Positions 1 through 55,302 of a DNA stretch of 55,302 nucleotides are shown in pieces; position 1 is the stretch's first letter, and each line of letters opens with the position of its first letter. Origin of the DNA: a virus. A model generated the notes under the pieces. It had not been told where the DNA came from, searched no databases, and saw only the letters and a program-made list of their open reading frames with translations. The DNA lies in the IMG/VR virus record IMGVR_UViG_3300021964_000086, positions 1 through 55,302 of that record; one strand, written 5' to 3'. Both the position numbers and the translations under genes were made by a program.

Positions 1-407
1 TCTTGCATGGTATTAATTTCATCTTCACTATACCATTTTGTAAATTCAGAATCATAAACACCTAATTCGATACACTTGTTGATGTGATCTTTCAAATGCG
101 GATGCTCCCATAATCTATGATGGAGAGATTTTCTTAAACTAAAAAGAAGCAAACGAGCAGCCACATATTGATAGTTAGGATTTTCTAGTGAGATTAAATC
201 ACTAGCAGACCTAATGAGAATTTGTTGTATTTCGTCTGTTGAAATTTTATCGTAGAATTGTAAACCACTTGACATTTCTACTTGTGATTCAGATACACCT
301 GTTAAGTCTTTACAGGCGTGTGCAACCATTTCGTGTATTTTTTCTAGATCAAGAGGTTCTGTCCCCCTACTATTTCGTTTAATAACATTAATATTGTCTG
401 GTGACAT
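1..407 (-). CDS. nrdA: Ribonucleoside-diphosphate reductase alpha subunit, N-terminal part (truncated by window edge)
   Basis: Only the first ~135 residues are in the window; the reading frame is open to position 1. I translated the minus strand from an ATG at 407-405 that follows a strong AGGAGGT ribosome binding site at 411-417. The protein starts MSPDNINVIKRNSRG and then follows the ATP-cone and early NrdA pattern of class Ia reductases (IHEMVAHACKDL, SSGLQFYDKISTDEI, NYQYVAARLLLFSLRK). Class Ia NrdA reduces ribonucleotides to deoxyribonucleotides with NrdB, supplying dNTPs for phage replication. The ATG overlaps the stop of the upstream primase gene (TAATG), so the two are cotranscribed and probably translationally coupled. 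Confidence 0.9.
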   Translation of the reverse strand, partial: MSPDNINVIKRNSRGTEPLDLEKIHEMVAHACKDLTGVSESQVEMSSGLQFYDKISTDEIQQILIRSASDLISLENPNYQYVAARLLLFSLRKSLHHRLWEHPHLKDHINKCIELGVYDSEFTKWYSEDEINTMQ

Positions 408-1390
408 TAAACCTCCTTGTAATTATTTAATTGTTGATACGCTGATAACTTTGAAAAAGTATTACTATCTATAATAGTTTGAATCTCTGCTGAAGTCATG
501 CCAGCAATAATCATATCGTTGATGTCTTTGTATTTCAATGACTTTGGCCAGATACAGCATTTATAATTTTTTTCTATTAATCGTTGCATTTTTTTTATGA
601 TTTCTTCGTTTCTTGGTTCGTTATCAAATACATAAACTGCATTTTGTTTTAGTGTAGATATTTCTAAATCTGAACCTGCAGCTGCAACAGCATTTGTAAG
701 AAACAAACTATCTATTGGACCTTCTGTTATATATACTTTTTTTGTTACATCTAATCTATCAAGACCATAGATTCTTCTTTTGTTTTCATCTAACTTAATT
801 GTAATATATTTTGGTTGTTCATTACCAAAGGCACGACCTTGAAATGCAAACATTTTGTTTTGATCTAAGAATGGTATTACAACTCTAGGGTGATCTTCTT
901 TGATAACAGGAAACTTATTAGGTATGAGAGTATTAACCCAAGCCATAAACTTATCAACAAGAAAAAACTTGTCAGCATAATCTTGTAATTTTCTTTTTTC
1001 AATAAAAAGTTTATATGCAGGATGTGTAGGAATTTTATCAAGTCGTGTTAAATCTTTTAATTGTTTATCATCAAACTTAACTGGTTCAAATTTAAACTCT
1101 GGTTCTTGTACAGTATTATTATTACCTGATTTATATTTTTCTATGATGTATTCTTTATGTAATTGTGGATCAATATACTCTATAAGTTTGCTAAGTGTTG
1201 TGCCTTTCGAACAGTTATGACATTTGTAAAAAAATTCATTTTTAATTACATAAACAAAACCTCTGGCCTTTGATCTGTTCTTTTTACTATCACCACAATA
1301 CGGACAACGAAAATTAAAAAGATTTCTTGACTTCTTTTTAAATCTGTCTAATCTAGGGGATATATTATAGAGGTATTGTAAATCAATCAT
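407..1390 (-). CDS. 61: DNA primase, T4 gp61 type
   Basis: This primase makes RNA primers for lagging-strand synthesis together with the gp41 helicase encoded at 17281-18687. The 327-residue product has an N-terminal zinc finger (C29, C32, C57, C60 in CPYCGDSK...CHNC) and a TOPRIM core (VYITEGPIDSLFL with its Glu, later YVFDNEP with its Asp). Length matches T4 gp61 (about 340). A longer frame begins at 1462, but I chose the ATG at 1390: the homology begins there, and a near-perfect promoter (TTGACT, 17 bases, TATAAT) ends exactly six bases before it. No Shine-Dalgarno is seen, so the mRNA is predicted to be leaderless. Confidence 0.92.
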   Translation of the reverse strand: MIDLQYLYNISPRLDRFKKKSRNLFNFRCPYCGDSKKNRSKARGFVYVIKNEFFYKCHNCSKGTTLSKLIEYIDPQLHKEYIIEKYKSGNNNTVQEPEFKFEPVKFDDKQLKDLTRLDKIPTHPAYKLFIEKRKLQDYADKFFLVDKFMAWVNTLIPNKFPVIKEDHPRVVIPFLDQNKMFAFQGRAFGNEQPKYITIKLDENKRRIYGLDRLDVTKKVYITEGPIDSLFLTNAVAAAGSDLEISTLKQNAVYVFDNEPRNEEIIKKMQRLIEKNYKCCIWPKSLKYKDINDMIIAGMTSAEIQTIIDSNTFSKLSAYQQLNNYKEV

Positions 1391-1396
1391 GGACAC

Positions 1397-1425
1397 ATTA
1401 TATATTATTTTTGAAGAAAAGTCAA
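1397..1425 (-). promoter_or_regulatory. Sigma70-type promoter of the primase gene
   Basis: -35 TTGACT at 1420-1425, exactly 17 bases, -10 TATAAT at 1397-1402. The predicted +1 is the A of the primase ATG. Unlike the other early promoters of this window it lacks the CCTGA extended -10. Confidence 0.8.
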
Positions 1426-1481
1426 GGGAGAAATGGGTGCGACATTCTGTCAATGATCGCAACCAAAACCCTTATATTGTG

Positions 1482-1673
1482 TTATTTTTTGATATTGTAA
1501 GCAGGAGGGAATCTTCCGTCAATTTTGTATGAGTTATACGCCCAATACCAATCTTTCCCATATTCGCTCTGGCAGAATGACTTAATGCCAGCATCTGAAT
1601 CAGTAGTATCGTTAGAAAAGATATGACCAATATTGAGAAAAAAATCCGCTGCTCTTTGTGTGAGATTGTACAT
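1482..1673 (-). CDS. Small phage protein of unknown function
   Basis: A 63-residue product starting MYNLTQRAADFF. I do not recognise the family. It is rich in aromatic residues (SEYGKDWYWAYNSYK), without a signal peptide or membrane segment. The start at 1673 is chosen because an AAAGGA ribosome binding site lies about ten bases upstream and a promoter-like pair (TATACT, 17 bases, TATATA) lies at 1697-1725; the longer frame to 1706 would start upstream of the predicted transcript start. An overlapping frame (1472-1690) looks like a shadow. It is a single-gene unit between the lysis genes and the primase promoter. Confidence 0.6.
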   Translation of the reverse strand: MYNLTQRAADFFLNIGHIFSNDTTDSDAGIKSFCQSEYGKDWYWAYNSYKIDGRFPPAYNIKK

Positions 1674-1696
1674 AGCAGTTTTCCTTTCATCTATAA

Positions 1697-1725
1697 TATA
1701 TAACATATTTTTGATGAAAAGTATA
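1697..1725 (-). promoter_or_regulatory. Possible promoter of the small gene at 1482-1673
   Basis: TATACT at 1720-1725, 17 bases, TATATA at 1697-1702. The spacer resembles that of the primase promoter (TTTTC-TCAAAAAT). Both boxes deviate from consensus. Confidence 0.45.
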
Positions 1726-1758
1726 GTGTTATGTTGAGAAATCAGATATCTTCGAAAT

Positions 1759-1784
1759 GCATAGACCGTGAATAGTTTCTATGC
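1759..1784 (-). terminator. Hairpin after the lysis gene block
   Basis: Arms GCATAGA and TCTATGC (1778-1784 and 1759-1765) around a 12-base loop, immediately after the stop of the gene at 1787-2209. There is no strong U-run, so it may be a processing or stability hairpin rather than a full terminator. Confidence 0.5.
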
Positions 1785-1786
1785 GT

Positions 1787-2209
1787 TTACCAAATACCCA
1801 TATCCATAGATGCTTGTAGCATAAAGCCTAAAAGGATAGCGCCGCCTATAATTAACCAACGCCATCGCTCTAGGACTCCCACCCTACTATCTAAACGGTT
1901 CGTAACTTGATCAATTGCCTCTCGTAATTCTCTTGACTGTGTACTAATTCTAGAATGTAGTTTTTCTAAATCTTGTTCCCATTCCCTACGCCTTTCTTCT
2001 AGAATGGCAAATAGGTCTTCTTGTGAAGTATCTACTCGTCTGATCTTTTCTTCATGAACGGCAAGCATAGACTTGATACTAGCAGAGATATCTGTCAATC
2101 TTGTAATCGCATCATCTAATCGTTGATGAACTTGATTAGACGAATTACGATCTGCCTTGAGTGTAGCGATATCTTTAATCAGATCCTTGATTTGGTTCCC
2201 GTTCTCCAC
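1787..2209 (-). CDS. Coiled-coil protein with C-terminal membrane anchor; candidate lysis-associated protein
   Basis: A 140-residue protein. Residues ~1-110 are a charged heptad-rich coiled coil (LKADRNSSNQ, LEERRREWEQDLEKL); residues ~117-137 are one hydrophobic helix (WLIIGGAILLGFMLQ) close to the C-terminus. There is no signal peptide, so the coiled coil is predicted to stay in the cytoplasm. This layout recalls XhlA-type proteins that accompany holins, and the gene follows the spanin-like pair, overlapping the upstream gene by 35 bases. The lysis role is inferred from architecture and position only; no holin family is recognised. Confidence 0.5.
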   Translation of the reverse strand: MENGNQIKDLIKDIATLKADRNSSNQVHQRLDDAITRLTDISASIKSMLAVHEEKIRRVDTSQEDLFAILEERRREWEQDLEKLHSRISTQSRELREAIDQVTNRLDSRVGVLERWRWLIIGGAILLGFMLQASMDMGIW

Positions 2210-2552
2210 CTTCGTAATACTCCTTATAACTTAATATGATTTGTTGTTGTTCGTATAGTTTATTACGAATGTCAGCGAAGTTTAGTGACAGTTTTTTATA
2301 CCCTTCGTCTGTTACAGCGAACAAGGCATAATCTCCACCTTCTGCTTTCACCTTTTCCATAACCTCATCAACATTATCTTTTGTTACTACAATCCACTCG
2401 ACATCTACTAATGATAGTGGTTCTGGATTAGGAAGATTAAGAGGTTCTCTTTTCTTCTCTATTTTGTAGTTACTAATTTCTTTGACTGCTAGTCCTGAAC
2501 ACCCACTAAGGAGTAGGCCAAAAACTAGGACACTCACGATTAGGCGTACCAT
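2175..2552 (-). CDS. Outer-membrane lipoprotein, candidate o-spanin
   Basis: The 125-residue product begins with a lipoprotein signal peptide: MVRLIVSVLVFGLLLSGC, lipobox Cys at residue 18. The mature part is soluble and charged, with a proline-bearing stretch (EPLNLPNPEPLSL). The gene start lies 47 bases inside the upstream i-spanin-like gene in another frame, the overlapping arrangement typical of Rz/Rz1 pairs. O-spanins bridge to the i-spanin across the periplasm and fuse inner and outer membranes at the end of lysis. The mature chain (~108 residues) is longer than classical Rz1 proteins, so another lipoprotein function is possible. Confidence 0.6.
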   Translation of the reverse strand: MVRLIVSVLVFGLLLSGCSGLAVKEISNYKIEKKREPLNLPNPEPLSLVDVEWIVVTKDNVDEVMEKVKAEGGDYALFAVTDEGYKKLSLNFADIRNKLYEQQQIILSYKEYYEGGEREPNQGSD

Positions 2553-2946
2553 TTAATTCTTCCTCTGTTAATGGCGAACCACTTGCAATCTCTACACATC
2601 TAGCTGCACTTTTGCTCGCCCCATTAATAATTCTTTCTACAAGACCGGGTTTGTTTTCTGCAAGATTACCAATATCATGTTTACCTAATCTATTTGATAA
2701 ATCTGCTTTATCTTGTTCTAGTTTCTTATTTACTTCTTCTAATTTAGTTAAAGTATCTCGTATCTTTCGAAAGTCCTCTGCTTGTTTCTCAATAACTTGT
2801 TTTTGTTCTTCAACAGCGCCTTCTAACTTTAATTGATTTTCTTTTAGTATTGCGTTATCTTTTTGTAATTTCTGAACATACAGGTAACCACCACCAGCAC
2901 CTGCCAACATTACTAAGACTAAACCAATTTTAAGACTACTGAACAT
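2506..2946 (-). CDS. Candidate i-spanin (Rz-like inner-membrane protein)
   Basis: 146 residues with an N-terminal signal anchor (IGLVLVMLAGAGGGYLYV, residues ~7-24), then a long periplasmic coiled coil (residues ~26-95, LKENQLKLEGAVEEQKQVIE) and a compact C-terminal region with two Cys (AARCVEIASG, NRECPSFWP). This is the topology of Rz-type i-spanins. It overlaps the lipase gene by 11 bases upstream and the lipoprotein gene by 47 bases downstream, forming a compact lysis block. The family assignment rests on topology and gene arrangement. Confidence 0.62.
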   Translation of the reverse strand: MFSSLKIGLVLVMLAGAGGGYLYVQKLQKDNAILKENQLKLEGAVEEQKQVIEKQAEDFRKIRDTLTKLEEVNKKLEQDKADLSNRLGKHDIGNLAENKPGLVERIINGASKSAARCVEIASGSPLTEEELNGTPNRECPSFWPTP

Positions 2947-3697
2947 CCTCTACCATCTTCTCTCTACATAGACGATAGTAAACACCCATATTGTGATCTT
3001 GGAAAGCATCCCAAGTTTTATTTTGCATAAGACCTCTGTAAGTTCCTTTTAACCATTGCATAAACATAAAACCACGATTGAATCCCTCTCTAGGTAAACC
3101 ATCAACATCAAAATAGATAAAGTGACCACCATCACCAGAAACATGATTATATCCTAACCATTCTGGTGGTACTCTTGTCACGATATCATTATTATTGCGA
3201 TATCTATATCTCTCTTTTGATTTAAAAGATTGAATAAACTTTTTACCACCAACTCTTGGTGATCCGTATGTATATAAGTGTGTCGTTTCTGTATTCCATC
3301 TACTCGCAGCCAATGTTGCAAGAGCGCCACCTAAACTGTGACCTGTAAAGAATACATGTTCTTTTTTCTGTTTTGTTAACCATTGAGATACATCTTTCCA
3401 TACTTCGTTCAATGCGTCTCTAAATCCTCTGTGAACAAAACCAGTAGGACACTTTACTTTTTTTATTTTTAAATCTGCTTTTATATCGTTCCAGTCTGTT
3501 GGTTCTGTGCCTCTAAATGCCACACAGGCAATCGCACCATCATTCCAACAAAATACTTGTGTGCCATCGACATCAAACATTACTGATTCTGGATCAAATT
3601 CTTTTTGAAATGCTCCTAAATTCTGATAGGCATAGAAACTTGCCTTTGCCATAATTGTAGCATTTTTCCAATTATGTTCTTTACTTACCCCTTGCAT
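2936..3697 (-). CDS. Class 3 (alpha/beta-hydrolase) lipase
   Basis: 253 residues with all hallmarks of fungal-type class 3 lipases: oxyanion region FRGTE (61-65), nucleophile elbow GHSLGGALA (Ser121), GSPRVG (146-150), acid Asp171 in NNNDIVTRVPP and a probable catalytic His185 in YNHVSG. The family hydrolyses acyl esters of glycerolipids. There is no signal peptide, so it would accumulate in the cytoplasm or travel in the virion. A GAGG ribosome binding site precedes the ATG at 3697. It lies directly upstream of the spanin-like genes, overlapping the next by 11 bases, which suggests a role in attacking host membrane lipid at lysis or in lipid salvage. The substrate is not deducible. Confidence 0.85.
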   Translation of the reverse strand: MQGVSKEHNWKNATIMAKASFYAYQNLGAFQKEFDPESVMFDVDGTQVFCWNDGAIACVAFRGTEPTDWNDIKADLKIKKVKCPTGFVHRGFRDALNEVWKDVSQWLTKQKKEHVFFTGHSLGGALATLAASRWNTETTHLYTYGSPRVGGKKFIQSFKSKERYRYRNNNDIVTRVPPEWLGYNHVSGDGGHFIYFDVDGLPREGFNRGFMFMQWLKGTYRGLMQNKTWDAFQDHNMGVYYRLCREKMVEDVQ

Positions 3698-4727
3698 GTT
3701 TTTTCCTCGCTGTTATATTCATCATTGGTTTAAATGTACCCAAACCTGGACCTTTTGCTGTTGCATTAAGAGCATATGCTTTTGTTGGATACGGTGATTT
3801 CATATTACCAATACTTGCAATAGGTCTGTGTTGATCCACAGGTATGAATGAGCCTATAGCGTTCTTTAATGTTTTGAAACCTTGAACATTACCATTCATC
3901 ATTTTTCTCATCATCTTTTGTTGTGTTTCTTGCAACTTGTTATAGAAATGCATTACTGCTTCTGCTGTTGCAACATCCACTTTCATTCTACCACCTTTAT
4001 CGAACACAATCTTTTGAATTTGTTTTTCTTTGATTATGTTTTTTAATATTTCAATATTTTCATGATGATCTGTAAATGGACCATCATATAAAAACTCGTT
4101 TGCTTTTTCTTCTATGGTTTGATGTGTACCTATATTATCAATACTATTTTTAATCTGTTTGATGATATTACCATATTTCTTTTCTTCATCAATGCCATGT
4201 TTCTTCTTTGCCATATTCATAGCAGTCGCATACATTACAGACTTTGCCTTAGCACCATATCTTTTTACAAATTCTGCTTTCTTTGGTTTTAAATCTTTAA
4301 CAAATTTTTCTGCATCATCTAAAACTTTTTTTGGTAAATCTTCAGCTTCTCTGATACCTCTTGATATCTTATGCCATTGACCACCCCCCATACGATTATG
4401 TCGTATTGCTCTAACTTCACCAGATTGTGAGTTTTGTAAAATTAGTATACCTTGTGGATTTTTTATTGCCCATGAATATATCGCACGGTGACCTTCATCT
4501 TCCATATTTAAATACTTTGACCACTTTTCAAACTTCTTCTTGCCTCGTCTGAACATATCAAACAACGCAGGACTAACATTAAACTGTTTTGTTTTTCTTT
4601 TCTTAACTTTTCTTGCCGTAGGTGGCATAGACACAGCACCATCACCAGCCACATTAGCAATTTCTTCTTTCTTTAAAGTTTCCTTTAATGCTAATAACTG
4701 GTTACTAAAATCTGCGAATGTTCTCAT
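3681..4727 (-). CDS. Virion-associated protein with capsid-targeting-like N-terminus
   Basis: 348 residues, basic. It starts MRTFADFSNQLLALKE, close to the capsid-targeting peptide of T4 internal proteins (MKTYQEFIAE), with a possible gp21-type site after Glu16. A globular segment follows (residues ~58-115, FRRGKKKFEKWSKYLN ... GILILQNSQSGEVRAIRHNR) and a motif shared with other marine T4-like virion proteins (AKSVMYATAMNMAKKKHG, ~164-181). I cannot assign an activity. It overlaps the lipase gene by 17 bases and abuts the conserved structural gene upstream. Virion packaging is inferred. Confidence 0.5.
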   Translation of the reverse strand: MRTFADFSNQLLALKETLKKEEIANVAGDGAVSMPPTARKVKKRKTKQFNVSPALFDMFRRGKKKFEKWSKYLNMEDEGHRAIYSWAIKNPQGILILQNSQSGEVRAIRHNRMGGGQWHKISRGIREAEDLPKKVLDDAEKFVKDLKPKKAEFVKRYGAKAKSVMYATAMNMAKKKHGIDEEKKYGNIIKQIKNSIDNIGTHQTIEEKANEFLYDGPFTDHHENIEILKNIIKEKQIQKIVFDKGGRMKVDVATAEAVMHFYNKLQETQQKMMRKMMNGNVQGFKTLKNAIGSFIPVDQHRPIASIGNMKSPYPTKAYALNATAKGPGLGTFKPMMNITARKKHARGK

Positions 4728-5332
4728 TATAGTTCGTCTATGTCCTCTATTGTTACTAACAATACATTCTTTGTTCTGTCGTGTATGACTTCAAACACAT
4801 CTTGTCCCATTACTGTATCTTTTGGTGATTGATCTGAAAATACTGAAACAGTATCACCAGACTTACCAACCACTTTATCATCTTCATCAACGCCAACATC
4901 ATTTACAAGTTTGTATTGACCTTTTAATAGTTTATCAGCGAAAGCAATTTCTTCTCTGATTTCGCCATCTTCTTCTTCAAGTAAGTCATTGTCTTTTAAG
5001 TATTTATAAAACTCTTTTTCGACTAATTGTCCGTCACTATCATGATATTCATTAACATGTTCTTTAATAAGAAATAGAGCGGCAGCATAACTCGCCAATC
5101 TGGACTTACCACCAGGAACTTTTTCAATCAATTTCTTTACATTGAAAACTAACCTGTGTAAAATAGTATATGCTCGCCTTTCCTCTATTCGTTCAAGATC
5201 CTTATATTTTTTTAAAACTTTACCTCGTTCATCAATAATACCTAACTTAAATGCTTCAGTTTTATCGAAAGGGGTAACTAGAAGTTTTAAAAAACGAAAT
5301 GTTATAAATGCATCTATTGCCGGACTTGCCAT
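4727..5332 (-). CDS. Conserved marine T4-like virion structural protein
   Basis: 201 residues. The N-terminal half (AFITFRFLKLLVTPFDKTEA, EERRAYTILHRLVFNVKKLI, SRLASYAAALFLIKEH) is of a type I recognise as conserved among cyanophage and pelagiphage T4-like structural genes; the C-terminal half is acidic. Its exact place in the particle is unknown to me. It starts with the last base of the gap before the gene at 5333-5698 and its stop overlaps the next ATG, so it is part of one late operon. Confidence 0.6.
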   Translation of the reverse strand: MASPAIDAFITFRFLKLLVTPFDKTEAFKLGIIDERGKVLKKYKDLERIEERRAYTILHRLVFNVKKLIEKVPGGKSRLASYAAALFLIKEHVNEYHDSDGQLVEKEFYKYLKDNDLLEEEDGEIREEIAFADKLLKGQYKLVNDVGVDEDDKVVGKSGDTVSVFSDQSPKDTVMGQDVFEVIHDRTKNVLLVTIEDIDEL

Positions 5333-5698
5333 CTATATACCTTTTAATGTTTCCATCAGTTTGTCATCTATCGAAATTTGTTTTAGTTCGCTTAAATCAA
5401 TATAATCTAAGAAAACTAAAAATGTTTTCAAGACCGACCAGTGTTCTTGACCTATTTTGAAGAACAGTAAAACCTTTACTGCCTCTGGACCAAAAACATT
5501 TTGCAACACTATGATATGATTCATGATTAAGCGTTCTTTTAATATACCTGTTGTAGAGTGTTTTTTAAACAATCTTTTCAGATATTTAAATCGCTTCATG
5601 TCATCATAAAACTCCTTTTCGCCTACGGCTTGAGGATTATCATAATGTTTTATAGCAAACATAAGGACATTGTCCTTTGTCAGTCTTTCAAATTTCAT
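5333..5698 (-). CDS. Conserved marine T4-like virion structural protein
   Basis: 121 residues, predicted helical. The pattern AIKHYDNPQ, EFYDDMKRFKYLKRLF and LKERLIMNHIIVLQNVFG is typical of a small protein that always accompanies the preceding structural gene in marine T4-like phages. No catalytic motif. It is tightly spaced (no gap to the gene at 4727-5332, four bases to the one upstream). Structural role inferred from conservation and context. Confidence 0.6.
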   Translation of the reverse strand: MKFERLTKDNVLMFAIKHYDNPQAVGEKEFYDDMKRFKYLKRLFKKHSTTGILKERLIMNHIIVLQNVFGPEAVKVLLFFKIGQEHWSVLKTFLVFLDYIDLSELKQISIDDKLMETLKGI

Positions 5699-5702
5699 TG
5701 AC

Positions 5703-6116
5703 CTACGCTAATTCAGCGTAAACCTTACATGCTCCGTTATCTAATGTTTCGTATCTTAACTTTAATTGTCTTTCAATACCGTCATCATTTTTAACTTCAC
5801 CTGCAGGTTCTTCACCTGTTTTTCCATATACGCCACCAAACTTTGATAGAGGAATGCTTACGCTTCCACTCTTATCAGCCATCTCTGGTAACTCGCCTAC
5901 CATCTCAACACCTAAACCGTGTAACTTACTTCTTAAATGATTTACTGCAGCCATTGGATTAATATGTTCCATGCTTGCAATAGAACCAACAAAATTGTTT
6001 ATTCTCGCAACAATCTCGTCTGATGTAATATCATTTAAATTTAAGTCACTATCACTAGGAGCATTGACTGGAGTAGTTTTTTCACTTATGTTTTGAAATT
6101 CTTTAAATGATTTCAT
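5703..6116 (-). CDS. Putative internal virion protein with capsid-targeting-like N-terminus
   Basis: 137 residues starting MKSFKEFQNISE, the closest match in the window to the T4 internal-protein targeting peptide, with a predicted gp21 cut after Glu12 (I-S-E). The rest contains NPMAAVNHLRSKLHGLGVEM, PLSKFGGVYGKTG and a C-terminal beta-like stretch (QLKLRYETLDNGACKVYAEL). I do not recognise a function. It overlaps the next upstream gene by 14 bases. Confidence 0.5.
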   Translation of the reverse strand: MKSFKEFQNISEKTTPVNAPSDSDLNLNDITSDEIVARINNFVGSIASMEHINPMAAVNHLRSKLHGLGVEMVGELPEMADKSGSVSIPLSKFGGVYGKTGEEPAGEVKNDDGIERQLKLRYETLDNGACKVYAELA

Positions 6117-6336
6117 CTAACATCTCCTTTGATTCCCTCAGGTCATCACCCATGATTTCCTGAATAACTTTTTTCTTTTTCTTTTTCTTTCTATCTTTAT
6201 CCATAGCTTCTCTTTCAGCTTTTGCCGCCTTAGATTGTCTATAAGATACCTCTAGTGCTTCTTCTTCAGCTTTTACAGGATCTACTTTTTCAATGTAAAT
6301 AGATCCACCTGCGCCATATCTAACCTTGTTTGTCAT
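6103..6336 (-). CDS. Small basic phage protein
   Basis: 77 residues from MTNKVRYGAGGSIYIEKV. The start at 6336 is preferred over 6363 because GAGGAACAAA precedes it. The centre is strongly basic (KDRKKKKKKKVIQEI), flanked by acidic helical segments. Function unknown. It overlaps both neighbours by about 15 bases. Confidence 0.5.
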   Translation of the reverse strand: MTNKVRYGAGGSIYIEKVDPVKAEEEALEVSYRQSKAAKAEREAMDKDRKKKKKKKVIQEIMGDDLRESKEMLDEII

Positions 6337-6526
6337 TTTGTTCCTCATTGGCAGGTAATTCACTTATTAACTGTTCACAAACTTGTATCGCACCTGAAAT
6401 AGCGTTGAGATCAGCATTTGCTTTTCTAATAACATCTTGTGATGTTTTAATTCTATCTTCAACAACTATCTTGTTTTCATTCAAAGTTTCAAGTTTTTTA
6501 TCTAATGTTTCTTTTGTTATAGTCAT
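6320..6526 (-). CDS. Small coiled-coil protein
   Basis: 68 residues, almost entirely helical heptads (LDKKLETLNENKIVVEDRI, ADLNAISGAIQVCEQLISEL). No recognised family. It is the first gene after the UUCG hairpin at 6543-6560, and is followed by an overlapping small basic protein. A chaperone or assembly role is possible but unsupported. Confidence 0.45.
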   Translation of the reverse strand: MTITKETLDKKLETLNENKIVVEDRIKTSQDVIRKANADLNAISGAIQVCEQLISELPANEEQNDKQG

Positions 6527-6542
6527 AATATCTCCAAGTTAG

Positions 6543-6560
6543 GGGGACCCGAAGGTCCCC
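6543..6560 (-). terminator. UUCG-tetraloop hairpin
   Basis: Minus-strand stem GGGGACC / GGTCCCC closed by the very stable TTCG loop, just after the stop of the fibre-like gene at 6568-7239. There is no U-run after it, so it may attenuate or protect a 3' end rather than terminate fully. Confidence 0.65.
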
Positions 6561-6567
6561 TTATTCA

Positions 6568-7239
6568 TTAAGCTAATGTGCAACCTTGATTTGCAAGTAA
6601 GTACCATTGGCTGTTTGTGAACAGACAAATAGCAGCGTCACCTGCATCATTGAAAGTTAGTGTAGAACCTGAACCAAAGTTTGTTGGTGTCAATGTTCCG
6701 TCACCACCATCAGTTACCATTACTAGAAACTTGATCTGTCCTTCGACACCATCAGCTAGTGTTAATGCGTCTGCACCTGTGGTAGTAATCTCTGTGATTG
6801 CTGATACAACATCAACTGCACCTGCACCTGAAAGTGCCTGTGTTAAACCAAATACTGGTGTTGCGTTGATTTGTACTTGATCAGCAGAAGCGTCTACCAA
6901 TAAAGCTGTAGAGTAAGAATTAGTTTCTGCTCTAAGGTCTGTTTGACCACTTGCTTCGTTGATTACAACTTCTCTGTTTGCACCATCAACTCTAAATGCT
7001 TCTTCATCATCATTTGATACAATGAAGTCTGAGTCTGCCGCATCACTATTGAAAGTAATGTTTGAACTTGCACCTGGGTTGATTGTGACTGCTGTAGGTA
7101 TGTTCGCCATGAAACTGGCTACTGATATCTTTTTGTTAATTGGTGTTCCTGACGGATCATCAATAACATGTAGTAAGTCAGCACTTGCGATATTACCTGA
7201 TCCTAGATCAGTAAGTGCTGTAATTTTCTTATCTGCCAT
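6568..7239 (-). CDS. Structural or fibre-like virion protein
   Basis: 223 residues. The N-terminus MADKKITALTDLGSGNIA followed by DLLHVIDDPSGTPINKKI is a common module of marine phage structural or fibre proteins. The rest is Thr/Ser/Gly/Ala-rich and predicted beta-structured (NPGASSNITFNSDA, TLTFNDAGDAAICLF), with two Cys near the C-terminus. It is likely a decoration or fibre component exposed on the particle. Flanked by strong hairpins on both sides; an AATAAATA box lies about 100 bases upstream. Confidence 0.55.
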   Translation of the reverse strand: MADKKITALTDLGSGNIASADLLHVIDDPSGTPINKKISVASFMANIPTAVTINPGASSNITFNSDAADSDFIVSNDDEEAFRVDGANREVVINEASGQTDLRAETNSYSTALLVDASADQVQINATPVFGLTQALSGAGAVDVVSAITEITTTGADALTLADGVEGQIKFLVMVTDGGDGTLTPTNFGSGSTLTFNDAGDAAICLFTNSQWYLLANQGCTLA

Positions 7240-7310
7240 TTTTTACTCCTATAAACCCTCTCGGGAATGCTACTGGAAGTATGCATACGCTTTTCTTCCA
7301 TCATTGTTAT

Positions 7311-7331
7311 GAGGGCGAATAACTCGCCCTC
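7311..7331 (-). terminator. Hairpin after the gene at 7346-7927
   Basis: Stem GAGGGCGA / TCGCCCTC (8 pairs) with a five-base loop, 15 bases after the stop codon. Terminator or 3' stabiliser. Confidence 0.6.
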
Positions 7332-7339
7332 GATTAATT

Positions 7340-7347
7340 TATTTATT
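7340..7347 (-). promoter_or_regulatory. Possible late promoter box AATAAATA
   Basis: Sits at the end of the gene at 7346-7927 and would transcribe the gene at 6568-7239 with a ~95-base leader containing the hairpin at 7311-7331. Confidence 0.35.
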
Positions 7348-7927
7348 ATGCCGCTACTGTAATAGTACCTGCCGCTGTACCAATGCCAGCAGCATTAGTA
7401 ATTGTTGCGTTGGTAGTAGATGTAGCCACATCTTTGATTGTACCAGAGTTTAGTGATATTGCGTTAGCACCAATTGATAACACATCACCAGCATTTGTGG
7501 CTGCGTTTGCAGCTGCGATTGTTTCTCTAAATACTAATTCGTTTGTACCAGTACCAGAGATGTAATCTGCTGTTAAGTTTCTAGCTGGTGTATCATTTGT
7601 AATCGTTAAGTTTGGTGTACCACCTGATGTATTTACAACAACTGGTTCGTTAAATCTTACTCTTACATCAATGTTACCACCATCTGATTTATCAAAAGAT
7701 GTAGTAATAAACTCGATTTCTGTAATATCTGCAGCACCAAGAGAAGCTGATAGACCGCCAATAGCGACTAAAACTTCTTCGTCTGCTGAGGTATTGTCGT
7801 TTCCTGAAAGTGCTGAACCTGCTTCCCTTACCCAACCTTTAGTATTTGCAAAGACTTCTTTTTTCTCTGCTGTGGTCAAATTCTTAGGTTTGCTTTCGTC
7901 AGAATCACTTGCTCCCCATAGTCCCAT
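7346..7927 (-). CDS. Virion structural protein with beta-sandwich domain
   Basis: 193 residues. The N-terminal part (MGLWGASDSDESKPKNLTTA, EKKEVFANTKGWVREAGS) is a recurrent module in marine T4-like structural proteins. Residues ~65-165 resemble bacterial Ig-like/SwmB-type repeats (FDKSDGGNIDVRVRFNEPVV, LVFRETIAAANAATNAGDVL), and the tail is Ala/Thr-rich. Probably a surface decoration or adhesin-like component. A TATAAATA late box lies 40 bases upstream. Attachment role inferred. Confidence 0.55.
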   Translation of the reverse strand: MGLWGASDSDESKPKNLTTAEKKEVFANTKGWVREAGSALSGNDNTSADEEVLVAIGGLSASLGAADITEIEFITTSFDKSDGGNIDVRVRFNEPVVVNTSGGTPNLTITNDTPARNLTADYISGTGTNELVFRETIAAANAATNAGDVLSIGANAISLNSGTIKDVATSTTNATITNAAGIGTAAGTITVAA

Positions 7928-7967
7928 AGTTTTCTCCTTATTAATAAGTTATTTTGTTATAACTCAA

Positions 7968-8558
7968 CTATTTATAACCAATCTTTCTTAGATCAGCAAT
8001 AGCTTGACTTGCTGTCTTATATTTGACTGGAATACCTTTGTTTTTCTTCCATTCTTTAATGTTTCTTCCATAATCATCAACTAGAACATTACCATTCGCA
8101 TAGATTTTTTTCTCTGCTCTACGCACTAGATGTATTCTACTTTGATCAGTCAGTCTTAGATTTCTTTGCAACCATAACAATTTACCCTTACGACTATTCT
8201 TATCATAAGGTGCATAGGCTGAAAGAATGTGTGGATTGTATTTCTCTATATATGACCAGAGTTTCTTACCATCTTTTGTCCATGGTAATGTCGGCCAAAA
8301 CATAGGATAGTTTTCGACAGGTGTCCATTTAGTATCAGTCATAGGTGCGGACAACCAATCTTGAGCGTCTTTATAACCTGCGGCCTGCATGGGACCTGGC
8401 ATACTAGGATCTTTTGACTTCAACTTAAACATATTTGCTATGCCTTGTGAGAAGTCACAAAGAACACCGTCCATATCACAGTAAATAGTAGGGAGACTAT
8501 CTGCTTCTTGGACTAATGTTATTCCTCGAATAGTCTCCGCAAAAGCGGAGTATTGCAT
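7968..8558 (-). CDS. HAD-superfamily phosphatase, virion-targeted candidate
   Basis: 196 residues. HAD motif I is DMDGVLCDF (Asp28 and Asp30), motif II the Ser in ILSAY, motif III a Lys in RKGKLLWLQR, motif IV NVLVDDYGRN. This is a nucleotidase- or polynucleotide-3'-phosphatase-like HAD core. The N-terminus MQYSAFAETIRGITLVQE|A looks like a capsid-targeting peptide with a V-Q-E|A site at residue 18, ahead of the enzymatic domain. It sits among virion genes, separate from the P-loop kinase at 12942-13766. Substrate unknown: a 5'-nucleotide or an RNA/DNA end are both reasonable. Confidence 0.75.
   Translation of the reverse strand: MQYSAFAETIRGITLVQEADSLPTIYCDMDGVLCDFSQGIANMFKLKSKDPSMPGPMQAAGYKDAQDWLSAPMTDTKWTPVENYPMFWPTLPWTKDGKKLWSYIEKYNPHILSAYAPYDKNSRKGKLLWLQRNLRLTDQSRIHLVRRAEKKIYANGNVLVDDYGRNIKEWKKNKGIPVKYKTASQAIADLRKIGYK
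7969..7976 (-). promoter_or_regulatory. Late promoter box TATAAATA
   Basis: Exact T4 late consensus, reading TTATAAATAGTT, 42 bases upstream of the ATG of the gene at 7346-7927; it overlaps the 3' end of the HAD gene. Confidence 0.7.
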
Positions 8559-8560
8559 TA

Positions 8561-9244
8561 TTAATCTATCGCCTTACTAATTGCTTTTCTTCTTTTGTGT
8601 AGAAATCTATCGCTGTCATCAACATCGCCATCATTATCAATGTCTTTGTCTTTTCTATCTTTAAACTTCTTCTTTACTGCCTTAGGTTGAACTTTGTCTA
8701 GTCCATCACCATCATCTGATTTATCATTTGTATTATCTTCTACATTGTATTTCTTACCTGAAACAACGAAAGTCTTCTCACCTTTTTCTCTAGCAGCTTG
8801 TAGTGCCTTTCCAAATGCATTACCTTCTTCGTCTTGTTTTGCTTCAGATGTGTAGAACATATCTTTGATTGTATCAACTAAAGATTTTACTTTTGCCATT
8901 TTAGCATTTTCAATCTCTTTGTTTAAATCTTCACCATGAACTTCGATGGGTGTTTTGCCTTTAGCATCTTTTTTGTTTTTATCTCGCATATCTGCAGCAT
9001 CATCTTCGTTCTTTGGTTTCTTACCTTGTTTCTTCATGTTAACAGCAATCGCAGCTTGTTGTGCTGGATTTGCAGCTTCTTGTTTTGCTTTTTCTGCTTG
9101 AACAACAACACTATCTTGAACTTCAGGTTTATCACCTACCATAGCATTTTGTTTGTTTGTGATATCTGCTACCACAGACGCTAGTGATCCTTTCTTTGGT
9201 TCTCCAAAGTAAGTAGGATTCCAGCCTAATGTTTTCTTAGTCAT
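8561..9244 (-). CDS. Virion-associated protein with calcium-loop-like motif
   Basis: 227 residues, highly charged and probably partly disordered. Two features recur in marine T4-like virion proteins: GNAFGKALQAAREKGEKTF (residues ~141-159) and, near the C-terminus, DKDIDNDGDVDDSDRF, an EF-hand/dockerin-like DxDxDGxxD loop followed by LHKRRKAISKAI. No catalytic motif. The N-terminus (MTKKTLGWNPTYFGEPK) differs from the capsid-targeting type. Two bases separate it from the HAD gene. Confidence 0.5.
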   Translation of the reverse strand: MTKKTLGWNPTYFGEPKKGSLASVVADITNKQNAMVGDKPEVQDSVVVQAEKAKQEAANPAQQAAIAVNMKKQGKKPKNEDDAADMRDKNKKDAKGKTPIEVHGEDLNKEIENAKMAKVKSLVDTIKDMFYTSEAKQDEEGNAFGKALQAAREKGEKTFVVSGKKYNVEDNTNDKSDDGDGLDKVQPKAVKKKFKDRKDKDIDNDGDVDDSDRFLHKRRKAISKAID

Positions 9245-9254
9245 TTTTGTCTCC

Positions 9255-10505
9255 CTAAAATTTTATCTTGCCTCTTTTGGGCACGATCTTTAATTTGTAT
9301 CTCACTATGTCCACAACTTCTGGTGGCATCATATAATTCAACATGTTAGCAATAGAATCTTTTTCTTCTCTACTACCTCTCATCATCTTTTCTATTCTGT
9401 CAATCACCTTAGGATCAACTTCTTTAAATTTACTTTTTCTGTTCTCATCTAGAGGAAATATTTCTAGATAAGGTATTAATTCTTCTTTGATAGAAGAAAA
9501 CTTCATTCCATGATTCACAACCAAACTTGCTTTCGCAGCTGATGATAGAACTGGTATATCTGCTTTCACAAGTGCCTGTAATTGTGGCTTACCCATTCTC
9601 TGCATCATTTTACTTAACTGTGTAAATCTTGCAGGTTGTAATTCTGTATGATGAACACCTCTTAATGGTTCATATTCTTTTTTCAATCTTTTGATTTGTG
9701 CGGATGTAAATTCAGTTATTAACATATCATTTTTATCTAATGCTTCATTTTTCTCACCTGTCTTATATGAGTATGCTGTTTTTAGATAATCAGTCGCTTT
9801 CGTAATTTTACCTTGCACCCATTCTTCAACATCACCGTCATCACTTACCATTCTTTCAATGCCGTCTAAGAAATGTCTCATCTGATTTACTTGGTTCATT
9901 ATCATATCTACTTCAGCAGCACCACCTGTATCATCACTATCAACTGCCTCACTATAAGTAGGAAACATTTTTCTCATTTTATTAGTGTCAAGAAATTGTT
10001 TTACACCCTTTTTCTTCATTGCAACAGCAGTTTTAGCATTAGGAGCATACACATGATCTTTAGTATCTTTAGTGTTTTTGTTATCTACTTTTGCAGTATT
10101 ACCTCTCACTAAAAATCTATCATTATCATATGCTTGTCCTTCTTGTCTTACTGTGTCTATTTGTTTTTTTAGATCAGCTTTATCAAGTTTATCTTGTGCC
10201 TTTTGAACAGGATCTTCTTGTTCTTCTAGTTCTTTTTTTAAATCTTTAATATTTCTTGCTGTTGTTCCAAATTGTTGTTTTGCAAACTTTAATAAGTTAG
10301 AATCAGAACCAGAAAATTCAATCGCATCATCACCACCAAAAGAAACTTTGTTCTTAGGTAGTTTTTTCATTCTAATACCAAATTTTTTAGCCGCCTGTGT
10401 TAATTTACTTTTAGGCACATCATCATATGATATATCAAAAACTGATACTGTTGCCTCATTCATTTCTCTGAGGATTTCTGCCATTGTTTTATTGTACTTT
10501 TGCAT
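9255..10505 (-). CDS. Putative internal virion protein, capsid-targeting-like N-terminus
   Basis: 416 residues, mainly helical. It starts MQKYNKTMAEILREMNE|A, with a good gp21-type site (M-N-E|A) at residue 17. A module near residues 200-250 (MNQVNQMRHFLDGIERMVSD, DYLKTAYSYKTGEK) recurs in other phage structural proteins. The C-terminal ~150 residues are a globular helical domain (KMMQRMGKPQLQALVKADIP, NMLNYMMPPEVVDIVRYK). Unknown activity. Its own TATAAATA late box is at 10522-10529. Confidence 0.5.
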   Translation of the reverse strand: MQKYNKTMAEILREMNEATVSVFDISYDDVPKSKLTQAAKKFGIRMKKLPKNKVSFGGDDAIEFSGSDSNLLKFAKQQFGTTARNIKDLKKELEEQEDPVQKAQDKLDKADLKKQIDTVRQEGQAYDNDRFLVRGNTAKVDNKNTKDTKDHVYAPNAKTAVAMKKKGVKQFLDTNKMRKMFPTYSEAVDSDDTGGAAEVDMIMNQVNQMRHFLDGIERMVSDDGDVEEWVQGKITKATDYLKTAYSYKTGEKNEALDKNDMLITEFTSAQIKRLKKEYEPLRGVHHTELQPARFTQLSKMMQRMGKPQLQALVKADIPVLSSAAKASLVVNHGMKFSSIKEELIPYLEIFPLDENRKSKFKEVDPKVIDRIEKMMRGSREEKDSIANMLNYMMPPEVVDIVRYKLKIVPKRGKIKF

Positions 10506-10521
10506 TTTTCTCTCCGTGTAC

Positions 10522-10529
10522 TATTTATA
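10522..10529 (-). promoter_or_regulatory. Late promoter box TATAAATA
   Basis: Exact late consensus (TATAAATAGTAC) 17 bases upstream of the ATG at 10505, with GGAGAGA as ribosome binding site in between. Confidence 0.72.
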
Positions 10530-10532
10530 CAA

Positions 10533-10886
10533 TTAATTATCTACTGGTGCATTAGCACGCCATTGATAACATGACCAATACCCTGCGGTTGTTTTATCTT
10601 TTTTCTGGTCACAATTATGTCTAGCACGAAAACTTTTTCTCGCACCTGCGTCATCACGATTAATACTCATGTTAGGATCACCAAAAGAAACCTTTACAAC
10701 ATTACCTTTTGCGTTCTTTACATAGACATAAAACTTTTTCGTACCGCCTCTTTTAGGGTCATTTAAAGTTACTTTTTTGCCTTGGTATTCTGCTTCTGTG
10801 ATTCCTTCTTGTTCATGTTCATATATCATACCTTCACATACTAAATCTATTTCTTCAACTTGTTTTAATGTTTTTATCTTATTCAT
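10533..10886 (-). CDS. Conserved phage domain protein (RARHNCD/WSCYQW type)
   Basis: 117 residues. The core KVTLNDPKRGGTKKFYVYVK, VVKVSFGDPNMSINRDD, ARKSFRARHNCD and YWSCYQW is a domain widely found in phage virion proteins; its function is not known to me. The two conserved Cys plus His may bind metal. The N-terminus MNKIKTLKQVEEIDLVCE|G resembles a capsid-targeting peptide with a V-C-E|G site at residue 18. It lies two bases downstream of the large nucleotidyltransferase fusion. Confidence 0.6.
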   Translation of the reverse strand: MNKIKTLKQVEEIDLVCEGMIYEHEQEGITEAEYQGKKVTLNDPKRGGTKKFYVYVKNAKGNVVKVSFGDPNMSINRDDAGARKSFRARHNCDQKKDKTTAGYWSCYQWRANAPVDN

Positions 10887-10888
10887 TA

Positions 10889-12955
10889 TTAACCCCTTAC
10901 CTTTGAGGCTAGATCAGAATCCGCTTTGCCCCATGTACCACTTGATTTAGTCACGAAGCTGTTAACTCTTGCCATACCCCATTGTTGTGGAGTAGTGCCT
11001 GGTCTATGACCTGTTCTCCATGCAGCCATACCTCTGTTATAGACTTTCATCAATACACCATATGGCATACCAGACTTAGCTGCTTTCTTTTTTACGCCTT
11101 CGTTTTCAGATAACAACTCGTCAAACATCTCAGTTACAGTTTGATCTAGTTTAACTCGATACTCTGTGCCATATTGATCTTTGTATTGTTCAATTGTTTC
11201 GTCTAACTCTGACCATGCTTTGATGTCTTTGATTTCTTGTTCTACATCTTCACCAAATTTCTTTTTGAAAGCGATTGTATGTTTAGATGGTTTTGTTTTT
11301 CCACTTGCATCACCAGGTGCTGGTTTGTATGCTGCAGGATTGTCATCATCCATCTTTGTGCCTTTTTTGAAATGAGCATCTCTCGCTGACTTTGTAGATT
11401 TAGATTTGATACCAGAAAAATACTTAGCAGGTTGTGTACCTTCTTTATCTTTGATATCTGGATCTTGTGTTGCTTCGCCTTGTGCTCTTTTTAATTGATC
11501 TGGAGTAGGTGCGCCTTTCTCACCTTTCTTTCTCATTGTCTCGCCACGCTTTCTTTTCATATTAATATTATGCCATAAACCTTTTTCTTCAATTCCTTCT
11601 GGTACCATTTTTGATATCACATTAATCTTAGCATTAGCAATTGCTGCTCTTGTAGGAGCATCAAGATTCTTTAATAGTTTCTTAATCGCAGGTGTTACAT
11701 CTCTCTTAGTTTTCTTAGCCCAAACTTTTTTAAGGTTTGCTAATTGTTTATCTGAAAGTGTGCCTCTTAAAGATTCTTCTAAATCAACTTCTTCAAACTT
11801 TTGAAATTTTCTGTTATCAACAAACTTCGCATAGTCTCTTACTTGGCCAGGTGTTGTGATATTAAATTTTCTTTGTGTGTGTATTTGATTAGCGTTCTCA
11901 GGTCCTTGTGTCCAAGTATCTATACTTGCGATCTTAGGTTGACCTGGTGTTTCAATTGGTAGTTTTCTTGCTTTCTTCTCTGCCTTTTTAGTTTCTTTTT
12001 CTTCGTCATCTGTATTTTTTTGTTGACTATCTTTAGCAGAATTGATTTCCTCTTCAAAAGAAGAAAAAGATTTTAATTGACTACTATTCTTTTGTAACAC
12101 TAATTTCTTTTTATCTACATCCTCAACTTGTATTTCGCTGTCAATATTATTTGCTGGAATAATTTCATTCAACCATGCTTTTTCTACACCACCATCTTCC
12201 ATTTCGTATTGCACATAGTTTGGTCCTCGTTTAATAATTTTACCAACATTTCCATTGTTTGTATTTTCTACCATATCATGCATATTAAATATTTCATTGT
12301 TGTGATAATTTTCTCTAATCAATCGTAATTCATCATCTTCAGGTGCCATCGCTTCATTCACTCCCATACCCTTTTTTAAGTCTTTAAATAATTTCATAGC
12401 ATCTTTCTCCTTAGTGCCTGTAATAAGTCCTTGTTTGAAACTGGTAAAGTCATTTCTTGCAGCAAACTCTCTCATCTTACTCGCACTCATTCCTGTAGCG
12501 CCAGTAGCGTCTGGATCTCTTTCACCAGCACTTACAACCTCTGTTGTATCGAAATTATAATCTTTACCGTTATATTGTTTTATTAGCCTTTTAAATTCAG
12601 CAACTCGATCACTTCCTGCGATCATATAAACATCTGTATATCTTTTATCAAATCTATTTTTCAATATTTCCATAAATGTTCGTTCACTTCCAATTGCTGG
12701 TAATATCTGTATGCCTCTTGGATATAACTTTTTTAAATAATCCACTTTTTGTTTTACTGTTAATGGATTCTTTTTTTTATCCTGACTGGCACTTACATAT
12801 AGCACAGGTAGGCCTTTAACCCGTTTTGCTACTGTAATAATTCTTTCTATTAGTTTTTGGTGTCCAATGGTAGGTGGATTTAATCTACCAAATGCGAATA
12901 CCACGGGTTTACTTTTACCTGTATTCTTTCTTAATAGTTCTTTAAGTGTTTTCAT
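10889..12955 (-). CDS. Large virion-associated protein with N-terminal nucleotidyltransferase domain
   Basis: 688 residues. Residues ~15-190 are an NMNAT/cytidylyltransferase-type domain: GRLNPPTIGHQKLI carries the (H/T)xGH signature (T29-I-G-H32) and MSASKMREFA the second nucleotide-binding motif. The middle is charged and low-complexity, with modules common in marine phage virion proteins (YKPAPGDASGKTKPSKH). The C-terminal ~70 residues (YGVLMKVYNRGMAAWRTGHR, TPQQWGMARVNSF) form another widespread phage domain of unknown role. The start MKTLKELLRK resembles the capsid-targeting peptide but shows no clear cut site. The enzyme would transfer a nucleotidyl group, perhaps in NAD metabolism. Confidence 0.72.
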   Translation of the reverse strand: MKTLKELLRKNTGKSKPVVFAFGRLNPPTIGHQKLIERIITVAKRVKGLPVLYVSASQDKKKNPLTVKQKVDYLKKLYPRGIQILPAIGSERTFMEILKNRFDKRYTDVYMIAGSDRVAEFKRLIKQYNGKDYNFDTTEVVSAGERDPDATGATGMSASKMREFAARNDFTSFKQGLITGTKEKDAMKLFKDLKKGMGVNEAMAPEDDELRLIRENYHNNEIFNMHDMVENTNNGNVGKIIKRGPNYVQYEMEDGGVEKAWLNEIIPANNIDSEIQVEDVDKKKLVLQKNSSQLKSFSSFEEEINSAKDSQQKNTDDEEKETKKAEKKARKLPIETPGQPKIASIDTWTQGPENANQIHTQRKFNITTPGQVRDYAKFVDNRKFQKFEEVDLEESLRGTLSDKQLANLKKVWAKKTKRDVTPAIKKLLKNLDAPTRAAIANAKINVISKMVPEGIEEKGLWHNINMKRKRGETMRKKGEKGAPTPDQLKRAQGEATQDPDIKDKEGTQPAKYFSGIKSKSTKSARDAHFKKGTKMDDDNPAAYKPAPGDASGKTKPSKHTIAFKKKFGEDVEQEIKDIKAWSELDETIEQYKDQYGTEYRVKLDQTVTEMFDELLSENEGVKKKAAKSGMPYGVLMKVYNRGMAAWRTGHRPGTTPQQWGMARVNSFVTKSSGTWGKADSDLASKVRG

Positions 12956-13766
12956 TTGGTATCCTTACTTTTAGTAGTGGTTTATCATTGAAAGTAATAT
13001 CGCCTTTTTCATTTTTACCAATCTTTTTAATTGTAATTCTTTTATTTTTAAACTTACCACCTAATACTGTGTCACCTACTTTAATTGGTATTTTAATATC
13101 TTCTTTTATCTTTCTTGCTTCTTTTTCTTTCTTTAACCACATTTTTGCTGTGTAATTATCAATAGGTTTTTTCACAATCTTTCTTACCATTTTATAAGCA
13201 TCATCTAAAATATTTTGATTCAATTCATTATTATCAATTACAAAAAAATTTTTCATGCCAAATAATCTCTGTAACTTACCCATATTTTGTTGTATCTGTG
13301 AATGACTTCTTTTTACAAGGTCTATTGGCACTGATCTTGTTCTCTTAGCATTTCTTGCCAAGGCCACATCTAAGTTTGTGTTAACAAATATCATATAACA
13401 ATCATAACCTAATCTTTTTAATCCTGCAAGACCTGTTTCTATTTTTGTTGTATCTCTTGCGGTACTGTCAATCACTAAACCTAATCTACCTTTAATATAT
13501 AAGTCTAATCTTTTAGATGTTAATCTTTTTGATCTAGCACGAAGTAAGTCTCTAAAGTATTCTTCTTCTGGCGGCATGTCTAAAGATAAGTTTGCTTTCT
13601 TCAATGCAATTTCAAATGAAGTATCTGAATTAACATTTTTTAAACCTAGACCTGGAGTTATTCTCGCATTAACAAATGACTTACCAGAACCTGGACCACC
13701 TGCAAGAAAGAATGCCTTGAAGATACCTGGGTCATATAAACCTTCTCGTATAATAAATCTTTCCAT
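12942..13766 (-). CDS. P-loop kinase (zeta-toxin/polynucleotide-kinase-like), virion-targeted candidate
   Basis: 274 residues. Walker A GGPGSGKS at 23-30, followed by an AAA/kinase-type core: LVIDSTARD at the Walker B region, GYDCYMIFVNTNLDVALARN, then a basic lid (AKRTRSVPIDLVKRSHSQIQ). This matches small-molecule or nucleic-acid kinases of the zeta-toxin/PNK type. The N-terminus MERFIIRE|G has an ideal gp21 cleavage site (I-R-E|G) only eight residues in, leaving the kinase intact. A C-terminal KOW-like segment (KVGDTVLGGKFKNKRITIKK) may bind nucleic acid. It overlaps the nucleotidyltransferase gene by 14 bases. Confidence 0.72.
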   Translation of the reverse strand: MERFIIREGLYDPGIFKAFFLAGGPGSGKSFVNARITPGLGLKNVNSDTSFEIALKKANLSLDMPPEEEYFRDLLRARSKRLTSKRLDLYIKGRLGLVIDSTARDTTKIETGLAGLKRLGYDCYMIFVNTNLDVALARNAKRTRSVPIDLVKRSHSQIQQNMGKLQRLFGMKNFFVIDNNELNQNILDDAYKMVRKIVKKPIDNYTAKMWLKKEKEARKIKEDIKIPIKVGDTVLGGKFKNKRITIKKIGKNEKGDITFNDKPLLKVRIPNENT

Positions 13767-13769
13767 TGT

Positions 13770-14483
13770 TTATACCTGCATTGTCCTTGGATTATCTAAT
13801 ATGATTAAATCAAATATTGCACCAGCACCTGTTGTTGCACCTGCTTTAATTCTTACTTCTAAATCTGTCTTTTCATCAAATTCTAATGGTACAGGATATT
13901 CGTATGTTACAGGATCACCAGATGAACCAAACTTACCTTTAATATTAAAAGCACCATTTTCTGGTCTTGCCAAAAATTCAAACTCACATTCTTTTGCTTT
14001 TTCTAAATTGCCTTGAAATTTAATTAGATATCCTTTTTTACCAGCAGGAATTGTATATAATGCCATAAGTGTTTGACCTTTGCCTGCAAGTATTTGTGCA
14101 GCAGTTTTACTATCTGCTGTTATTGTGAGAACACCCACATTTGATGAGCCTGTATTTGCTGTTACTAATACTGCTCTAAATATTCTAAAAAATTCTACTG
14201 ATCCAGCAGAACCACCTATTGTTAAAGTTTCTGAAACTTCGTTGTAACTAGCATCCAATCCTGACACTAAAACTGTACCATCATTATCTGAACTTGTATC
14301 ACTTGAAGTGACTTGTGCTGTGCCAGCGCTAGAAATATAAGTATAAACATTTGAAGCGTCTATAACACTTTCAAAACTGGTGCCTACTGTTGGATTGTAT
14401 CCAAACTTATTAATATGACTTACACCTCTAACAAGACCTCTTGCAATCTGAAAATTTTGTTCGTTAATATATCCTACAGTCAT
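13770..14483 (-). CDS. Beta-rich virion structural protein
   Basis: 237 residues, with Ser/Thr/Gly-rich beta stretches (SSAGTAQVTSSDTSSDND, GLDASYNEVSETLTIGGSAG) and a C-terminal jelly-roll-like half (YTIPAGKKGYLIKFQGNLEK, VPLEFDEKTDLEVRIKAG). This type is common among marine phage structural proteins; an exact role is not recognised. The start MTVGYINEQNFQIARGLV lacks a targeting peptide. Its ATG overlaps the stop of the ligase-like gene upstream. Confidence 0.55.
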   Translation of the reverse strand: MTVGYINEQNFQIARGLVRGVSHINKFGYNPTVGTSFESVIDASNVYTYISSAGTAQVTSSDTSSDNDGTVLVSGLDASYNEVSETLTIGGSAGSVEFFRIFRAVLVTANTGSSNVGVLTITADSKTAAQILAGKGQTLMALYTIPAGKKGYLIKFQGNLEKAKECEFEFLARPENGAFNIKGKFGSSGDPVTYEYPVPLEFDEKTDLEVRIKAGATTGAGAIFDLIILDNPRTMQV

Positions 14484-15709
14484 TAACCTTTCTCCCAGTT
14501 TTTAGCAGCCGTAAAGTTTTGTATAGAAAACTCTAATCTATCTACAAGTTTTACTGCTTTACCTTTTTTATCTACTGCAACATAACCTTCTGGGTTTGTT
14601 GCTTGTAATCCATTTGCTGTTCTTTTAAATGTACCAATACTTTTTGCCTTGTTTAGTTTTGATATAATTACACCTTTTGCTGTCTGCAATGTTTTATATG
14701 TAGCACAAGCAAAGTAAATACTTTCATTATGATTGTCAATAAATTTTAAACCTGTGTCTTGTATTGTTTTGTATTTGTCTTTTGCTTTATCTGTCTTAAC
14801 ACTATCTACTTCTTTTTGTGTTCTCTCTTTGTAAAACTCTCTAAACTTATTTGCTGTTTCTTTTGTACTTGGTAAATCTGTTGCGGCTCTGATAAATGAA
14901 TTAAGATATGTTTTTAATTGCACACCTACAGACAAAGTATTTTTTTCTGTTTTAATTTTGTTTAACATCTCTTTTGACTTCTTTAGTGAACCAGACGCCA
15001 TATTAATAGTCTTTTGTAATTGTTGACTTTCACCAATTGTCATCAATGCATTACCAGATACATCTTTATAACTTGCATCATCAAACCATACATTAGGTGT
15101 TCTTCTTAACTTAGAAACATTGGCACCAAACTTAGCACTTAACTTATCAAAACTTCTACCTTTATATGTTGTATGAAATATAATACCTAATTTACTACGA
15201 TCTATCTTCTTACCAAATGGTGTATTCTCTGGTACCATGTAAACAATTGTATTAGGTTGAAACGAAATCATTTGTTCTTGTTTACCTGAAGGATCTTTGT
15301 ATGTTGTTTTCTTTTTACCAGACTGAGTAAACATTAGATCACCTTGTAGTATTTCTTTCATACCTAAACCAGAAAGATATTGTAAACAATCTCTTAGTAT
15401 ATTGGCAACAGGACCTTCATGATTATTTCTGATATCTTGTATTGAGTAATTTACTTTAGGTGTTTTATTAAAAACAGATTTTGTACCCACAAAGAATTTA
15501 CCATTCTCTGGACTTGGACCACAGACTATCGCTGGAGCACCATCCCATTTTGTAGTCACATTGACTTTACTTGTACTGTGACCAGATAACATACCATTCA
15601 ATGCTTCTAAAAAAGCAATTGCATTTTGACCACCTGCATAACCATTGTTAATGATATCATCTTCCAGATGTTCTAAATGAGTATTCTTATCTTCGTTTAA
15701 TAGTTCCAT
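14483..15709 (-). CDS. Nucleotidyltransferase-fold, RNA/DNA-ligase-like virion protein
   Basis: 408 residues. The pattern matches covalent nucleotidyltransferases (ATP-dependent ligases): motif I K54-W-D-G57 in TTKWDGAPAI, a motif III-like ILQGDLMF (120-127), IIIa-like GIIFHTTYKG (175-184), motif IV-like PEGYVAV (373-379) and motif V-like AVKLVDR (385-391). Lys54 would be the adenylated nucleophile. A ~180-residue helical insertion separates IIIa from IV, which is unusual. The N-terminus MELLNE|D fits the gp21 rule (L-N-E). The ligase-like assignment is from motif order only; a pseudo-enzyme or another nucleotidyl transfer reaction is possible. Confidence 0.6.
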   Translation of the reverse strand: MELLNEDKNTHLEHLEDDIINNGYAGGQNAIAFLEALNGMLSGHSTSKVNVTTKWDGAPAIVCGPSPENGKFFVGTKSVFNKTPKVNYSIQDIRNNHEGPVANILRDCLQYLSGLGMKEILQGDLMFTQSGKKKTTYKDPSGKQEQMISFQPNTIVYMVPENTPFGKKIDRSKLGIIFHTTYKGRSFDKLSAKFGANVSKLRRTPNVWFDDASYKDVSGNALMTIGESQQLQKTINMASGSLKKSKEMLNKIKTEKNTLSVGVQLKTYLNSFIRAATDLPSTKETANKFREFYKERTQKEVDSVKTDKAKDKYKTIQDTGLKFIDNHNESIYFACATYKTLQTAKGVIISKLNKAKSIGTFKRTANGLQATNPEGYVAVDKKGKAVKLVDRLEFSIQNFTAAKNWEKG

Positions 15710-17064
15710 TATTTTACTTTTATTCCTGGTGTGTTAATGTATAGTGATTTACCTGCCCAACCACCTGCGGCTCTTGTTCTAGATGTTATTGGTATTGAAA
15801 CATCTATACCTAATAATTTGTATTTGAAATTTAAAGTGAATTGTTGTGACTTACCATCATAGATGTATTTCGTTGCACTATAATTTTTAACATCTTTGTT
15901 TAGTAAAAATTCTTTGTATTCTTCATTACTTGCAACATCTTTTATTGTTGCACTTGATTCTGTTCCTACTAAAAGTTTATATGGACAAGGTGTATCATCA
16001 GCACTATCTGGATACATGTATATTCCTATTGTGTTTAAAAAATACATTAAGTTTTTTGGTTTCTTTAAATATGAACCAAAACCATCAATCAGATTATTTC
16101 TATAACCATAATAAAAGTCATCTTTATAAAAATTTAATTTATCTTTTGCAAACTCTTTTGCCAATGTTGTAAATGCTTTTTTACTAATACTCTCACTAGG
16201 TTTTTCTCTTGAAATATTAAACTTACTTAATGCCTTCTTTGCATTTTTACCTTTCACAGTTTTTGCTGTATCATTCCATGCTTTGTCCATTAGATCGACT
16301 ACATTTTTGTATTGTGTAGCATCATTTAGTTTTTTATAGAAACTGTGAATTGCAGTATTGAATTTAGGTGTGACATCTTTACCTACTGTTGCTTTGTTAG
16401 AATAACCAATATAATCTGTCTTACCTATTTGTAAAATAATATCACTAGGATTGTTTTTATTGATACCACCCGGTTTTCCACGAGCAGTCCAATAATACTT
16501 GATTGGTTTTTTAGGTAAATCTTTTCTAACTGCTTTAGACATCTGATAACCTATGTTGATATCGACTTCAGGTGTTTCATCTCTATCAACCATTTGTTTG
16601 AGAAATTCAAAAGTGACTTCTTGATCTGCACCTTTGACAGTCATGAAGATGCCTGTGCCACCTGTCTTACCACCTATGTCTTTCATAAATGTTTTGGCGT
16701 CTGTGAATTTAGGATACTTTGCAAAATACAAAGAACAAAATTCATTTACATTTGAGGATGCTGTGGAATCTTTTCGTGTCTTCATGCCATAATGACCTAT
16801 GACATCTTTCATTCGAAGACTTACTGAGTATGGTAATTGTTTATCACCATCGAATACTTGAAATGGAAATTTACCCTTATCGCTGATAGATGTGCCTTTA
16901 GGCTTATCAACACTTTTAAACTTTAATTCTTTTTTAGGTTTGACTTCTTTTTTAACAGATTTCTCTATTTCAGGCGTGACAGTATAAAAAGGATTAAACT
17001 GACCCTTTTGTTGATAATCTGGCGATATTGTTAGTTCCCGTAAGTATTCTTTAAACTTTAACAT
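15709..17064 (-). CDS. Virion-associated protein, possible nuclease-like fold
   Basis: 451 residues from MLKFKEYLRE, a capsid-targeting-like peptide (L-R-E at 10). The start at 17064 is preferred over 17076 because the GGGAG ribosome binding site falls between them. A central stretch, NPSDIILQIGKTDYIGYSNKA, resembles the acid-strand-SxK arrangement of PD-(D/E)xK enzymes, but this is weak. Other segments are KYYWTARGKPGG and TSRTRAAGGWAGKSLYI at the C-terminus. Its stop overlaps the ATG of the ligase-like gene (one base), implying coexpression. Function unknown. Confidence 0.5.
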   Translation of the reverse strand: MLKFKEYLRELTISPDYQQKGQFNPFYTVTPEIEKSVKKEVKPKKELKFKSVDKPKGTSISDKGKFPFQVFDGDKQLPYSVSLRMKDVIGHYGMKTRKDSTASSNVNEFCSLYFAKYPKFTDAKTFMKDIGGKTGGTGIFMTVKGADQEVTFEFLKQMVDRDETPEVDINIGYQMSKAVRKDLPKKPIKYYWTARGKPGGINKNNPSDIILQIGKTDYIGYSNKATVGKDVTPKFNTAIHSFYKKLNDATQYKNVVDLMDKAWNDTAKTVKGKNAKKALSKFNISREKPSESISKKAFTTLAKEFAKDKLNFYKDDFYYGYRNNLIDGFGSYLKKPKNLMYFLNTIGIYMYPDSADDTPCPYKLLVGTESSATIKDVASNEEYKEFLLNKDVKNYSATKYIYDGKSQQFTLNFKYKLLGIDVSIPITSRTRAAGGWAGKSLYINTPGIKVK

Positions 17065-17093
17065 CATTACTCCCATTTATATACTAAAGTAAC

Positions 17094-17100
17094 TATTTAG
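17094..17100 (-). promoter_or_regulatory. Late promoter box CTAAATA
   Basis: Reads ACTAAATAGTTAC at the 3' end of the gene at 17097-17360 and would start the run of virion genes beginning at 17064. One mismatch to the late consensus at the first base. Confidence 0.5.
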
Positions 17101-17360
17101 TCAAGGAGAAACTTAGGAATACCACCATTTACCTTCCATACTTGATTTTTATTTTGAAAATCTGCAACCTTTTGTGCTTCTTCTCTGAATTTAAAAGTTG
17201 CAACCGTTTTATCTTTGTTTTCTATTACTGAGAAGGTATAACCTCTACCTTTCTTTCGTGTCTTTACAGAATACTCTAGATTAGAACTGGAAGTCTTGGA
17301 ACTTCTTGTATTTTTCCTCGGCGCTGTCTTCTTGCGTTTCTTTAAGGGTGTGTTCGACAT
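17097..17360 (-). CDS. Small basic conserved protein downstream of the helicase
   Basis: 87 residues. The first ~27 are extremely basic (LKKRKKTAPRKNTRSSK); the rest forms a small beta domain (YSVKTRKKGRGYTFSVIEN, TVATFKFREEAQKVADFQN). It starts 80 bases inside the helicase gene in another frame. I do not recognise a named family; DNA binding is plausible from charge only. Confidence 0.55.
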   Translation of the reverse strand: MSNTPLKKRKKTAPRKNTRSSKTSSSNLEYSVKTRKKGRGYTFSVIENKDKTVATFKFREEAQKVADFQNKNQVWKVNGGIPKFLLD

Positions 17361-18687
17361 ATTTGGTCTCCTTTGGTTGTATTAAGTTTTGTGCTTGTTG
17401 TTCTATATCAAACAGTTTCATTCTTGCACGATCTACACCTATGATAAACTTACGATTAAGTGTTGGATCATTGTATCTGTTCTTTAATTGTTTGACAAGC
17501 ATCTGCCCTGCCTTTTCTAGTTCTTCACTAGAGATCAACGCAAACATAAAGTCTGCTGTTGCTGGAAGCCCAAAGGATTCAGAGGTATCTTCTAAACCAA
17601 TATCACTGGATACGAAACCACCTCTGGTTGTTTGTGTCGCCGTTACAATAGGAACATCTAATTCAACAGCCAAACCTCTTAGTTCTTCAGCGATTGCTTT
17701 GATATAGGTATAACTGTTTACATTAGAGCCTGCCTTAAATCTAGACGAAGCACATATATTAATATAATCTACAAAAATAATGTCTGGTTTAAATGTTCGT
17801 TTTAATGCTAGTTCATTCACTAAGGCACGATAGTGATTTGCACCTGCACTTGCAGTTGGATATTCTTTAATAATAAGTGTGCCTGTTGTTTTAGATTGTA
17901 ATTGTGTAATCTTATCGCTGAATAGTTTCTTATTCAACATATGTAAATCTTCCATGGAAATGTTAAGTAAGTTTGCATCTATTCTTTCTGCAATTCTTTC
18001 TTCAGCCATTTCCATGGTAATGTATAATACATTTTTGTTTTGTGCCAATGCACTTGCGGCTTGATGACACATAAACAAAGTTTTACCAACACCTGTGCCT
18101 GCCAATGCGACATTCAATGTTTTAGTTGGTAAACCACCTTTTGTGACTTTGTTGAAATAGTCTAGATCAAAAGGTATTCGTGTTTCTCTTTTGTGGTAAT
18201 AGTCAAATCGTTTTTCTATATCCAGTAAATAATCATGCCCCACAGTATTATCAAAGCTAACAGAGAGAGCATCCCGGAGGATTTCTGGTATAGCTTCTGG
18301 AGTGTGTTTTTTATCTTTTCCATCTATGATATGTATGCCTTCCATAACAGCATTATGAACAGCACGGTCTTTACAAAATTTCTCAGTCGTATTGACTAAC
18401 CATTCTAAATCAACCTCTTGTGGATCTAATGATGAAATTAAATCAACAATTTTTTTATACTCGTCTTCATTTAGGTCTTTGCGTTTACCTAAATCAATTT
18501 GTAAAGTTTCTTTAGTTGGTCGTTTATTATACTGTGAGACAAATTTTTGTATCTCAGAAAATACTACTCGCTCATTGCGATCTTCAAAATACTCTGGTTT
18601 AAGAAAAGGTAATACTTTTCTTGTGTAGTCTTCGTTATGTAGTAGATTCCTGAGAGCCGTTCTCTCTATCTTCTCTGCTGTTATCAT
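17281..18687 (-). CDS. 41: Replicative DNA helicase, T4 gp41 (DnaB) type
   Basis: 468 residues. The N-terminal DnaB-like domain (~1-110) is followed by the RecA-type motor: Walker A AGTGVGKT (196-203), NVLYITMEMAEERIAERIDA, Walker B PDIIFVDYIN, and the late DnaB motifs QTTRGGFVSSD and KNRYNDPT. gp41 forms a hexamer that unwinds the fork 5' to 3' and works with the primase at 407-1390. It lies downstream of uvsX as in T4 (uvsX-40-41). The start overlaps the preceding small gene by 53 bases. Confidence 0.95.
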   Translation of the reverse strand: MITAEKIERTALRNLLHNEDYTRKVLPFLKPEYFEDRNERVVFSEIQKFVSQYNKRPTKETLQIDLGKRKDLNEDEYKKIVDLISSLDPQEVDLEWLVNTTEKFCKDRAVHNAVMEGIHIIDGKDKKHTPEAIPEILRDALSVSFDNTVGHDYLLDIEKRFDYYHKRETRIPFDLDYFNKVTKGGLPTKTLNVALAGTGVGKTLFMCHQAASALAQNKNVLYITMEMAEERIAERIDANLLNISMEDLHMLNKKLFSDKITQLQSKTTGTLIIKEYPTASAGANHYRALVNELALKRTFKPDIIFVDYINICASSRFKAGSNVNSYTYIKAIAEELRGLAVELDVPIVTATQTTRGGFVSSDIGLEDTSESFGLPATADFMFALISSEELEKAGQMLVKQLKNRYNDPTLNRKFIIGVDRARMKLFDIEQQAQNLIQPKETKYVEHTLKETQEDSAEEKYKKFQDFQF

Positions 18688-18937
18688 TCTTTTCCTTGTC
18701 TATTTCCAATGTTAATATATCACCAATCATGTTAATAAATTCGTCTGAATCTGTGTCCACATCATTTGGGTTCTCATGTACATTGTATTCAAACTTCAGT
18801 CTTAACTTATCATCTTCTTCAATAGGTTTTACTTTTCCGTAAGTATAGATAACATTCTCGTATTTACCATCAGCAATACGAAACCCTGCTTGTTCAAACC
18901 TTGGGTGTTCAACATAACTATACTTCGGAATTTCCAT
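18635..18937 (-). CDS. Small protein between uvsX and gene 41
   Basis: 100 residues, beginning [20 protein letters not shown]; a small beta-like domain ([15 protein letters not shown]) with a strongly acidic, disordered C-terminus. It occupies the position of T4 gene 40 but I see no membrane segment or clear similarity to gp40, so I leave it unnamed. It overlaps uvsX by 20 bases and the helicase gene by 53. Confidence 0.6.
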
Positions 18938-19943
18938 ATGAATATTCTTTTTTAGCTGCTTCGTCTATTTGTTGTAATATATCGTCTGTAAAATATTTTT
19001 CAGGATCAGAATAGATTGTTTTTGCATATTGTTTAGAGCCATCTGGCAATTCTATTCTTGTTGATACTTGTTTAAAGATACCATACTTACATGCTAAGTC
19101 TAGTAATCCATAGTATTTATCTAAACCTGTATCATAACGCAATCGAACATCAACCATCATATTTTCTTTTGATAATCTACTCTTTTGTGTTTTACAATGA
19201 ATAATATTACCAACAACCTCTGTGCCATCTTTTTCTTTTTTCTTAGAAAGATAAACAATTGTAGATGCGGCATACTTCAAACCAGAACCACCACCCATTT
19301 CTTTTGTAGGCATATAGGCACCCACAACATCATATGTGTGATTGGTAATAACCATTGGCACTTTTGCACGACCAAGTTTTAAAGTTAATACTCTAAACGC
19401 AGCCTTTAATACTTGTGCCCTCGTCATATCTCTCGTTTCTTTTCCGTCTGCTGTGTCTTCTACTTCTTTGGTTGTAGATAACATACCTAAACTATCTAGA
19501 ACTAATAACAATGGTTTTCTATCTGCTTCGTTTTGTTCCATGTATTTGTCTAACACAGTTAGGGATTGTGTTCTAAATTCTTGTACTGTGGTCACAGGCA
19601 TGATAACCATTCTTTCACTATCAATACCTCTATCTTCAATTAATTGTTTTGTTAATGCACTTTCACTTTCAAAATAGATAACACCTGCGTCTGGATTATT
19701 ATCTAAAAAAGATTTACACATACCCAAGACAAAGAAAGTTTTACCTGTTGCACTTTCACCTGCAAGAGCAGTAATCTTATTTGACGGTATGCCTCCATGA
19801 ATACTACCAGATAGTAGAGCATTAAACATATGAGAACCTGTGTTGATAAATGTATCGACATCACCTGCCTCTACACCCTCACTTACTAATGAGGCATATT
19901 CGTTTCCTGTTTCTTTAATTATCTGTTTCAGAAAGTCTGCCAT
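18918..19943 (-). CDS. uvsX: RecA-like recombinase UvsX
   Basis: 341 residues. Walker A GESATGKT (62-69), the catalytic Glu region VIYFESESA, Walker [13 protein letters not shown]-binding loop ([20 protein letters not shown]) and [11 protein letters not shown] identify UvsX. It coats ssDNA, helped by UvsY (43092-43520), to drive strand exchange and recombination-dependent replication. Slightly shorter than T4 UvsX (391). It overlaps the upstream small gene by 29 bases. Confidence 0.95.
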
Positions 19944-20115
19944 TGTCGTTCTCCTTTTGTGTTTTTTGTATCATGTATTGTATTTTTTCATATAGTTTTC
20001 CAACAGTTGTACATTCTTCAATACGAATAACACCTCGTTGTAAAGATGCTTGTATTATCTTTATAATTGTGTTATAATCTGCTACTGTTAGATTTTGTTG
20101 TTCTAGTTTGTCCAT
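19915..20115 (-). CDS. Small protein upstream of uvsX
   Basis: 66 residues if started at the second ATG ([15 protein letters not shown]). The first ATG (20127) directly abuts the -10 box at 20128-20133 and would lie upstream of the predicted transcription start, so I prefer 20115. Helical ([15 protein letters not shown]), no known family, no clear Shine-Dalgarno; the leader is only about six bases. Confidence 0.55.
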
Positions 20116-20127
20116 AAGTTCTTTCAT

Positions 20128-20156
20128 ATTATATCAGGTCTCCTATAGTTTGTCAA
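20128..20156 (-). promoter_or_regulatory. Extended -10 early promoter upstream of uvsX
   Basis: TTGACA at 20151-20156, 17 bases, extended -10 TGA-TATAAT ending at 20128, with the shared CCTGATA core. It overlaps the end of the methyltransferase gene and drives the small gene, uvsX and gene 41. Confidence 0.85.
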
Positions 20157-21267
20157 GGACTTTTTCATATATAGAATCCGCTATTGCTTTCATCATTAAC
20201 GGTGGTACCATTCTACCTATTCGTTCTGCCCTCTGATTCCATTTACCAGTTAACTTAAAATCGTCTGGCAAAGACATTATTCTTTTCAATTCACCCAAAG
20301 TTAGTTTTCGTGGTTCGTTCCAATGAAACGCCCCAGCATTTGTTTGCCCATTGCCCATTGCTGTTAGTGTAGGTGCTGGTGCATGTTGTGATACTCGTTT
20401 TAAATTGAAGTGATGACCCTTTGGATGATAGTCACCACCAGTTAAAACTTTGTCTGGATCTTTAGGCATCTTACTACCTGTGTCTTTCCAGTATGCTGTA
20501 TTCACAAATTTTTCAGTTAGTTCTTTTACTTCTTCAGAATCATATTCTAATCCTGCTAATGCTTCTTTCAAAGGTATAATCTTATCACTTGGTTCTGGAA
20601 ATACATTTTGTATTGTCATGAAATTTAAACCAACCTTTTCTGTAATATCGTTTCTTATACCAATAAAGATAACTCTTGTTCTTGTTTGAGATACACCATA
20701 GTTCTTACTGTTCATTACTTGCGAACAGACATCATAACCTATCTTCTCAAACTCATTTAATATTTTATTGTAATATTCTTTTGCTTCACCAATCGTTAGA
20801 CCTGCAACATTTTCTGCAACAATGACTTTTGGTCTAATATCATTGGCTACTCGTAGAAACTCAAAGAATAAGTCTTCAATGTTTTCTACCATCATACCAT
20901 CAGAGTATGATTTAGTTTTACCCCAACCATCAGAATGTTTACCACCTGATGAATGAGATAGTTTGCCTGCAACACTAAATGCACTACATGGTGGCGAACC
21001 ATCTAATATATCTATATCAGTTGTTCCTGCAATATCTGTAAAATCTTTACCAGATAGTTTTTTTATATCACCTGGTAGTATTGGTGTGTCTGGATAATTT
21101 TCTCTATATGTATTCTGTGCTTCTTCAACAAATTCGTTAATACAAAGTATCTTACCACCTGCCAATCTATAACCAGTAGAAGAACCACCGCCACCAGCAA
21201 ATGTAGAGATAACATTAAATCTTTCTCTCTTGCTTGATTCTACAACATCTTTTAAATTATACATCAT
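20143..21267 (-). CDS. DNA cytosine-C5 methyltransferase paralogue 1, altered cofactor pocket
   Basis: 374 residues with the full C5-MTase motif series: motif I STFAGGGGSSTGY (21-33), motif IV GSPPCSAFS with catalytic Cys94, motif VI AENV (151-154), motif VIII QTRTR (194-198), then a target-recognition region (~215-300), motif IX and X. Two key positions are unusual: the Gln that normally follows the catalytic Cys is Ser95, and the motif X Asn (GNAV/GNSV) is Arg352 in IGRMVPP. These line the cofactor methyl/sulfonium end, and both changes recur in the paralogue at 34970-36088. I infer use of an enlarged anionic SAM analogue. It is downstream of pol and HNH by 4-base overlaps. Confidence 0.9.
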   Translation of the reverse strand: MMYNLKDVVESSKRERFNVISTFAGGGGSSTGYRLAGGKILCINEFVEEAQNTYRENYPDTPILPGDIKKLSGKDFTDIAGTTDIDILDGSPPCSAFSVAGKLSHSSGGKHSDGWGKTKSYSDGMMVENIEDLFFEFLRVANDIRPKVIVAENVAGLTIGEAKEYYNKILNEFEKIGYDVCSQVMNSKNYGVSQTRTRVIFIGIRNDITEKVGLNFMTIQNVFPEPSDKIIPLKEALAGLEYDSEEVKELTEKFVNTAYWKDTGSKMPKDPDKVLTGGDYHPKGHHFNLKRVSQHAPAPTLTAMGNGQTNAGAFHWNEPRKLTLGELKRIMSLPDDFKLTGKWNQRAERIGRMVPPLMMKAIADSIYEKVLDKL

Positions 21268-21656
21268 ACAAAAAAACCTTCTAAAGTAAGTTGTGTTTCT
21301 TTTTTTATTCCTTTTCGTTGTTCGTGTAATTCATGACCTTTATGCATTTCTTTATTTTCGTATGTTTCTATAACATGACAATTCTTACAAAGAACTTTAC
21401 ATTTTCGTATTTCGTCTTTCAATTCTTTCATTCTTTCTTTGTGTAATGTAGTTCCATATTTTGGTATTCTGCTTACTAACACACCCATACCACTACCAAC
21501 AGGTCCATTCTTATACATGTAGTAAGATTTTTGAGTAGGATCTATGTGTGCAAAATCTAGAGCAAGACCGTGTTTATTATAGCCACAAACAGAACAACCT
21601 TTTAAAGTTTTATAATGCCAAAGTTTTCTAGTAAGTCTTTTTCTATATTCCATCAT
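21264..21656 (-). CDS. HNH-family endonuclease
   Basis: 130 residues. Zinc ribbons CSVCGYNK (C21, C24) and CKVLCKNCH frame the HNH core DFAHIDPTQK. HNH proteins cut or nick DNA. It sits between polymerase and the methyltransferase with ATGA overlaps on both sides, so it is translationally coupled and not a recent sloppy insertion. It could be a free-standing mobile endonuclease or a nuclease that discriminates DNA by its modification; sequence alone does not decide. Confidence 0.82.
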   Translation of the reverse strand: MMEYRKRLTRKLWHYKTLKGCSVCGYNKHGLALDFAHIDPTQKSYYMYKNGPVGSGMGVLVSRIPKYGTTLHKERMKELKDEIRKCKVLCKNCHVIETYENKEMHKGHELHEQRKGIKKETQLTLEGFFV

Positions 21657-24124
21657 GCGAAAAAATCCTCTATTGTATTACTGTCAGAAGCGTCTATCTT
21701 CCAATTGATAGCGTCAAGTATAAATCGTAAAGGTTCCATAAATGATTTTGTAAACTGTTGTTCGTAATCTATGAGACCGTGCATTTCAAATTCTTTAGGT
21801 AATTTTGCCATAAAGGTAATGACATTGGCATTCCACATATTCTTTCGTAAATGTACAAACTTACCTTTATCACCTTCATAGAATTGTTGAAACTTATGTG
21901 AAACTTTTTTTGTTTTAAGTAAATGATTATATAACAATGCACCTTTCACATGCATTGGTGTGCCTTTCTTGTAGATAGATGTGCTGTCACCATATTTCTT
22001 TACACCATTCACACTACGAGGAAACGCAATGTCTTCTGGTGGCAATAGTTCAAACTCTCTACGAAAGTTTACAATAAACTCTTTCATTTCTTTTTGATCA
22101 CCACCCATAATAACTTTAAAACTTTCTTTGAGTTTATCTCTACATGGTAAAGGTGTTGATGTCTTTACTGCTTCAATGCCCATAATCTTTAGTTTTGGTT
22201 CTGGATATTGAACACCCTCTGAATTATGAACATTCAGAATATATCTTTTCTTCGCTGTCCAGATACCTTTGTCTGCAATTGCCTCTCGTTTCATAACCAT
22301 TTTGTGTTCGAATACATTCATATATTTAGCAAGTTCTTGATACGCCTTATCAATAAATGGTTCTAGTTTTTGAGCACAGAATTGATCTAATGCTTTTACA
22401 ATTTTTTTCTTATCAGTTGCACCAGACATTTTAACAAGTGGTGCCATGTTGATATAAACGGAATCTGTATCTGAAGCAATAATGTAATCTTCATTATCTG
22501 TTTTGTATAGTTTATTAAAATATTGATTTAGTTTTTTCTCTATCCAACGAATATTCAATTGACCAGAAGTTGTAATCGCCTCTGCCATTCTGTGATCGTA
22601 ATATCTAAAGTATTTGTTACCAATCGCACCATAGGCACTATTAAGAGAAATCTTTTTGGAATGTTGAACAAGATAATATCGTCTTGCTAGTTTTTCATAC
22701 TTAGGATCTTTTGTGTTAGCATATTGTTGTTCTGCCTCGAGCATTTTCTTTTTATAAACAGTTCTATCGTTATATTCTTTTTGTATGATACGAGGTAAGA
22801 AACCTTGTTTATCTGTTTTATACATTGTGCCATTAGCAGCCACACAATTACTATCAGAGGTATCTACTTCTTTATCTAACAAATCATTAATGTCAATATT
22901 CTTTTTGTCTGGTAAAATTGTTTCAGGTGAAATATTATATTGCATAATCAAATGCGGATATAGTGAATTCAAATCAAAAGACACAACCCAATCATGGAAA
23001 CCTACTTTAGGATCTTTTACATAAGCGCCAACCAATTCTGGTGAAGTAGGATTCATATCACGCATTGGCACAATGATATTATCTTTTAGTAGTTCATTGA
23101 ATATAATTGTATCCCACATTCTAACTTGTGAGAATACATCTTCATAGTTTGCCTTGGCGTTATATGACATTGTCAATGCCAATTCAATAAGTTGTAATCT
23201 GTCTTCTAGTTTATCAACAAGTTCAACATCTTGTATATTATAATCAATAAAAGATTGTATATCCTGTTGATACCATTCTTTGAAAGTATCATATGGATTA
23301 TCATCTTTTTGTTCGCCAAGTTCGACTTTACCAATATGATCTAGTCGATAACTTTCTTGATTCTTAATTGTAAATTTACGATAGAGTTGTAGGTAGTCAA
23401 GTTGAGCAATACCTAGTAATCTAAAATATGTTTGTGTTTTACCTTGTTCGTAAGTTTCATCTTGTTGTATAATATTCCAAGGCGACATGCGTTTCATAGA
23501 ACCTTCGCCTAGTATTTTGCCCATGCGTTTTACTAGATAAGGAATATCAAAGTATTTACTATTCCAACCAGTAAGAACATCTGGAGTATATGTTTGCCAA
23601 AATTTTAAAAACTGTTTAAGTAAATCTCGTTCATTTTCGCATTTTATATAATGGACATTTTTTTGTTTTATTGTATAGTCTGCCATACCCCAAACTAATA
23701 TTTGTTTTTTAACTTGATCTTTTACAGTAATACAGATCATCTTTTCAGCACAGTCTTCTACATTAGGAAAACCATGTTCACTTTCAACCTCAATATCAAT
23801 TGTGTAAATACGAATTTTATCTTTATCGTATTCTACATTACCTGGCCAATAGTCTGCCATGTATTGATATTGAAATCTATCTGTGCCGTGAATGAAGTTT
23901 GGATGTTCTTCGTATCGTTTGATTGCCTGTCTGGCTTCTTTGATTGATTTATATGATTTAGATTCTAGACCAATGCCTGTTAAAGATTTATAACGACCTT
24001 TACCTTTTGTAGGTATGTAAAGGCGAGGAACATAAGGAACACGATCCTCGCATCTTTTACCATTGTCGATATATCTAACAAGTAACTCATCGCCATAAGG
24101 CGACACATTGGTGTAAAAATTCAT
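21653..24124 (-). CDS. 43: DNA polymerase, family B, T4 gp43 type
   Basis: 823 residues. The 3'-5' exonuclease begins with IYTIDIEVESE (Asp/Glu metal ligands) and DVLTGWNSKYFDIPYL; polymerase motifs A FDLNSLYPHLI, B KISLNSAYGAIG and C IASDTDSVYI follow. It is the replicative enzyme tethered by the gp45 clamp. Slightly shorter than T4 gp43 (898). A strong promoter ends exactly six bases before the ATG and there is no Shine-Dalgarno, so a leaderless transcript is predicted. In T4 RegA represses other genes post-transcriptionally; here regA lies just upstream. Confidence 0.97.
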   Translation of the reverse strand: MNFYTNVSPYGDELLVRYIDNGKRCEDRVPYVPRLYIPTKGKGRYKSLTGIGLESKSYKSIKEARQAIKRYEEHPNFIHGTDRFQYQYMADYWPGNVEYDKDKIRIYTIDIEVESEHGFPNVEDCAEKMICITVKDQVKKQILVWGMADYTIKQKNVHYIKCENERDLLKQFLKFWQTYTPDVLTGWNSKYFDIPYLVKRMGKILGEGSMKRMSPWNIIQQDETYEQGKTQTYFRLLGIAQLDYLQLYRKFTIKNQESYRLDHIGKVELGEQKDDNPYDTFKEWYQQDIQSFIDYNIQDVELVDKLEDRLQLIELALTMSYNAKANYEDVFSQVRMWDTIIFNELLKDNIIVPMRDMNPTSPELVGAYVKDPKVGFHDWVVSFDLNSLYPHLIMQYNISPETILPDKKNIDINDLLDKEVDTSDSNCVAANGTMYKTDKQGFLPRIIQKEYNDRTVYKKKMLEAEQQYANTKDPKYEKLARRYYLVQHSKKISLNSAYGAIGNKYFRYYDHRMAEAITTSGQLNIRWIEKKLNQYFNKLYKTDNEDYIIASDTDSVYINMAPLVKMSGATDKKKIVKALDQFCAQKLEPFIDKAYQELAKYMNVFEHKMVMKREAIADKGIWTAKKRYILNVHNSEGVQYPEPKLKIMGIEAVKTSTPLPCRDKLKESFKVIMGGDQKEMKEFIVNFRREFELLPPEDIAFPRSVNGVKKYGDSTSIYKKGTPMHVKGALLYNHLLKTKKVSHKFQQFYEGDKGKFVHLRKNMWNANVITFMAKLPKEFEMHGLIDYEQQFTKSFMEPLRFILDAINWKIDASDSNTIEDFFA

Positions 24125-24130
24125 AATATA

Positions 24131-24159
24131 ATTATATCAGGTTTTGACAATAAAGTCAA
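24131..24159 (-). promoter_or_regulatory. Extended -10 promoter of gene 43
   Basis: TTGACT at 24154-24159, 17 bases, ACC-TGA-TATAAT with the hexamer at 24131-24136. The predicted +1 is the A of the polymerase ATG. Confidence 0.88.
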
Positions 24160-24378
24160 TTAAATTGTAGTGTCTTTGAAATATTTTTCTAGAATTTCTA
24201 GTTGGTCATCATATTGAGCAATGATGTTTAATTCTTTTTCTATCGTTTCAAGAATATCACCATGTTCACCTATACCAACAGATTGATTAAGATAGATATC
24301 CACATTTGCTTTGTGTTTTTCTATATGACCTTTGGCATGTGCCACTAAGGCATCATACATTATCTTTTTCATCGCCAT
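24160..24378 (-). CDS. Small conserved protein between regA and gene 43
   Basis: 72 residues from MAMKKIMYDALVAHAKGHIE; helical throughout (ILETIEKELNIIAQYDDQLE). The start at 24378 is chosen because AAAGGA lies eight bases upstream, rather than 24399. It overlaps the end of regA by 26 bases. I do not recognise a function. Confidence 0.6.
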   Translation of the reverse strand: MAMKKIMYDALVAHAKGHIEKHKANVDIYLNQSVGIGEHGDILETIEKELNIIAQYDDQLEILEKYFKDTTI

Positions 24379-24784
24379 TCTCGTTTCCTTTCTTTCCAAT
24401 ATTATATTTTGGTTCTAATACCCATTCATGTTTTTCTTTGAAGGGTAAAACTTTGATTTGTGATAGGGGTGCTTTACTTTCCACAATCCCTACCAATTCT
24501 ATCAAACCCCAATCGCTTAATAGTTGTGCAATTGTATTTCGTCTCTCAATATCGTTAACAAAAATATTTGCGGTCTTGCCATCTAAAGCAAACAGTTCTT
24601 TAAAGTGTACAATAAAGTATCTACCTTGTTTGTGTAGTATGTGACACGATTGATAAATCTTTCGTTCTTTTCTACTTGCTACACCTATTCTGGTTAGTGT
24701 CTCTCTAATTTTAAGGAAATCATCTGGCTCTTTTATCTTTACTTCGAGCATACTGTCTGGTTTCCATTCTATAACTTCACTCAT
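24353..24784 (-). CDS. regA: Translational repressor RegA
   Basis: 143 residues closely following T4 RegA (122): LKIRETLTRIGVASRKER, YQSCHILHKQGRYFIVHFK, LLSDWGLIELVGI and KHEWVLEPKYNIG. RegA binds early mRNAs near their start codons and blocks translation. Gene order 43-regA-62-44-45 is as in T4. The extra N-terminal ~12 residues and acidic C-terminal tail are small differences. If key early mRNAs really are leaderless, the operator sites must lie within coding sequence. Confidence 0.95.
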   Translation of the reverse strand: MSEVIEWKPDSMLEVKIKEPDDFLKIRETLTRIGVASRKERKIYQSCHILHKQGRYFIVHFKELFALDGKTANIFVNDIERRNTIAQLLSDWGLIELVGIVESKAPLSQIKVLPFKEKHEWVLEPKYNIGKKGNENGDEKDNV

Positions 24785-25173
24785 TTTCTCCCACCTTTAT
24801 ATAATCTCTCTTTTATATAATCAATCTGTTTTTTAGTCATTAAAGATAAAGCCTCTTGTGCCTTCTTATTAGAATAACCAAAGTGTTGTTTTACAACATC
24901 TAGGTCTTTTATCTTTGAAGACTTTAACCATTTACTAAATCTTTTTCTAGACTTTATACTATTTAGATAAAATGAGAATTGCATATGCTTCGTAGCATGA
25001 TGTAACCTATTCATTTCGTTAGCATACATGATTGTATCGGAGAAATAAGACAAACCTTTATTAATTATAAAAGGTGGATACTTTTTTTCCCAATCTCTAT
25101 CATCAGTATCAAGTAGTTTTTCTTTACTGTAATTGATTGCTGTGAGATACTTTGTTAGGCTGTAGTCACTCAT
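24781..25173 (-). CDS. 62: Clamp loader small subunit gp62
   Basis: 130 residues. Recognised by position between gp44 and RegA and by KYLTAINYSKEKLL, YPPFIINKGLSYF, NEMNRLHHATKHMQFSFYLN and the C-terminal KQHFGYSNKKAQEAL. gp62 joins four gp44 subunits to load the gp45 clamp. Shorter than T4 gp62 (187), as usual for marine relatives. ATGA-type overlaps with both neighbours. Confidence 0.92.
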   Translation of the reverse strand: MSDYSLTKYLTAINYSKEKLLDTDDRDWEKKYPPFIINKGLSYFSDTIMYANEMNRLHHATKHMQFSFYLNSIKSRKRFSKWLKSSKIKDLDVVKQHFGYSNKKAQEALSLMTKKQIDYIKERLYKGGRK

Positions 25174-26114
25174 TTGAATTTACATTCGGTCATTATCTCG
25201 GTGAGACAAGCAACCATGTTTAATTCAGGATCTGCTACAAAGGCATTCTTATATTGATACTCTGCCAGAAGAATAACCATAGGTGGAATACTTTGTGGTT
25301 GTAATTCTGTATAAAAGTTTTGATATAAGTCTTTGTATAAACCAGCAGGGTCTTGGTCAATGTGATCTACAACCCATTTTCTCATATCACCAAAGTGTCT
25401 ATCTTTTAATGCCTTGTTTAAAGACTTGATATTTGCTTCAGCAATATTAACAAGAATACCTGTATCTATTTTACCTGATACAGAATATCTTTGTAGTTCA
25501 TTGATAGTTCGTCTAAAGTCTGGATAAAACTTAATAATAAGTTCTGCCAATACCTTTGGTTCAAACTCAATGTTCTCTTGTTCTAAGATTGTGGATAATC
25601 GTTTGTGAAATAAACCTGCTAGTTTTTCTTTATCTTTTTTCTGAATAGAAAAATTAATTACAGTACATCTAGAATGGATTGCAGGTATAATTTTATTCTT
25701 ATAATTACATGTAAAAATAAATCTACAATTATTACTAAATGTTTCTATAAAGTTTCTTAGGGCAGGTTGAACACTCTCAGCATTCATGTAATCTGCTTCG
25801 TCAACAATAACCACTTTAGGTTTACCTGTCTCATGTAGAGACACAGTTGAAGCAAAGTTTTTGATTTGATTTCTAACGACATCAATGGAACGACCTTCGT
25901 CAGAACCATTGATCATCATTACATCACAACCAAGTTCATTACATAATGCTTTGGCAACAGTAGTTTTACCAGTGCCGGCAGTACCAGATAATAATAGATT
26001 TGGTATTTCTCCTTGTTTGAGTATGGACTTAAAAGTCTTTTTTATCTCAACAGGTAGAATACACTCGTCAATTGTGGAGGGTCTATAAGCCTCCACCCAT
26101 AATAAATTTTCCAT
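25170..26114 (-). CDS. 44: Clamp loader ATPase subunit gp44
   Basis: 314 residues, AAA+ fold: Walker A SGTAGTGKT (43-51), Walker B VVIVDEADYM, sensor FIFTCNYKNKI and the SRC motif (IHSRCTVI) with the arginine finger. It hydrolyses ATP to open and place the gp45 ring. Same length as T4 gp44 (319). Overlaps gene 62 by four bases. Confidence 0.96.
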   Translation of the reverse strand: MENLLWVEAYRPSTIDECILPVEIKKTFKSILKQGEIPNLLLSGTAGTGKTTVAKALCNELGCDVMMINGSDEGRSIDVVRNQIKNFASTVSLHETGKPKVVIVDEADYMNAESVQPALRNFIETFSNNCRFIFTCNYKNKIIPAIHSRCTVINFSIQKKDKEKLAGLFHKRLSTILEQENIEFEPKVLAELIIKFYPDFRRTINELQRYSVSGKIDTGILVNIAEANIKSLNKALKDRHFGDMRKWVVDHIDQDPAGLYKDLYQNFYTELQPQSIPPMVILLAEYQYKNAFVADPELNMVACLTEIMTECKFK

Positions 26115-26116
26115 TA

Positions 26117-26785
26117 TTACCCCTCATACTTAGATGTATTTTCTAGGGCAATCCAATATTCTACTGATTTATTTTTGTGTTTGAAATTAGAAATAAGTTT
26201 AGATGATATTGCCACAGTATAATCGCCTGGTAACATTTTAAAATGTTCTGTCTTAAAATGAAATTCAAACTTTTTATCTGTCGTGCCTACTTTAACATCA
26301 TAGGTATTGGCAGTATCGTTTTTCTTATCAACGGCAGACATAATGATATCTTCACCCACAGATTTGACAGCAATGTCTGGTAGTTGTAACATAGACGCAG
26401 CCTTTTTAACTTTTGTTAAATCAGTTTCTGTCAATGTAAATTCAACCTCAGTTGCAGGCATCTTAACATCTTTTTGGGGAGTTGTAAGAATAGATTCATC
26501 AGCAAAGAAGTATTTTGATTTTGTTGATGTGCCTTCTTCGTTGATTGTCATGTGTTTTTCATCAAAAGAAAACACAGGTTTATTGAATAAAGATAACATA
26601 CCTAAAAACTCTGATAGATCGTAGATAGCAATATCTTGTGGAAATTCTTCTTCGACACCAGCAGTTGCGAGTATGTTCTTCATTGTAGAGATAGTTTTAA
26701 TTTCTTTACCTGAAGTAATCTTTAAGTTAGGATTAATCTCACTAAAGTTTTTTAGTATCTCTTTTGTATTATCACTCAGTTTCAT
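26117..26785 (-). CDS. 45: Sliding clamp gp45
   Basis: 222 residues, close to T4 gp45 (228). Pattern MKLSDNTKEILKNFSEINPN, AIYDLSEFLGMLSLF, KYFFADESILTTP and C-terminal SVEYWIALENTSKYEG. It is a processivity ring for gp43; in T4 it also activates late transcription through gp55 and gp33. Two bases separate it from gene 44. Confidence 0.95.
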   Translation of the reverse strand: MKLSDNTKEILKNFSEINPNLKITSGKEIKTISTMKNILATAGVEEEFPQDIAIYDLSEFLGMLSLFNKPVFSFDEKHMTINEEGTSTKSKYFFADESILTTPQKDVKMPATEVEFTLTETDLTKVKKAASMLQLPDIAVKSVGEDIIMSAVDKKNDTANTYDVKVGTTDKKFEFHFKTEHFKMLPGDYTVAISSKLISNFKHKNKSVEYWIALENTSKYEG

Positions 26786-26800
26786 TATATAGTTCTCCTG

Positions 26801-27103
26801 TTAGTTGTTTCTAAATTTTTCACTAGCGACAGAACCAAGTGGTGGTTCTTGGTAGTGATCTTGGGACAATTGTATAATAGCATAATGAATAACTTTCATA
26901 AGGTCTTTCTTATTCTTGCCATCCTTTTTGCCATATCGTTGAGCATATTTTAAAATATTACCCATACAGAAACCTTCACCATGTCCCTGGTCAATGATGA
27001 TTTCAGTAGCTTGTTTTTGAGATTGTGCGTAATGAGACGAATAGGTTCCGTCTATGTAATCTTTTATATCTTGTAAAATTATATCTTCTTTAAATTTATA
27101 CAT
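26801..27103 (-). CDS. Small DUF3310-like phage protein
   Basis: 100 residues. The stretch EGFCMGNILKYAQRYGKKDG followed by KKDLMKVIHYAIIQL matches the common phage domain often listed as DUF3310 or SaV-like, described as linked to nucleotide metabolism. It opens the clamp operon (45-44-62-regA-43). The promoter -10 box ends exactly six bases before the ATG and there is no Shine-Dalgarno, so the mRNA is predicted to be leaderless. Confidence 0.7.
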   Translation of the reverse strand: MYKFKEDIILQDIKDYIDGTYSSHYAQSQKQATEIIIDQGHGEGFCMGNILKYAQRYGKKDGKNKKDLMKVIHYAIIQLSQDHYQEPPLGSVASEKFRNN

Positions 27104-27109
27104 GTGTCC

Positions 27110-27138
27110 ATTATATCAGGTTTCAATTCAAAAGTCAA
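27110..27138 (-). promoter_or_regulatory. Extended -10 promoter of the clamp operon
   Basis: TTGACT at 27133-27138, 17 bases, CC-TGA-TATAAT with the hexamer at 27110-27115. The -35 box borders the 3' arm of the hsp20 terminator hairpin. Confidence 0.88.
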
Positions 27139-27160
27139 GGGCGGAGTGGTTACCGCCCTT
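27137..27160 (-). terminator. Terminator hairpin after hsp20
   Basis: Stem AAGGGCGG / CCGCCCTT (8 pairs), eight-base loop, followed by GACTTTTG. The end of its 3' arm is the start of the next promoter's -35 box, an unusually tight terminator-promoter overlap. Confidence 0.7.
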
Positions 27161-27167
27161 ATCTATT

Positions 27168-27587
27168 TTATGCAATATCAATTGTTCTTGGTTTTTTAGC
27201 TTCTGGAACTATTTTTTCCAATGCGATTGATAACATACCATCTTTCATTTCAGCGCCTCTAACTTCTACATCATCAGCGGTTGTGAATGATCTTGTAAAA
27301 TGTCTTTTGGCAATACCTCTATGAATTGTATCTTTATCTTCCTCATCTTTGTGAGTTGATTTAATTGTGATAGTATTGTCGGCATATTTCACCTCAATAT
27401 CATTTTTATTATAACCAGCAAGTGCCATTTCAATTGTCCAATTGAGATCGTCTTTACCTTTCACGATATTGTATGGTGGGAATGAATTTGATCTATTATC
27501 TACATAATGATCAAACTGTGAGAACAGATCATCAAATCCAATTGTAAATGGTCTGAGATCGTTCCAAATAGATAAGTTTCTTGTCAT
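27168..27587 (-). CDS. hsp20: Small heat-shock protein Hsp20 (IbpA-like)
   Basis: 139 residues with an alpha-crystallin domain: PPYNIVKGKDDLNWTIEMAL, KHFTRSF-like KRHFTRSFTTADDVEV, GMLSIALEKIVPE and the C-terminal I-x-I type TIDIA. IbpA-like chaperones hold unfolded proteins and are frequent in marine T4-like phages, where they probably assist virion assembly. A strong AAGGAGG site precedes the ATG. A late box at 27651-27658 indicates late expression. Confidence 0.93.
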   Translation of the reverse strand: MTRNLSIWNDLRPFTIGFDDLFSQFDHYVDNRSNSFPPYNIVKGKDDLNWTIEMALAGYNKNDIEVKYADNTITIKSTHKDEEDKDTIHRGIAKRHFTRSFTTADDVEVRGAEMKDGMLSIALEKIVPEAKKPRTIDIA

Positions 27588-27627
27588 AGTTTCCTCCTTG
27601 TTAGCAAGTTAACTTAATGTTAAAATT

Positions 27628-27790
27628 GAGACCCTTACGGCGTCTCATTATATTTATATAGTTATTAATCATAAAATTTCAAGTGGTAGTTTTTTCTAGG
27701 ATTCACTATCCAGAGGGAAACTACCAAACCCGAAATGTGTTGTCTTTACGAGAGGCAACACTCATAGAGGACTTACGAACCGCCTCTATG
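27628..27790 (-). ncRNA. Candidate structured leader or noncoding RNA with four hairpins
   Basis: In the ~215-base gap between the HTH gene and hsp20 the minus strand carries: CATAGAGG/CCTCTATG (27763-27790), GTGTTG/CAACAC (27737-27761), a long stem GGTAGTTT/AAACTACC with an inner GGAT/ATCC stem (27685-27725), and GAGAC..CC-GTAA-GG..GTCTC with a GNRA-type loop (27628-27646). Late boxes precede the first and the last hairpin, so transcripts would begin at a stem. No convincing ORF and no tRNA cloverleaf is present. Confidence 0.4.
27651..27658 (-). promoter_or_regulatory. Late promoter box TATAAATA of hsp20
   Basis: Exact late consensus; the predicted RNA would begin close to the GTAA-loop hairpin at 27628-27646, giving a ~60-base leader. 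Confidence 0.65.
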
Positions 27791-27792
27791 AC

Positions 27793-27800
27793 TATTTATG
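27793..27800 (-). promoter_or_regulatory. Late promoter box CATAAATA
   Basis: Seven of eight bases of the late consensus, in CATAAATAGTC, just after the stop of the HTH gene. It would transcribe the hairpin-rich region and hsp20. Confidence 0.6.
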
Positions 27801-27801
27801 C

Positions 27802-28056
27802 TTATGCATAAACTGATGGTTCTAAAGCGGCAAAACCAGCAGCGATTAGCGCTTTAGATGGAGTACCTATTCTGTAATAAGTACCTGATTTGTTTTTGTT
27901 GATATAGACACAATGGCCTTCCTCACGGATTTTATCAACAACCGCTCTAGGCTTAGAGAGGTTAAATTTAGTCTGTGCTTCTTTCCAAGTCACAGACTGG
28001 CCTCTTAACAAAGCGTTAAGAAACTTAGTGCTATTAGCAAGAGTTTTTCTACCCAT
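27802..28056 (-). CDS. Small helix-turn-helix protein
   Basis: 84 residues from MGRKTLANSTKFLNALLRGQ. Residues ~18-45 (VTWKEAQTKFNLSKPRAVVD) look like a winged helix-turn-helix, followed by a beta wing (GHCVYINKNKSGTYYRIG). The start at 28056 is preferred over 28095 because AAAGGA lies upstream. Probably DNA-binding. It follows rpsU by 25 bases and precedes the late box at 27793. Target unknown. Confidence 0.65.
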   Translation of the reverse strand: MGRKTLANSTKFLNALLRGQSVTWKEAQTKFNLSKPRAVVDKIREEGHCVYINKNKSGTYYRIGTPSKALIAAGFAALEPSVYA

Positions 28057-28081
28057 AATATAAGGTCCTTTCTTTATTTGG

Positions 28082-28291
28082 TTAGTTGTCATCAAGTCGC
28101 TCTTGTAGGCGTCTTAATTTGTTTACACGCTTGATTGATTCTTTTTTCAAGCGTTGTCTTTTTAACGAAGGCTTTTCATAATATTGCCTTTGTTTTAATT
28201 CTTTTAACAAGCCATCTTTCATAACTTTCTTTTTTAATTGTCTCATGGCTTTATCTACATTGTTGTTTCTAACTTTAACTTCCAATACCAT
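28082..28291 (-). CDS. rpsU: Ribosomal protein bS21
   Basis: 69 residues: MVLEVKVRNNNVDKAMRQLK, KQRQYYEKPSLKRQRLK and a basic tail, an unmistakable bS21 (host ~70 residues). bS21 sits on the 30S platform near the anti-Shine-Dalgarno and helps initiation. Phage copies are known from marine viruses and are thought to exchange into host ribosomes and favour viral mRNAs. A GGAG site lies upstream. This is notable beside the predicted leaderless phage mRNAs. Confidence 0.95.
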   Translation of the reverse strand: MVLEVKVRNNNVDKAMRQLKKKVMKDGLLKELKQRQYYEKPSLKRQRLKKESIKRVNKLRRLQERLDDN

Positions 28292-28292
28292 T

Positions 28293-28856
28293 TTATATTT
28301 TCTCCGGTATGTAATCTACTGATAAATCATAACCACCGTATGGATTTTCATTCATAGTAACTTTTTTTACACTAGGTTGTTTTTCAAAATATTCTTTCAT
28401 TGCTTCCTCGCCTAGTGTTCCTTTTTTAATCATTGTGTTTTTATCAAAATACTTTTTAGTTTTGTAATGTTTATTTTCCCAATTAGTATTACCTAAATGT
28501 CTAAATCTTTTTTTCCACACATCAGATAAAGTACCCACTCTTTTTATCCATGGTAAATTTTGAGGTATGTTATACCATATACCATCTTTAGATTCTTTTA
28601 CATTATCAGGATTTGTATAATATTTTTTACCATCTTTAGTTAACCAGTCATATATTTTTTTTGCAGGTGCTCTTATTATCTCACCTTCTCTAATATGACC
28701 AATTGTAGGTTTAACTTTGTAATCACCTGTACCTATAAAGTAAACCCAATCTTTATTTAACAAATTATCAATCTGTGATTCTCTTTGAGGAAAACTTACT
28801 ATGTATTTTGAATACATAAGTGTTTGAGTTTTAACCTCTACTCTTATAGTCTTCAT
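28293..28856 (-). CDS. Unrecognised phage protein upstream of rpsU
   Basis: 187 residues if started at MKTIRVEVKTQTLMYSKYIV (28856). A longer frame opens at 28943 but would overlap the AAA gene and read through a perfect hairpin. It contains WVYFIGTGDYKVKPTIGHIR, a stretch repeating the KKIYDWLTKDGKKYYTN theme and a C-terminal GTLGEEAMKEYFEKQ. No known motif. The only Shine-Dalgarno-like bases (GGGGAG) lie inside the hairpin stem, four bases before the ATG, so translation may be structure-controlled. Confidence 0.55.
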   Translation of the reverse strand: MKTIRVEVKTQTLMYSKYIVSFPQRESQIDNLLNKDWVYFIGTGDYKVKPTIGHIREGEIIRAPAKKIYDWLTKDGKKYYTNPDNVKESKDGIWYNIPQNLPWIKRVGTLSDVWKKRFRHLGNTNWENKHYKTKKYFDKNTMIKKGTLGEEAMKEYFEKQPSVKKVTMNENPYGGYDLSVDYIPEKI

Positions 28857-28860
28857 AGAA

Positions 28861-28880
28861 GGTGGGGATTTCTCCCCACC
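28861..28880 (-). promoter_or_regulatory. Perfect hairpin with GAAA tetraloop in front of a start codon
   Basis: Minus-strand stem GGTGGGGA / TCCCCACC (8 pairs) closed by GAAA, ending four bases before the ATG at 28856 and ~30 bases after the CobS-like stop. It has no U-run. It could mask the ribosome binding site or stabilise the upstream mRNA end. Confidence 0.6.
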
Positions 28881-28908
28881 CACGAGGTCTACATTATGAA
28901 CGATAGAT

Positions 28909-30081
28909 TTAAGCAAGGTCGCCCTCACTTTCCTCACTATCATTGGAAGGTCCTTGATTTAATTCGCTAATATCGACACCACTGTCAATCTTAGTGTATA
29001 GATCAAGGAAACTGTTTTTTGTGTCTTCGTCAAAACGATTTACACAAACCTCAACCGCTTTAAGTTTGTTCTTAAAGATGGCAAAAGCATTAACGATATG
29101 AACCAATCGTCTAGTGGCGATGATCTCATCTATACCACCATCGAAGAAAGTCTTACGAATAACCTCTGCCCACTTAACTAGGTTAGTAGTGTATTGAGTA
29201 TCTTTAAGACCATAATGGCTCATTACATTGTCTAAGATTTTTGTTTCAATCTTAGCAGAAGGATATGCCTGTTCAAAAGTCACAGGAAATCTTTCTAGAA
29301 ATGCCTCGTTAAGAATGTTGGTACCAATGAATCTACCGTCATCAGAACCTTTACCCTTAGTATTGGCGGTTGCGAAAATTTGAAACCCGTCTTTAGGTTC
29401 AACAAACTGACCTATCTTTTTAAGAAAGATACCATTACCTTCTAAGATTGGTTGTAAACACATAATCTTATTTGAGGCAAGGTCAATTTCGTCTAACAAT
29501 AACACGGCACCTTTTTTCATTGCATTGATAACAGGACCGTCATGCCAGACAGTTTCACCGTCTTGTAATCTGAAACCACCAAGTAAATCGTCTTCGTCAG
29601 TTTCGATTGTAATATTAACCCTAATCATTTCTCTAGAGAGTTCGGCACATGCCTGTTGAACACCAAGAGTTTTACCATTACCAGATAGACCAGTAATGAA
29701 TGTAGGATAAAAGATACCAGACTTAACAATGTTTTTGATATCTTTGTAATTACCAAAAGGCACAAAGGTGTCTTCTTTGTTAGGCACCAAGTTCTCAGTG
29801 GCACTTTCAGTAGTTTGAATTTGTTTAGAGATTTTTTGTTTAACCTCTGGTAGTGAAATTTCTTGTTTCACATTCTTAGAAGGATTTACAATACCATTCA
29901 CAGGCAATTTGTAAAGACCTCTAGATAATCTAAACTGAGGATTTTTGACTAACCACGCAGGTGCGTTTGGAATACCTAACGCAAGAGTGACCTCTCTAAT
30001 CTGTTGTCTAGTTACCGTGTCGGTACCAAATTTATCATGTATGGCTTTTACATAATTAATTTGTTTTTCATTTAGTTTCAT
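28909..30081 (-). CDS. cobS: CobS/MoxR-like AAA+ ATPase
   Basis: 390 residues. The N-terminal ~100 form a small domain (KAIHDKFGTDTVTRQQIREV), then an AAA+ core: Walker A GLSGNGKT, Walker B AVLLLDEIDLA, sensor IFATANTKGKG and NEAFLERFPVTF. It is the type called CobS in marine T4-like phages; in cobaltochelatases CobS works with CobT in inserting cobalt into corrin rings. Here its partner at 30224-32491 lies directly upstream. The real substrate in phage infection is not established; a MoxR/VWA-type remodelling role fits equally. Confidence 0.85.
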   Translation of the reverse strand: MKLNEKQINYVKAIHDKFGTDTVTRQQIREVTLALGIPNAPAWLVKNPQFRLSRGLYKLPVNGIVNPSKNVKQEISLPEVKQKISKQIQTTESATENLVPNKEDTFVPFGNYKDIKNIVKSGIFYPTFITGLSGNGKTLGVQQACAELSREMIRVNITIETDEDDLLGGFRLQDGETVWHDGPVINAMKKGAVLLLDEIDLASNKIMCLQPILEGNGIFLKKIGQFVEPKDGFQIFATANTKGKGSDDGRFIGTNILNEAFLERFPVTFEQAYPSAKIETKILDNVMSHYGLKDTQYTTNLVKWAEVIRKTFFDGGIDEIIATRRLVHIVNAFAIFKNKLKAVEVCVNRFDEDTKNSFLDLYTKIDSGVDISELNQGPSNDSEESEGDLA

Positions 30082-30108
30082 AATATAGCCTTTCTTAATT
30101 ATAGTTCC

Positions 30109-30137
30109 ATGCTATCAGGTCTTAACCCAAAAGTCAA
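30109..30137 (-). promoter_or_regulatory. Extended -10 promoter of the cobS-like gene
   Basis: TTGACT at 30132-30137, 17 bases, ACC-TGA-TAGCAT ending at 30109. The transcript has a ~20-base leader with an AAAGG site, so this gene is not leaderless. Confidence 0.82.
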
Positions 30138-30223
30138 GGGAATATTTAATTTTTTTTGGTAGGTGCGACAATATTGACCAACTGTTGCAAAAATGCAACA
30201 CTTTTGTTCGTATTTTGTTCTCA

Positions 30224-32491
30224 TTACGCAACCCTCTCAATAAATTTGTTTAAGAATATTCTAGACATTTTCTGTTGTTTAAAACCTTTAGAGAATATCT
30301 GTTTCATTTTACTTGCCGACATATCTGAAGTAATAACTGCCTCTTGACCTTGTATTCTCAGATTAGTTCTAGGCATTACAAATAATTCGTCATAACCAAT
30401 ATTCTGTTGTATCCAAACTTTGTTTTTTCTGATTTCTGCTTTCGCATCATCATATGCTTGATAACTTTGTTTGTTAGTAAAGTGGTTAATATCCCAATAG
30501 TTTAATTTTTTACCTGCGATATAATAACCAATCACAGTAGAACCTGTTTTCATTTTAAAGTATTCTAAAAAATGTTTGTGATAAGCGTGGAAATGAGTTT
30601 CTTTATGACCACCGTATTTGAAAGTATGAGTACCGTCTTTGATATTAATATCATACTGGTAAGTTTCTTTACCAACAATTTTACCATCAGTATCTTGAAT
30701 AGTCATCTTACCAGAAGTATGACCAGAGCCATCTGTTAAAAAGATAGTATTCATTTTTTGAATTTTGTGTTTTGATTGAAATTCATTTACTACATTGATT
30801 GCTTGATAGATTGCACTATCGAGTGGTGTGCCACCAAGTCTTAATGAGTGAGGACATTCAAATCTATCAGCAAATGGATCATAAGTACCATCGTTATATT
30901 CTTTTCTAGACATAGCATATGGCATGTAAGATTTAGCGATACCAAATAGATTTGCCATTGCCTCATTATATTTAACTGTCTTCATATCTGAATTTACAAA
31001 GTTTAATAATGATACATCTTCTAATATCAATTGACCTTCTTGATCATAATGATAAGGATATCTTTCATAATAGTTTCTAACTTCCCAACGATTGTATTGT
31101 TCTTTTTTGTTTGGTGTAAAGTTTGATCTGTTGTGATCTGAGAAAGCATAAACAGAGAATGGTATGTTTACTGCTTTACAGAACATTACTAGGTTCATAG
31201 TCTGAACGATAGTGTCATACATCTTGTCACCCATAGAACCAGACCAGTCAATGATCATAACCATACCGTGATTTTTTGCACCAGGTTCGATATTCATTCT
31301 GGCAAATATATCATCATTGTATTTGTAAGAGTGTAAAGCATTGGTATTAATTACACCAGTTCTAGCAGTTCTAGTCTTGATATAATTGTCTGCGGCTTTT
31401 CGCATCTCAAACTCTTTGACCATAAGATTTACAGTTCTCATTTGTTCTTGTTTGAATTGTTTAAACTCTTGTAATCTTTTTTCAAGAGGATAAGAAGTAT
31501 TTGCTTGATCAATCTTTAGTTTTAAATGTTCATAAGGAACAACAGCACTTTTACATTTAGGTAATGTCAAATAGATTTGTTCTTTTGTTTTTTCATCTAC
31601 TTTGGCAATAGATTTCTTTTGTTGTTCTAATGCTTCGTCAGTAATTGAGATATTACCTTTTGGTTTGTAACCACCTTCACCACTACCTAATGATTTTTGT
31701 TTTGCTGCGTGTTCTTGTTTTTCTTGATCGCCTTCTTCTTGTGAGGCACCCATTGTTTCGTTTTCATCTTCTGATTTATCATTATCAGATTCAGAAGAAG
31801 AAGAATTTTGTTGTTCTGGTTCTTGTTGTTCGTCTTGACCTTCTTGTGATTGTGATTGTTCTTCGTCTTCTCCCTCAACCAAATCACTAGACATATCATT
31901 TAATTGTGACTGCATTTCTTCTTGTTGTTCTTCGTCAAATTCTTCGTTTTCAGAATATGCATAAATGTCTTTTGTTAACTTAACTACATCAGACCAAGTG
32001 TTAAGATTATTTGATCTGGTAATAAATTCTTGTTCTTGTTCGTTAAATTCTATTTGTTGAGTAGTGCCTGATTTAGAAAAGATATTAAGTCTATCAATAA
32101 ATCGTAAACCATTAACATCTTTTTCTTTGATCATAAAGAAATCTTTTTCTACTAATTCATTGTAACCATTGAAATAAGATTTTCTTAAACCAGGATATTT
32201 GTTTTTCATTTTCTTATCAATACGAATGTCTTCAACAACATTAAAATAAGAATGTGGAATTTTATATTTCTTACTATCGAAATTTTGTGGAGTATATAAT
32301 GCGTGACCTACTTCGTGACCAACTAATAAATCATATAAGTCATTTGACATTTCTTCCCATATTGGAAGACATAATGTTCTAGTCTTAGGAATGAAATATG
32401 CTGTCTGTACTTTTTGATGAATAACATTAATGTTTTCAGTCGCAAGTAGTTTAGCAAGATTTGATTTTTGTGTTTTTGATATTTTGTTCAT
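30224..32491 (-). CDS. cobT: CobT-like protein: zinc-peptidase motif plus VWA domain
   Basis: 755 residues. N-terminal gluzincin-like motif HEVGH (59-63) with a downstream Glu in FNVVEDIRID as probable third zinc ligand; an acidic, Gln/Glu/Ser-rich linker (~195-265); and a C-terminal von Willebrand A domain with MIDAS DWSGS and later ITD-type FLTDGSG. Similar to CobT of cobaltochelatase and to VWA partners of MoxR ATPases. Together with the AAA gene downstream it forms an ATPase-VWA pair. The intact HExxH is striking and suggests proteolysis, though zinc-only structural use is possible. Confidence 0.85.
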   Translation of the reverse strand: MNKISKTQKSNLAKLLATENINVIHQKVQTAYFIPKTRTLCLPIWEEMSNDLYDLLVGHEVGHALYTPQNFDSKKYKIPHSYFNVVEDIRIDKKMKNKYPGLRKSYFNGYNELVEKDFFMIKEKDVNGLRFIDRLNIFSKSGTTQQIEFNEQEQEFITRSNNLNTWSDVVKLTKDIYAYSENEEFDEEQQEEMQSQLNDMSSDLVEGEDEEQSQSQEGQDEQQEPEQQNSSSSESDNDKSEDENETMGASQEEGDQEKQEHAAKQKSLGSGEGGYKPKGNISITDEALEQQKKSIAKVDEKTKEQIYLTLPKCKSAVVPYEHLKLKIDQANTSYPLEKRLQEFKQFKQEQMRTVNLMVKEFEMRKAADNYIKTRTARTGVINTNALHSYKYNDDIFARMNIEPGAKNHGMVMIIDWSGSMGDKMYDTIVQTMNLVMFCKAVNIPFSVYAFSDHNRSNFTPNKKEQYNRWEVRNYYERYPYHYDQEGQLILEDVSLLNFVNSDMKTVKYNEAMANLFGIAKSYMPYAMSRKEYNDGTYDPFADRFECPHSLRLGGTPLDSAIYQAINVVNEFQSKHKIQKMNTIFLTDGSGHTSGKMTIQDTDGKIVGKETYQYDINIKDGTHTFKYGGHKETHFHAYHKHFLEYFKMKTGSTVIGYYIAGKKLNYWDINHFTNKQSYQAYDDAKAEIRKNKVWIQQNIGYDELFVMPRTNLRIQGQEAVITSDMSASKMKQIFSKGFKQQKMSRIFLNKFIERVA

Positions 32492-32503
32492 AATATACTG
32501 CTT

Positions 32504-32532
32504 ATGCTATCAGGTCTTGATCTATTTGTCAA
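32504..32532 (-). promoter_or_regulatory. Extended -10 promoter of the cobT-like gene
   Basis: TTGACA at 32527-32532, 17 bases, ACC-TGA-TAGCAT with the hexamer at 32504-32509. The ATG follows 12 bases after the -10, leaving about six leader bases and no Shine-Dalgarno. Confidence 0.82.
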
Positions 32533-32589
32533 GGACAAAAAACTCTTATTTTTCAAGGGTTTAAGCAGGGTGCGACAATCCGCACACCC

Positions 32590-33273
32590 CTATTTTATCG
32601 CAATAACCCCATAAAAATTGAAGTTTTGCCAGAAAACATGTAAATCCTTGAAACCTGCGTCTTCACACATTTTAAACATTTCTGTTTTTGTGTTTGGTTT
32701 CATCATATGTCGTAATTGGACCTCTTTGTCTAAAATCTCTGTATCTGTAAAATGTTGTCTTTTATAATCATAATACATAAAAGTCATCATATCTTGAATT
32801 TTAGGATTACAACTAAAACTTTTTTCTGAGAAGATAAACGCACCACCATCATTCAAACCTTGATAAATTTTCCAGATTGTTCCTGCTCGATCTTTAGGTG
32901 GCATAAATTGTAATGTAAATAAAGAAGTCACTAAACTAGCATTTTCTATATCACATTGTCTAATGTCTTCCATTTTATAATAAAGATTATTCCATTCTGA
33001 TGATACCAGATCCTCTGCGTGACCATCAGCAAAATCTGATTCTATCTCTATACCAACATAAGTGGCATATGGCACATGTTCATTATTTTGTTTGATCATT
33101 GCCTTAAGCATTTTACCAGAACTACAACCTAGATCAACAACATTGGTATGATCTTCAACAAAATACTTAGACATGCTTACGACATCATGCCAGAGATTAT
33201 TATAACCTCTTACTGATTTTTCTATGTGGTTATCAAAACCTTCGCCTGCTGTTGCAAATGTAAATTTCGTCAT
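32590..33273 (-). CDS. cmoA: CmoA-like SAM enzyme (carboxy-SAM synthase family)
   Basis: 227 residues from MTKFTFATAGEGFDNHIEKS. It follows E. coli CmoA along its length: EKSVRGYNNL, motif I VVDLGCSSGK, IENASLVTSLFTLQFMPP, KIYQGLNDGGAFIFSEK, YYDYKRQHF and a C-terminal WQNFNFYGVIAIK. CmoA converts SAM and prephenate to carboxy-SAM, used by CmoB for tRNA cmo5U. No CmoB is present here. The equivalent of CmoA Arg199 aligns with Glu184, but an Arg lies one helical turn on (188). The start at 33273 is preferred (AAGG site, ATGA overlap with the PP-loop gene). I infer it supplies carboxy-SAM to the phage DNA methyltransferases. Confidence 0.82.
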   Translation of the reverse strand: MTKFTFATAGEGFDNHIEKSVRGYNNLWHDVVSMSKYFVEDHTNVVDLGCSSGKMLKAMIKQNNEHVPYATYVGIEIESDFADGHAEDLVSSEWNNLYYKMEDIRQCDIENASLVTSLFTLQFMPPKDRAGTIWKIYQGLNDGGAFIFSEKSFSCNPKIQDMMTFMYYDYKRQHFTDTEILDKEVQLRHMMKPNTKTEMFKMCEDAGFKDLHVFWQNFNFYGVIAIK

Positions 33274-34070
33274 ACTGCCTTTCCCCAATACTGACATATT
33301 CCTGCTACGGACTTATATCTGTTATTTGGATTTATTCTACTATTATTTAGCAATGTTTCAAATCGCTTGTCTATTCCTGCACCTAATTGTAAATTAATAT
33401 GTTTCTTGAAATTAAACTTCTTAAATTCAATAAAGTCATTTACGACATGATGCTTCTGGAATGGTTCATTCAACTCATACCAATTCTTACTGTAAAAGAA
33501 ATCTCTTACTGCTTTCGATAGATATGGTGTAATAAATTTTTTATTGTGTTTATCTGCAACACCTTTGTGCCATAGATAACCAGCAGACTTATCTGGTAAA
33601 AAATAATCATTTCTAAATTCATCAAACTTTTCTTTTGTCTTGCCTTTTGTGTAATGTAGTATTGCTCTTTTTGATATACCATAATAACCATCAGCTGCCC
33701 AACCACTCAATACATCATTTTGTTTTATCTCTGGATACAAATACATAAATGGAAATACACACTCAAAATGTGTTTTCTTTTTACAGTTATAATCTTTTGC
33801 TAATCTAAAAAAGTCTTCTTCTAAATTATTCGTTGGTACCACTTTCAATGTAAATGGCCACTTAAATATTTGTGCCACCTCAGCAGCCTTATCACTATCA
33901 TAACTAGAATTTGTATCTAAACAAAAAGAATAGGCATGAACTTTCTTTCCTAACTCGTGTGCTGCAAAAGCAACACTTAAACTATCTACACCACCAGATA
34001 GTAATACAGCAACTTCATCTTCTTTTGATTGTGCTTCGATAACTCTTTTTAGTATTTGTCTAATCACCAT
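33270..34070 (-). CDS. Asparagine-synthetase-type PP-loop ligase A
   Basis: 266 residues. PP-loop SGGVDS at 25-30 (ATP pyrophosphatase), then VLSGWAADGYYG, matching the second Asn-synthetase signature SGxGADE..GY. There is no N-terminal glutaminase domain. The family activates a carboxylate as an acyl-adenylate and transfers an amine. A Cys/Lys-rich stretch (YNCKKKTHFECVF) lies between. It overlaps the CmoA-like gene by four bases and ligase B by one. I infer a role in amidating a DNA-borne or small-molecule carboxylate. Confidence 0.8.
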   Translation of the reverse strand: MVIRQILKRVIEAQSKEDEVAVLLSGGVDSLSVAFAAHELGKKVHAYSFCLDTNSSYDSDKAAEVAQIFKWPFTLKVVPTNNLEEDFFRLAKDYNCKKKTHFECVFPFMYLYPEIKQNDVLSGWAADGYYGISKRAILHYTKGKTKEKFDEFRNDYFLPDKSAGYLWHKGVADKHNKKFITPYLSKAVRDFFYSKNWYELNEPFQKHHVVNDFIEFKKFNFKKHINLQLGAGIDKRFETLLNNSRINPNNRYKSVAGICQYWGKAV

Positions 34071-34963
34071 TAAAACCCTGGAAGTGTTGCTCCACTATTA
34101 ACTAATTTTTTAACTGCGGCATTGCGTGAATTTGCACCAGTCATTAACATTAATTTTTCTTCCACAACTTCAAATATTCCTGTGCCGTATTCCATTACTG
34201 TTCTTTTTACTTTGTTTGGTTCATAACCCATGTATTTTATTACTTCTTTTGGAAAAGTTTTTTTATGTGGTTCTGCATAACTATAATGTAAATCATTAAC
34301 CCACCTTAATATATCTGGATTTTTAAAAGCCATAATTGGGTTTGCACCAAGTTCATTAGCAACTTCTAAAAACAAATGTCCTGAACCTTTTTTTGCACCT
34401 TTTGATTGTATTGCCTCTGCGTAATAATTTTGTTTAAGAATTGTTTTAGCAGTATCTTTATCTACATTATGTTCTTTCATTGCTTGAGGTGTTAATCTAT
34501 ACATAAAGGTTTGTAGAGAACCTAGCAGTGTATCTGCACCATCGCCTTGAATTAAATCAACACCTTTAACATCAATTTTTTCAAGACACAATTTAAATGT
34601 TAAATAATATACTACATTAAATAGTGTTGTGATACTTTGATGTCCTTTAATTAAATGTAAGTTATCCATTACTTCTTCTAATGTGGTCAAAACAAGTTTA
34701 TTATTAATACCTAATTTTTCTGCTGTGTCTTGTGACACTTTAACATCATGAGTATCCTTAACTACACCTACTGTAATTGAATCTTTTAAACCAAAATATT
34801 TTTTTGCTATACAACCCAACAACATTGAATCAACTCCACCTGATAACATTAAGACAGGAGGTTTGTTTTTAAATTTTCTATCTCGATTAATAATAAATTT
34901 CAAATCATTAATCAACTTTATGGCACCTTCTTCGTAAGTATCAAATTTAATTATTTCTCTCAT
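34070..34963 (-). CDS. Asparagine-synthetase-type PP-loop ligase B
   Basis: 297 residues. PP-loop SGGVDS at 41-46, second signature LIQGDGADTLLG (Asn-synthetase SGdGADE-like), no glutaminase domain. It is a distant paralogue of the neighbouring ligase A. The two may act in series or as a heteromer. An AGGAG site lies at the end of the methyltransferase gene seven bases upstream. The exact acceptor and amine donor cannot be read from sequence; amidation of carboxymethylcytosine is my inference from the operon. Confidence 0.8.
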   Translation of the reverse strand: MREIIKFDTYEEGAIKLINDLKFIINRDRKFKNKPPVLMLSGGVDSMLLGCIAKKYFGLKDSITVGVVKDTHDVKVSQDTAEKLGINNKLVLTTLEEVMDNLHLIKGHQSITTLFNVVYYLTFKLCLEKIDVKGVDLIQGDGADTLLGSLQTFMYRLTPQAMKEHNVDKDTAKTILKQNYYAEAIQSKGAKKGSGHLFLEVANELGANPIMAFKNPDILRWVNDLHYSYAEPHKKTFPKEVIKYMGYEPNKVKRTVMEYGTGIFEVVEEKLMLMTGANSRNAAVKKLVNSGATLPGF

Positions 34964-34969
34964 TTTGTT

Positions 34970-36088
34970 TTATAATCTCCTTAAAACATTCTCATATATG
35001 TTGTTAGATAATGCTTTCATCATTAGTGGTGCAACCATACGACCAACTCTTTCTGCTTGTTGATCAAAATCCCCTTGTAATTTAAAGTCATCTGGTAAAC
35101 CCATTACTCTCTTTAATTCTTTAATTGTTAATTTACGATTACTGTCATAATGAAACACACCAGACAGACCTTTCTTTTGCCCTGCCTGTGTAAGTGTTGG
35201 GCAAGGTAGATCAGGTGCTGGTCGTATCATATTAAACATAGATTGTTTAGGATTGATATCTATAAATTCAGGATCACTAGGTTTTCTATGTTTGTCTGGA
35301 CTGAAAGGTAATAACTCAATCCACTTCTTTTGAAAACTACCTTGCACAAAATCTAATAACATTTGTACTTCTTCAGGATCGTTTTCTAAATCTTCTATTG
35401 CTTCTCTTAATGTTGGTTGTTTTGATTGTGGTTCTGGATATATGATACTATCCATATTCATAAAGTTAATACCAACTTTCTCCATGATATCATTTCTAAC
35501 TGCAACGAAGAAACATCTCTTTCTTGCCTGTGGTGTTCCATAGTCTGCGGCGTTTAACACTTTACCAACTGCTTCATAACCAATACTATCAAATTCATTT
35601 ACAATACGATTAAAATATTCTTTTGCCTTACCCATGGTGATACCCGCAACATTCTCACCAATGATAACTTTTGCCTGAACATCTTTTGCAACTCTTGTAA
35701 ACTCAAAGAATAGGTCTTCAATGTTATCAACTTGTTTATCGTCTGAATACTTTTTAGTTTTATCCCAACCCTTTTCTCTTTTGCCTGCAACACTAAAAGC
35801 ACTACAAGGTGGCGAACCATCAAGTATATCTAACTCGCCTTGTTGTATTCCTGCGGCCTTGAGTAAATCATGACCAGTCAGTTCTTTAATATCGTTAGGT
35901 AATATTGGCGTATCAGGATAATTAGATTTATATGTATCAATTGCACTTTCAACAAATTCATTAACTGCAAGTATATTACCACCTGCAAGTTTATAACCTG
36001 TTGAAGACCCACCACCTCCTGCAAATGTTGATATTACAGTAAATAGTTTGCGATCTGCTGATTTATATACATCTTCTAAAAAATACAT
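34970..36088 (-). CDS. DNA cytosine-C5 methyltransferase paralogue 2, altered cofactor pocket
   Basis: 372 residues: motif I STFAGGGGSSTGY (20-32), motif IV GSPPCSAFS with catalytic Cys95, motif VI GENV (144-147), motif VIII QARKR (187-191), target-recognition region ~210-300, motif X VGRMVAP with Arg350 where nearly all C5-MTases have Asn. Ser96 replaces the usual Gln. In M.HhaI the equivalents are Gln82 and Asn304; in M.MpeI changing that Asn (N374K) allows carboxy-SAM use. First gene of the operon with two amidating ligases and the CmoA homologue. The target region differs from paralogue 1, suggesting another recognition site. The ATG is at the predicted +1 (leaderless). Confidence 0.92.
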   Translation of the reverse strand: MYFLEDVYKSADRKLFTVISTFAGGGGSSTGYKLAGGNILAVNEFVESAIDTYKSNYPDTPILPNDIKELTGHDLLKAAGIQQGELDILDGSPPCSAFSVAGKREKGWDKTKKYSDDKQVDNIEDLFFEFTRVAKDVQAKVIIGENVAGITMGKAKEYFNRIVNEFDSIGYEAVGKVLNAADYGTPQARKRCFFVAVRNDIMEKVGINFMNMDSIIYPEPQSKQPTLREAIEDLENDPEEVQMLLDFVQGSFQKKWIELLPFSPDKHRKPSDPEFIDINPKQSMFNMIRPAPDLPCPTLTQAGQKKGLSGVFHYDSNRKLTIKELKRVMGLPDDFKLQGDFDQQAERVGRMVAPLMMKALSNNIYENVLRRL

Positions 36089-36094
36089 AATGTG

Positions 36095-36123
36095 AGTATA
36101 TCAGGTTATTACAGATTTGTCAA
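36095..36123 (-). promoter_or_regulatory. Extended -10 promoter of the modification operon
   Basis: TTGACA at 36118-36123, 17 bases, ACC-TGA-TATACT with the hexamer at 36095-36100; six bases then the methyltransferase ATG. Confidence 0.87.
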
Positions 36124-36396
36124 GGACGAAAAAGTCTTTAGTTTTTCACGCTTTTTCTTCACCCTTGTCTCAATATCTTCATATTTTACTAACCCCTTTT
36201 CTTCAAGTAATTGCAACATACACATAACATCACCTGCTTCTTTTGTAAGATTTTGTAAGGCATCTGTGTCAAATTGAGGTTGAGTACCAAATCTTACGAT
36301 TTTCATACATTCTTGGGTTAGTTCACCACATTCTTCAGCCATAATGGCAAGAAGTTCTGTTCGTTCTTGTACTGTCATTTTGGGTCTAAGTTTCAT
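36109..36396 (-). CDS. MazG-like nucleotide pyrophosphohydrolase
   Basis: 95 residues. AEECGELTQE followed by EAGDVMCML gives the ExxE...ExxD metal-binding pattern of MazG/all-alpha NTP pyrophosphohydrolases. These hydrolyse (d)NTPs or related nucleotides; in marine phages MazG-like proteins are linked to control of host nucleotide signals or removal of unwanted dNTPs. It ends inside the promoter of the modification operon and overlaps gene 46 by four bases. Confidence 0.82.
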   Translation of the reverse strand: MKLRPKMTVQERTELLAIMAEECGELTQECMKIVRFGTQPQFDTDALQNLTKEAGDVMCMLQLLEEKGLVKYEDIETRVKKKREKLKTFSSLTNL

Positions 36397-38099
36397 TCTA
36401 CTACCTTTGTAAAGTTTCCTACCTTTTCATATTTTATTATATTCTTAAATCTATCTGCTATCATATCTGTTTTGTGTGATATAATAAAGACATTCTCATT
36501 TTCTAATGTATTCAATATTTTTAAAAAATCATCTGTGCCTTGACCATCAAGACTACTATCAAATATCTCATCTAACATTAACAGATTACATGATATACTA
36601 TTTTTCATCTTTGCAATAGCACGCCATGTAAACAATAATGCTAAATTAATTCTCATCTTTTCACCTTCACTAAAACTTGCATATGTAAATTCATCACGAT
36701 ATCTACTTCTTATTGTTTCTTTAAACTCATTATCTAATTTAAAATTAACAAAGAAATCCATACTTGCCAAATATTTGTTAATTAATTGATTGATAATTGG
36801 TAAGTATTGTTTGATAACTTTTGTCTTAATACCAGAATCCATTAACATTGTTTTGGCTGCTTGTAAATAATCAAGTTCCTCTGTTTTAATTAATTTGTTT
36901 TTTTCTTTTACAGAATGTTCTTCTTCTAATTGTTTTAGTTTACCTAATGCTTCACCATCTTCACTAGATTGTTTTTTTAGTTCTTCAATCTTATGTGCTA
37001 ATTTTGTGTTAATATTGTTTAACTCAACTTTTGATTGACCAAATTTAGCAATGTCAATTTCTGTTGTTCGTATATCTTGTTCAACGCTTTTAATTTTATT
37101 TAATCTGTTAGAAATTACTTGTATTTCTTTTTGAACATCTTCCATTGCTTGATTCCATTTCATTAACTCTTTATTGTTTTCTGAAATCAATTTGTCTTTA
37201 TTTGATAAAACTTGTTGACAGGTAGGACAGTTATTGTTGTCATCATAAAACTTTTTATGTTTATTACATTCTTTAAGTTTAGTATGAAACTGTGCTTGAA
37301 AATTATTAAGTTTGTCTATTTTATTGTTTGCGCCATCTTTATCATTTATTGATTCTTTAAGTTTTTGTATTTCGTGTTGTAATCCTTGTATGTGTGTATT
37401 ATATTTGTCTATGGCACTTTTATTATGATCTATTTTTTGTATTTCACTTTGTACTTCTATATCTGATCTATTACTTAAATTATTGATATATTCTTTTTGT
37501 GTATCTATTTTATTTTGAACAATATCCAACTCTCTTAATATGTCTTTGACTTGTTCGTCCATTTCTTTTATTCTTATCTTTGTCAGCATACTCATTACAG
37601 AGAATACTTTAATGTCAAGTATATCTTCAATAATCTCTCGTCTGTGTGCTGTCTTTAATTCCATAAACGGAACAAAGGTAGATGCACCAAGTATAACTAC
37701 TTGTGTAAAACTACGATAATTAAATTTAAGTATTTGTTGTTCTAACTGTTTTTGATAATCAGCAATTGTAGCATCTTGATTAAGTAATTCATCATTTAAA
37801 TAAATCTCGAATATATTAGGTTTGATGCCTCGTCTAATTTTATAACGATTAGATGATATACGAAACTCTAACTCAACCTCTGTGCCACCAAGATTGATAC
37901 TGTTGATTAATTGATCTTTCTTTATTTCTCTAAAAGGTTTATTAAACAAAGCAAAACACAAAGCGTCTAGTATAGTAGATTTACCTGCCCCATTGTGACC
38001 AACAATTAATGTTGTAGAATTATCATTCAAATTTGTTTCAATAAAACTATTACCAGAAGACAAGAAGTTTTTCCATCTTATTTTTTCAAATATTATCAT
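36393..38099 (-). CDS. 46: Recombination nuclease subunit gp46 (SbcC/Rad50-like)
   Basis: 568 residues. Walker A GHNGAGKS (34-41), long coiled coils on either side of a zinc hook CPTC (near residue 290), and C-terminal signature YASFSEGEKMRINLALLF plus Walker B LLMLDEIFDS. With gp47 it processes DNA ends and degrades host DNA, feeding recombination-dependent replication. Same length as T4 gp46 (560). Overlaps gene 47 by four bases. Confidence 0.95.
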   Translation of the reverse strand: MIIFEKIRWKNFLSSGNSFIETNLNDNSTTLIVGHNGAGKSTILDALCFALFNKPFREIKKDQLINSINLGGTEVELEFRISSNRYKIRRGIKPNIFEIYLNDELLNQDATIADYQKQLEQQILKFNYRSFTQVVILGASTFVPFMELKTAHRREIIEDILDIKVFSVMSMLTKIRIKEMDEQVKDILRELDIVQNKIDTQKEYINNLSNRSDIEVQSEIQKIDHNKSAIDKYNTHIQGLQHEIQKLKESINDKDGANNKIDKLNNFQAQFHTKLKECNKHKKFYDDNNNCPTCQQVLSNKDKLISENNKELMKWNQAMEDVQKEIQVISNRLNKIKSVEQDIRTTEIDIAKFGQSKVELNNINTKLAHKIEELKKQSSEDGEALGKLKQLEEEHSVKEKNKLIKTEELDYLQAAKTMLMDSGIKTKVIKQYLPIINQLINKYLASMDFFVNFKLDNEFKETIRSRYRDEFTYASFSEGEKMRINLALLFTWRAIAKMKNSISCNLLMLDEIFDSSLDGQGTDDFLKILNTLENENVFIISHKTDMIADRFKNIIKYEKVGNFTKVVE

Positions 38100-39145
38100 A
38101 TCTCTAAATCTCCTGCTTCTGTGTATAATGATTTCATTAATTTTTTCAATCTACTTTTTTCTAAATCTGTTTCAAGTTCATCAATATAATTATCTAATAG
38201 TGTAGGTGTATCTTCACTTTTTTCTGCAATATCATCTGCCACAGTAGAAGCATCTAAATCTGAATAATCTTCAATAATTTTTATATCATGTACATTGGTA
38301 TGTTTATAGAAACCATCAAGCCACTTATCAAACAAATAATAATCTTTTTTCTTTTCTACAATTACTTTGAGATATTTGTCTCTGTGTTCATCATAATTGT
38401 AAAGAAGTTTATATTCGTTTTCTTCATCATTATAATATATCTTCTCGTGTATAGTAAAAGGATTCTTAATATATTCTAATTCTCTTGTTTCTGTATCTAA
38501 TATGTGAAAACCTTTTTGACAATTATAATCATTCCAAATAAATTCATATTGACTACCTAGATAAAAGATATGACCATCATCAGATTTTTTATGAAAGTGA
38601 CCAGATAATACTTTTTCAAATCTACGAAATAGTTTTTTATCTAATCCACTATCTGCAAATGCACCATTAAACATTTCAAAACCTTTGACTTCTAAATGAC
38701 CTAAAACAATATCAGCACTTTCTTGTTCTAACATCATTGTCGTTTGTTCTAAGTTTTCTGGCGTGACCCAAGGAATATACAACATTCTCATGCCACCTTT
38801 TTCTATGACCGTAGGTTCTGCATAAACATTTCCCCAAGACATTAATTCTTGTGGAGCATTTATTTCATTTGTATTTTTATAATAGGTGTCGTGATTACCA
38901 ATGATAATATCTACATTTAAATTTTTTATACGATTAACAAACTTATTGTTAAAATCGTTTAATGTTTTAAAGTTTACAAATTTACGCCTATCTAATACAT
39001 CACCTAGATGTATGACATTTTCAATATTATGTTTCTCTAAGTATGGAAAAAATATCTCTTCCCAAAACTTATAGAAATACTTAGCGTAATTTGGGTTATC
39101 ATTACGAGCACCAAAGTGTGTGTCGTTAATTAAAGCAATTTTCAT
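38096..39145 (-). CDS. 47: Recombination nuclease subunit gp47 (SbcD/Mre11-like)
   Basis: 349 residues, calcineurin-like phosphoesterase: NDTHFG, HLGDVLDRR, IIGNHDTYY, LGHLEVKG and LSGHFHKK provide the two-metal ligands. Partner of gp46. Length as in T4 (339). Spaced three bases from gene 55. Confidence 0.95.
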   Translation of the reverse strand: MKIALINDTHFGARNDNPNYAKYFYKFWEEIFFPYLEKHNIENVIHLGDVLDRRKFVNFKTLNDFNNKFVNRIKNLNVDIIIGNHDTYYKNTNEINAPQELMSWGNVYAEPTVIEKGGMRMLYIPWVTPENLEQTTMMLEQESADIVLGHLEVKGFEMFNGAFADSGLDKKLFRRFEKVLSGHFHKKSDDGHIFYLGSQYEFIWNDYNCQKGFHILDTETRELEYIKNPFTIHEKIYYNDEENEYKLLYNYDEHRDKYLKVIVEKKKDYYLFDKWLDGFYKHTNVHDIKIIEDYSDLDASTVADDIAEKSEDTPTLLDNYIDELETDLEKSRLKKLMKSLYTEAGDLEI

Positions 39146-39148
39146 AAT

Positions 39149-39697
39149 TTACATAAAAAATTCTAATTTAGTAATCTTCTTTCTTTTAAGTTTAGGTTTA
39201 TCTTTCTTTACTGGTTCTTCTTCTATAATCATATTCTTTCTTAAAAAGTCAGCATATGAATTTTGATATTCTTCGTTATCACCTTCTTGTCTAACTATTT
39301 CATCAAGACCTGATTTAAGTATAAGTTTTTGTTTAATTGTTGTTTGTTTCTTTTCTTTTTGTATTCTTCTTATAAATGCATAATATATAATTTGTGTAAA
39401 ATATGCAAAAGGATTACTTGATTTCTCTGGATCAAAATTTGCTACATAAGTTAAACAATTTTCTATACCATCAGATATCATATCTTCTTTGTATGTGTAG
39501 TTTATAAAATTTGGTCTGTAAGATAAGTGATTTGCAATCTTTAAAAAACATTCACCTATGTAATCGCTAATGGGTGGATCTTTTCTATTTCTATTTCTTG
39601 CGGATAATACTTTCTTACGATACTTTTTCATTTCTTCTAGAAATTTTTTATTATCTACATAATGCTCTGTCTTTTTTCTTTTCAATTGTACAGTCAT
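39149..39697 (-). CDS. 55: Late-transcription sigma factor gp55
   Basis: 182 residues: ISDYIGECFLKIANHLSYRP, FINYTYKEDMISDGIENCL, NPFAYFTQIIYYAFIRRIQK match T4 gp55 (185). gp55 directs host RNA polymerase to NATAAATA late promoters, of which this window holds about a dozen. An AGGAG site precedes the ATG; the promoter at 39721-39749 expresses it. Confidence 0.95.
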   Translation of the reverse strand: MTVQLKRKKTEHYVDNKKFLEEMKKYRKKVLSARNRNRKDPPISDYIGECFLKIANHLSYRPNFINYTYKEDMISDGIENCLTYVANFDPEKSSNPFAYFTQIIYYAFIRRIQKEKKQTTIKQKLILKSGLDEIVRQEGDNEEYQNSYADFLRKNMIIEEEPVKKDKPKLKRKKITKLEFFM

Positions 39698-39720
39698 AGT
39701 ATTACTCCTAAATTTAAATT

Positions 39721-39749
39721 ATTCTATCAGGATATAGTATATTTGTCAA
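39721..39749 (-). promoter_or_regulatory. Extended -10 promoter of gene 55
   Basis: TTGACA at 39744-39749, 17 bases, TCC-TGA-TAGAAT with the hexamer at 39721-39726. The 23-base leader holds an AGGAG site. Confidence 0.83.
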
Positions 39750-39805
39750 GGGTTATATACAAGATTTTGTAAAATAATTTTTTTTGATTTTTTTGAATTT
39801 TTTTC

Positions 39806-39834
39806 TTGACAAATGACATTTTGCCTTGTATAAT
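39806..39834 (+). promoter_or_regulatory. Consensus sigma70 promoter pointing the opposite way
   Basis: Plus-strand TTGACA at 39806-39811, 17 bases, TATAAT at 39829-39834, preceded by T-rich tracts (39773-39805) that could act as an UP element. No plus-strand gene follows; a transcript would run antisense through the gene at 39866-40321. It is the only perfect-consensus plus-strand promoter I noticed. Confidence 0.6.
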
Positions 39835-39865
39835 CCGGTATGTCCGGTTTGCAAGAGATATAGTA

Positions 39866-40321
39866 TTAGTGAGACTTAATCTTACCTTTGAGATACTGTA
39901 TCGTTTGATAGTATTCTTCATCTGACATTTCATCTAATACTTGTTCAAATGGTTTATCTGATTGACCTTTTGAAGGTAGAGGTTGTAATTCTTTTTTCAT
40001 TGATGGATATAATCCCATTCTAACATTATTATAATATTCTGTCAAGTTATCATTTGGTTTTCCTATTGTCATTATATGAGTTTTATGTAATGAATACACT
40101 TTGTCTATTGTTTGAAAAGTCCAAGGTGTAAGTGACATTCTTTCTTCAACAAAATATGTTTTATCATCAACAGCATTTTCATGTATTCTAATTTTATAAG
40201 GTTCATGTAATCTAACAAAATCAGAGCCTTCTTCGACTGTCATACCAGCGATTACTTGCTGATTGTTTGATAACATGATTACTCTTGGACTAGGTATTGT
40301 TGTTGTTTTTGTTTCTGTCAT
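39866..40321 (-). CDS. Conserved protein with Sm-like/SH3-like N-terminal barrel
   Basis: 151 residues. Residues ~12-75 (PRVIMLSNNQQVIAGMTVEE, FVRLHEPYKIRI, MSLTPWT) resemble a small Sm-like beta barrel; the C-terminus is charged (FEQVLDEMSDEEYYQTI). This is a suggestion, not a firm family call. A GATAAATA late box ends five bases before the ATG, so a leaderless late mRNA is predicted. A plus-strand promoter lies just past its 3' end. Confidence 0.55.
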   Translation of the reverse strand: MTETKTTTIPSPRVIMLSNNQQVIAGMTVEEGSDFVRLHEPYKIRIHENAVDDKTYFVEERMSLTPWTFQTIDKVYSLHKTHIMTIGKPNDNLTEYYNNVRMGLYPSMKKELQPLPSKGQSDKPFEQVLDEMSDEEYYQTIQYLKGKIKSH

Positions 40322-40326
40322 ATAAG

Positions 40327-40334
40327 TATTTATC
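40327..40334 (-). promoter_or_regulatory. Late promoter box GATAAATA
   Basis: Seven of eight late-consensus bases; with T4 spacing the +1 is the A of the ATG at 40321. Confidence 0.6.
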
Positions 40335-41799
40335 TTATGTCAACATGATCAAGTTCATAGTCAAGTTCTTGTTCAGAGTACACATTTATTCTTTCCATAA
40401 AGTGATTAAGGGTAAAGTTTCTTTGCTCTTTCCATGAGAAATCATCAGCAACATCATACAAAGTTGCTTTAACTTTATTGTCACCAAGACGCAACCCACG
40501 ACCAAGAGACTGTAAAATTCGTACTTTAGATTTGGTAGGACTTGCAAATATAACATTGTGAAGATTCCTAATATTAATACCAGTAGAAAAGGTTCCGTAA
40601 CTCGCAACGATAATGGCATTGTTTTCATTTTCTGTAATACTCCTGACTGTTTCACGATCTTTGGTTTCTGTGCCACCATAGACGAAAAACAGTTTTCGTG
40701 TTTGATGATCTAAGGTATCACCTATGAGACTGTGTAATACTCGACCATGTTTTTCTACATATTGAAATAAAACTAAAGTATTACCAGTTCTTGTTTTTGT
40801 TAGATTGCGAATGAATCTATTGCGTTTCTCATGTGACACTATATAGTCCATTTCTTCTTGGTAGTTTAGTTTCTTCACATGTTTACATTCATCTTGTGAA
40901 TATTTCAGTATGAGACATTGTATTTGTAAGTCCGCTAGTTGTTTCTTATCTATCAGTTCTCGTGTAGAAATTACACTATGCACGGTACCAAACAAACCCT
41001 CTAAAACTAACTTATGCACTTTACTATCATCTAATGTACCAGTAGTGCCTATACGATATTTCGCATTAACACAAGCACTCATAATTTTTTGTAATTCTTT
41101 AGATTTGTATAGATGTGCTTCGTCACCTATGACACAATCAAACTTTTCAAAATACTTTTTATCAAAGGTGGCAAGTGATTGCCATGTCGATATCACAACA
41201 GGTTTACTATCATCTATTTCATAACCATAGTATTTTCGTTGTACAAACTTTTCTGCTTCCCAACCATAATCTTCAAAATCTTTATACATTTGTTCTACCA
41301 AAGATGTGGTGGGTACGATTAACAAACATTGTTTCTCTAATGAGGTAAGTAATCGTATGATACAATAAATGATTAATGACTTACCTGATGCAGTAGGTGA
41401 TAGTAATATTGCTCGTTTATGATTGATCGCATGAGAAAACGCTGAGAGTTGATAATCTCGTATTTTGATTGAATCCTTAATAATTTTGTCTGCGAACTTA
41501 GAAAAAGTGTTGCTCAGCACGCCGCTAAGCGTGTTTTCAAGACCCTCTCGTATGATTGTACCCCCCGTATTTTGCATAAAATGTTCAACATAAGGCAACA
41601 GTCCGTAATATAACTTACCAGTTGCTTTTGAGAATAATCGTATCTGACCATCCCATCGTTTGGCACGAACACTTGGCATAAATGAAGCACCAGGTACTTT
41701 GAAAGTAAAAAATTCAGATAGTTCTTGCAGTAAACCTAAATCTTCACTTGTACACTTGATATAAGATTCATTATACTTTGTTATTTTTAATTCTCTCAT
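40330..41799 (-). CDS. uvsW: Recombination DNA/RNA helicase UvsW
   Basis: 489 residues, superfamily 2: an N-terminal domain (KVPGASFMPSVRAKRWDGQI), IRDYQLSAF Q-motif, Walker A LLSPTASGKSL, DEAH box CVIGDEAHL, TGT motif and C-terminal QSLGRGLRLGDNK. UvsW unwinds branched DNA and R-loops, switching T4 from origin- to recombination-dependent replication. Near T4 length (503). It overlaps the upstream gene by 29 bases. Confidence 0.95.
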   Translation of the reverse strand: MRELKITKYNESYIKCTSEDLGLLQELSEFFTFKVPGASFMPSVRAKRWDGQIRLFSKATGKLYYGLLPYVEHFMQNTGGTIIREGLENTLSGVLSNTFSKFADKIIKDSIKIRDYQLSAFSHAINHKRAILLSPTASGKSLIIYCIIRLLTSLEKQCLLIVPTTSLVEQMYKDFEDYGWEAEKFVQRKYYGYEIDDSKPVVISTWQSLATFDKKYFEKFDCVIGDEAHLYKSKELQKIMSACVNAKYRIGTTGTLDDSKVHKLVLEGLFGTVHSVISTRELIDKKQLADLQIQCLILKYSQDECKHVKKLNYQEEMDYIVSHEKRNRFIRNLTKTRTGNTLVLFQYVEKHGRVLHSLIGDTLDHQTRKLFFVYGGTETKDRETVRSITENENNAIIVASYGTFSTGINIRNLHNVIFASPTKSKVRILQSLGRGLRLGDNKVKATLYDVADDFSWKEQRNFTLNHFMERINVYSEQELDYELDHVDIR

Positions 41800-42598
41800 T
41801 TAATTCTTCGTATGAAATGTTTGACCAATATTTTCTTTCTAATTTTTCTATCTCTGGTATAGGTTCACCCACATGTATAAACTCGTGATCCGTGTCATAT
41901 TTGTTTATTAGTTTAATTGTGTGTTTTATCCAGTTTTGAGGATCAATCGCTTGTGCTTGAGACCCTACATATCCTGTTGTGCCTTTGTAGATGTTGTTCA
42001 CTTGTTTTGACTTCGAATGATAATCGTATCCTATCAGATATATCTTGTTGTCCACATCTGCTGCCATTAACGCAATCAAGACACCTGCGTTTGTCTTCTC
42101 TTGTTGGTACTTGCCCAATCCCATTACTTTGTCTTTTTTCTTTGTCCATGTTATTTTATATCCTTCTTGATCTTCACCAAAATGTAACTTAAAATCATCT
42201 TCATGCCAATCTTTGTGTTTTTCACGAAACTGCCTCATTACATCTACATTATTTGCCCAACATGTAAAGAATCTTTTCTTTTCTCCTGGCCATTCATGTT
42301 CATCTGTATAATCTTCTATATTATCTACATCACCTATAAACTTTTTTATTATCTCTGGTTCAAACAATTTGTCGTACATAGTGTGTGGATTTTTTTCCCA
42401 TGCTCGTAAATAAACAGTATGATCAAATGCATAACCACTACGATATATCTCATGACAGATATTGTAATCCATACCTACTAATACATCTGGTGCAAAATCT
42501 CTATACAATCCATTACAACCATATATCTTACCAAATGATCTAAGTTGTTCTAAATCAAAGTCTTTTCGACTTTCTCCATTACCTATACAGAATATCAT
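41771..42598 (-). CDS. Phage protein resembling DUF115/sialyltransferase-like sugar enzymes
   Basis: 275 residues. The N-terminal pattern FCIGNGESRKDFDLEQL, KIYGCNGLYRDFAPDVLVGMD resembles the nucleotide-sugar-binding start of DUF115 or GT42-like proteins (GNGPS ... NR ... D). The middle contains TNAGVLIALMAADVDNKIYLIGYD. Glycosyltransfer is a possibility, not an established function. It is coupled to the 2OG oxygenase gene by an ATGA-type overlap, so the two may act together. Confidence 0.5.
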   Translation of the reverse strand: MIFCIGNGESRKDFDLEQLRSFGKIYGCNGLYRDFAPDVLVGMDYNICHEIYRSGYAFDHTVYLRAWEKNPHTMYDKLFEPEIIKKFIGDVDNIEDYTDEHEWPGEKKRFFTCWANNVDVMRQFREKHKDWHEDDFKLHFGEDQEGYKITWTKKKDKVMGLGKYQQEKTNAGVLIALMAADVDNKIYLIGYDYHSKSKQVNNIYKGTTGYVGSQAQAIDPQNWIKHTIKLINKYDTDHEFIHVGEPIPEIEKLERKYWSNISYEELNERIKNNKV

Positions 42599-43092
42599 TT
42601 TTTTACCTCAAAATTTAAATTAATATTTACTCTCATATTTTGATCTGTTTGTGTAACTGATCTATGTGGTGTTCCGCCATCAAAAACTATTGCTTGATTT
42701 TCGATAGAATTAAACTTTGTGCCATTTTCAAATTCTGTGTAACCATTATTTGTATTAATACTTAATAAACAAACTTTATGTTTTTTGTGTTGATCTATAT
42801 GATATTCATGTTTAACATGTTTGTGTTGATTAGTGTACCAATTTGCTTTTGCTCGAATTAAAATATCTTTAGTAATTTTTAGTTTTTTAATTATAGGATC
42901 TATTATTCCTTCAAATATCTCTGGTGTTGTATTCACTTCATAACTGTGATGAAATAAATGAAAAAACATAAACTGTCTATCTGAACGAAGCGCAACAGCA
43001 TCATTATAATACCAAGGCATTCTAGGACTTAACATAAAATCTTGTATTTCTTTAAAAGTCTTTTTAGGTAAAAAGTTTTTGTATATTTTCAT
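42595..43092 (-). CDS. 2-oxoglutarate/Fe(II) dioxygenase
   Basis: 165 residues. Facial triad His98-x-Asp100 in EYHIDQH and His143 in GTPHRSV, with 2OG-binding Arg154 in MRVNINLNF; YTEFENGTKF gives the usual double-stranded beta-helix pattern. Such enzymes hydroxylate proteins, nucleobases or small molecules and are frequent in marine T4-like phages. It lies between uvsY and the DUF115-like gene, overlapping both. Substrate unknown; a DNA base cannot be excluded. Confidence 0.85.
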   Translation of the reverse strand: MKIYKNFLPKKTFKEIQDFMLSPRMPWYYNDAVALRSDRQFMFFHLFHHSYEVNTTPEIFEGIIDPIIKKLKITKDILIRAKANWYTNQHKHVKHEYHIDQHKKHKVCLLSINTNNGYTEFENGTKFNSIENQAIVFDGGTPHRSVTQTDQNMRVNINLNFEVKK

Positions 43093-43520
43093 TACATACT
43101 ACCCATAGTAAACTTTTTCCATTCTATTGCATTTTTAATTTGAAATGTACGATTGTTTATTTGTTTTAATGTGTTTTCACAATAATTACATATTTGTTTG
43201 AGATACTCAATCTTTTGTCTTGACTTCATAATATCTTCATCAGCATCAATAAACTTATCTACATCTTGTCGTAATACCTTTAAATCAAAGTTTGTATCTT
43301 TGTATTCTTGTGGTTCTGCTTTACCAGTATAGAACAACCACTTTTTTAAATGTAGTTGTGAATGATCGCCCTCTGCTTTTTTTAACATAAGAGCATATGT
43401 AGAATATGTTTTGAGATATTGAGAATGTAGTTGTGGGGTCTTTAGACTTTCTAGGTCTAGTTCAGTATCATCAATTTTCAGGTCTTTCTCGACCTGAGCT
43501 TGTAGCTCATCAAGTGTCAT
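43092..43520 (-). CDS. uvsY: Recombination mediator UvsY
   Basis: 142 residues matching T4 UvsY (137) in size, start (MTLDELQAQVEKDLKID), LHSQYLKTYSTYALMLKKAE and C-terminal LKQICNYCENTLKQINNRTF followed by a basic end. It loads UvsX onto gp32-coated ssDNA. Shares one base with the 2OG gene. Confidence 0.88.
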   Translation of the reverse strand: MTLDELQAQVEKDLKIDDTELDLESLKTPQLHSQYLKTYSTYALMLKKAEGDHSQLHLKKWLFYTGKAEPQEYKDTNFDLKVLRQDVDKFIDADEDIMKSRQKIEYLKQICNYCENTLKQINNRTFQIKNAIEWKKFTMGSM

Positions 43521-43548
43521 AATTTAATCCTTTGTATTATATAGTAAA

Positions 43549-44148
43549 CTAAAAAGGGGTCGTATATTTGTGTAGTTTATAACCAAATGTTACTGTTGCA
43601 GTAAGATATTCTACATCAGTTGCACTTTGATTATAATTTAAACCAGATAATGATTTAGGATATGTATCTTCAAAAGTTAACTCAACAATTGGAATATTTC
43701 TTGCTGACAATATAATCATTTTTGCATCTGAAAATATTGCACCATCATTAGTTGCTGTTGTTACTCTACCAGCATCTTGAAGATTTGTTTGTTGAGATAA
43801 TGGCATACGATCACCGCCATCTGTAATTAGTTCACGATATTTGTCATCACTATCCATTTGTGCAAGACCAGCCATCCAGTCATGTACACTTCGATAATTT
43901 GTCAAATCTTCGTCAACAATAAAAGTTACAGATAAGTCTTCAAATGTCATATCATTACCAGGTATTCTTACAGGCATTAATCGTGTAGGTTGATTTAATT
44001 CTGTAAGTGTAATACCAGGAATATTTGCCTGAATAGAGTTAAATTCTACTCTAGGCAGTTTGGTAATTTGAAACTTAAACTTTGTAGGATCTGCATAGTC
44101 TAATCCAGACCCACTTGGTTGTTTACTTGATAATGTTGTATCTGTCAT
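43549..44148 (-). CDS. 3: Tail completion / sheath stabilizer protein, gp3-like
   Basis: 199 residues from MTDTTLSSKQPSG. The tube-like fold is shown by FKFQITKLPRVEFNSIQANIPGI (split for reading), FEDLSVTFIVDEDLTNY, HDWMAGL, VELTFEDTYPKSLSGL and EYLTATVTFGYKLHKY. In marine T4-like phages a gp3-type gene sits between gene 23 and uvsY, as here. gp3 caps the tail tube. A baseplate tube homologue is the main alternative. The start at 44148 lies two bases after the predicted late +1, so little or no leader. Confidence 0.68.
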   Translation of the reverse strand: MTDTTLSSKQPSGSGLDYADPTKFKFQITKLPRVEFNSIQANIPGITLTELNQPTRLMPVRIPGNDMTFEDLSVTFIVDEDLTNYRSVHDWMAGLAQMDSDDKYRELITDGGDRMPLSQQTNLQDAGRVTTATNDGAIFSDAKMIILSARNIPIVELTFEDTYPKSLSGLNYNQSATDVEYLTATVTFGYKLHKYTTPF

Positions 44149-44155
44149 ATAATAG

Positions 44156-44163
44156 TATTTATG
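44156..44163 (-). promoter_or_regulatory. Late promoter box CATAAATA
   Basis: Reads GCATAAATACTA right after the gene 23 terminator hairpin; drives the gp3-like gene with a ~2-base leader. Confidence 0.68.
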
Positions 44164-44166
44164 CAT

Positions 44167-44201
44167 AAAAAAAGGGGGAGTTTTGACGCCCCCCCCTTTT
44201 T
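44167..44201 (-). terminator. Intrinsic terminator after gene 23
   Basis: Minus strand: A-run, G-run, 10-13 base loop, CCCCC, then seven T. Perfect GC stem plus U-tract, 18 bases after the gp23 stop. The strongest terminator in the window. Confidence 0.88.
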
Positions 44202-44219
44202 AATTAAGTTGAAAAAGTA

Positions 44220-45488
44220 TTACATTAAGTTAGTTACTTTAACCATTCTGTAATAGATGTTTGACTGATCAGTTCCAACATCAGTAGCCTGTGCTGAAGA
44301 CTCAGCGAAAGGATTTCTGATTAAACCATATCTGGTTTTGAAACCAATTTTTGGTTGGAATGTATCTTCTCCAACTGCTCTCACCATTTGTAGTGGAACA
44401 TATGGACAATAGAACATACCAGCGTCATAAGGTGATGTACCTTTATAACCTACAACATAGTATTGAGCAGCAGTATTGTTTGATGCATATGGATCAATAT
44501 ATACTTTGTATCTGCCGTTTAATGTACCAGCAAAAGTATTACCAGTATCATCTACATTTAGGCTATTGTTAAGAGCAGGAGTGTAATCTAATACACCAGC
44601 CATTTGTAATGCAGAAGCAACATCAGAAGAACAGATAATGATGTTACCTTTTCCTCTACGAGTTTCTTGAGCGATTACATTAGCATCTCTCTCTACTTGG
44701 AACATTAAACCTTTGAACTTCTCAACAGACCATCTACCGTTTGAATCAGTATCTAAGTCAAATGTACCTGAAGTTGTAGTGTTAATGTTTGCACCTTTTT
44801 TTGCTTTTTCGTAAATTGTTCTTACTACTTCTCTGTTGATCTCAGCAAGGATCTCAGCAGATAAGATGTTAGCCAATTCAGTTTCAGCGTCTAAACCGTG
44901 GATCGCTTTTAAGTCTTGAGCAAGTTCCATTGTGTACTCAGCTTTTAACTGTCTAGTTTTAGCTGTTACAGTTGACTTCTCAATACTGAAAGCCATCTCA
45001 GCGAATGATGAAGAAGCTTCAGCAGTTGCTGTTGCAATACCAGTACCAGCTGTTACGCTAGTTGTAGTATCGTTCATTAAACCTGGGTTTAGGGCAGCAG
45101 AACTATGAGTACCAGTTCCAGAGAAATCTGAATCTGCTTCGTTGAATAGCGCTTCTGTGCCTGAGTTTGAAGTAAATCTGGACTTCATTGCAAAGATCAG
45201 ACCAGTTGGTCCAGTCATTGGTTGAACGCCACAGATGTCGTATGCGATAAGATTAGGCATTGCTCTTCTTACCAATGAGATTAGGATTGGATCCCAGTTT
45301 GCTACAGCACTGTCACCAGTAATGTTTGCAATCTCACCGAGGAATGCTTTGTCTTCTTTCGCAGCTTTTTCTTGGTTTTCAAGGATAACAGCAGTTACCG
45401 CTTTCTTGTAAGGGTTTTCTATTTTTGGTAGATCGCCATGCTCAAGAACCGGAGCCCACTTTTCCTGTAAGTTTTGCGAATTAAACAT
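44220..45488 (-). CDS. 23: Major capsid protein gp23
   Basis: 422 residues. LQEKWAPVLEHGDLPKIENP at the N-terminus, LVRRAMPNLIAYDICGVQPM, TGPTGLIFAMKSRF and C-terminal TRYGLIRNPFAES are gp23 signatures. It forms the prohead hexamers after folding help and is cleaved by gp21; AFLGE|I gives a plausible cut after Glu52 (T4 cuts after Glu65). Its own strong terminator follows. Confidence 0.97.
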   Translation of the reverse strand: MFNSQNLQEKWAPVLEHGDLPKIENPYKKAVTAVILENQEKAAKEDKAFLGEIANITGDSAVANWDPILISLVRRAMPNLIAYDICGVQPMTGPTGLIFAMKSRFTSNSGTEALFNEADSDFSGTGTHSSAALNPGLMNDTTTSVTAGTGIATATAEASSSFAEMAFSIEKSTVTAKTRQLKAEYTMELAQDLKAIHGLDAETELANILSAEILAEINREVVRTIYEKAKKGANINTTTSGTFDLDTDSNGRWSVEKFKGLMFQVERDANVIAQETRRGKGNIIICSSDVASALQMAGVLDYTPALNNSLNVDDTGNTFAGTLNGRYKVYIDPYASNNTAAQYYVVGYKGTSPYDAGMFYCPYVPLQMVRAVGEDTFQPKIGFKTRYGLIRNPFAESSAQATDVGTDQSNIYYRMVKVTNLM

Positions 45489-45509
45489 TGTGTTTATCTC
45501 TCCTTAGTT

Positions 45510-46769
45510 TTAATTTCCGTAGATATCTCTACTTTTTCCCCTACTGATTGCAGCCGCATATCTAGACATTGAATCACTCATATCAGATACTATGTTACCA
45601 TCATTGGAATTTTGTTGTACTGTGTCAACATTTTCTGTTGATTCAGGTGCTTTTGCTTGACCAAAATATGACTCTTTAATAGTTGCCAATTTTTTAGCAT
45701 AAGCATCAGCGTTCTCGAAAGATACATCTTCAGTTAAAGATTTGATCTTCTCTTTTTCAGTATCAGCTAAGCCTTCTACTGCTTGTTCAAAGATTTCGTC
45801 TTTTGTATATCCTTCGATTAACTTTTTGTCTTCAATAGACTTCTCAGTCATCTCATTGATCTTAGCTTTCATTTCTTCAAGCTCTTTTTCTTTTGCTTCC
45901 AGAATGTCATATTTCTCATCTGGAACATCAATGTAATGATCTTCGAATAACTGTTTTAGACCACCAATAAAGTCTTCAGCGATTTCGCCCTTGATACCTT
46001 TTTCGATAGCAAGTTCGTTATCAGCCATCCACTGTTCTACAATGTAGTTCAGATAGTTGTCGACTTTAGTTGTTAGTTCTTCTTTTACAGTTGCTTTTGC
46101 TTCGTCTAATTCTGAAGCGTATTCGCTTTCTAATCTTTCGATTTCAGATTTTACTTTAGACTTAACAGCAGCTTCAAAGATTGTAGCAGCCTTTGTTTTA
46201 AATTCTTCGGATAAAGAATCATCACCAGAAACTAAAGCATTAACATCATCTGATACATCAATAGATTTTACTCTTTGATCTACAGCTTCTTTGTTAATTT
46301 TTTTGCTTTCTTCCTTCTCTTCCTCATCATCTGATTCATCGTCACCATGCATAGCAGACATGATTTTTTTGTAAGAAGCAGCAATATCTGCTTTCTTCAT
46401 TTTGTTCATGTTGTCATACATTGCTTGAATCATACCAGATTTTGTCTTTGGCATTTCCATGATTTCGTCTTCGTCTTCTTTATCGTCTTCTTTTTCGTCC
46501 TCGTCACCGTTGTCCGCAGCCTCTTTTACTTTTAGAGGTTTTTCTGCTGGTGCGGCACCTTTTGTAGGAGCAGATGAGTCTTTCTTAACCTTGTCGTCTG
46601 CCTTGTCTTGACCTGGTTTTTGATCAGGTTTAACAAGTGCGGGTCCAAGATCCTCATAGTCGCCGCCTTTTTCCATCGGATCTGCTTTACCAGCGGATGC
46701 CTTTGGTGCGTCTGCGCCCTTAGGAGCTTCAGAAACGATTTCTTGTTCGTTTTTGATTTCTTCAGCCAT
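45510..46769 (-). CDS. 22: Prohead core scaffold gp22
   Basis: 419 residues, very acidic, Lys/Glu-rich and mostly coiled coil (LEAKEKELEEMKAKINEMTE), located between protease 21 and capsid 23. It ends MSRYAAAISRGKSRD. gp22 forms the assembly core and is degraded by gp21. Longer than T4 gp22 (269) because of an extra N-terminal disordered part (KEDDKEDEDEIMEMP), as in other marine relatives. V-S-E|A at residue 14 is a possible cut site. Confidence 0.9.
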   Translation of the reverse strand: MAEEIKNEQEIVSEAPKGADAPKASAGKADPMEKGGDYEDLGPALVKPDQKPGQDKADDKVKKDSSAPTKGAAPAEKPLKVKEAADNGDEDEKEDDKEDEDEIMEMPKTKSGMIQAMYDNMNKMKKADIAASYKKIMSAMHGDDESDDEEEKEESKKINKEAVDQRVKSIDVSDDVNALVSGDDSLSEEFKTKAATIFEAAVKSKVKSEIERLESEYASELDEAKATVKEELTTKVDNYLNYIVEQWMADNELAIEKGIKGEIAEDFIGGLKQLFEDHYIDVPDEKYDILEAKEKELEEMKAKINEMTEKSIEDKKLIEGYTKDEIFEQAVEGLADTEKEKIKSLTEDVSFENADAYAKKLATIKESYFGQAKAPESTENVDTVQQNSNDGNIVSDMSDSMSRYAAAISRGKSRDIYGN

Positions 46770-46785
46770 TTGTAATTACTCTCCT

Positions 46786-46801
46786 AATTTGATATCAAAT
46801 T
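46786..46801 (-). repeat. Perfect 16-base palindrome in the gene 22 leader
   Basis: AATTTGATATCAAATT, between the late box at 46814-46821 and the AGGAG site of gene 22. Could be a weak hairpin or protein site; no function known. Confidence 0.45.
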
Positions 46802-46813
46802 TTTGCGTATAAC

Positions 46814-46821
46814 TATTTATT
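46814..46821 (-). promoter_or_regulatory. Late promoter box AATAAATA
   Basis: Seven of eight late bases, in AATAAATAGTTAT at the end of gene 21; drives genes 22 and 23. Confidence 0.6.
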
Positions 46822-47473
46822 ATTTTGTTAATTTTCGCATAAAGCTTTCAAAGGCATGTGCCTCTGCTTTTGCTTGACGCTCTCTCGTTTCACGCTCAAT
46901 TTGTTCTTTTATTTCAGAAACATCTTGTTCTTTGATGATTCCGTTGTCCCAAATCCACTCTTTTCCTTCCATGACACCGTTGACGAATGCCTGTGGAGCA
47001 GAAGGATCTGCGACTATATCGGCTGCAGTCGCTAAATAAAAATCAGATTTTACATAGTTGGTACCGCCTTTATTCTCTAGAGAACCCATGCCTCTAGAAG
47101 AAACTCCTAGTTGTGCGCCTTCATCTATTAATGATTTGACGATTTTTCCATATGGAGTATCAGTAATCTTTGCTTCACCGATGTAATTACCTTTACTATC
47201 GCCTTCTAATTTAGTAATAATATGTGATACTCTTTCTAGATTAACAGTTGGTCCATCAGGATGTCCTAATTCACCAAATGCTCTTTTACGCTCAACAAAT
47301 TCTTTGTTGTATCTTTTAACTTCTTTTTCTAATACTTCCATAGGGTAAACACGACCATTACGGTTTTTGATGTTTGCCTGCATGAAAATACCTTTGATTT
47401 TATGAGACTTTTTACCATTATCTTCTTCAACGATATATTGTGCCTCGTTTATTTCTTCTCTAATCAGTTTCAT
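46820..47473 (-). CDS. 21: Prohead core protein protease gp21
   Basis: 217 residues, herpesvirus-type serine protease of T4 phages: catalytic His71 in GELGHPDGP, Ser125 or Ser126 in LGVSSRGMG, and KDKI-like NRNGRVYP. It cleaves head proteins after (I/L)xE and itself; the N-terminus MKLIREEINE|A offers an autoprocessing site (I-N-E|A at residue 10). It matures gp22, gp23 and probably the internal proteins encoded at 3681-17064. Confidence 0.95.
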   Translation of the reverse strand: MKLIREEINEAQYIVEEDNGKKSHKIKGIFMQANIKNRNGRVYPMEVLEKEVKRYNKEFVERKRAFGELGHPDGPTVNLERVSHIITKLEGDSKGNYIGEAKITDTPYGKIVKSLIDEGAQLGVSSRGMGSLENKGGTNYVKSDFYLATAADIVADPSAPQAFVNGVMEGKEWIWDNGIIKEQDVSEIKEQIERETRERQAKAEAHAFESFMRKLTK

Positions 47474-47497
47474 GTTGCGTATTTTCCCCTTTAGTTC

Positions 47498-47505
47498 TAT
47501 TTATG
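47498..47505 (-). promoter_or_regulatory. Late promoter box CATAAATA
   Basis: Reads ACATAAATAGAAC, 24 bases upstream of the gene 21 ATG, followed by AAAGGGG. Confidence 0.68.
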
Positions 47506-47892
47506 TTACCTAACCTCTAAAATGATGCTATAACTGTCATTTGCAACGAAATTGTGTGTCGAAAACAGTATATCACCCGTTGGTGAGGTCGCATTGTTGG
47601 CAATCTGTATTGCAGGTGTTTGTAAATCTATTGTACCTTGACCTGCAAGAAAGAGTGCTGTTGCGTTAGTAGTTCCATCAAATAGAATTTCAACGGACCC
47701 CTTAGGATCCGTTGTATTGATACTATAAATTACTCTTGCGATTTTAGTAGATGATGACGCATGATTAAGTGCGCTTGCATCTACCTTAGTGACAAGACTT
47801 TCTCCTGTGCCGTCTGAGAAGTTTGTAAACTTCATCACGGTTTTAGAACCGCTTACATCAGTAATTGTTTGACTTGTTACGGTATCAGCCAT
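47506..47892 (-). CDS. Small beta-rich virion protein, paralogue A
   Basis: 128 residues: KFTNFSDGTGESLVTKVDAS, IARVIYSINTTDPKGSVEIL, ILFSTHNFVANDSYSIILEV. It shares layout with the next upstream protein (V..D AS...H...R.I.W/YS..T...G...LLFD), so the two are a tandem duplication. Such pairs lie between genes 68 and 21 in marine T4-like phages and are likely decoration proteins. Confidence 0.6.
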   Translation of the reverse strand: MADTVTSQTITDVSGSKTVMKFTNFSDGTGESLVTKVDASALNHASSSTKIARVIYSINTTDPKGSVEILFDGTTNATALFLAGQGTIDLQTPAIQIANNATSPTGDILFSTHNFVANDSYSIILEVR

Positions 47893-48296
47893 TATCTTGT
47901 TTGTCCTGAGTTATCATAACCTTTTGATTTAGTTACTTCGATTATGATTGTTCCTGTTGCCGCAGAAGCATTGTTGATCAGTATATCACCAGTCACACCA
48001 GAACTCTCTGGGTTTGTGATCAGTGGTTGTTTGCCATGATATCCATACTCACCACTACCATGTAATGATATTGCGTGATCATTTGAACTTGCATCAAACA
48101 ATAATTGTATATCACTTGTTGCTGCGGTTGTATTCCATTTAATACTTCTTATGTGTAATGTTGGGTTAGACGAATGACCTCTTAAGGTACTTGCGTCAAC
48201 ACATACAACATTTGAATTGGTATCGTTATTGATTTCGAACATTCTTACTGTTCTAGTCGCACTATCTACCAAATTTCTTGCGTTTACTATAGCCAT
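47892..48296 (-). CDS. Small beta-rich virion protein, paralogue B
   Basis: 134 residues: RTVRMFEINNDTNSNVVCVD, HIRSIKWNTTAATSDIQLLF, GDILINNASAATGTIIIEVT. Related to the protein at 47506-47892 with which it shares one base (stop/start overlap). Probably a head or tail decoration protein; inferred from position and fold type. Confidence 0.6.
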   Translation of the reverse strand: MAIVNARNLVDSATRTVRMFEINNDTNSNVVCVDASTLRGHSSNPTLHIRSIKWNTTAATSDIQLLFDASSNDHAISLHGSGEYGYHGKQPLITNPESSGVTGDILINNASAATGTIIIEVTKSKGYDNSGQTR

Positions 48297-48308
48297 TTTT
48301 ACTCTCCT

Positions 48309-48560
48309 TTATATGGTTAGGCCTGTTTCTTTTTCGAAATAAGCTTCTATATCTGTTGGTTGTACTCTATATTTTTTTGCTACATCTTTCATAATCTTAG
48401 GAAAGGTAGTCAAAACTTTTTGTGGTGTCTTTGCCATCATAGCAAAAACATCATCTACGGCCTTCTTAACTTTAGGCGCTAATTTTCGATAATTAAGAGA
48501 ACGCTTGTGTTCGTCTTTTTCTTTAATCGTCAATCTCAGCTGGTTCAGCGTTATCGCCAT
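48309..48560 (-). CDS. 68: Prohead core protein, gp68-like by position
   Basis: 83 residues, basic and helical: LTIKEKDEHKRSLNYRKLAP, KVKKAVDDVFAMMAKTPQKV. It lies where T4 has gene 68 (20-67-68-21), overlapping the gp67-like gene by 38 bases. Assignment is mainly positional. Confidence 0.6.
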   Translation of the reverse strand: MAITLNQLRLTIKEKDEHKRSLNYRKLAPKVKKAVDDVFAMMAKTPQKVLTTFPKIMKDVAKKYRVQPTDIEAYFEKETGLTI

Positions 48561-48729
48561 CTTGTTCCTCAGGTTCTTTATTCATGATAGTGCCTGCCAA
48601 GTCTTTTCTCTTAGCGTCTAACTCACTACCTACTTTGTCTGCGAGTGCAGCCTTAAATTCTGTTTCTGCTGATACATTATCACCAGCGTCTAAAGCATCA
48701 ATCATGCTTTTAGTATTTTCTATGCTCAT
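48523..48729 (-). CDS. 67: Prohead core protein, gp67-like
   Basis: 68 residues, acidic: SMIDALDAGDNVSAETEFKA, ALADKVGSELDAKRKDLAGT. This pattern is typical of marine gp67 homologues, and it follows the portal gene by a four-base overlap as in T4. gp67 helps set head length and core assembly. Confidence 0.72.
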   Translation of the reverse strand: MSIENTKSMIDALDAGDNVSAETEFKAALADKVGSELDAKRKDLAGTIMNKEPEEQDGDNAEPAEIDD

Positions 48730-50258
48730 GCGAATTGTCCTCCTTCGTCATTATCACCTTGATTTGGTGCTTCTTGTTTTTCATTTTCAATTTTTTCTTT
48801 TTGTTCTTCTATTTCTTCATCATTCATTTTAAGAACATGTTTCATTGCCCATTCTTTAGAATAAACATTACCAAGAATTTCACTATCTTTCATATTACGA
48901 AATATTTCCATTCGCTCTTTGAATATTTCGTTTTCTTTTATTTCAGAAAAATAACCATCTTCAACATATTCATACTTAATTGTTTGACTTAGTGAATTAT
49001 CCCAATCCTCGATAGTTATAATACCTTTGAGAATAAGTTGTGTTTTAAGTAAGTCATGAAATAAACTATTAAATCTATTTCTTAATCTTTGCACAAACTT
49101 TGTAAATTTAAGTTCGTCTCTACTTACTTCAGTTGAACGACCTAATTGTAAACCACCAGATGCTTCACTATCAAGTCTGCTGTACGGTACATTCAACGAT
49201 TGAAACAATTTCTTTTGAAAATATTTGATGTCATCTATCTCACCAAGATTAGAACCACCTGGTAATGTAGTGATCTCTGTTCCTCTACCACCCTCTCGTC
49301 TAGGTAGCCAGAAGTCTTCGAGCATAGACATGTATTGTCTATCATCTCTTATTTCACCTGTACTTGCATCATATACAAGTTTGTTTCGATATCTATTCAT
49401 TACATCTTTGAGGTATTGTTCTGCTTTTACTTTTGGTAAATTACCTACATCAATGTAGAATATTCTTCTTTCAGGTGCTCTTGATATACGATAGATAACA
49501 ACACTATCTTCAATCATTCGCAGCTGATTAACTGGTTTGATTGCCTTATGTAAATAAGACAATACTAAATTCTTTTGTTGATCTACAAGACCACTTGGAC
49601 AATATGCAATCGCATCTTTTGTAATTTTAAGACCTGATGTTGCACTTGCGCCAGGTTGTACACCTTTTTCATTATAGATAAAAAACTCATCAAATTCAAC
49701 GACTTGAGGTTTTTTTGGATCTTTTGGTGCGAACTCTTGACCTGGTTTTTGTTTTGGTGCTCTTACTTTTTTAATTTTTCTTGGGTCAATATAACGCAGC
49801 TCTGTTATTCCTGCTTTTGTATTTTTTGGATCAATAAGTTTGTGATAAACTATTCTACCATCAACATACCATCTACGAAATATGTCATGACCTTTTTGTT
49901 CAAATTCCAATAATGAAACAATATTTTTAAACTCGTCTGAAATTCTTTTCTTTAGTGTTGATGAAAATGGAACTTTATTCATGTTGAGACGAATAACTTC
50001 TTGGTTATCATCTACTACAATTGATTCATTAATAATATCTTCAATTGCTTGATCACACTCTGGGTGCATAGCAATTTCTCTGTATCTACGAATTAAATCT
50101 GATTCGTTATTTACTTTTCCTTCGATATCAAGATAAGTTCCAAAGTGTCCTCCACCCATGATAGTCTGTGTGCCGTCATCTGCTGTAGGTGAGGTAAACT
50201 GTTGACTGTTAGGTTTGAGGTCTTTCCTCTTGATTTCGAAACCAAATATTTCTGCCAC
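48726..50258 (-). CDS. 20: Portal vertex protein gp20
   Basis: 510 residues close to T4 gp20 (524): IMHPECDQAIEDIINESIVV, FRRWYVDGRIVYHKLID, LRYIDPRKIKKVR, QLRMIEDSVVIYRISRAPER, NVPYSRLDSE. It forms the dodecameric portal through which DNA is packaged. The C-terminus is acidic (EEQKEKIENEKQ). CTAAATA at 50279 drives it. Confidence 0.97.
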   Translation of the reverse strand: MAEIFGFEIKRKDLKPNSQQFTSPTADDGTQTIMGGGHFGTYLDIEGKVNNESDLIRRYREIAMHPECDQAIEDIINESIVVDDNQEVIRLNMNKVPFSSTLKKRISDEFKNIVSLLEFEQKGHDIFRRWYVDGRIVYHKLIDPKNTKAGITELRYIDPRKIKKVRAPKQKPGQEFAPKDPKKPQVVEFDEFFIYNEKGVQPGASATSGLKITKDAIAYCPSGLVDQQKNLVLSYLHKAIKPVNQLRMIEDSVVIYRISRAPERRIFYIDVGNLPKVKAEQYLKDVMNRYRNKLVYDASTGEIRDDRQYMSMLEDFWLPRREGGRGTEITTLPGGSNLGEIDDIKYFQKKLFQSLNVPYSRLDSEASGGLQLGRSTEVSRDELKFTKFVQRLRNRFNSLFHDLLKTQLILKGIITIEDWDNSLSQTIKYEYVEDGYFSEIKENEIFKERMEIFRNMKDSEILGNVYSKEWAMKHVLKMNDEEIEEQKEKIENEKQEAPNQGDNDEGGQFA

Positions 50259-50278
50259 TACTATTTCTCCTTATACTA

Positions 50279-50285
50279 TATTTAG
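50279..50285 (-). promoter_or_regulatory. Late promoter box CTAAATA of gene 20
   Basis: Directly follows the UUCG hairpin stem (CGCCCTAAATATAG), so terminator and promoter share bases. Confidence 0.6.
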
Positions 50286-50304
50286 GGCGCCTCGAAAGAC
50301 GCCC
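50285..50304 (-). terminator. UUCG hairpin after gene 19
   Basis: Stem GGGCGTCT / AGGCGCCC (with one G-U type pair) closed by TTCG, ten bases after the gp19 stop and preceded by five A. No U-run after it. Confidence 0.7.
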
Positions 50305-50314
50305 TTTTTCAACA

Positions 50315-50842
50315 TTATGTTGTAGTGTTTGATTCCCAGTATTGGTATCTCCAAGTACATTCAAATGTTTCTAGAGTTGTTGCCTGCTCATATGATAGAT
50401 CAACCTGACCTACAGTAGTTGGAAACAGTCCTCTGAAAGTGTAAGACTTGATTGTATTACCGTTTCTATCTAAGTGATCGACAAAAGCATCCACTTGATA
50501 GTCAACAGGATTTACAAGTCCTTCGTTATCTGAATGGTTGTTTATACCATTTGACCATCTTTCAATAGCATTTCTGATTAAAAAATCAGTATCGTTAATG
50601 ATAGTTGTAGTCCAAGTTTGGAATGTTCTATCACCTGCCATGTAAATAGGTCTACCACGGAAGTTTACAGTTAATTCACCAATTTCACTTGATGGTAAGT
50701 TAGTTGCTTGACATAAAAATGCCATGCTCTCTGTCTCACCACCTACTTGTGCAAAACCAGGGAAAGGCATAGTGACTTTAAACTGATTGTTTCTAGCACC
50801 TCCGCCTTTAAGTTTAGAGATAAAATCTGTTACATTAGCCAT
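50315..50842 (-). CDS. 19: Tail tube protein gp19
   Basis: 175 residues, T4 gp19 size (163): NNQFKVTMPFPGFAQ, MAFLCQATNLPSSEIGEL, YMAGDRTFQTWTTTIIND, FRGLFPTTVGQVDLSY. It builds the inner tube of the contractile tail. Ten bases from gene 18. Confidence 0.95.
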   Translation of the reverse strand: MANVTDFISKLKGGGARNNQFKVTMPFPGFAQVGGETESMAFLCQATNLPSSEIGELTVNFRGRPIYMAGDRTFQTWTTTIINDTDFLIRNAIERWSNGINNHSDNEGLVNPVDYQVDAFVDHLDRNGNTIKSYTFRGLFPTTVGQVDLSYEQATTLETFECTWRYQYWESNTTT

Positions 50843-50852
50843 TTTCTACCTC

Positions 50853-52835
50853 CTATGCCCCAGCCACTTCACTAAATGCCACACCACTTCGTGTAGCGAT
50901 AAAGTTTAGTTTGATGAAGTTGATTGAACGATTTGGTTTGATAAAGATATCAGCAACAAATTCATTTCTATCAATTACTTCCGCTGTGTTATTTGTTTCG
51001 TCACAGACTACTGAGAAGTCTGTAAGTCCCCTTCTACCTTGAATATCTCTTAGGAAAGGTTCTACAAGATTTCTAAATTGTGCTCTAGTGAACTCATCAT
51101 TGAACTCAAAGAGTTGGAATTTAGCAGCTGTAGAAACTGCTTTCTCTAAAGTGATAAACAATCTTCTAACATTAATTCTGTTAAATGCAGAAGGTTTGCT
51201 TAATGCTGTTTTATCGCCGAATAATACAGTACCTTGACCAGGGAATGTTACAACGGGATTCACTCTTGCTTTGTAGAGATCATCTCTTTGTGTCTGGTTA
51301 GGGTTAAATGCAAGTTTAACAACACCTCTAATTTGTCCTCTACTGAAACCAGCAGGTGAGAAATGAGGATCTGCTACTGTATCTGTTCTTGCACATAGAC
51401 CAGCGATATCGCCATTTAATGGAACAAATCTATATACATCATTATACTTGTCGTACATATACTTGTAACCACTATCAATAACGGCATATGATGAACTTGC
51501 AAGTCCATCAGCAAAAGCTTTAACATTTGCTGTTGCAGCAATAGGATCTGATACATTTACAACATCTGCTCTTGCAGGTGAGATAAATGCTACAACATCT
51601 TTTCTTTGTTCAGCAATGTCAATTATTTTTTCTGCTTTTGTGTCGCCTGTAGCGTCTGAGTTGGTCTGTGAAGGACCAGCGATTAAGAAGTTAATGTCCA
51701 CTGATTCCGCATCTTGGAATTTTTCATATGCAGTTGCTAATTCACCATTAGTAGGAACATTATCGTCTGTACCACCACTTAATGAACTTGAAAAGACATC
51801 AAATGCATTTGTTGAACTGTTATCAAAAGTAGTACCAGTTTTTGTGTTACCAGCAGTTGATAAAGTTGTTTCGTGATCCATCCAATAAACATACTCACTA
51901 TTTCTGTAAATTACATCTACATAGAAGTTTGAGTTACCTTGTGCGTCTTTGGCGTCTGAAGCTTGAGACATTCCTTCAAATGTTTCAAGTATAGTTCCAG
52001 CAGTACCTGTGATACCACCGTCTTCGTCAACAACAGCGACATGTAATTCGTCATTTGATCCACCAGCATTTGATACATCATCAGTAGTTGTTGGCGCACC
52101 ATCAAAATTGAAATAATATTCCCAATATCTTTTGATGTGTGCGTTGTCAGCTACGGCGTGTCTTAATCCGCCTGTTTGTGTTGTACCAGTCGCAGGATCA
52201 AATCTTGCAATGGTTAATAAGTGTGTTGAGATTGCTGTTATTTTATAGTAATGACCTGAAGGTGCAGCAGTAAAGTTACCACTGATATCACCAAACTCTA
52301 GTATGTCACCCACTTGTACCTCTGTACCGTCATCAATTGTGATAGTTGTATCGCCAATAGCCGCAGTAGCGTCATTGACTAAATTATCACTTGCGATAGA
52401 CGAAGCAAAAGCAGTTGTGTTTGTACACATAGAGACTTTTAGGTTATTACCTTTTGTACCAGCTTCTCGAGCAGCCCAGTTGCCAACGGCAGCTTGACCA
52501 CTTCCATAGTTGTCTAAGTAATGAGTTGTATTCTTAATCTGTAATCCACTGCCATCGTCAGTAGCATTTAGATTACCAGTAGTTGCTCTCACCACTCTTA
52601 AGGCATTTCCGTACTGTAAAAAGTTGGTTGCACTAAAAAAATATTCGAATGTGTTCGCATCTGGTTTACCAAATCTTTCAACATATTCGTTTTCACTTGA
52701 AACCGTTACGATTTCGTCCATCGGCCCTTTCTCACTAACAACCGCTATCGCACCAATTGAAGTTGATACGGCAGGGATTACATTAGTCAGATCCTTTTCA
52801 GTCACTAGAACGCCTGGTGATACTAAAAAAGCCAT
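50853..52835 (-). CDS. 18: Tail sheath protein gp18
   Basis: 660 residues, same length as T4 gp18 (659). N-terminal MAFLVSPGVLVTEKDLTNVI, AVVSEKGPMDEIVTVSSENE and C-terminal NVRRLFITLEKAVSTAAKFQ, TEVIDRNEF-type NTAEVIDRNEFVADIFIKP are diagnostic. The variable middle (~190-400) is probably surface-exposed. It contracts to drive the tube through the envelope. Confidence 0.97.
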   Translation of the reverse strand: MAFLVSPGVLVTEKDLTNVIPAVSTSIGAIAVVSEKGPMDEIVTVSSENEYVERFGKPDANTFEYFFSATNFLQYGNALRVVRATTGNLNATDDGSGLQIKNTTHYLDNYGSGQAAVGNWAAREAGTKGNNLKVSMCTNTTAFASSIASDNLVNDATAAIGDTTITIDDGTEVQVGDILEFGDISGNFTAAPSGHYYKITAISTHLLTIARFDPATGTTQTGGLRHAVADNAHIKRYWEYYFNFDGAPTTTDDVSNAGGSNDELHVAVVDEDGGITGTAGTILETFEGMSQASDAKDAQGNSNFYVDVIYRNSEYVYWMDHETTLSTAGNTKTGTTFDNSSTNAFDVFSSSLSGGTDDNVPTNGELATAYEKFQDAESVDINFLIAGPSQTNSDATGDTKAEKIIDIAEQRKDVVAFISPARADVVNVSDPIAATANVKAFADGLASSSYAVIDSGYKYMYDKYNDVYRFVPLNGDIAGLCARTDTVADPHFSPAGFSRGQIRGVVKLAFNPNQTQRDDLYKARVNPVVTFPGQGTVLFGDKTALSKPSAFNRINVRRLFITLEKAVSTAAKFQLFEFNDEFTRAQFRNLVEPFLRDIQGRRGLTDFSVVCDETNNTAEVIDRNEFVADIFIKPNRSINFIKLNFIATRSGVAFSEVAGA

Positions 52836-52886
52836 TTGTTTTTCTCCTTAGATTTATAGGTTTAATTAATTAAATCTTACTGAAAC

Positions 52887-52894
52887 TATTTATA
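52887..52894 (-). promoter_or_regulatory. Late promoter box TATAAATA of gene 18
   Basis: Exact late consensus in TTTATAAATAGTT, just after the gene 17 stop, with a ~45-base leader carrying AAGGAG. Confidence 0.78.
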
Positions 52895-52905
52895 AATATC
52901 AAGTT

Positions 52906-54537
52906 TTACCAACCTCGTTTGACTCTCACAGGCGACCAAGTTGTTCCGTAAGCGTCTTTAAAAGTCTCTGGATCTTCTAGTCCATCATCTATAAATCCAA
53001 ATGGTGCCATATCTTGTTCTAACATATTTTGTTGTTCATCTACAAGTCTTGCTCTTATGTCTTGATCTGTTAATTCTTTGAAATATGTCTGATTAGATAA
53101 CCATGCAAACATAACTAAACATGTAACCAAATCATCACTAGAACCTTCTTCAGCCTCATATTTTTCTTTACCTTTGAGAATATATGTCGATAATTCTGCA
53201 ATGATATCAAAGTCTTGTATAATAAGTTTATCGTGTTCTATTAATGCTTTGAGATTAGAACAACCAATCTTCTTTGTTGCTTTTGTTGTTCGTAATCCTA
53301 ATTGTGATTGTTTACCACTAAATCCTGTACCGGCAATCTGTCCAGAACGACCTCGTTGATTAACCATAATCAGATTATCATATTCTAAATCATATTGCAT
53401 TGTGTCAGCGACTTGACCACCAATGTCATTAACTTCAATTAACACCTCTGCTTGATTATAACTTGTCGCAATTTTATGAATAATTTGCGGAAAGATTAAA
53501 GGTTTAATTTCGTTGTTTTTATATTTTGCTACAATTTTATATGGTATGCTTGTTGCATCTGTGACAACAAACGCACTATAATCATTTACGGTGCCTCTTG
53601 CAACATCAACAGTAATTACATATCTGTGACCTTTTTGTGGCATCTCATAAACATCTAAACCTGCGTTAGATTGTGTTGGTATTATATGAGACATTGTTCT
53701 TAGTTTAGAACTATTAATAAGTGTATCAACACTACCAAGAAACTCACATTCAAACTCTGTTCTAAATTGTTGTTCACTTGTATTTTTTATTGTCTCTTGT
53801 TTCCACTTTTCGTCACGACCAGGAACTTCAGACCAATGTACTTCAATTGGTTTATAACTATTACGCTCATGTATGGCATCATTCCATAACTTATAAAACA
53901 TATTCATTCCATGTGGTGTAGATACAATCATTACTTTAGAACTTTTACCAGAAGAAATTGTAGGATAAACTGAACTAAAAAATTGTTCTGCAATATTATT
54001 TGGTACATAAGCAAACTCGTCTAGAAATATTACATTATAAGAACCACCACGAACAGCACTTGATGATGTGGCAGCTGCAAGTATTCGACTACCATTCTCT
54101 AATTCTAAACTACCTTTATTCCAATTTATTATACCTTGTTGTAACCACTTAGGTAAATTTTCGTATGCAAGTTGTAGTCTACCCAATAAATCTCTAGCAA
54201 TTGCAGCTTTGTTAGCAAGTATAGCTATGTTTACATTAGGATTAAATATGGCATAGTGTAATAGGTATGCAATAATTGTAGTTGATTTACCAGTCTGTCT
54301 TGGTAATTTACAAATACTAAAACGATTATTATGAAATGTATCAACCATTTCTTTTTGAAAGTTATATAATTTAAATTGTTGTAATCCGTGATCAAGTGTA
54401 ACGATCTGAATATAATTTGTAATAAAGTGAATAGGGTTTTCTTGACAGCGTATAAATTCTTCTACTTGCTTTTTAGTAAACTTTACTTTTTGATTGGCTG
54501 CCTTAAGATTAGGATTACCTAGATATGTCTTTTCCAT
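52906..54537 (-). CDS. 17: Large terminase (ATPase/nuclease) gp17
   Basis: 543 residues. ATPase: Walker A LPRQTGKST (78-86), Walker B VIFLDEFAYVP, coupling IVSTPHGMN. The C-terminal nuclease has an RNase H-like Asp series (VITVDVARGTVNDYSAFVV, LIEVNDIGGQVADTM, SSDDLVTCLVMF). It cuts concatemers and pumps DNA through gp20. Slightly shorter than T4 gp17 (610). It overlaps gene 16 by 23 bases. Confidence 0.97.
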   Translation of the reverse strand: MEKTYLGNPNLKAANQKVKFTKKQVEEFIRCQENPIHFITNYIQIVTLDHGLQQFKLYNFQKEMVDTFHNNRFSICKLPRQTGKSTTIIAYLLHYAIFNPNVNIAILANKAAIARDLLGRLQLAYENLPKWLQQGIINWNKGSLELENGSRILAAATSSSAVRGGSYNVIFLDEFAYVPNNIAEQFFSSVYPTISSGKSSKVMIVSTPHGMNMFYKLWNDAIHERNSYKPIEVHWSEVPGRDEKWKQETIKNTSEQQFRTEFECEFLGSVDTLINSSKLRTMSHIIPTQSNAGLDVYEMPQKGHRYVITVDVARGTVNDYSAFVVTDATSIPYKIVAKYKNNEIKPLIFPQIIHKIATSYNQAEVLIEVNDIGGQVADTMQYDLEYDNLIMVNQRGRSGQIAGTGFSGKQSQLGLRTTKATKKIGCSNLKALIEHDKLIIQDFDIIAELSTYILKGKEKYEAEEGSSDDLVTCLVMFAWLSNQTYFKELTDQDIRARLVDEQQNMLEQDMAPFGFIDDGLEDPETFKDAYGTTWSPVRVKRGW

Positions 54538-54931
54538 TTTTCTTTATCAATTTCTGTAATTCTGCTGTTGACCCAACAAATAAATTATTTTCAACCTTGT
54601 TGGGTCCTTTAACTACTTCATCATTTAGTTTTTTCATTTTCTCTTGTAACACCAAAAGTTTCTCTGTCACTTCACCTACATTTTTAATTAGTGTTCCTGC
54701 GACTTCATATGCTCGTGGGTGGTCGGTGTCTTTTGCCAATTGCACAATACCATCAATGGCATCTTGACCCCTTTCAACAAGATTGTATAGATTTTCACGA
54801 CTATATTTGTAATCGCTATCTATATCCTCTTTTTCTTTGGGACGAGGTATAACTGGTTTATTCTCAACGGGCACGACATTTTTTTCTGTAATGTCTAGTA
54901 TCTCGTTGAGTTTATCCTCAACCTTTTTCAT
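54515..54931 (-). CDS. 16: Small terminase gp16
   Basis: 138 residues (T4 164). Central coiled-coil core SRENLYNLVERGQDAIDGIV, RAYEVAGTLIKNVGEVTEKL and C-terminal NNLFVGSTAELQKLIK match gp16. It regulates gp17 and recognises DNA for packaging. The ATG overlaps the gp15 stop (TAATG). Confidence 0.93.
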   Translation of the reverse strand: MKKVEDKLNEILDITEKNVVPVENKPVIPRPKEKEDIDSDYKYSRENLYNLVERGQDAIDGIVQLAKDTDHPRAYEVAGTLIKNVGEVTEKLLVLQEKMKKLNDEVVKGPNKVENNLFVGSTAELQKLIKKNGKDISR

Positions 54932-55302
54932 TAGCTATCTTTATCTGTACCAGAAGCAGGATCATATGTGTCAGCATCTTGGAAAAAAGAATGTTCTTCG
55001 TTAAATCCAAAGTTATCATCAGCATCTGCTGTTGTTGGATTAGGTGCGACAACCAATCTCTGTTCTCTTTTTGCTTCGTTAACTGCGGTACTGGTATATT
55101 GATCAACCTGAACTCTTTTAATAATTTTTTGACTTGTGACAGGTCCATACAAATACATTTTTGCTGTAAAGTTTAATGTGTACATAATAACTCGTCTTTC
55201 AGTAAATGCACCATCATAACTATCTTCATATGAAACATCATTTAATACGATAGGTACATCTCTTACTACTTCTAATGTAGGTAAGACATTGAGTGTTATT
55301 GT
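54931..55302 (-). CDS. 15: Tail sheath stabilizer gp15, C-terminal part (truncated by window edge)
   Basis: The frame is open to the window end; I read it upstream of the internal ATG at 55185 as LPTLEVVRDVPIVLNDVSYE, DSYDGAFTERRVI, followed by MYTLNFTAKMYLYGPVTSQK and an acidic C-terminus (ADTYDPASGTDKDS). The motifs and the 15-16-17-18 order identify gp15, which caps the sheath and joins head to tail. About 123 residues are visible; the N-terminus is beyond 55302. Confidence 0.85.
   Translation of the reverse strand, partial: TITLNVLPTLEVVRDVPIVLNDVSYEDSYDGAFTERRVIMYTLNFTAKMYLYGPVTSQKIIKRVQVDQYTSTAVNEAKREQRLVVAPNPTTADADDNFGFNEEHSFFQDADTYDPASGTDKDS

What the first reader, a model, noticed from the sequence alone, without database searches (positions are those of the whole stretch)
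32590..36123. Candidate DNA hypermodification operon: C5-methyltransferase, two Asn-synthetase-type ligases and a CmoA homologue
Seen: four genes with 1-6 base spacing or overlaps behind one strong promoter: C5-MTase (34970-36088), PP-loop ligase B, PP-loop ligase A, CmoA-like enzyme. Known: CmoA makes carboxy-SAM; Asn-synthetase-type PP-loop enzymes adenylate a carboxylate and form an amide; C5-MTases with an altered motif X residue can transfer a carboxymethyl group. Inference: the phage makes carboxy-SAM, writes 5-carboxymethylcytosine at specific sites and then amidates it to a neutral or amine-conjugated base, shielding its DNA from host nucleases. The chemistry of the four genes fits in order and no other explanation unites them. 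The normal CmoA partner, CmoB, is absent.
Basis: partly seen in the sequence, partly recalled or inferred. Interest (0 to 1): 0.95.

Follow-up and report, generated by a model that had tools for sequence, protein, structure and literature searches.

The report
Phage cytosine-tagging operon with extra ligase
A marine virus of bacteria carries the recently described gene set that hangs an acid group, and then an amino acid, on cytosines of its own DNA; what is new is a second, distinct ligase in the middle of the operon and a second tagging enzyme that probably reads a different DNA site.

Summary
The central inference (carboxy-SAM, then 5-carboxymethylcytosine, then amide ligation) was published for Synechococcus phage S-B43 in December 2025 (CmoA-CmoX-CmoY; PMC12783734). 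Against S-B43 the window's CmoA is 54%, CmoX1 about 52-55% and ligase A (a CmoY) 48% identical. Both window MTases carry the Arg that defines CmoX. So the core is a new member of a known system.

Three things go beyond the paper's main text. (1) Ligase B is a separate family: no full-length match in 50,697 cultured-phage records, none found in 84,980 bacterial and archaeal genomes, but present in five metagenomic phage lineages. In all four with visible context it accompanies CmoY, CmoX and CmoA; the window's sister phages lack it. (2) The window has two CmoX enzymes; in all 19 loci with two CmoX genes the target-recognition regions differ in type. (3) In the closest cultured relative, Pelagibacter phage HTVC008M, both CmoX positions hold DruA-domain proteins instead.

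Most likely: two CmoX enzymes mark different sites, ligase A adds glycine, and ligase B adds a further or alternative amide. The ligase B step is inference. New variant of a known kind.

The parts
36095..36123 (-). candidate operon promoter TTGACA-N17-TATACT with extended -10 TG; -10 ends 6 nt before the CmoX1 ATG, so the transcript may be leaderless
   Evidence: (conserved in sister contigs)
34970..36088 (-). CmoX1: cytosine C5-carboxymethyltransferase, SPPC catalytic loop (Cys95), Arg350 at the motif X position, class-1 target-recognition domain
   Evidence: (best PDB match 8yf3 = SpCmoX, E 1.7e-114)
34070..34963 (-). LigB: second PP-loop, asparagine-synthetase-type amide ligase; separate family, not CmoY; SGGVDS PP-loop, GDGADT motif
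33270..34070 (-). LigA: CmoY orthologue, predicted 5cxmC-glycine (or alpha-amino acid) ligase
   Evidence: (48% to SpCmoY)
32590..33297 (-). CmoA: carboxy-SAM synthase, phage type (Glu192/Arg196 where E. coli has Arg199/Glu203)
20143..21267 (-). CmoX2: second C5-carboxymethyltransferase, Arg at motif X, class-2 target-recognition domain like GC-specific SpCmoX; lies between DNA polymerase and UvsX
36109..36396 (-). MazG-like nucleotide pyrophosphohydrolase just upstream; recurrent neighbour of the operon, link unproven

Best explanation
This is a CmoA-CmoX-CmoY cytosine hypermodification system with an added ligase. CmoA turns SAM and prephenate into carboxy-SAM. Two CmoX enzymes transfer the carboxymethyl group to C5 of cytosine at two different target sequences. 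CmoX2 probably reads a GC motif like SpCmoX; CmoX1 reads something else. LigA adenylates the new carboxylate and joins it to glycine, as SpCmoY does. LigB, an asparagine/beta-lactam-synthetase-type ligase, makes a further amide, most likely on the free carboxylate that glycine leaves behind, or otherwise an alternative amide on a subset of sites. The modified DNA evades host nucleases. Shown by others for the homologues: CmoA, CmoX and CmoY chemistry. Shown here: homology, key residues, operon structure, co-occurrence, fold. Inferred: all activities in this phage, the different target sites, and everything about what LigB attaches.
For: Homology to the biochemically proven S-B43 proteins: CmoA 54%, CmoX1 52%, LigA 48%; SpCmoX structure 8yf3 is the best PDB match of CmoX1. 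Arg at motif X in both window MTases and in 163 of 163 CmoX with a complete C-terminus; of the cultured-phage MTases tested, those beside cmoA have Arg, those without cmoA have Asn, Leu or Met, with one Arg exception in Mcat8. Operon with a conserved promoter. LigA and LigB model as the synthetase domain of beta-lactam synthetase, carbapenam synthetase and AsnB (pLDDT 92.3 and 85.9; Foldseek E 4.7e-10 and 6.9e-10). LigB occurs with LigA, CmoX and CmoA in 4 of 4 lineages with visible context, abutting LigA in three, and needs at least three separate gains or losses on the LigA tree. In 19 of 19 loci with two CmoX genes their target-recognition domains are of different types; CmoX1 and CmoX2 share 64% in the catalytic part but 35% in that domain.
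Against: No activity, mass spectrum or nanopore signal exists for this phage. The joint presence of LigB with LigA is weak statistically: the base rate of LigA among cmoA+cmoX loci is 83/124, so three independent events would all have it by chance about 30% of the time. LigB could act in parallel with LigA. CmoA lacks the literal Arg199 of E. coli CmoA, although active SpCmoA lacks it too. The 19 two-CmoX loci collapse to roughly six lineages.
Confidence: 0.8

Rival explanations
1. Parallel rather than sequential ligases: LigA and LigB compete for, or divide, the 5cxmC sites, each adding its own amine (glycine by LigA; ammonia or another amine by LigB), possibly one ligase per CmoX.
For: Two CmoX classes and two ligases in one genome. 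LigB has Asp141 where AsnB has Glu348, an acidic residue that (from memory) matters for the ammonia step in AsnB; LigA has Trp/Ile/Leu/Val there. The paper reports ligase clusters with other active-site residues.
Against: Sister phages keep both CmoX genes with LigA alone, so a second CmoX does not require LigB; LigB lineages L024, L114 and L167 show only one CmoX on the visible contig.
Confidence: 0.35
2. LigB is a non-catalytic or helper partner of LigA (hetero-oligomer).
For: LigB abuts LigA in three lineages.
Against: LigB keeps the full PP-loop SGGVDS and the GDGAD motif in all members, which is not expected of a dead subunit; most LigA work without it.
Confidence: 0.1
3. Ordinary 5-methylcytosine methyltransferases next to unrelated metabolic genes (tRNA cmo5U pathway, asparagine synthesis).
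For: CmoA and Asn synthetase homologues have host roles in tRNA modification and metabolism.
Against: Arg at motif X instead of Asn, no CmoB in the window, no glutaminase domain in either ligase, proven chemistry of close homologues, repeated co-occurrence.
Confidence: 0.04
4. The system makes only 5cxmC and 5gcxmC exactly as in S-B43, and LigB is a passenger gene unrelated to DNA modification.
For: LigB is absent from sister phages and is AT-rich (GC 0.295 against 0.333 for the window), so it is a recent cassette; no direct link to DNA.
Against: It is placed inside the operon between CmoX1 and LigA, and has joined this operon or its LigA in separate lineages.
Confidence: 0.1

Closest known systems
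CmoA-CmoX-CmoY 5-glycylcarboxymethylcytosine system of Synechococcus phage S-B43 (PMC12783734)
   Same: Homologous CmoA, CmoX and CmoY-type ligase in one compact cluster; same Arg at motif X; CmoX2 shares the SpCmoX-type recognition motif (DYHPKGHxFN).
   Different: Window order is CmoX1-LigB-LigA-CmoA, S-B43 order is CmoA-CmoY-CmoX; window has a second ligase family (LigB), and a second CmoX elsewhere with another recognition type.
Glutaminase-fused CmoX-associated ligases (cluster of A0A7T0Q3R0 in PMC12783734; L029, L055, L058 here)
   Same: Asparagine-synthetase-type ligase beside CmoA and CmoX.
   Different: Those have an N-terminal glutaminase domain and a GEGSDE motif; LigB and LigA are single synthetase domains.
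Engineered M.MpeI N374K carboxymethyltransferase
   Same: Motif X Asn replaced by a basic residue so that carboxy-SAM is accepted (as described in PMC12783734).
   Different: Engineered, CG-specific, not a phage enzyme.
Beta-lactam synthetase, carbapenam synthetase, asparagine synthetase B
   Same: Fold and PP-loop of the synthetase domain; acyl-adenylate then amide.
   Different: Phage ligases lack the N-terminal glutaminase-like domain and presumably act on DNA.

Membership tests
CmoA-CmoX-CmoY phage system (PMC12783734) | CmoX: C5-MTase with SPPC and Arg at the HhaI Asn304 position | tested here: met
   Both CmoX1 and CmoX2
CmoA-CmoX-CmoY phage system (PMC12783734) | Phage-encoded CmoA homologous to active SpCmoA | tested here: met
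   54% identity, full length
CmoA-CmoX-CmoY phage system (PMC12783734) | CmoY-type single-domain ligase in the cluster | tested here: met
   LigA, 48% over 94%
CmoA-CmoX-CmoY phage system (PMC12783734) | 5cxmC / 5gcxmC present in virion DNA | not testable with these tools
   needs LC-MS
CmoY proper (LigB as a member) | Residues invariant in the LigA/CmoY family (C96, K98, K99, E103 and others) | tested here: not met
   LigB has SITTLFN in place of CKKKTHFEC; about 16-21% identity to LigA proteins; no full-length match to cultured-phage records
E. coli-type CmoA | Arg199 salt bridge to the carboxylate of carboxy-SAM (PMC3663124) | tested here: not met
   Glu at that position, Arg four residues on, in 135 of 145 phage CmoA; active SpCmoA shares this, so function is not excluded
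Asparagine-synthetase-type amide ligases | PP-loop SGGxDS and synthetase-domain fold | tested here: met
   both ligases
Glutamine-hydrolysing asparagine synthetase | N-terminal glutaminase domain | tested here: not met
   266 and 297 aa proteins match only the synthetase domain
Ordinary 5mC methyltransferase | Asn in motif X | tested here: not met
   Arg
GC-specific CmoX (SpCmoX) | SpCmoX-like target recognition domain | tested here: inconclusive
   CmoX2 shares the motif but only 40% in the domain; CmoX1 30% and a different motif

The most novel reading that the evidence does not exclude
LigB extends the glycine tail: after LigA makes 5-glycylcarboxymethylcytosine, LigB activates the glycine carboxylate and couples a second amine, so the phage builds a short peptide-like or amide-capped chain on cytosine, on sites written by two CmoX enzymes of different specificity.
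Probability: 0.35. Interest if true: 0.75.

Novelty: new variant of a known kind. Interest (0 to 1): 0.5.

Why it matters
The carboxylate handle on cytosine was shown in 2025 to take glycine. A second, distinct ligase family travelling with the glycine ligase points to longer or different side chains on DNA, and names the gene to test. The pairing of CmoX enzymes with different recognition domains predicts that these phages cover more than one motif. The closest cultured relative of the window phage infects SAR11 (Pelagibacter), a glycine auxotroph (PMC12478193), so a glycine-consuming DNA modification would be metabolically notable if the host is the same. The mutually exclusive occupation of the same two genome positions by CmoX and by DruA-domain proteins suggests that phage DruA homologues may also be DNA-modification or anti-defence genes.

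Tried and rejected
Plain 5mC MTases: rejected on the motif X Arg and on controls. tRNA cmo5U pathway: CmoB not found in the window. LigB as asparagine synthetase for metabolism: no glutaminase domain, and always in modification clusters when context is visible. LigB from bacteria: a scan of 84,980 genomes found no relative, so no bacterial donor is known; that scan uses short peptide patterns and can miss distant relatives. The claim that LigB needs LigA: the association is consistent but not significant given the base rate of LigA. The CmoA R199 test looked like a failure until the active SpCmoA was seen to share the substitution. Literature searches for a known link of DruA to phage DNA modification gave nothing direct.
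Full report
OBSERVATION. All four genes are present at the stated coordinates on the minus strand. Transcription order is CmoX1 (34970-36088), LigB (34070-34963), LigA (33270-34070), CmoA (32590-33297). Gaps and overlaps are 6 bp, -1 bp and -28 bp. The promoter at 36123-36095 matches 11 of 12 consensus bases with an extended -10. The same promoter lies upstream of cmoX in contigs L010, L011, L088, L089 and L090. CmoB was not found in the window, which is a 55 kb linear IMG/VR record.

PRIOR ART. PMC12783734 (Nature Communications, December 2025) reports the same logic in Synechococcus phage S-B43: phage CmoA makes carboxy-SAM, CmoX carboxymethylates cytosine in GC motifs, and CmoY joins glycine to the carboxylate; 5gcxmC was found in virion DNA. 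The authors found 5,615 candidate CmoX, 4,257 CmoA and 2,251 ligases in phage sequences. Its main text holds none of the phrases searched for a second ligase or for CmoX paralogues; supplements could not be read.

HOMOLOGY AND RESIDUES. Window CmoA, CmoX1 and LigA match S-B43 CmoA, CmoX and CmoY at 54%, about 52-55% and 48%. The best PDB match of CmoX1 is 8yf3, the SpCmoX structure, at E 1.7e-114. Arg stands at the HhaI Asn304 position in both window MTases and in 163 of 163 CmoX with an intact C-terminus. As a control, cultured-phage MTases beside cmoA (PaBG, TurkishDelight, S-B43) have Arg; MTases in phages without cmoA have Asn (CL131), Leu (Melnitz) or Met (tooticki); Moraxella phage Mcat8 has Arg without its own cmoA. 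Phage CmoA differ from E. coli CmoA at the residue that binds the carboxylate: Arg199 (PMC3663124) is Glu, with Arg four residues further on, in 135 of 145. SpCmoA shares this and is active, so it marks the phage clade rather than loss of function.

LIGASE B. LigB had no full-length match among cultured phages (four weak partial Listeria-labelled hits at 27%) and no relative in the genome scan. In IMG/VR it appears in nine contigs forming five lineages: the window phage and its near-identical contig L005; L167/L168/L169 (73%); L024/L025/L026 (59%); L114 (54%); L006 (56%, cut upstream). In the four lineages with context, LigA, CmoX and CmoA are all there; LigB abuts LigA in three and lies 3.8 kb upstream of it in L114. 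Sister phages with CmoX1 at 90-93% and LigA at 89-91% lack LigB, and their cmoX runs straight into ligA; the window differs from them in the last codons of cmoX, so the junction lies there. On the LigA tree LigB presence needs at least three gains or losses. LigB lacks the LigA-invariant CKKKTHFEC stretch and has Asp141 where AsnB has Glu348. AlphaFold models of LigB and LigA (pLDDT 85.9 and 92.3) match the synthetase domains of beta-lactam synthetase, carbapenam synthetase and asparagine synthetase. So LigB is most likely an amide-forming ligase with an amine or acceptor other than that of LigA. Because glycine ligation leaves a carboxylate, a second ligation on it is the simplest sequential model; parallel use of 5cxmC is nearly as likely.

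TWO CMOX ENZYMES. CmoX2 (20143-21267) lies between DNA polymerase and UvsX; a sister genome (L010) has it too. CmoX1 and CmoX2 agree at 64% in the catalytic part but 35% in the target-recognition region. The regions fall into types: one like SpCmoX (GHxFNxKR), one with FNxIRP, and a third. In 19 of 19 loci with two CmoX genes, the two differ in type; this is about six lineages. The type boundaries mostly follow the tree. This predicts two target motifs in the window phage.

PHAGE AND POSITIONS. The nearest cultured relative is Pelagibacter phage HTVC008M (DNA polymerase 77%, UvsX 88%, clamp loader 88%). HTVC008M has the same gene order but lacks the operon and CmoX2. In both positions it has a DruA-domain protein (PF14236, E 5.5e-18 and 1.8e-10). 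DUF4338/DruA has been described as a GNAT-type domain (PMC10853773). None of 80 DruA loci from IMG/VR carries cmoX or cmoA, and no CmoX/CmoA locus fetched here carries DruA. This fits the view that these are DNA-modification positions, but it is an observation, not a test.

VERDICT. The core is an instance of a published system. LigB and the paired CmoX types make it a new variant, with a directly testable prediction of a new nucleoside.

Noticed in passing
L177:4117-5259 and L177:17536-18660 (HTVC008M), against window 32590-36088 and 20143-21267: DruA-domain (PF14236) proteins occupy both genome positions where the window phage has CmoX genes; 0 of 80 DruA loci carry cmoX or cmoA. A weak beta-glucosyltransferase match (E 1.4e-4) lies beside the first.
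   Followed up: partly
window 39731, 36105, 32514, 30119, 27120, 24141, 20138 (- strand): Recurrent promoter TTGAC(A/T)...CCTGATA(T/G)(A/C)(A/C)T upstream of genes; at 36105, 27120 and 24141 the -10 ends 6 nt before an ATG, which suggests leaderless mRNAs.
   Followed up: partly
window 36109-36396; L003:5358-5765; L167:5127-5534: MazG-like pyrophosphohydrolases sit within 1.5 kb of the operon in 29 of 75 loci with flanks, against 2 of 80 DruA loci with any; many loci are near-duplicates.
   Followed up: partly
L172:2935-4005 (Moraxella phage Mcat8): C5-MTase with Arg at motif X but no cmoA in the phage; the host may supply carboxy-SAM.
   Followed up: no
window 21264-21656: HNH endonuclease gene between DNA polymerase and CmoX2, absent from sister contig L170.
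   Followed up: no
CmoA family of phages (e.g. window 32590-33297): Charge swap against E. coli CmoA: Arg199 to Glu and Glu203 to Arg, one helical turn apart.
   Followed up: yes
window 28293-28943, 9255-10505, 6568-7239: Proteins of 216, 416 and 223 aa without any PHROG match at E 1e-5.
   Followed up: no

Follow-up and report, generated by a model that had tools for sequence, protein, structure and literature searches.

Two methyltransferase genes and a cmoA operon in a marine phage

The stretch of DNA that we analyzed (the window) comprises positions 1 to 55,302 of IMG/VR record IMGVR_UViG_3300021964_000086. This is a T4-like virus record, and Pelagibacter phage HTVC008M is a relative (capsid, 95%; polymerase, 77%). 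The genes discussed here are as follows.

20143..21267, minus strand: MTB, predicted CmoX-type DNA cytosine C5-carboxymethyltransferase B (374 aa; PF00145, E = 1e-58; 61.2% identical to SpCmoX)
21264..21656, minus strand: HNH endonuclease, overlapping the start of MTB (PHROG HNH models, E = 1e-16)
32590..33297, minus strand: CmoA homologue, predicted carboxy-SAM synthase (235 aa; TIGR00740, E = 9e-37; 53.5% identical to SpCmoA; PDB match, YecO/CmoA)
33270..34070, minus strand: LIG2, CmoY homologue, AMP-forming amide ligase without a glutaminase domain (266 aa; PF00733; 48.2% identical to SpCmoY)
34070..34963, minus strand: LIG1, AMP-forming amide ligase of a distinct family (297 aa; PF00733, E = 2e-10)
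34970..36088, minus strand: MTA, predicted CmoX-type DNA cytosine C5-carboxymethyltransferase A (372 aa; PF00145, E = 7e-54; 51.6% identical to SpCmoX)

Both methyltransferase genes are read from the minus strand, and stops occur throughout the plus-strand reading. MTA, LIG1, LIG2, and CmoA form a tight operon, with MTA first, in which neighboring genes overlap or nearly touch; cmoA itself overlaps the CmoY-like LIG2 gene. The operon has the gp46 side on one flank and a peptidase gene on the other; MTB lies approximately 11 kb from CmoA, between the DNA polymerase and uvsX. The HNH endonuclease beside MTB is probably a homing endonuclease and is outside the modification pathway. In HTVC008M, the positions of the MTA cassette and MTB (the gp46-peptidase and polymerase-uvsX slots) are filled by genes with a DruA domain (PF14236; L392:6117-7259 and 19536-20660), and the gp46-peptidase slot also holds a JmjC/cupin gene.

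A cytosine carboxymethylation system has already been described, and the window is a further member of it with two CmoX enzymes and an additional ligase. In the one paper on phage chemistry of this kind that a literature search turned up, Yang et al. (Nat Commun, Dec 2025; PMC12783734) reported 5-carboxymethylcytosine (5cxmC) in the DNA chemistry of Synechococcus phage S-B43. In that phage, CmoA is a carboxy-SAM (Cx-SAM) synthase that supplies Cx-SAM to SpCmoX, SpCmoX uses it to carboxymethylate cytosine within GC motifs, and CmoY ligates glycine to 5-carboxymethylcytosine, so that the phage DNA contains 5gcxmC (PMC12783734). In the crystal structure of CmoX with Cx-SAM (PDB code 8YF3), Arg350 occupies the position of M.HhaI Asn304 and contacts the carboxymethyl group/carboxylate; the R350N mutation abolishes activity, and the wild-type enzyme works with Cx-SAM only and does not accept SAM (PMC12783734). 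A basic residue that replaces the motif X Asn also admits carboxy-SAM in M.MpeI N374K (cited in PMC12783734). IMG/VR v4 was among the databases screened in that study, which lists 5,615 Arg-type candidates (PMC12783734); since the window is an IMG/VR-type record, its proteins may be among them. Neither two CmoX enzymes with differing target-recognition domains nor an extra AMP-forming ligase was found in the text of PMC12783734.

MTA and MTB are clear members of PF00145/TIGR00675 (Pfam and NCBIfam; E = 7e-54 and 1e-58, respectively), and both have the C5-methyltransferase fold and the SPPC catalytic motif. The first-pass annotation of this DNA had singled out an Arg at motif X and a Ser after the catalytic Cys in both enzymes, and we found these residues and their numbering to be correct. 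MTA contains SPPC95-S96-AFS, ENV (residues 145 to 147), and ERVG-R350-MVAPLM, and MTB contains SPPC94-S95-AFS and ERIG-R352-MVPPLM (thus PPCSAFS in both, with VGRMV in MTA and IGRMV in MTB). The top PDB match of MTA was 8YF3 (E = 1.7e-114), and Arg350 of MTA and Arg352 of MTB both align with Arg350 of that structure. Residues F25, E47, F48, D69, and C98 of SpCmoX are identical in MTA and MTB, and both enzymes keep every residue to which the 8YF3 paper assigns a cofactor or catalytic role. By analogy, the question of whether this Arg contacts the cofactor is answered by the published cocrystal of the homologue.

The other S-B43 proteins also have counterparts in the window. CmoA is 53.5% identical to SpCmoA over 95% of the protein. 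Its TIGR00740 score (127 bits) falls below the curated cutoff of 193 bits, which is missed by every phage CmoA tested, including the proven SpCmoA (116 bits). LIG2 is 48.2% identical to SpCmoY over 94% and carries the PP-loop SGGVDS.

MTA and MTB are 64% identical to each other in their catalytic parts but 33% identical in the target-recognition core. Identity to SpCmoX in this core is 53% for MTB and 32% for MTA. Thus, MTB probably reads GC, like SpCmoX, while MTA probably reads a site other than GC. Dinucleotide depletion was considered as a clue to the MTA target and set aside: the low CG value of the window (0.61) is shared by its relatives and is therefore uninformative. Tandem pairs of Arg-type methyltransferases lie directly before cmoA on seven other contigs (L185, L186, L298-L301, and L306), indicating that a doubled CmoX is common in these phages.

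Arginine at motif X and the presence of cmoA

The first-pass annotation had also proposed that Arg at motif X correlates with a linked cmoA. We assessed this in 273 distinct viral C5-methyltransferases, drawn from IMG/VR scans and 19 named phages. Arg-type enzymes were found 154 times on loci with cmoA and 67 times on loci without it, and the corresponding counts for Asn-type enzymes were 1 and 42. In the one Asn-type case with cmoA (L362), the contig also encodes an Arg-type methyltransferase. Clustering at 65% identity yielded 33 Arg and 41 non-Arg clusters. cmoA was present on the locus in 31 of the 33 Arg clusters (Fisher P = 4e-15, not corrected for ancestry), and in the remaining two, from Erwinia and Yersinia jumbo phages, it was elsewhere in the record. 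At the level of whole records, then, all 33 Arg clusters had cmoA and 38 of 41 non-Arg clusters lacked it, which bears out the proposed correlation. When 36 phage contigs with Asn-type methyltransferases were searched over their whole records, no cmoA was found.

The 67 cmoA-less Arg-type enzymes were considered as counterexamples and rejected as such, because most of their contigs are too short; those checked are either short or do not extend to the cassette slot. One of these contigs (L393) reaches the peptidase gene but not the slot immediately beyond it. The two that are long enough have cmoA approximately 16 kb downstream, next to another Arg-type methyltransferase. The CmoX open reading frames of the Erwinia and Yersinia jumbo phages (L217:157-2268 and L218:157-2241) seemingly contain an intein, inserted at the catalytic Cys, and the residue after the Cys, following the apparent insert, is Lys.

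Outside the Arg clade, motif X usually has Asn, as the first-pass annotation stated: this residue occurs in 43 viral C5-methyltransferases, 41 of which have Gln after the Cys. None of the 221 Arg-type sequences has Gln at the latter position, where Ser, Ala, Val, or Lys is found instead, and Ser is also present in Met-type enzymes without cmoA. The Arg-types with Ala, Val, or Lys and the cmoA-less Met-types with Ser refute Ser as a second marker. Accordingly, of the earlier suggestion that an Arg together with a smaller Ser denotes a natural carboxymethyltransferase, the Arg part stands, in agreement with Arg350 of SpCmoX, and the Ser part does not.

A strict equivalence between Arg and cmoA is ruled out by two Staphylococcus phages. 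In PhiSepi-HH3 (L190:5651-6658), cmoA adjoins a C5-methyltransferase with PCQ and, at motif X, VVGGVIN without an Arg. In vB-SscS-F1 (L191:6461-7468), cmoA lies one gene from a C5-methyltransferase that has PCQ and VVGGVIN and also lacks the Arg; the gene between them encodes an Asn-synthase-like ligase. It is possible that these phages represent a second origin of cytosine carboxymethylation.

Two further phages carry cmoA in other settings. Aeromonas phage HJ05 carries cmoA close to a gene for a phage DAHP synthase (PF00793; L193:2645-3382 and 6257-7420), and the record contains no C5-methyltransferase. DAHP synthase catalyzes the first step of the shikimate pathway, which leads to prephenate; HJ05 may thus boost the cosubstrate of CmoA. 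In Alcaligenes phage Afa-NA1 (L192:4917-5669 and 8142-9461), cmoA is approximately 2.5 kb from a D12-type N6-adenine methyltransferase, and no C5-methyltransferase was found anywhere in the record.

In a tree of 74 representatives, whose root is a drawing choice, most Arg-types group in a single clade, and the Arg label has to change at least three times. The clusters are therefore not fully independent, and because the root is arbitrary, the order of gain and loss is not strict. Nested in the Arg clade is a C5-methyltransferase from the Methylophilales phage Melnitz (L003:4010-5227), a T4-like phage related to the window. The Melnitz enzyme shows 43% identity but has Leu at motif X and Pro after the Cys; its gene is overlapped by one for a Tet_JBP oxygenase (L003:5208-6194), and cmoA was not found in the whole 141-kb genome. 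Melnitz apparently represents a switch of modification chemistry inside one family. A Tet_JBP model matched neither the window nor the control genomes, and its lack of a match in the window therefore does not speak for absence. Three other enzymes within the Arg clade (L361, L368, and L373) have Asn at motif X, Gln after the Cys, and no cmoA. Together with Melnitz, they have lost both Arg and cmoA, indicating that the residue and the cofactor gene change together. Joint loss more than once in one family makes the motif X residue usable as an annotation rule, with the limits that Ser is not diagnostic and that the Staphylococcus phages lack the Arg. A separate reading of the raw sequence confirms that natural carboxymethyltransferases can be recognized by a single residue of motif X.

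Predicted pathway and the role of the second ligase

The two marine phage enzymes most likely attach a carboxymethyl group, rather than a methyl group, to DNA cytosine, an activity that we infer from homology. We assign a probability of roughly 0.92 to the whole explanation, namely, that MTA and MTB are CmoX-type carboxymethyltransferases, with phage CmoA supplying carboxy-SAM and LIG2 carrying out amidation. It is based on identity to the proven S-B43 set, the tight operon, the conserved residues, and the co-occurrence of Arg and cmoA. In this pathway, phage CmoA would convert SAM and host prephenate to carboxy-SAM, assuming a prephenate supply in a SAR11-like host. The Cys of MTA or MTB would attack cytosine C6, as in any C5-methyltransferase, and the carboxymethyl group would be transferred to C5; the motif X Arg would bind the carboxylate and thereby select Cx-SAM over SAM. 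LIG2 would then activate the new carboxylate with ATP and join it to an amine, presumably glycine or a similar one. The resulting amide-hypermodified cytosine may shield the phage DNA from host restriction.

It is very improbable that MTA and MTB are instead ordinary SAM-using 5-methylcytosine methyltransferases in which the Arg is a neutral clade marker. The intact general fold and catalytic motifs and the restriction of the Arg-type largely to one clade fit such enzymes; however, the homologue SpCmoX rejects SAM and needs this Arg (PMC12783734), and cmoA is in the records of all Arg clusters but not in those of the nested non-Arg relatives. Least probable of all is that phage CmoA serves tRNA cmo5U modification, unrelated to the DNA methyltransferases: although bacterial CmoA is a tRNA-modification enzyme and phage copies are often annotated as tRNA methyltransferases, a CmoB model had no match in the window record (a fragment), the cmoA and CmoY-like genes overlap, cmoA goes together with Arg-type methyltransferases across phages, and SpCmoA supplies Cx-SAM to SpCmoX (PMC12783734).

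Within the CmoX-type explanation, the second ligase has a less certain place. LIG1 is only 23% identical to SpCmoY. Several positions that are conserved in the LIG2/CmoY family are fixed to other residues in LIG1, which lacks the family-specific CmoY residues and is not a close SpCmoY homologue. The AlphaFold2 model of LIG1 has a pLDDT of 86.5 when built from 25 sequences and 54.5 with one homologue, and its best PDB folds are beta-lactam synthetase (1mc1; E = 3.1e-10) and AsnB (1ct9; E = 3e-9). The model places LIG1 in the AMP-forming amide synthetase superfamily, with the C-terminal fold of asparagine/beta-lactam synthetases and a PP-loop.

LIG1 was found at twelve IMG/VR loci. A limited scan with two short peptide patterns did not find it in bacterial genomes, and the phage collection contained no relatives beyond weak Listeria matches. 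Three contigs have the gene order LIG1-LIG2-CmoX-CmoA (L307-L309), and another (L310) carries all four genes; the genes around LIG1 on six short contigs (L311-L316) are unrelated phage genes. In a sister of the window (L007), MTA, LIG2, and CmoA are 97, 98, and 95% identical to those of the window, yet there is no LIG1 between them. In another relative (L011), the ligase is 50% identical and is flanked by a methyltransferase and a CmoA that are 92 and 89% identical. The missing LIG1 in the former and the replaced ligase in the latter make the ligases look like exchangeable modules.

Three roles for LIG1 can be weighed. LIG1 might add a nonglycine amine directly to the 5cxmC made by one CmoX, acting in parallel with LIG2 rather than extending its product. 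We consider this parallel role a tentative possibility. It is favored by the conserved residues that LIG1 has of its own where the CmoY/LIG2 family fixes others and by the swapping of ligases between near-identical cassettes, as in L011; however, LIG1 occurs with LIG2, and never instead of it, in all five contigs with a whole LIG1 cassette (the window and L307-L310). Rather doubtful is a two-step amide chain, in which LIG2 would attach glycine or a similar amino acid to 5cxmC and LIG1 would activate the free carboxylate of this amino acid and attach a second amine to it, yielding a peptide-like cytosine that the two CmoX enzymes would direct to two different sequence contexts. An equally doubtful alternative is that LIG1 has no part in cytosine modification and is a phage PP-loop ligase that lies in the cassette by chance. 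Its absence from L007 and its position among unrelated genes on the short contigs are in keeping with a chance association, whereas its place next to LIG2 and CmoX/CmoA in two lineages with differing gene orders (the window and L307-L309), and on the same contig as these genes in L310, argues against one. For Pelagibacter-phage-like ocean phages, LIG1 is a concrete candidate to carry out a cytosine hypermodification of a new chemical type.

Comparison with known systems

Canonical HhaI/Dcm-type C5-methyltransferases have their fold and catalytic motifs in common with the window enzymes but differ in having Asn at motif X, Gln after the Cys, and no cmoA. M.MpeI N374K resembles the window enzymes in its basic residue in place of the motif X Asn; in contrast, its Lys was engineered into an otherwise canonical enzyme with a CG preference, whereas the Arg in the window is natural and the residue after the catalytic Cys is changed too. 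The closest likeness is to S-B43, in which CmoA, CmoX, and CmoY are also encoded by adjacent genes, the window proteins being 48 to 61% identical to them. Arg350, SPPC-S, F25, E47, F48, D69, ENV, and QxRxR of S-B43 CmoX are all conserved in the window. The window differs from S-B43 in its gene order (MTA-LIG1-LIG2-CmoA versus CmoA-CmoY-CmoX), in its Pelagibacter-phage-like genome, in its two CmoX paralogues with unlike target-recognition regions, and in its second ligase family, LIG1.
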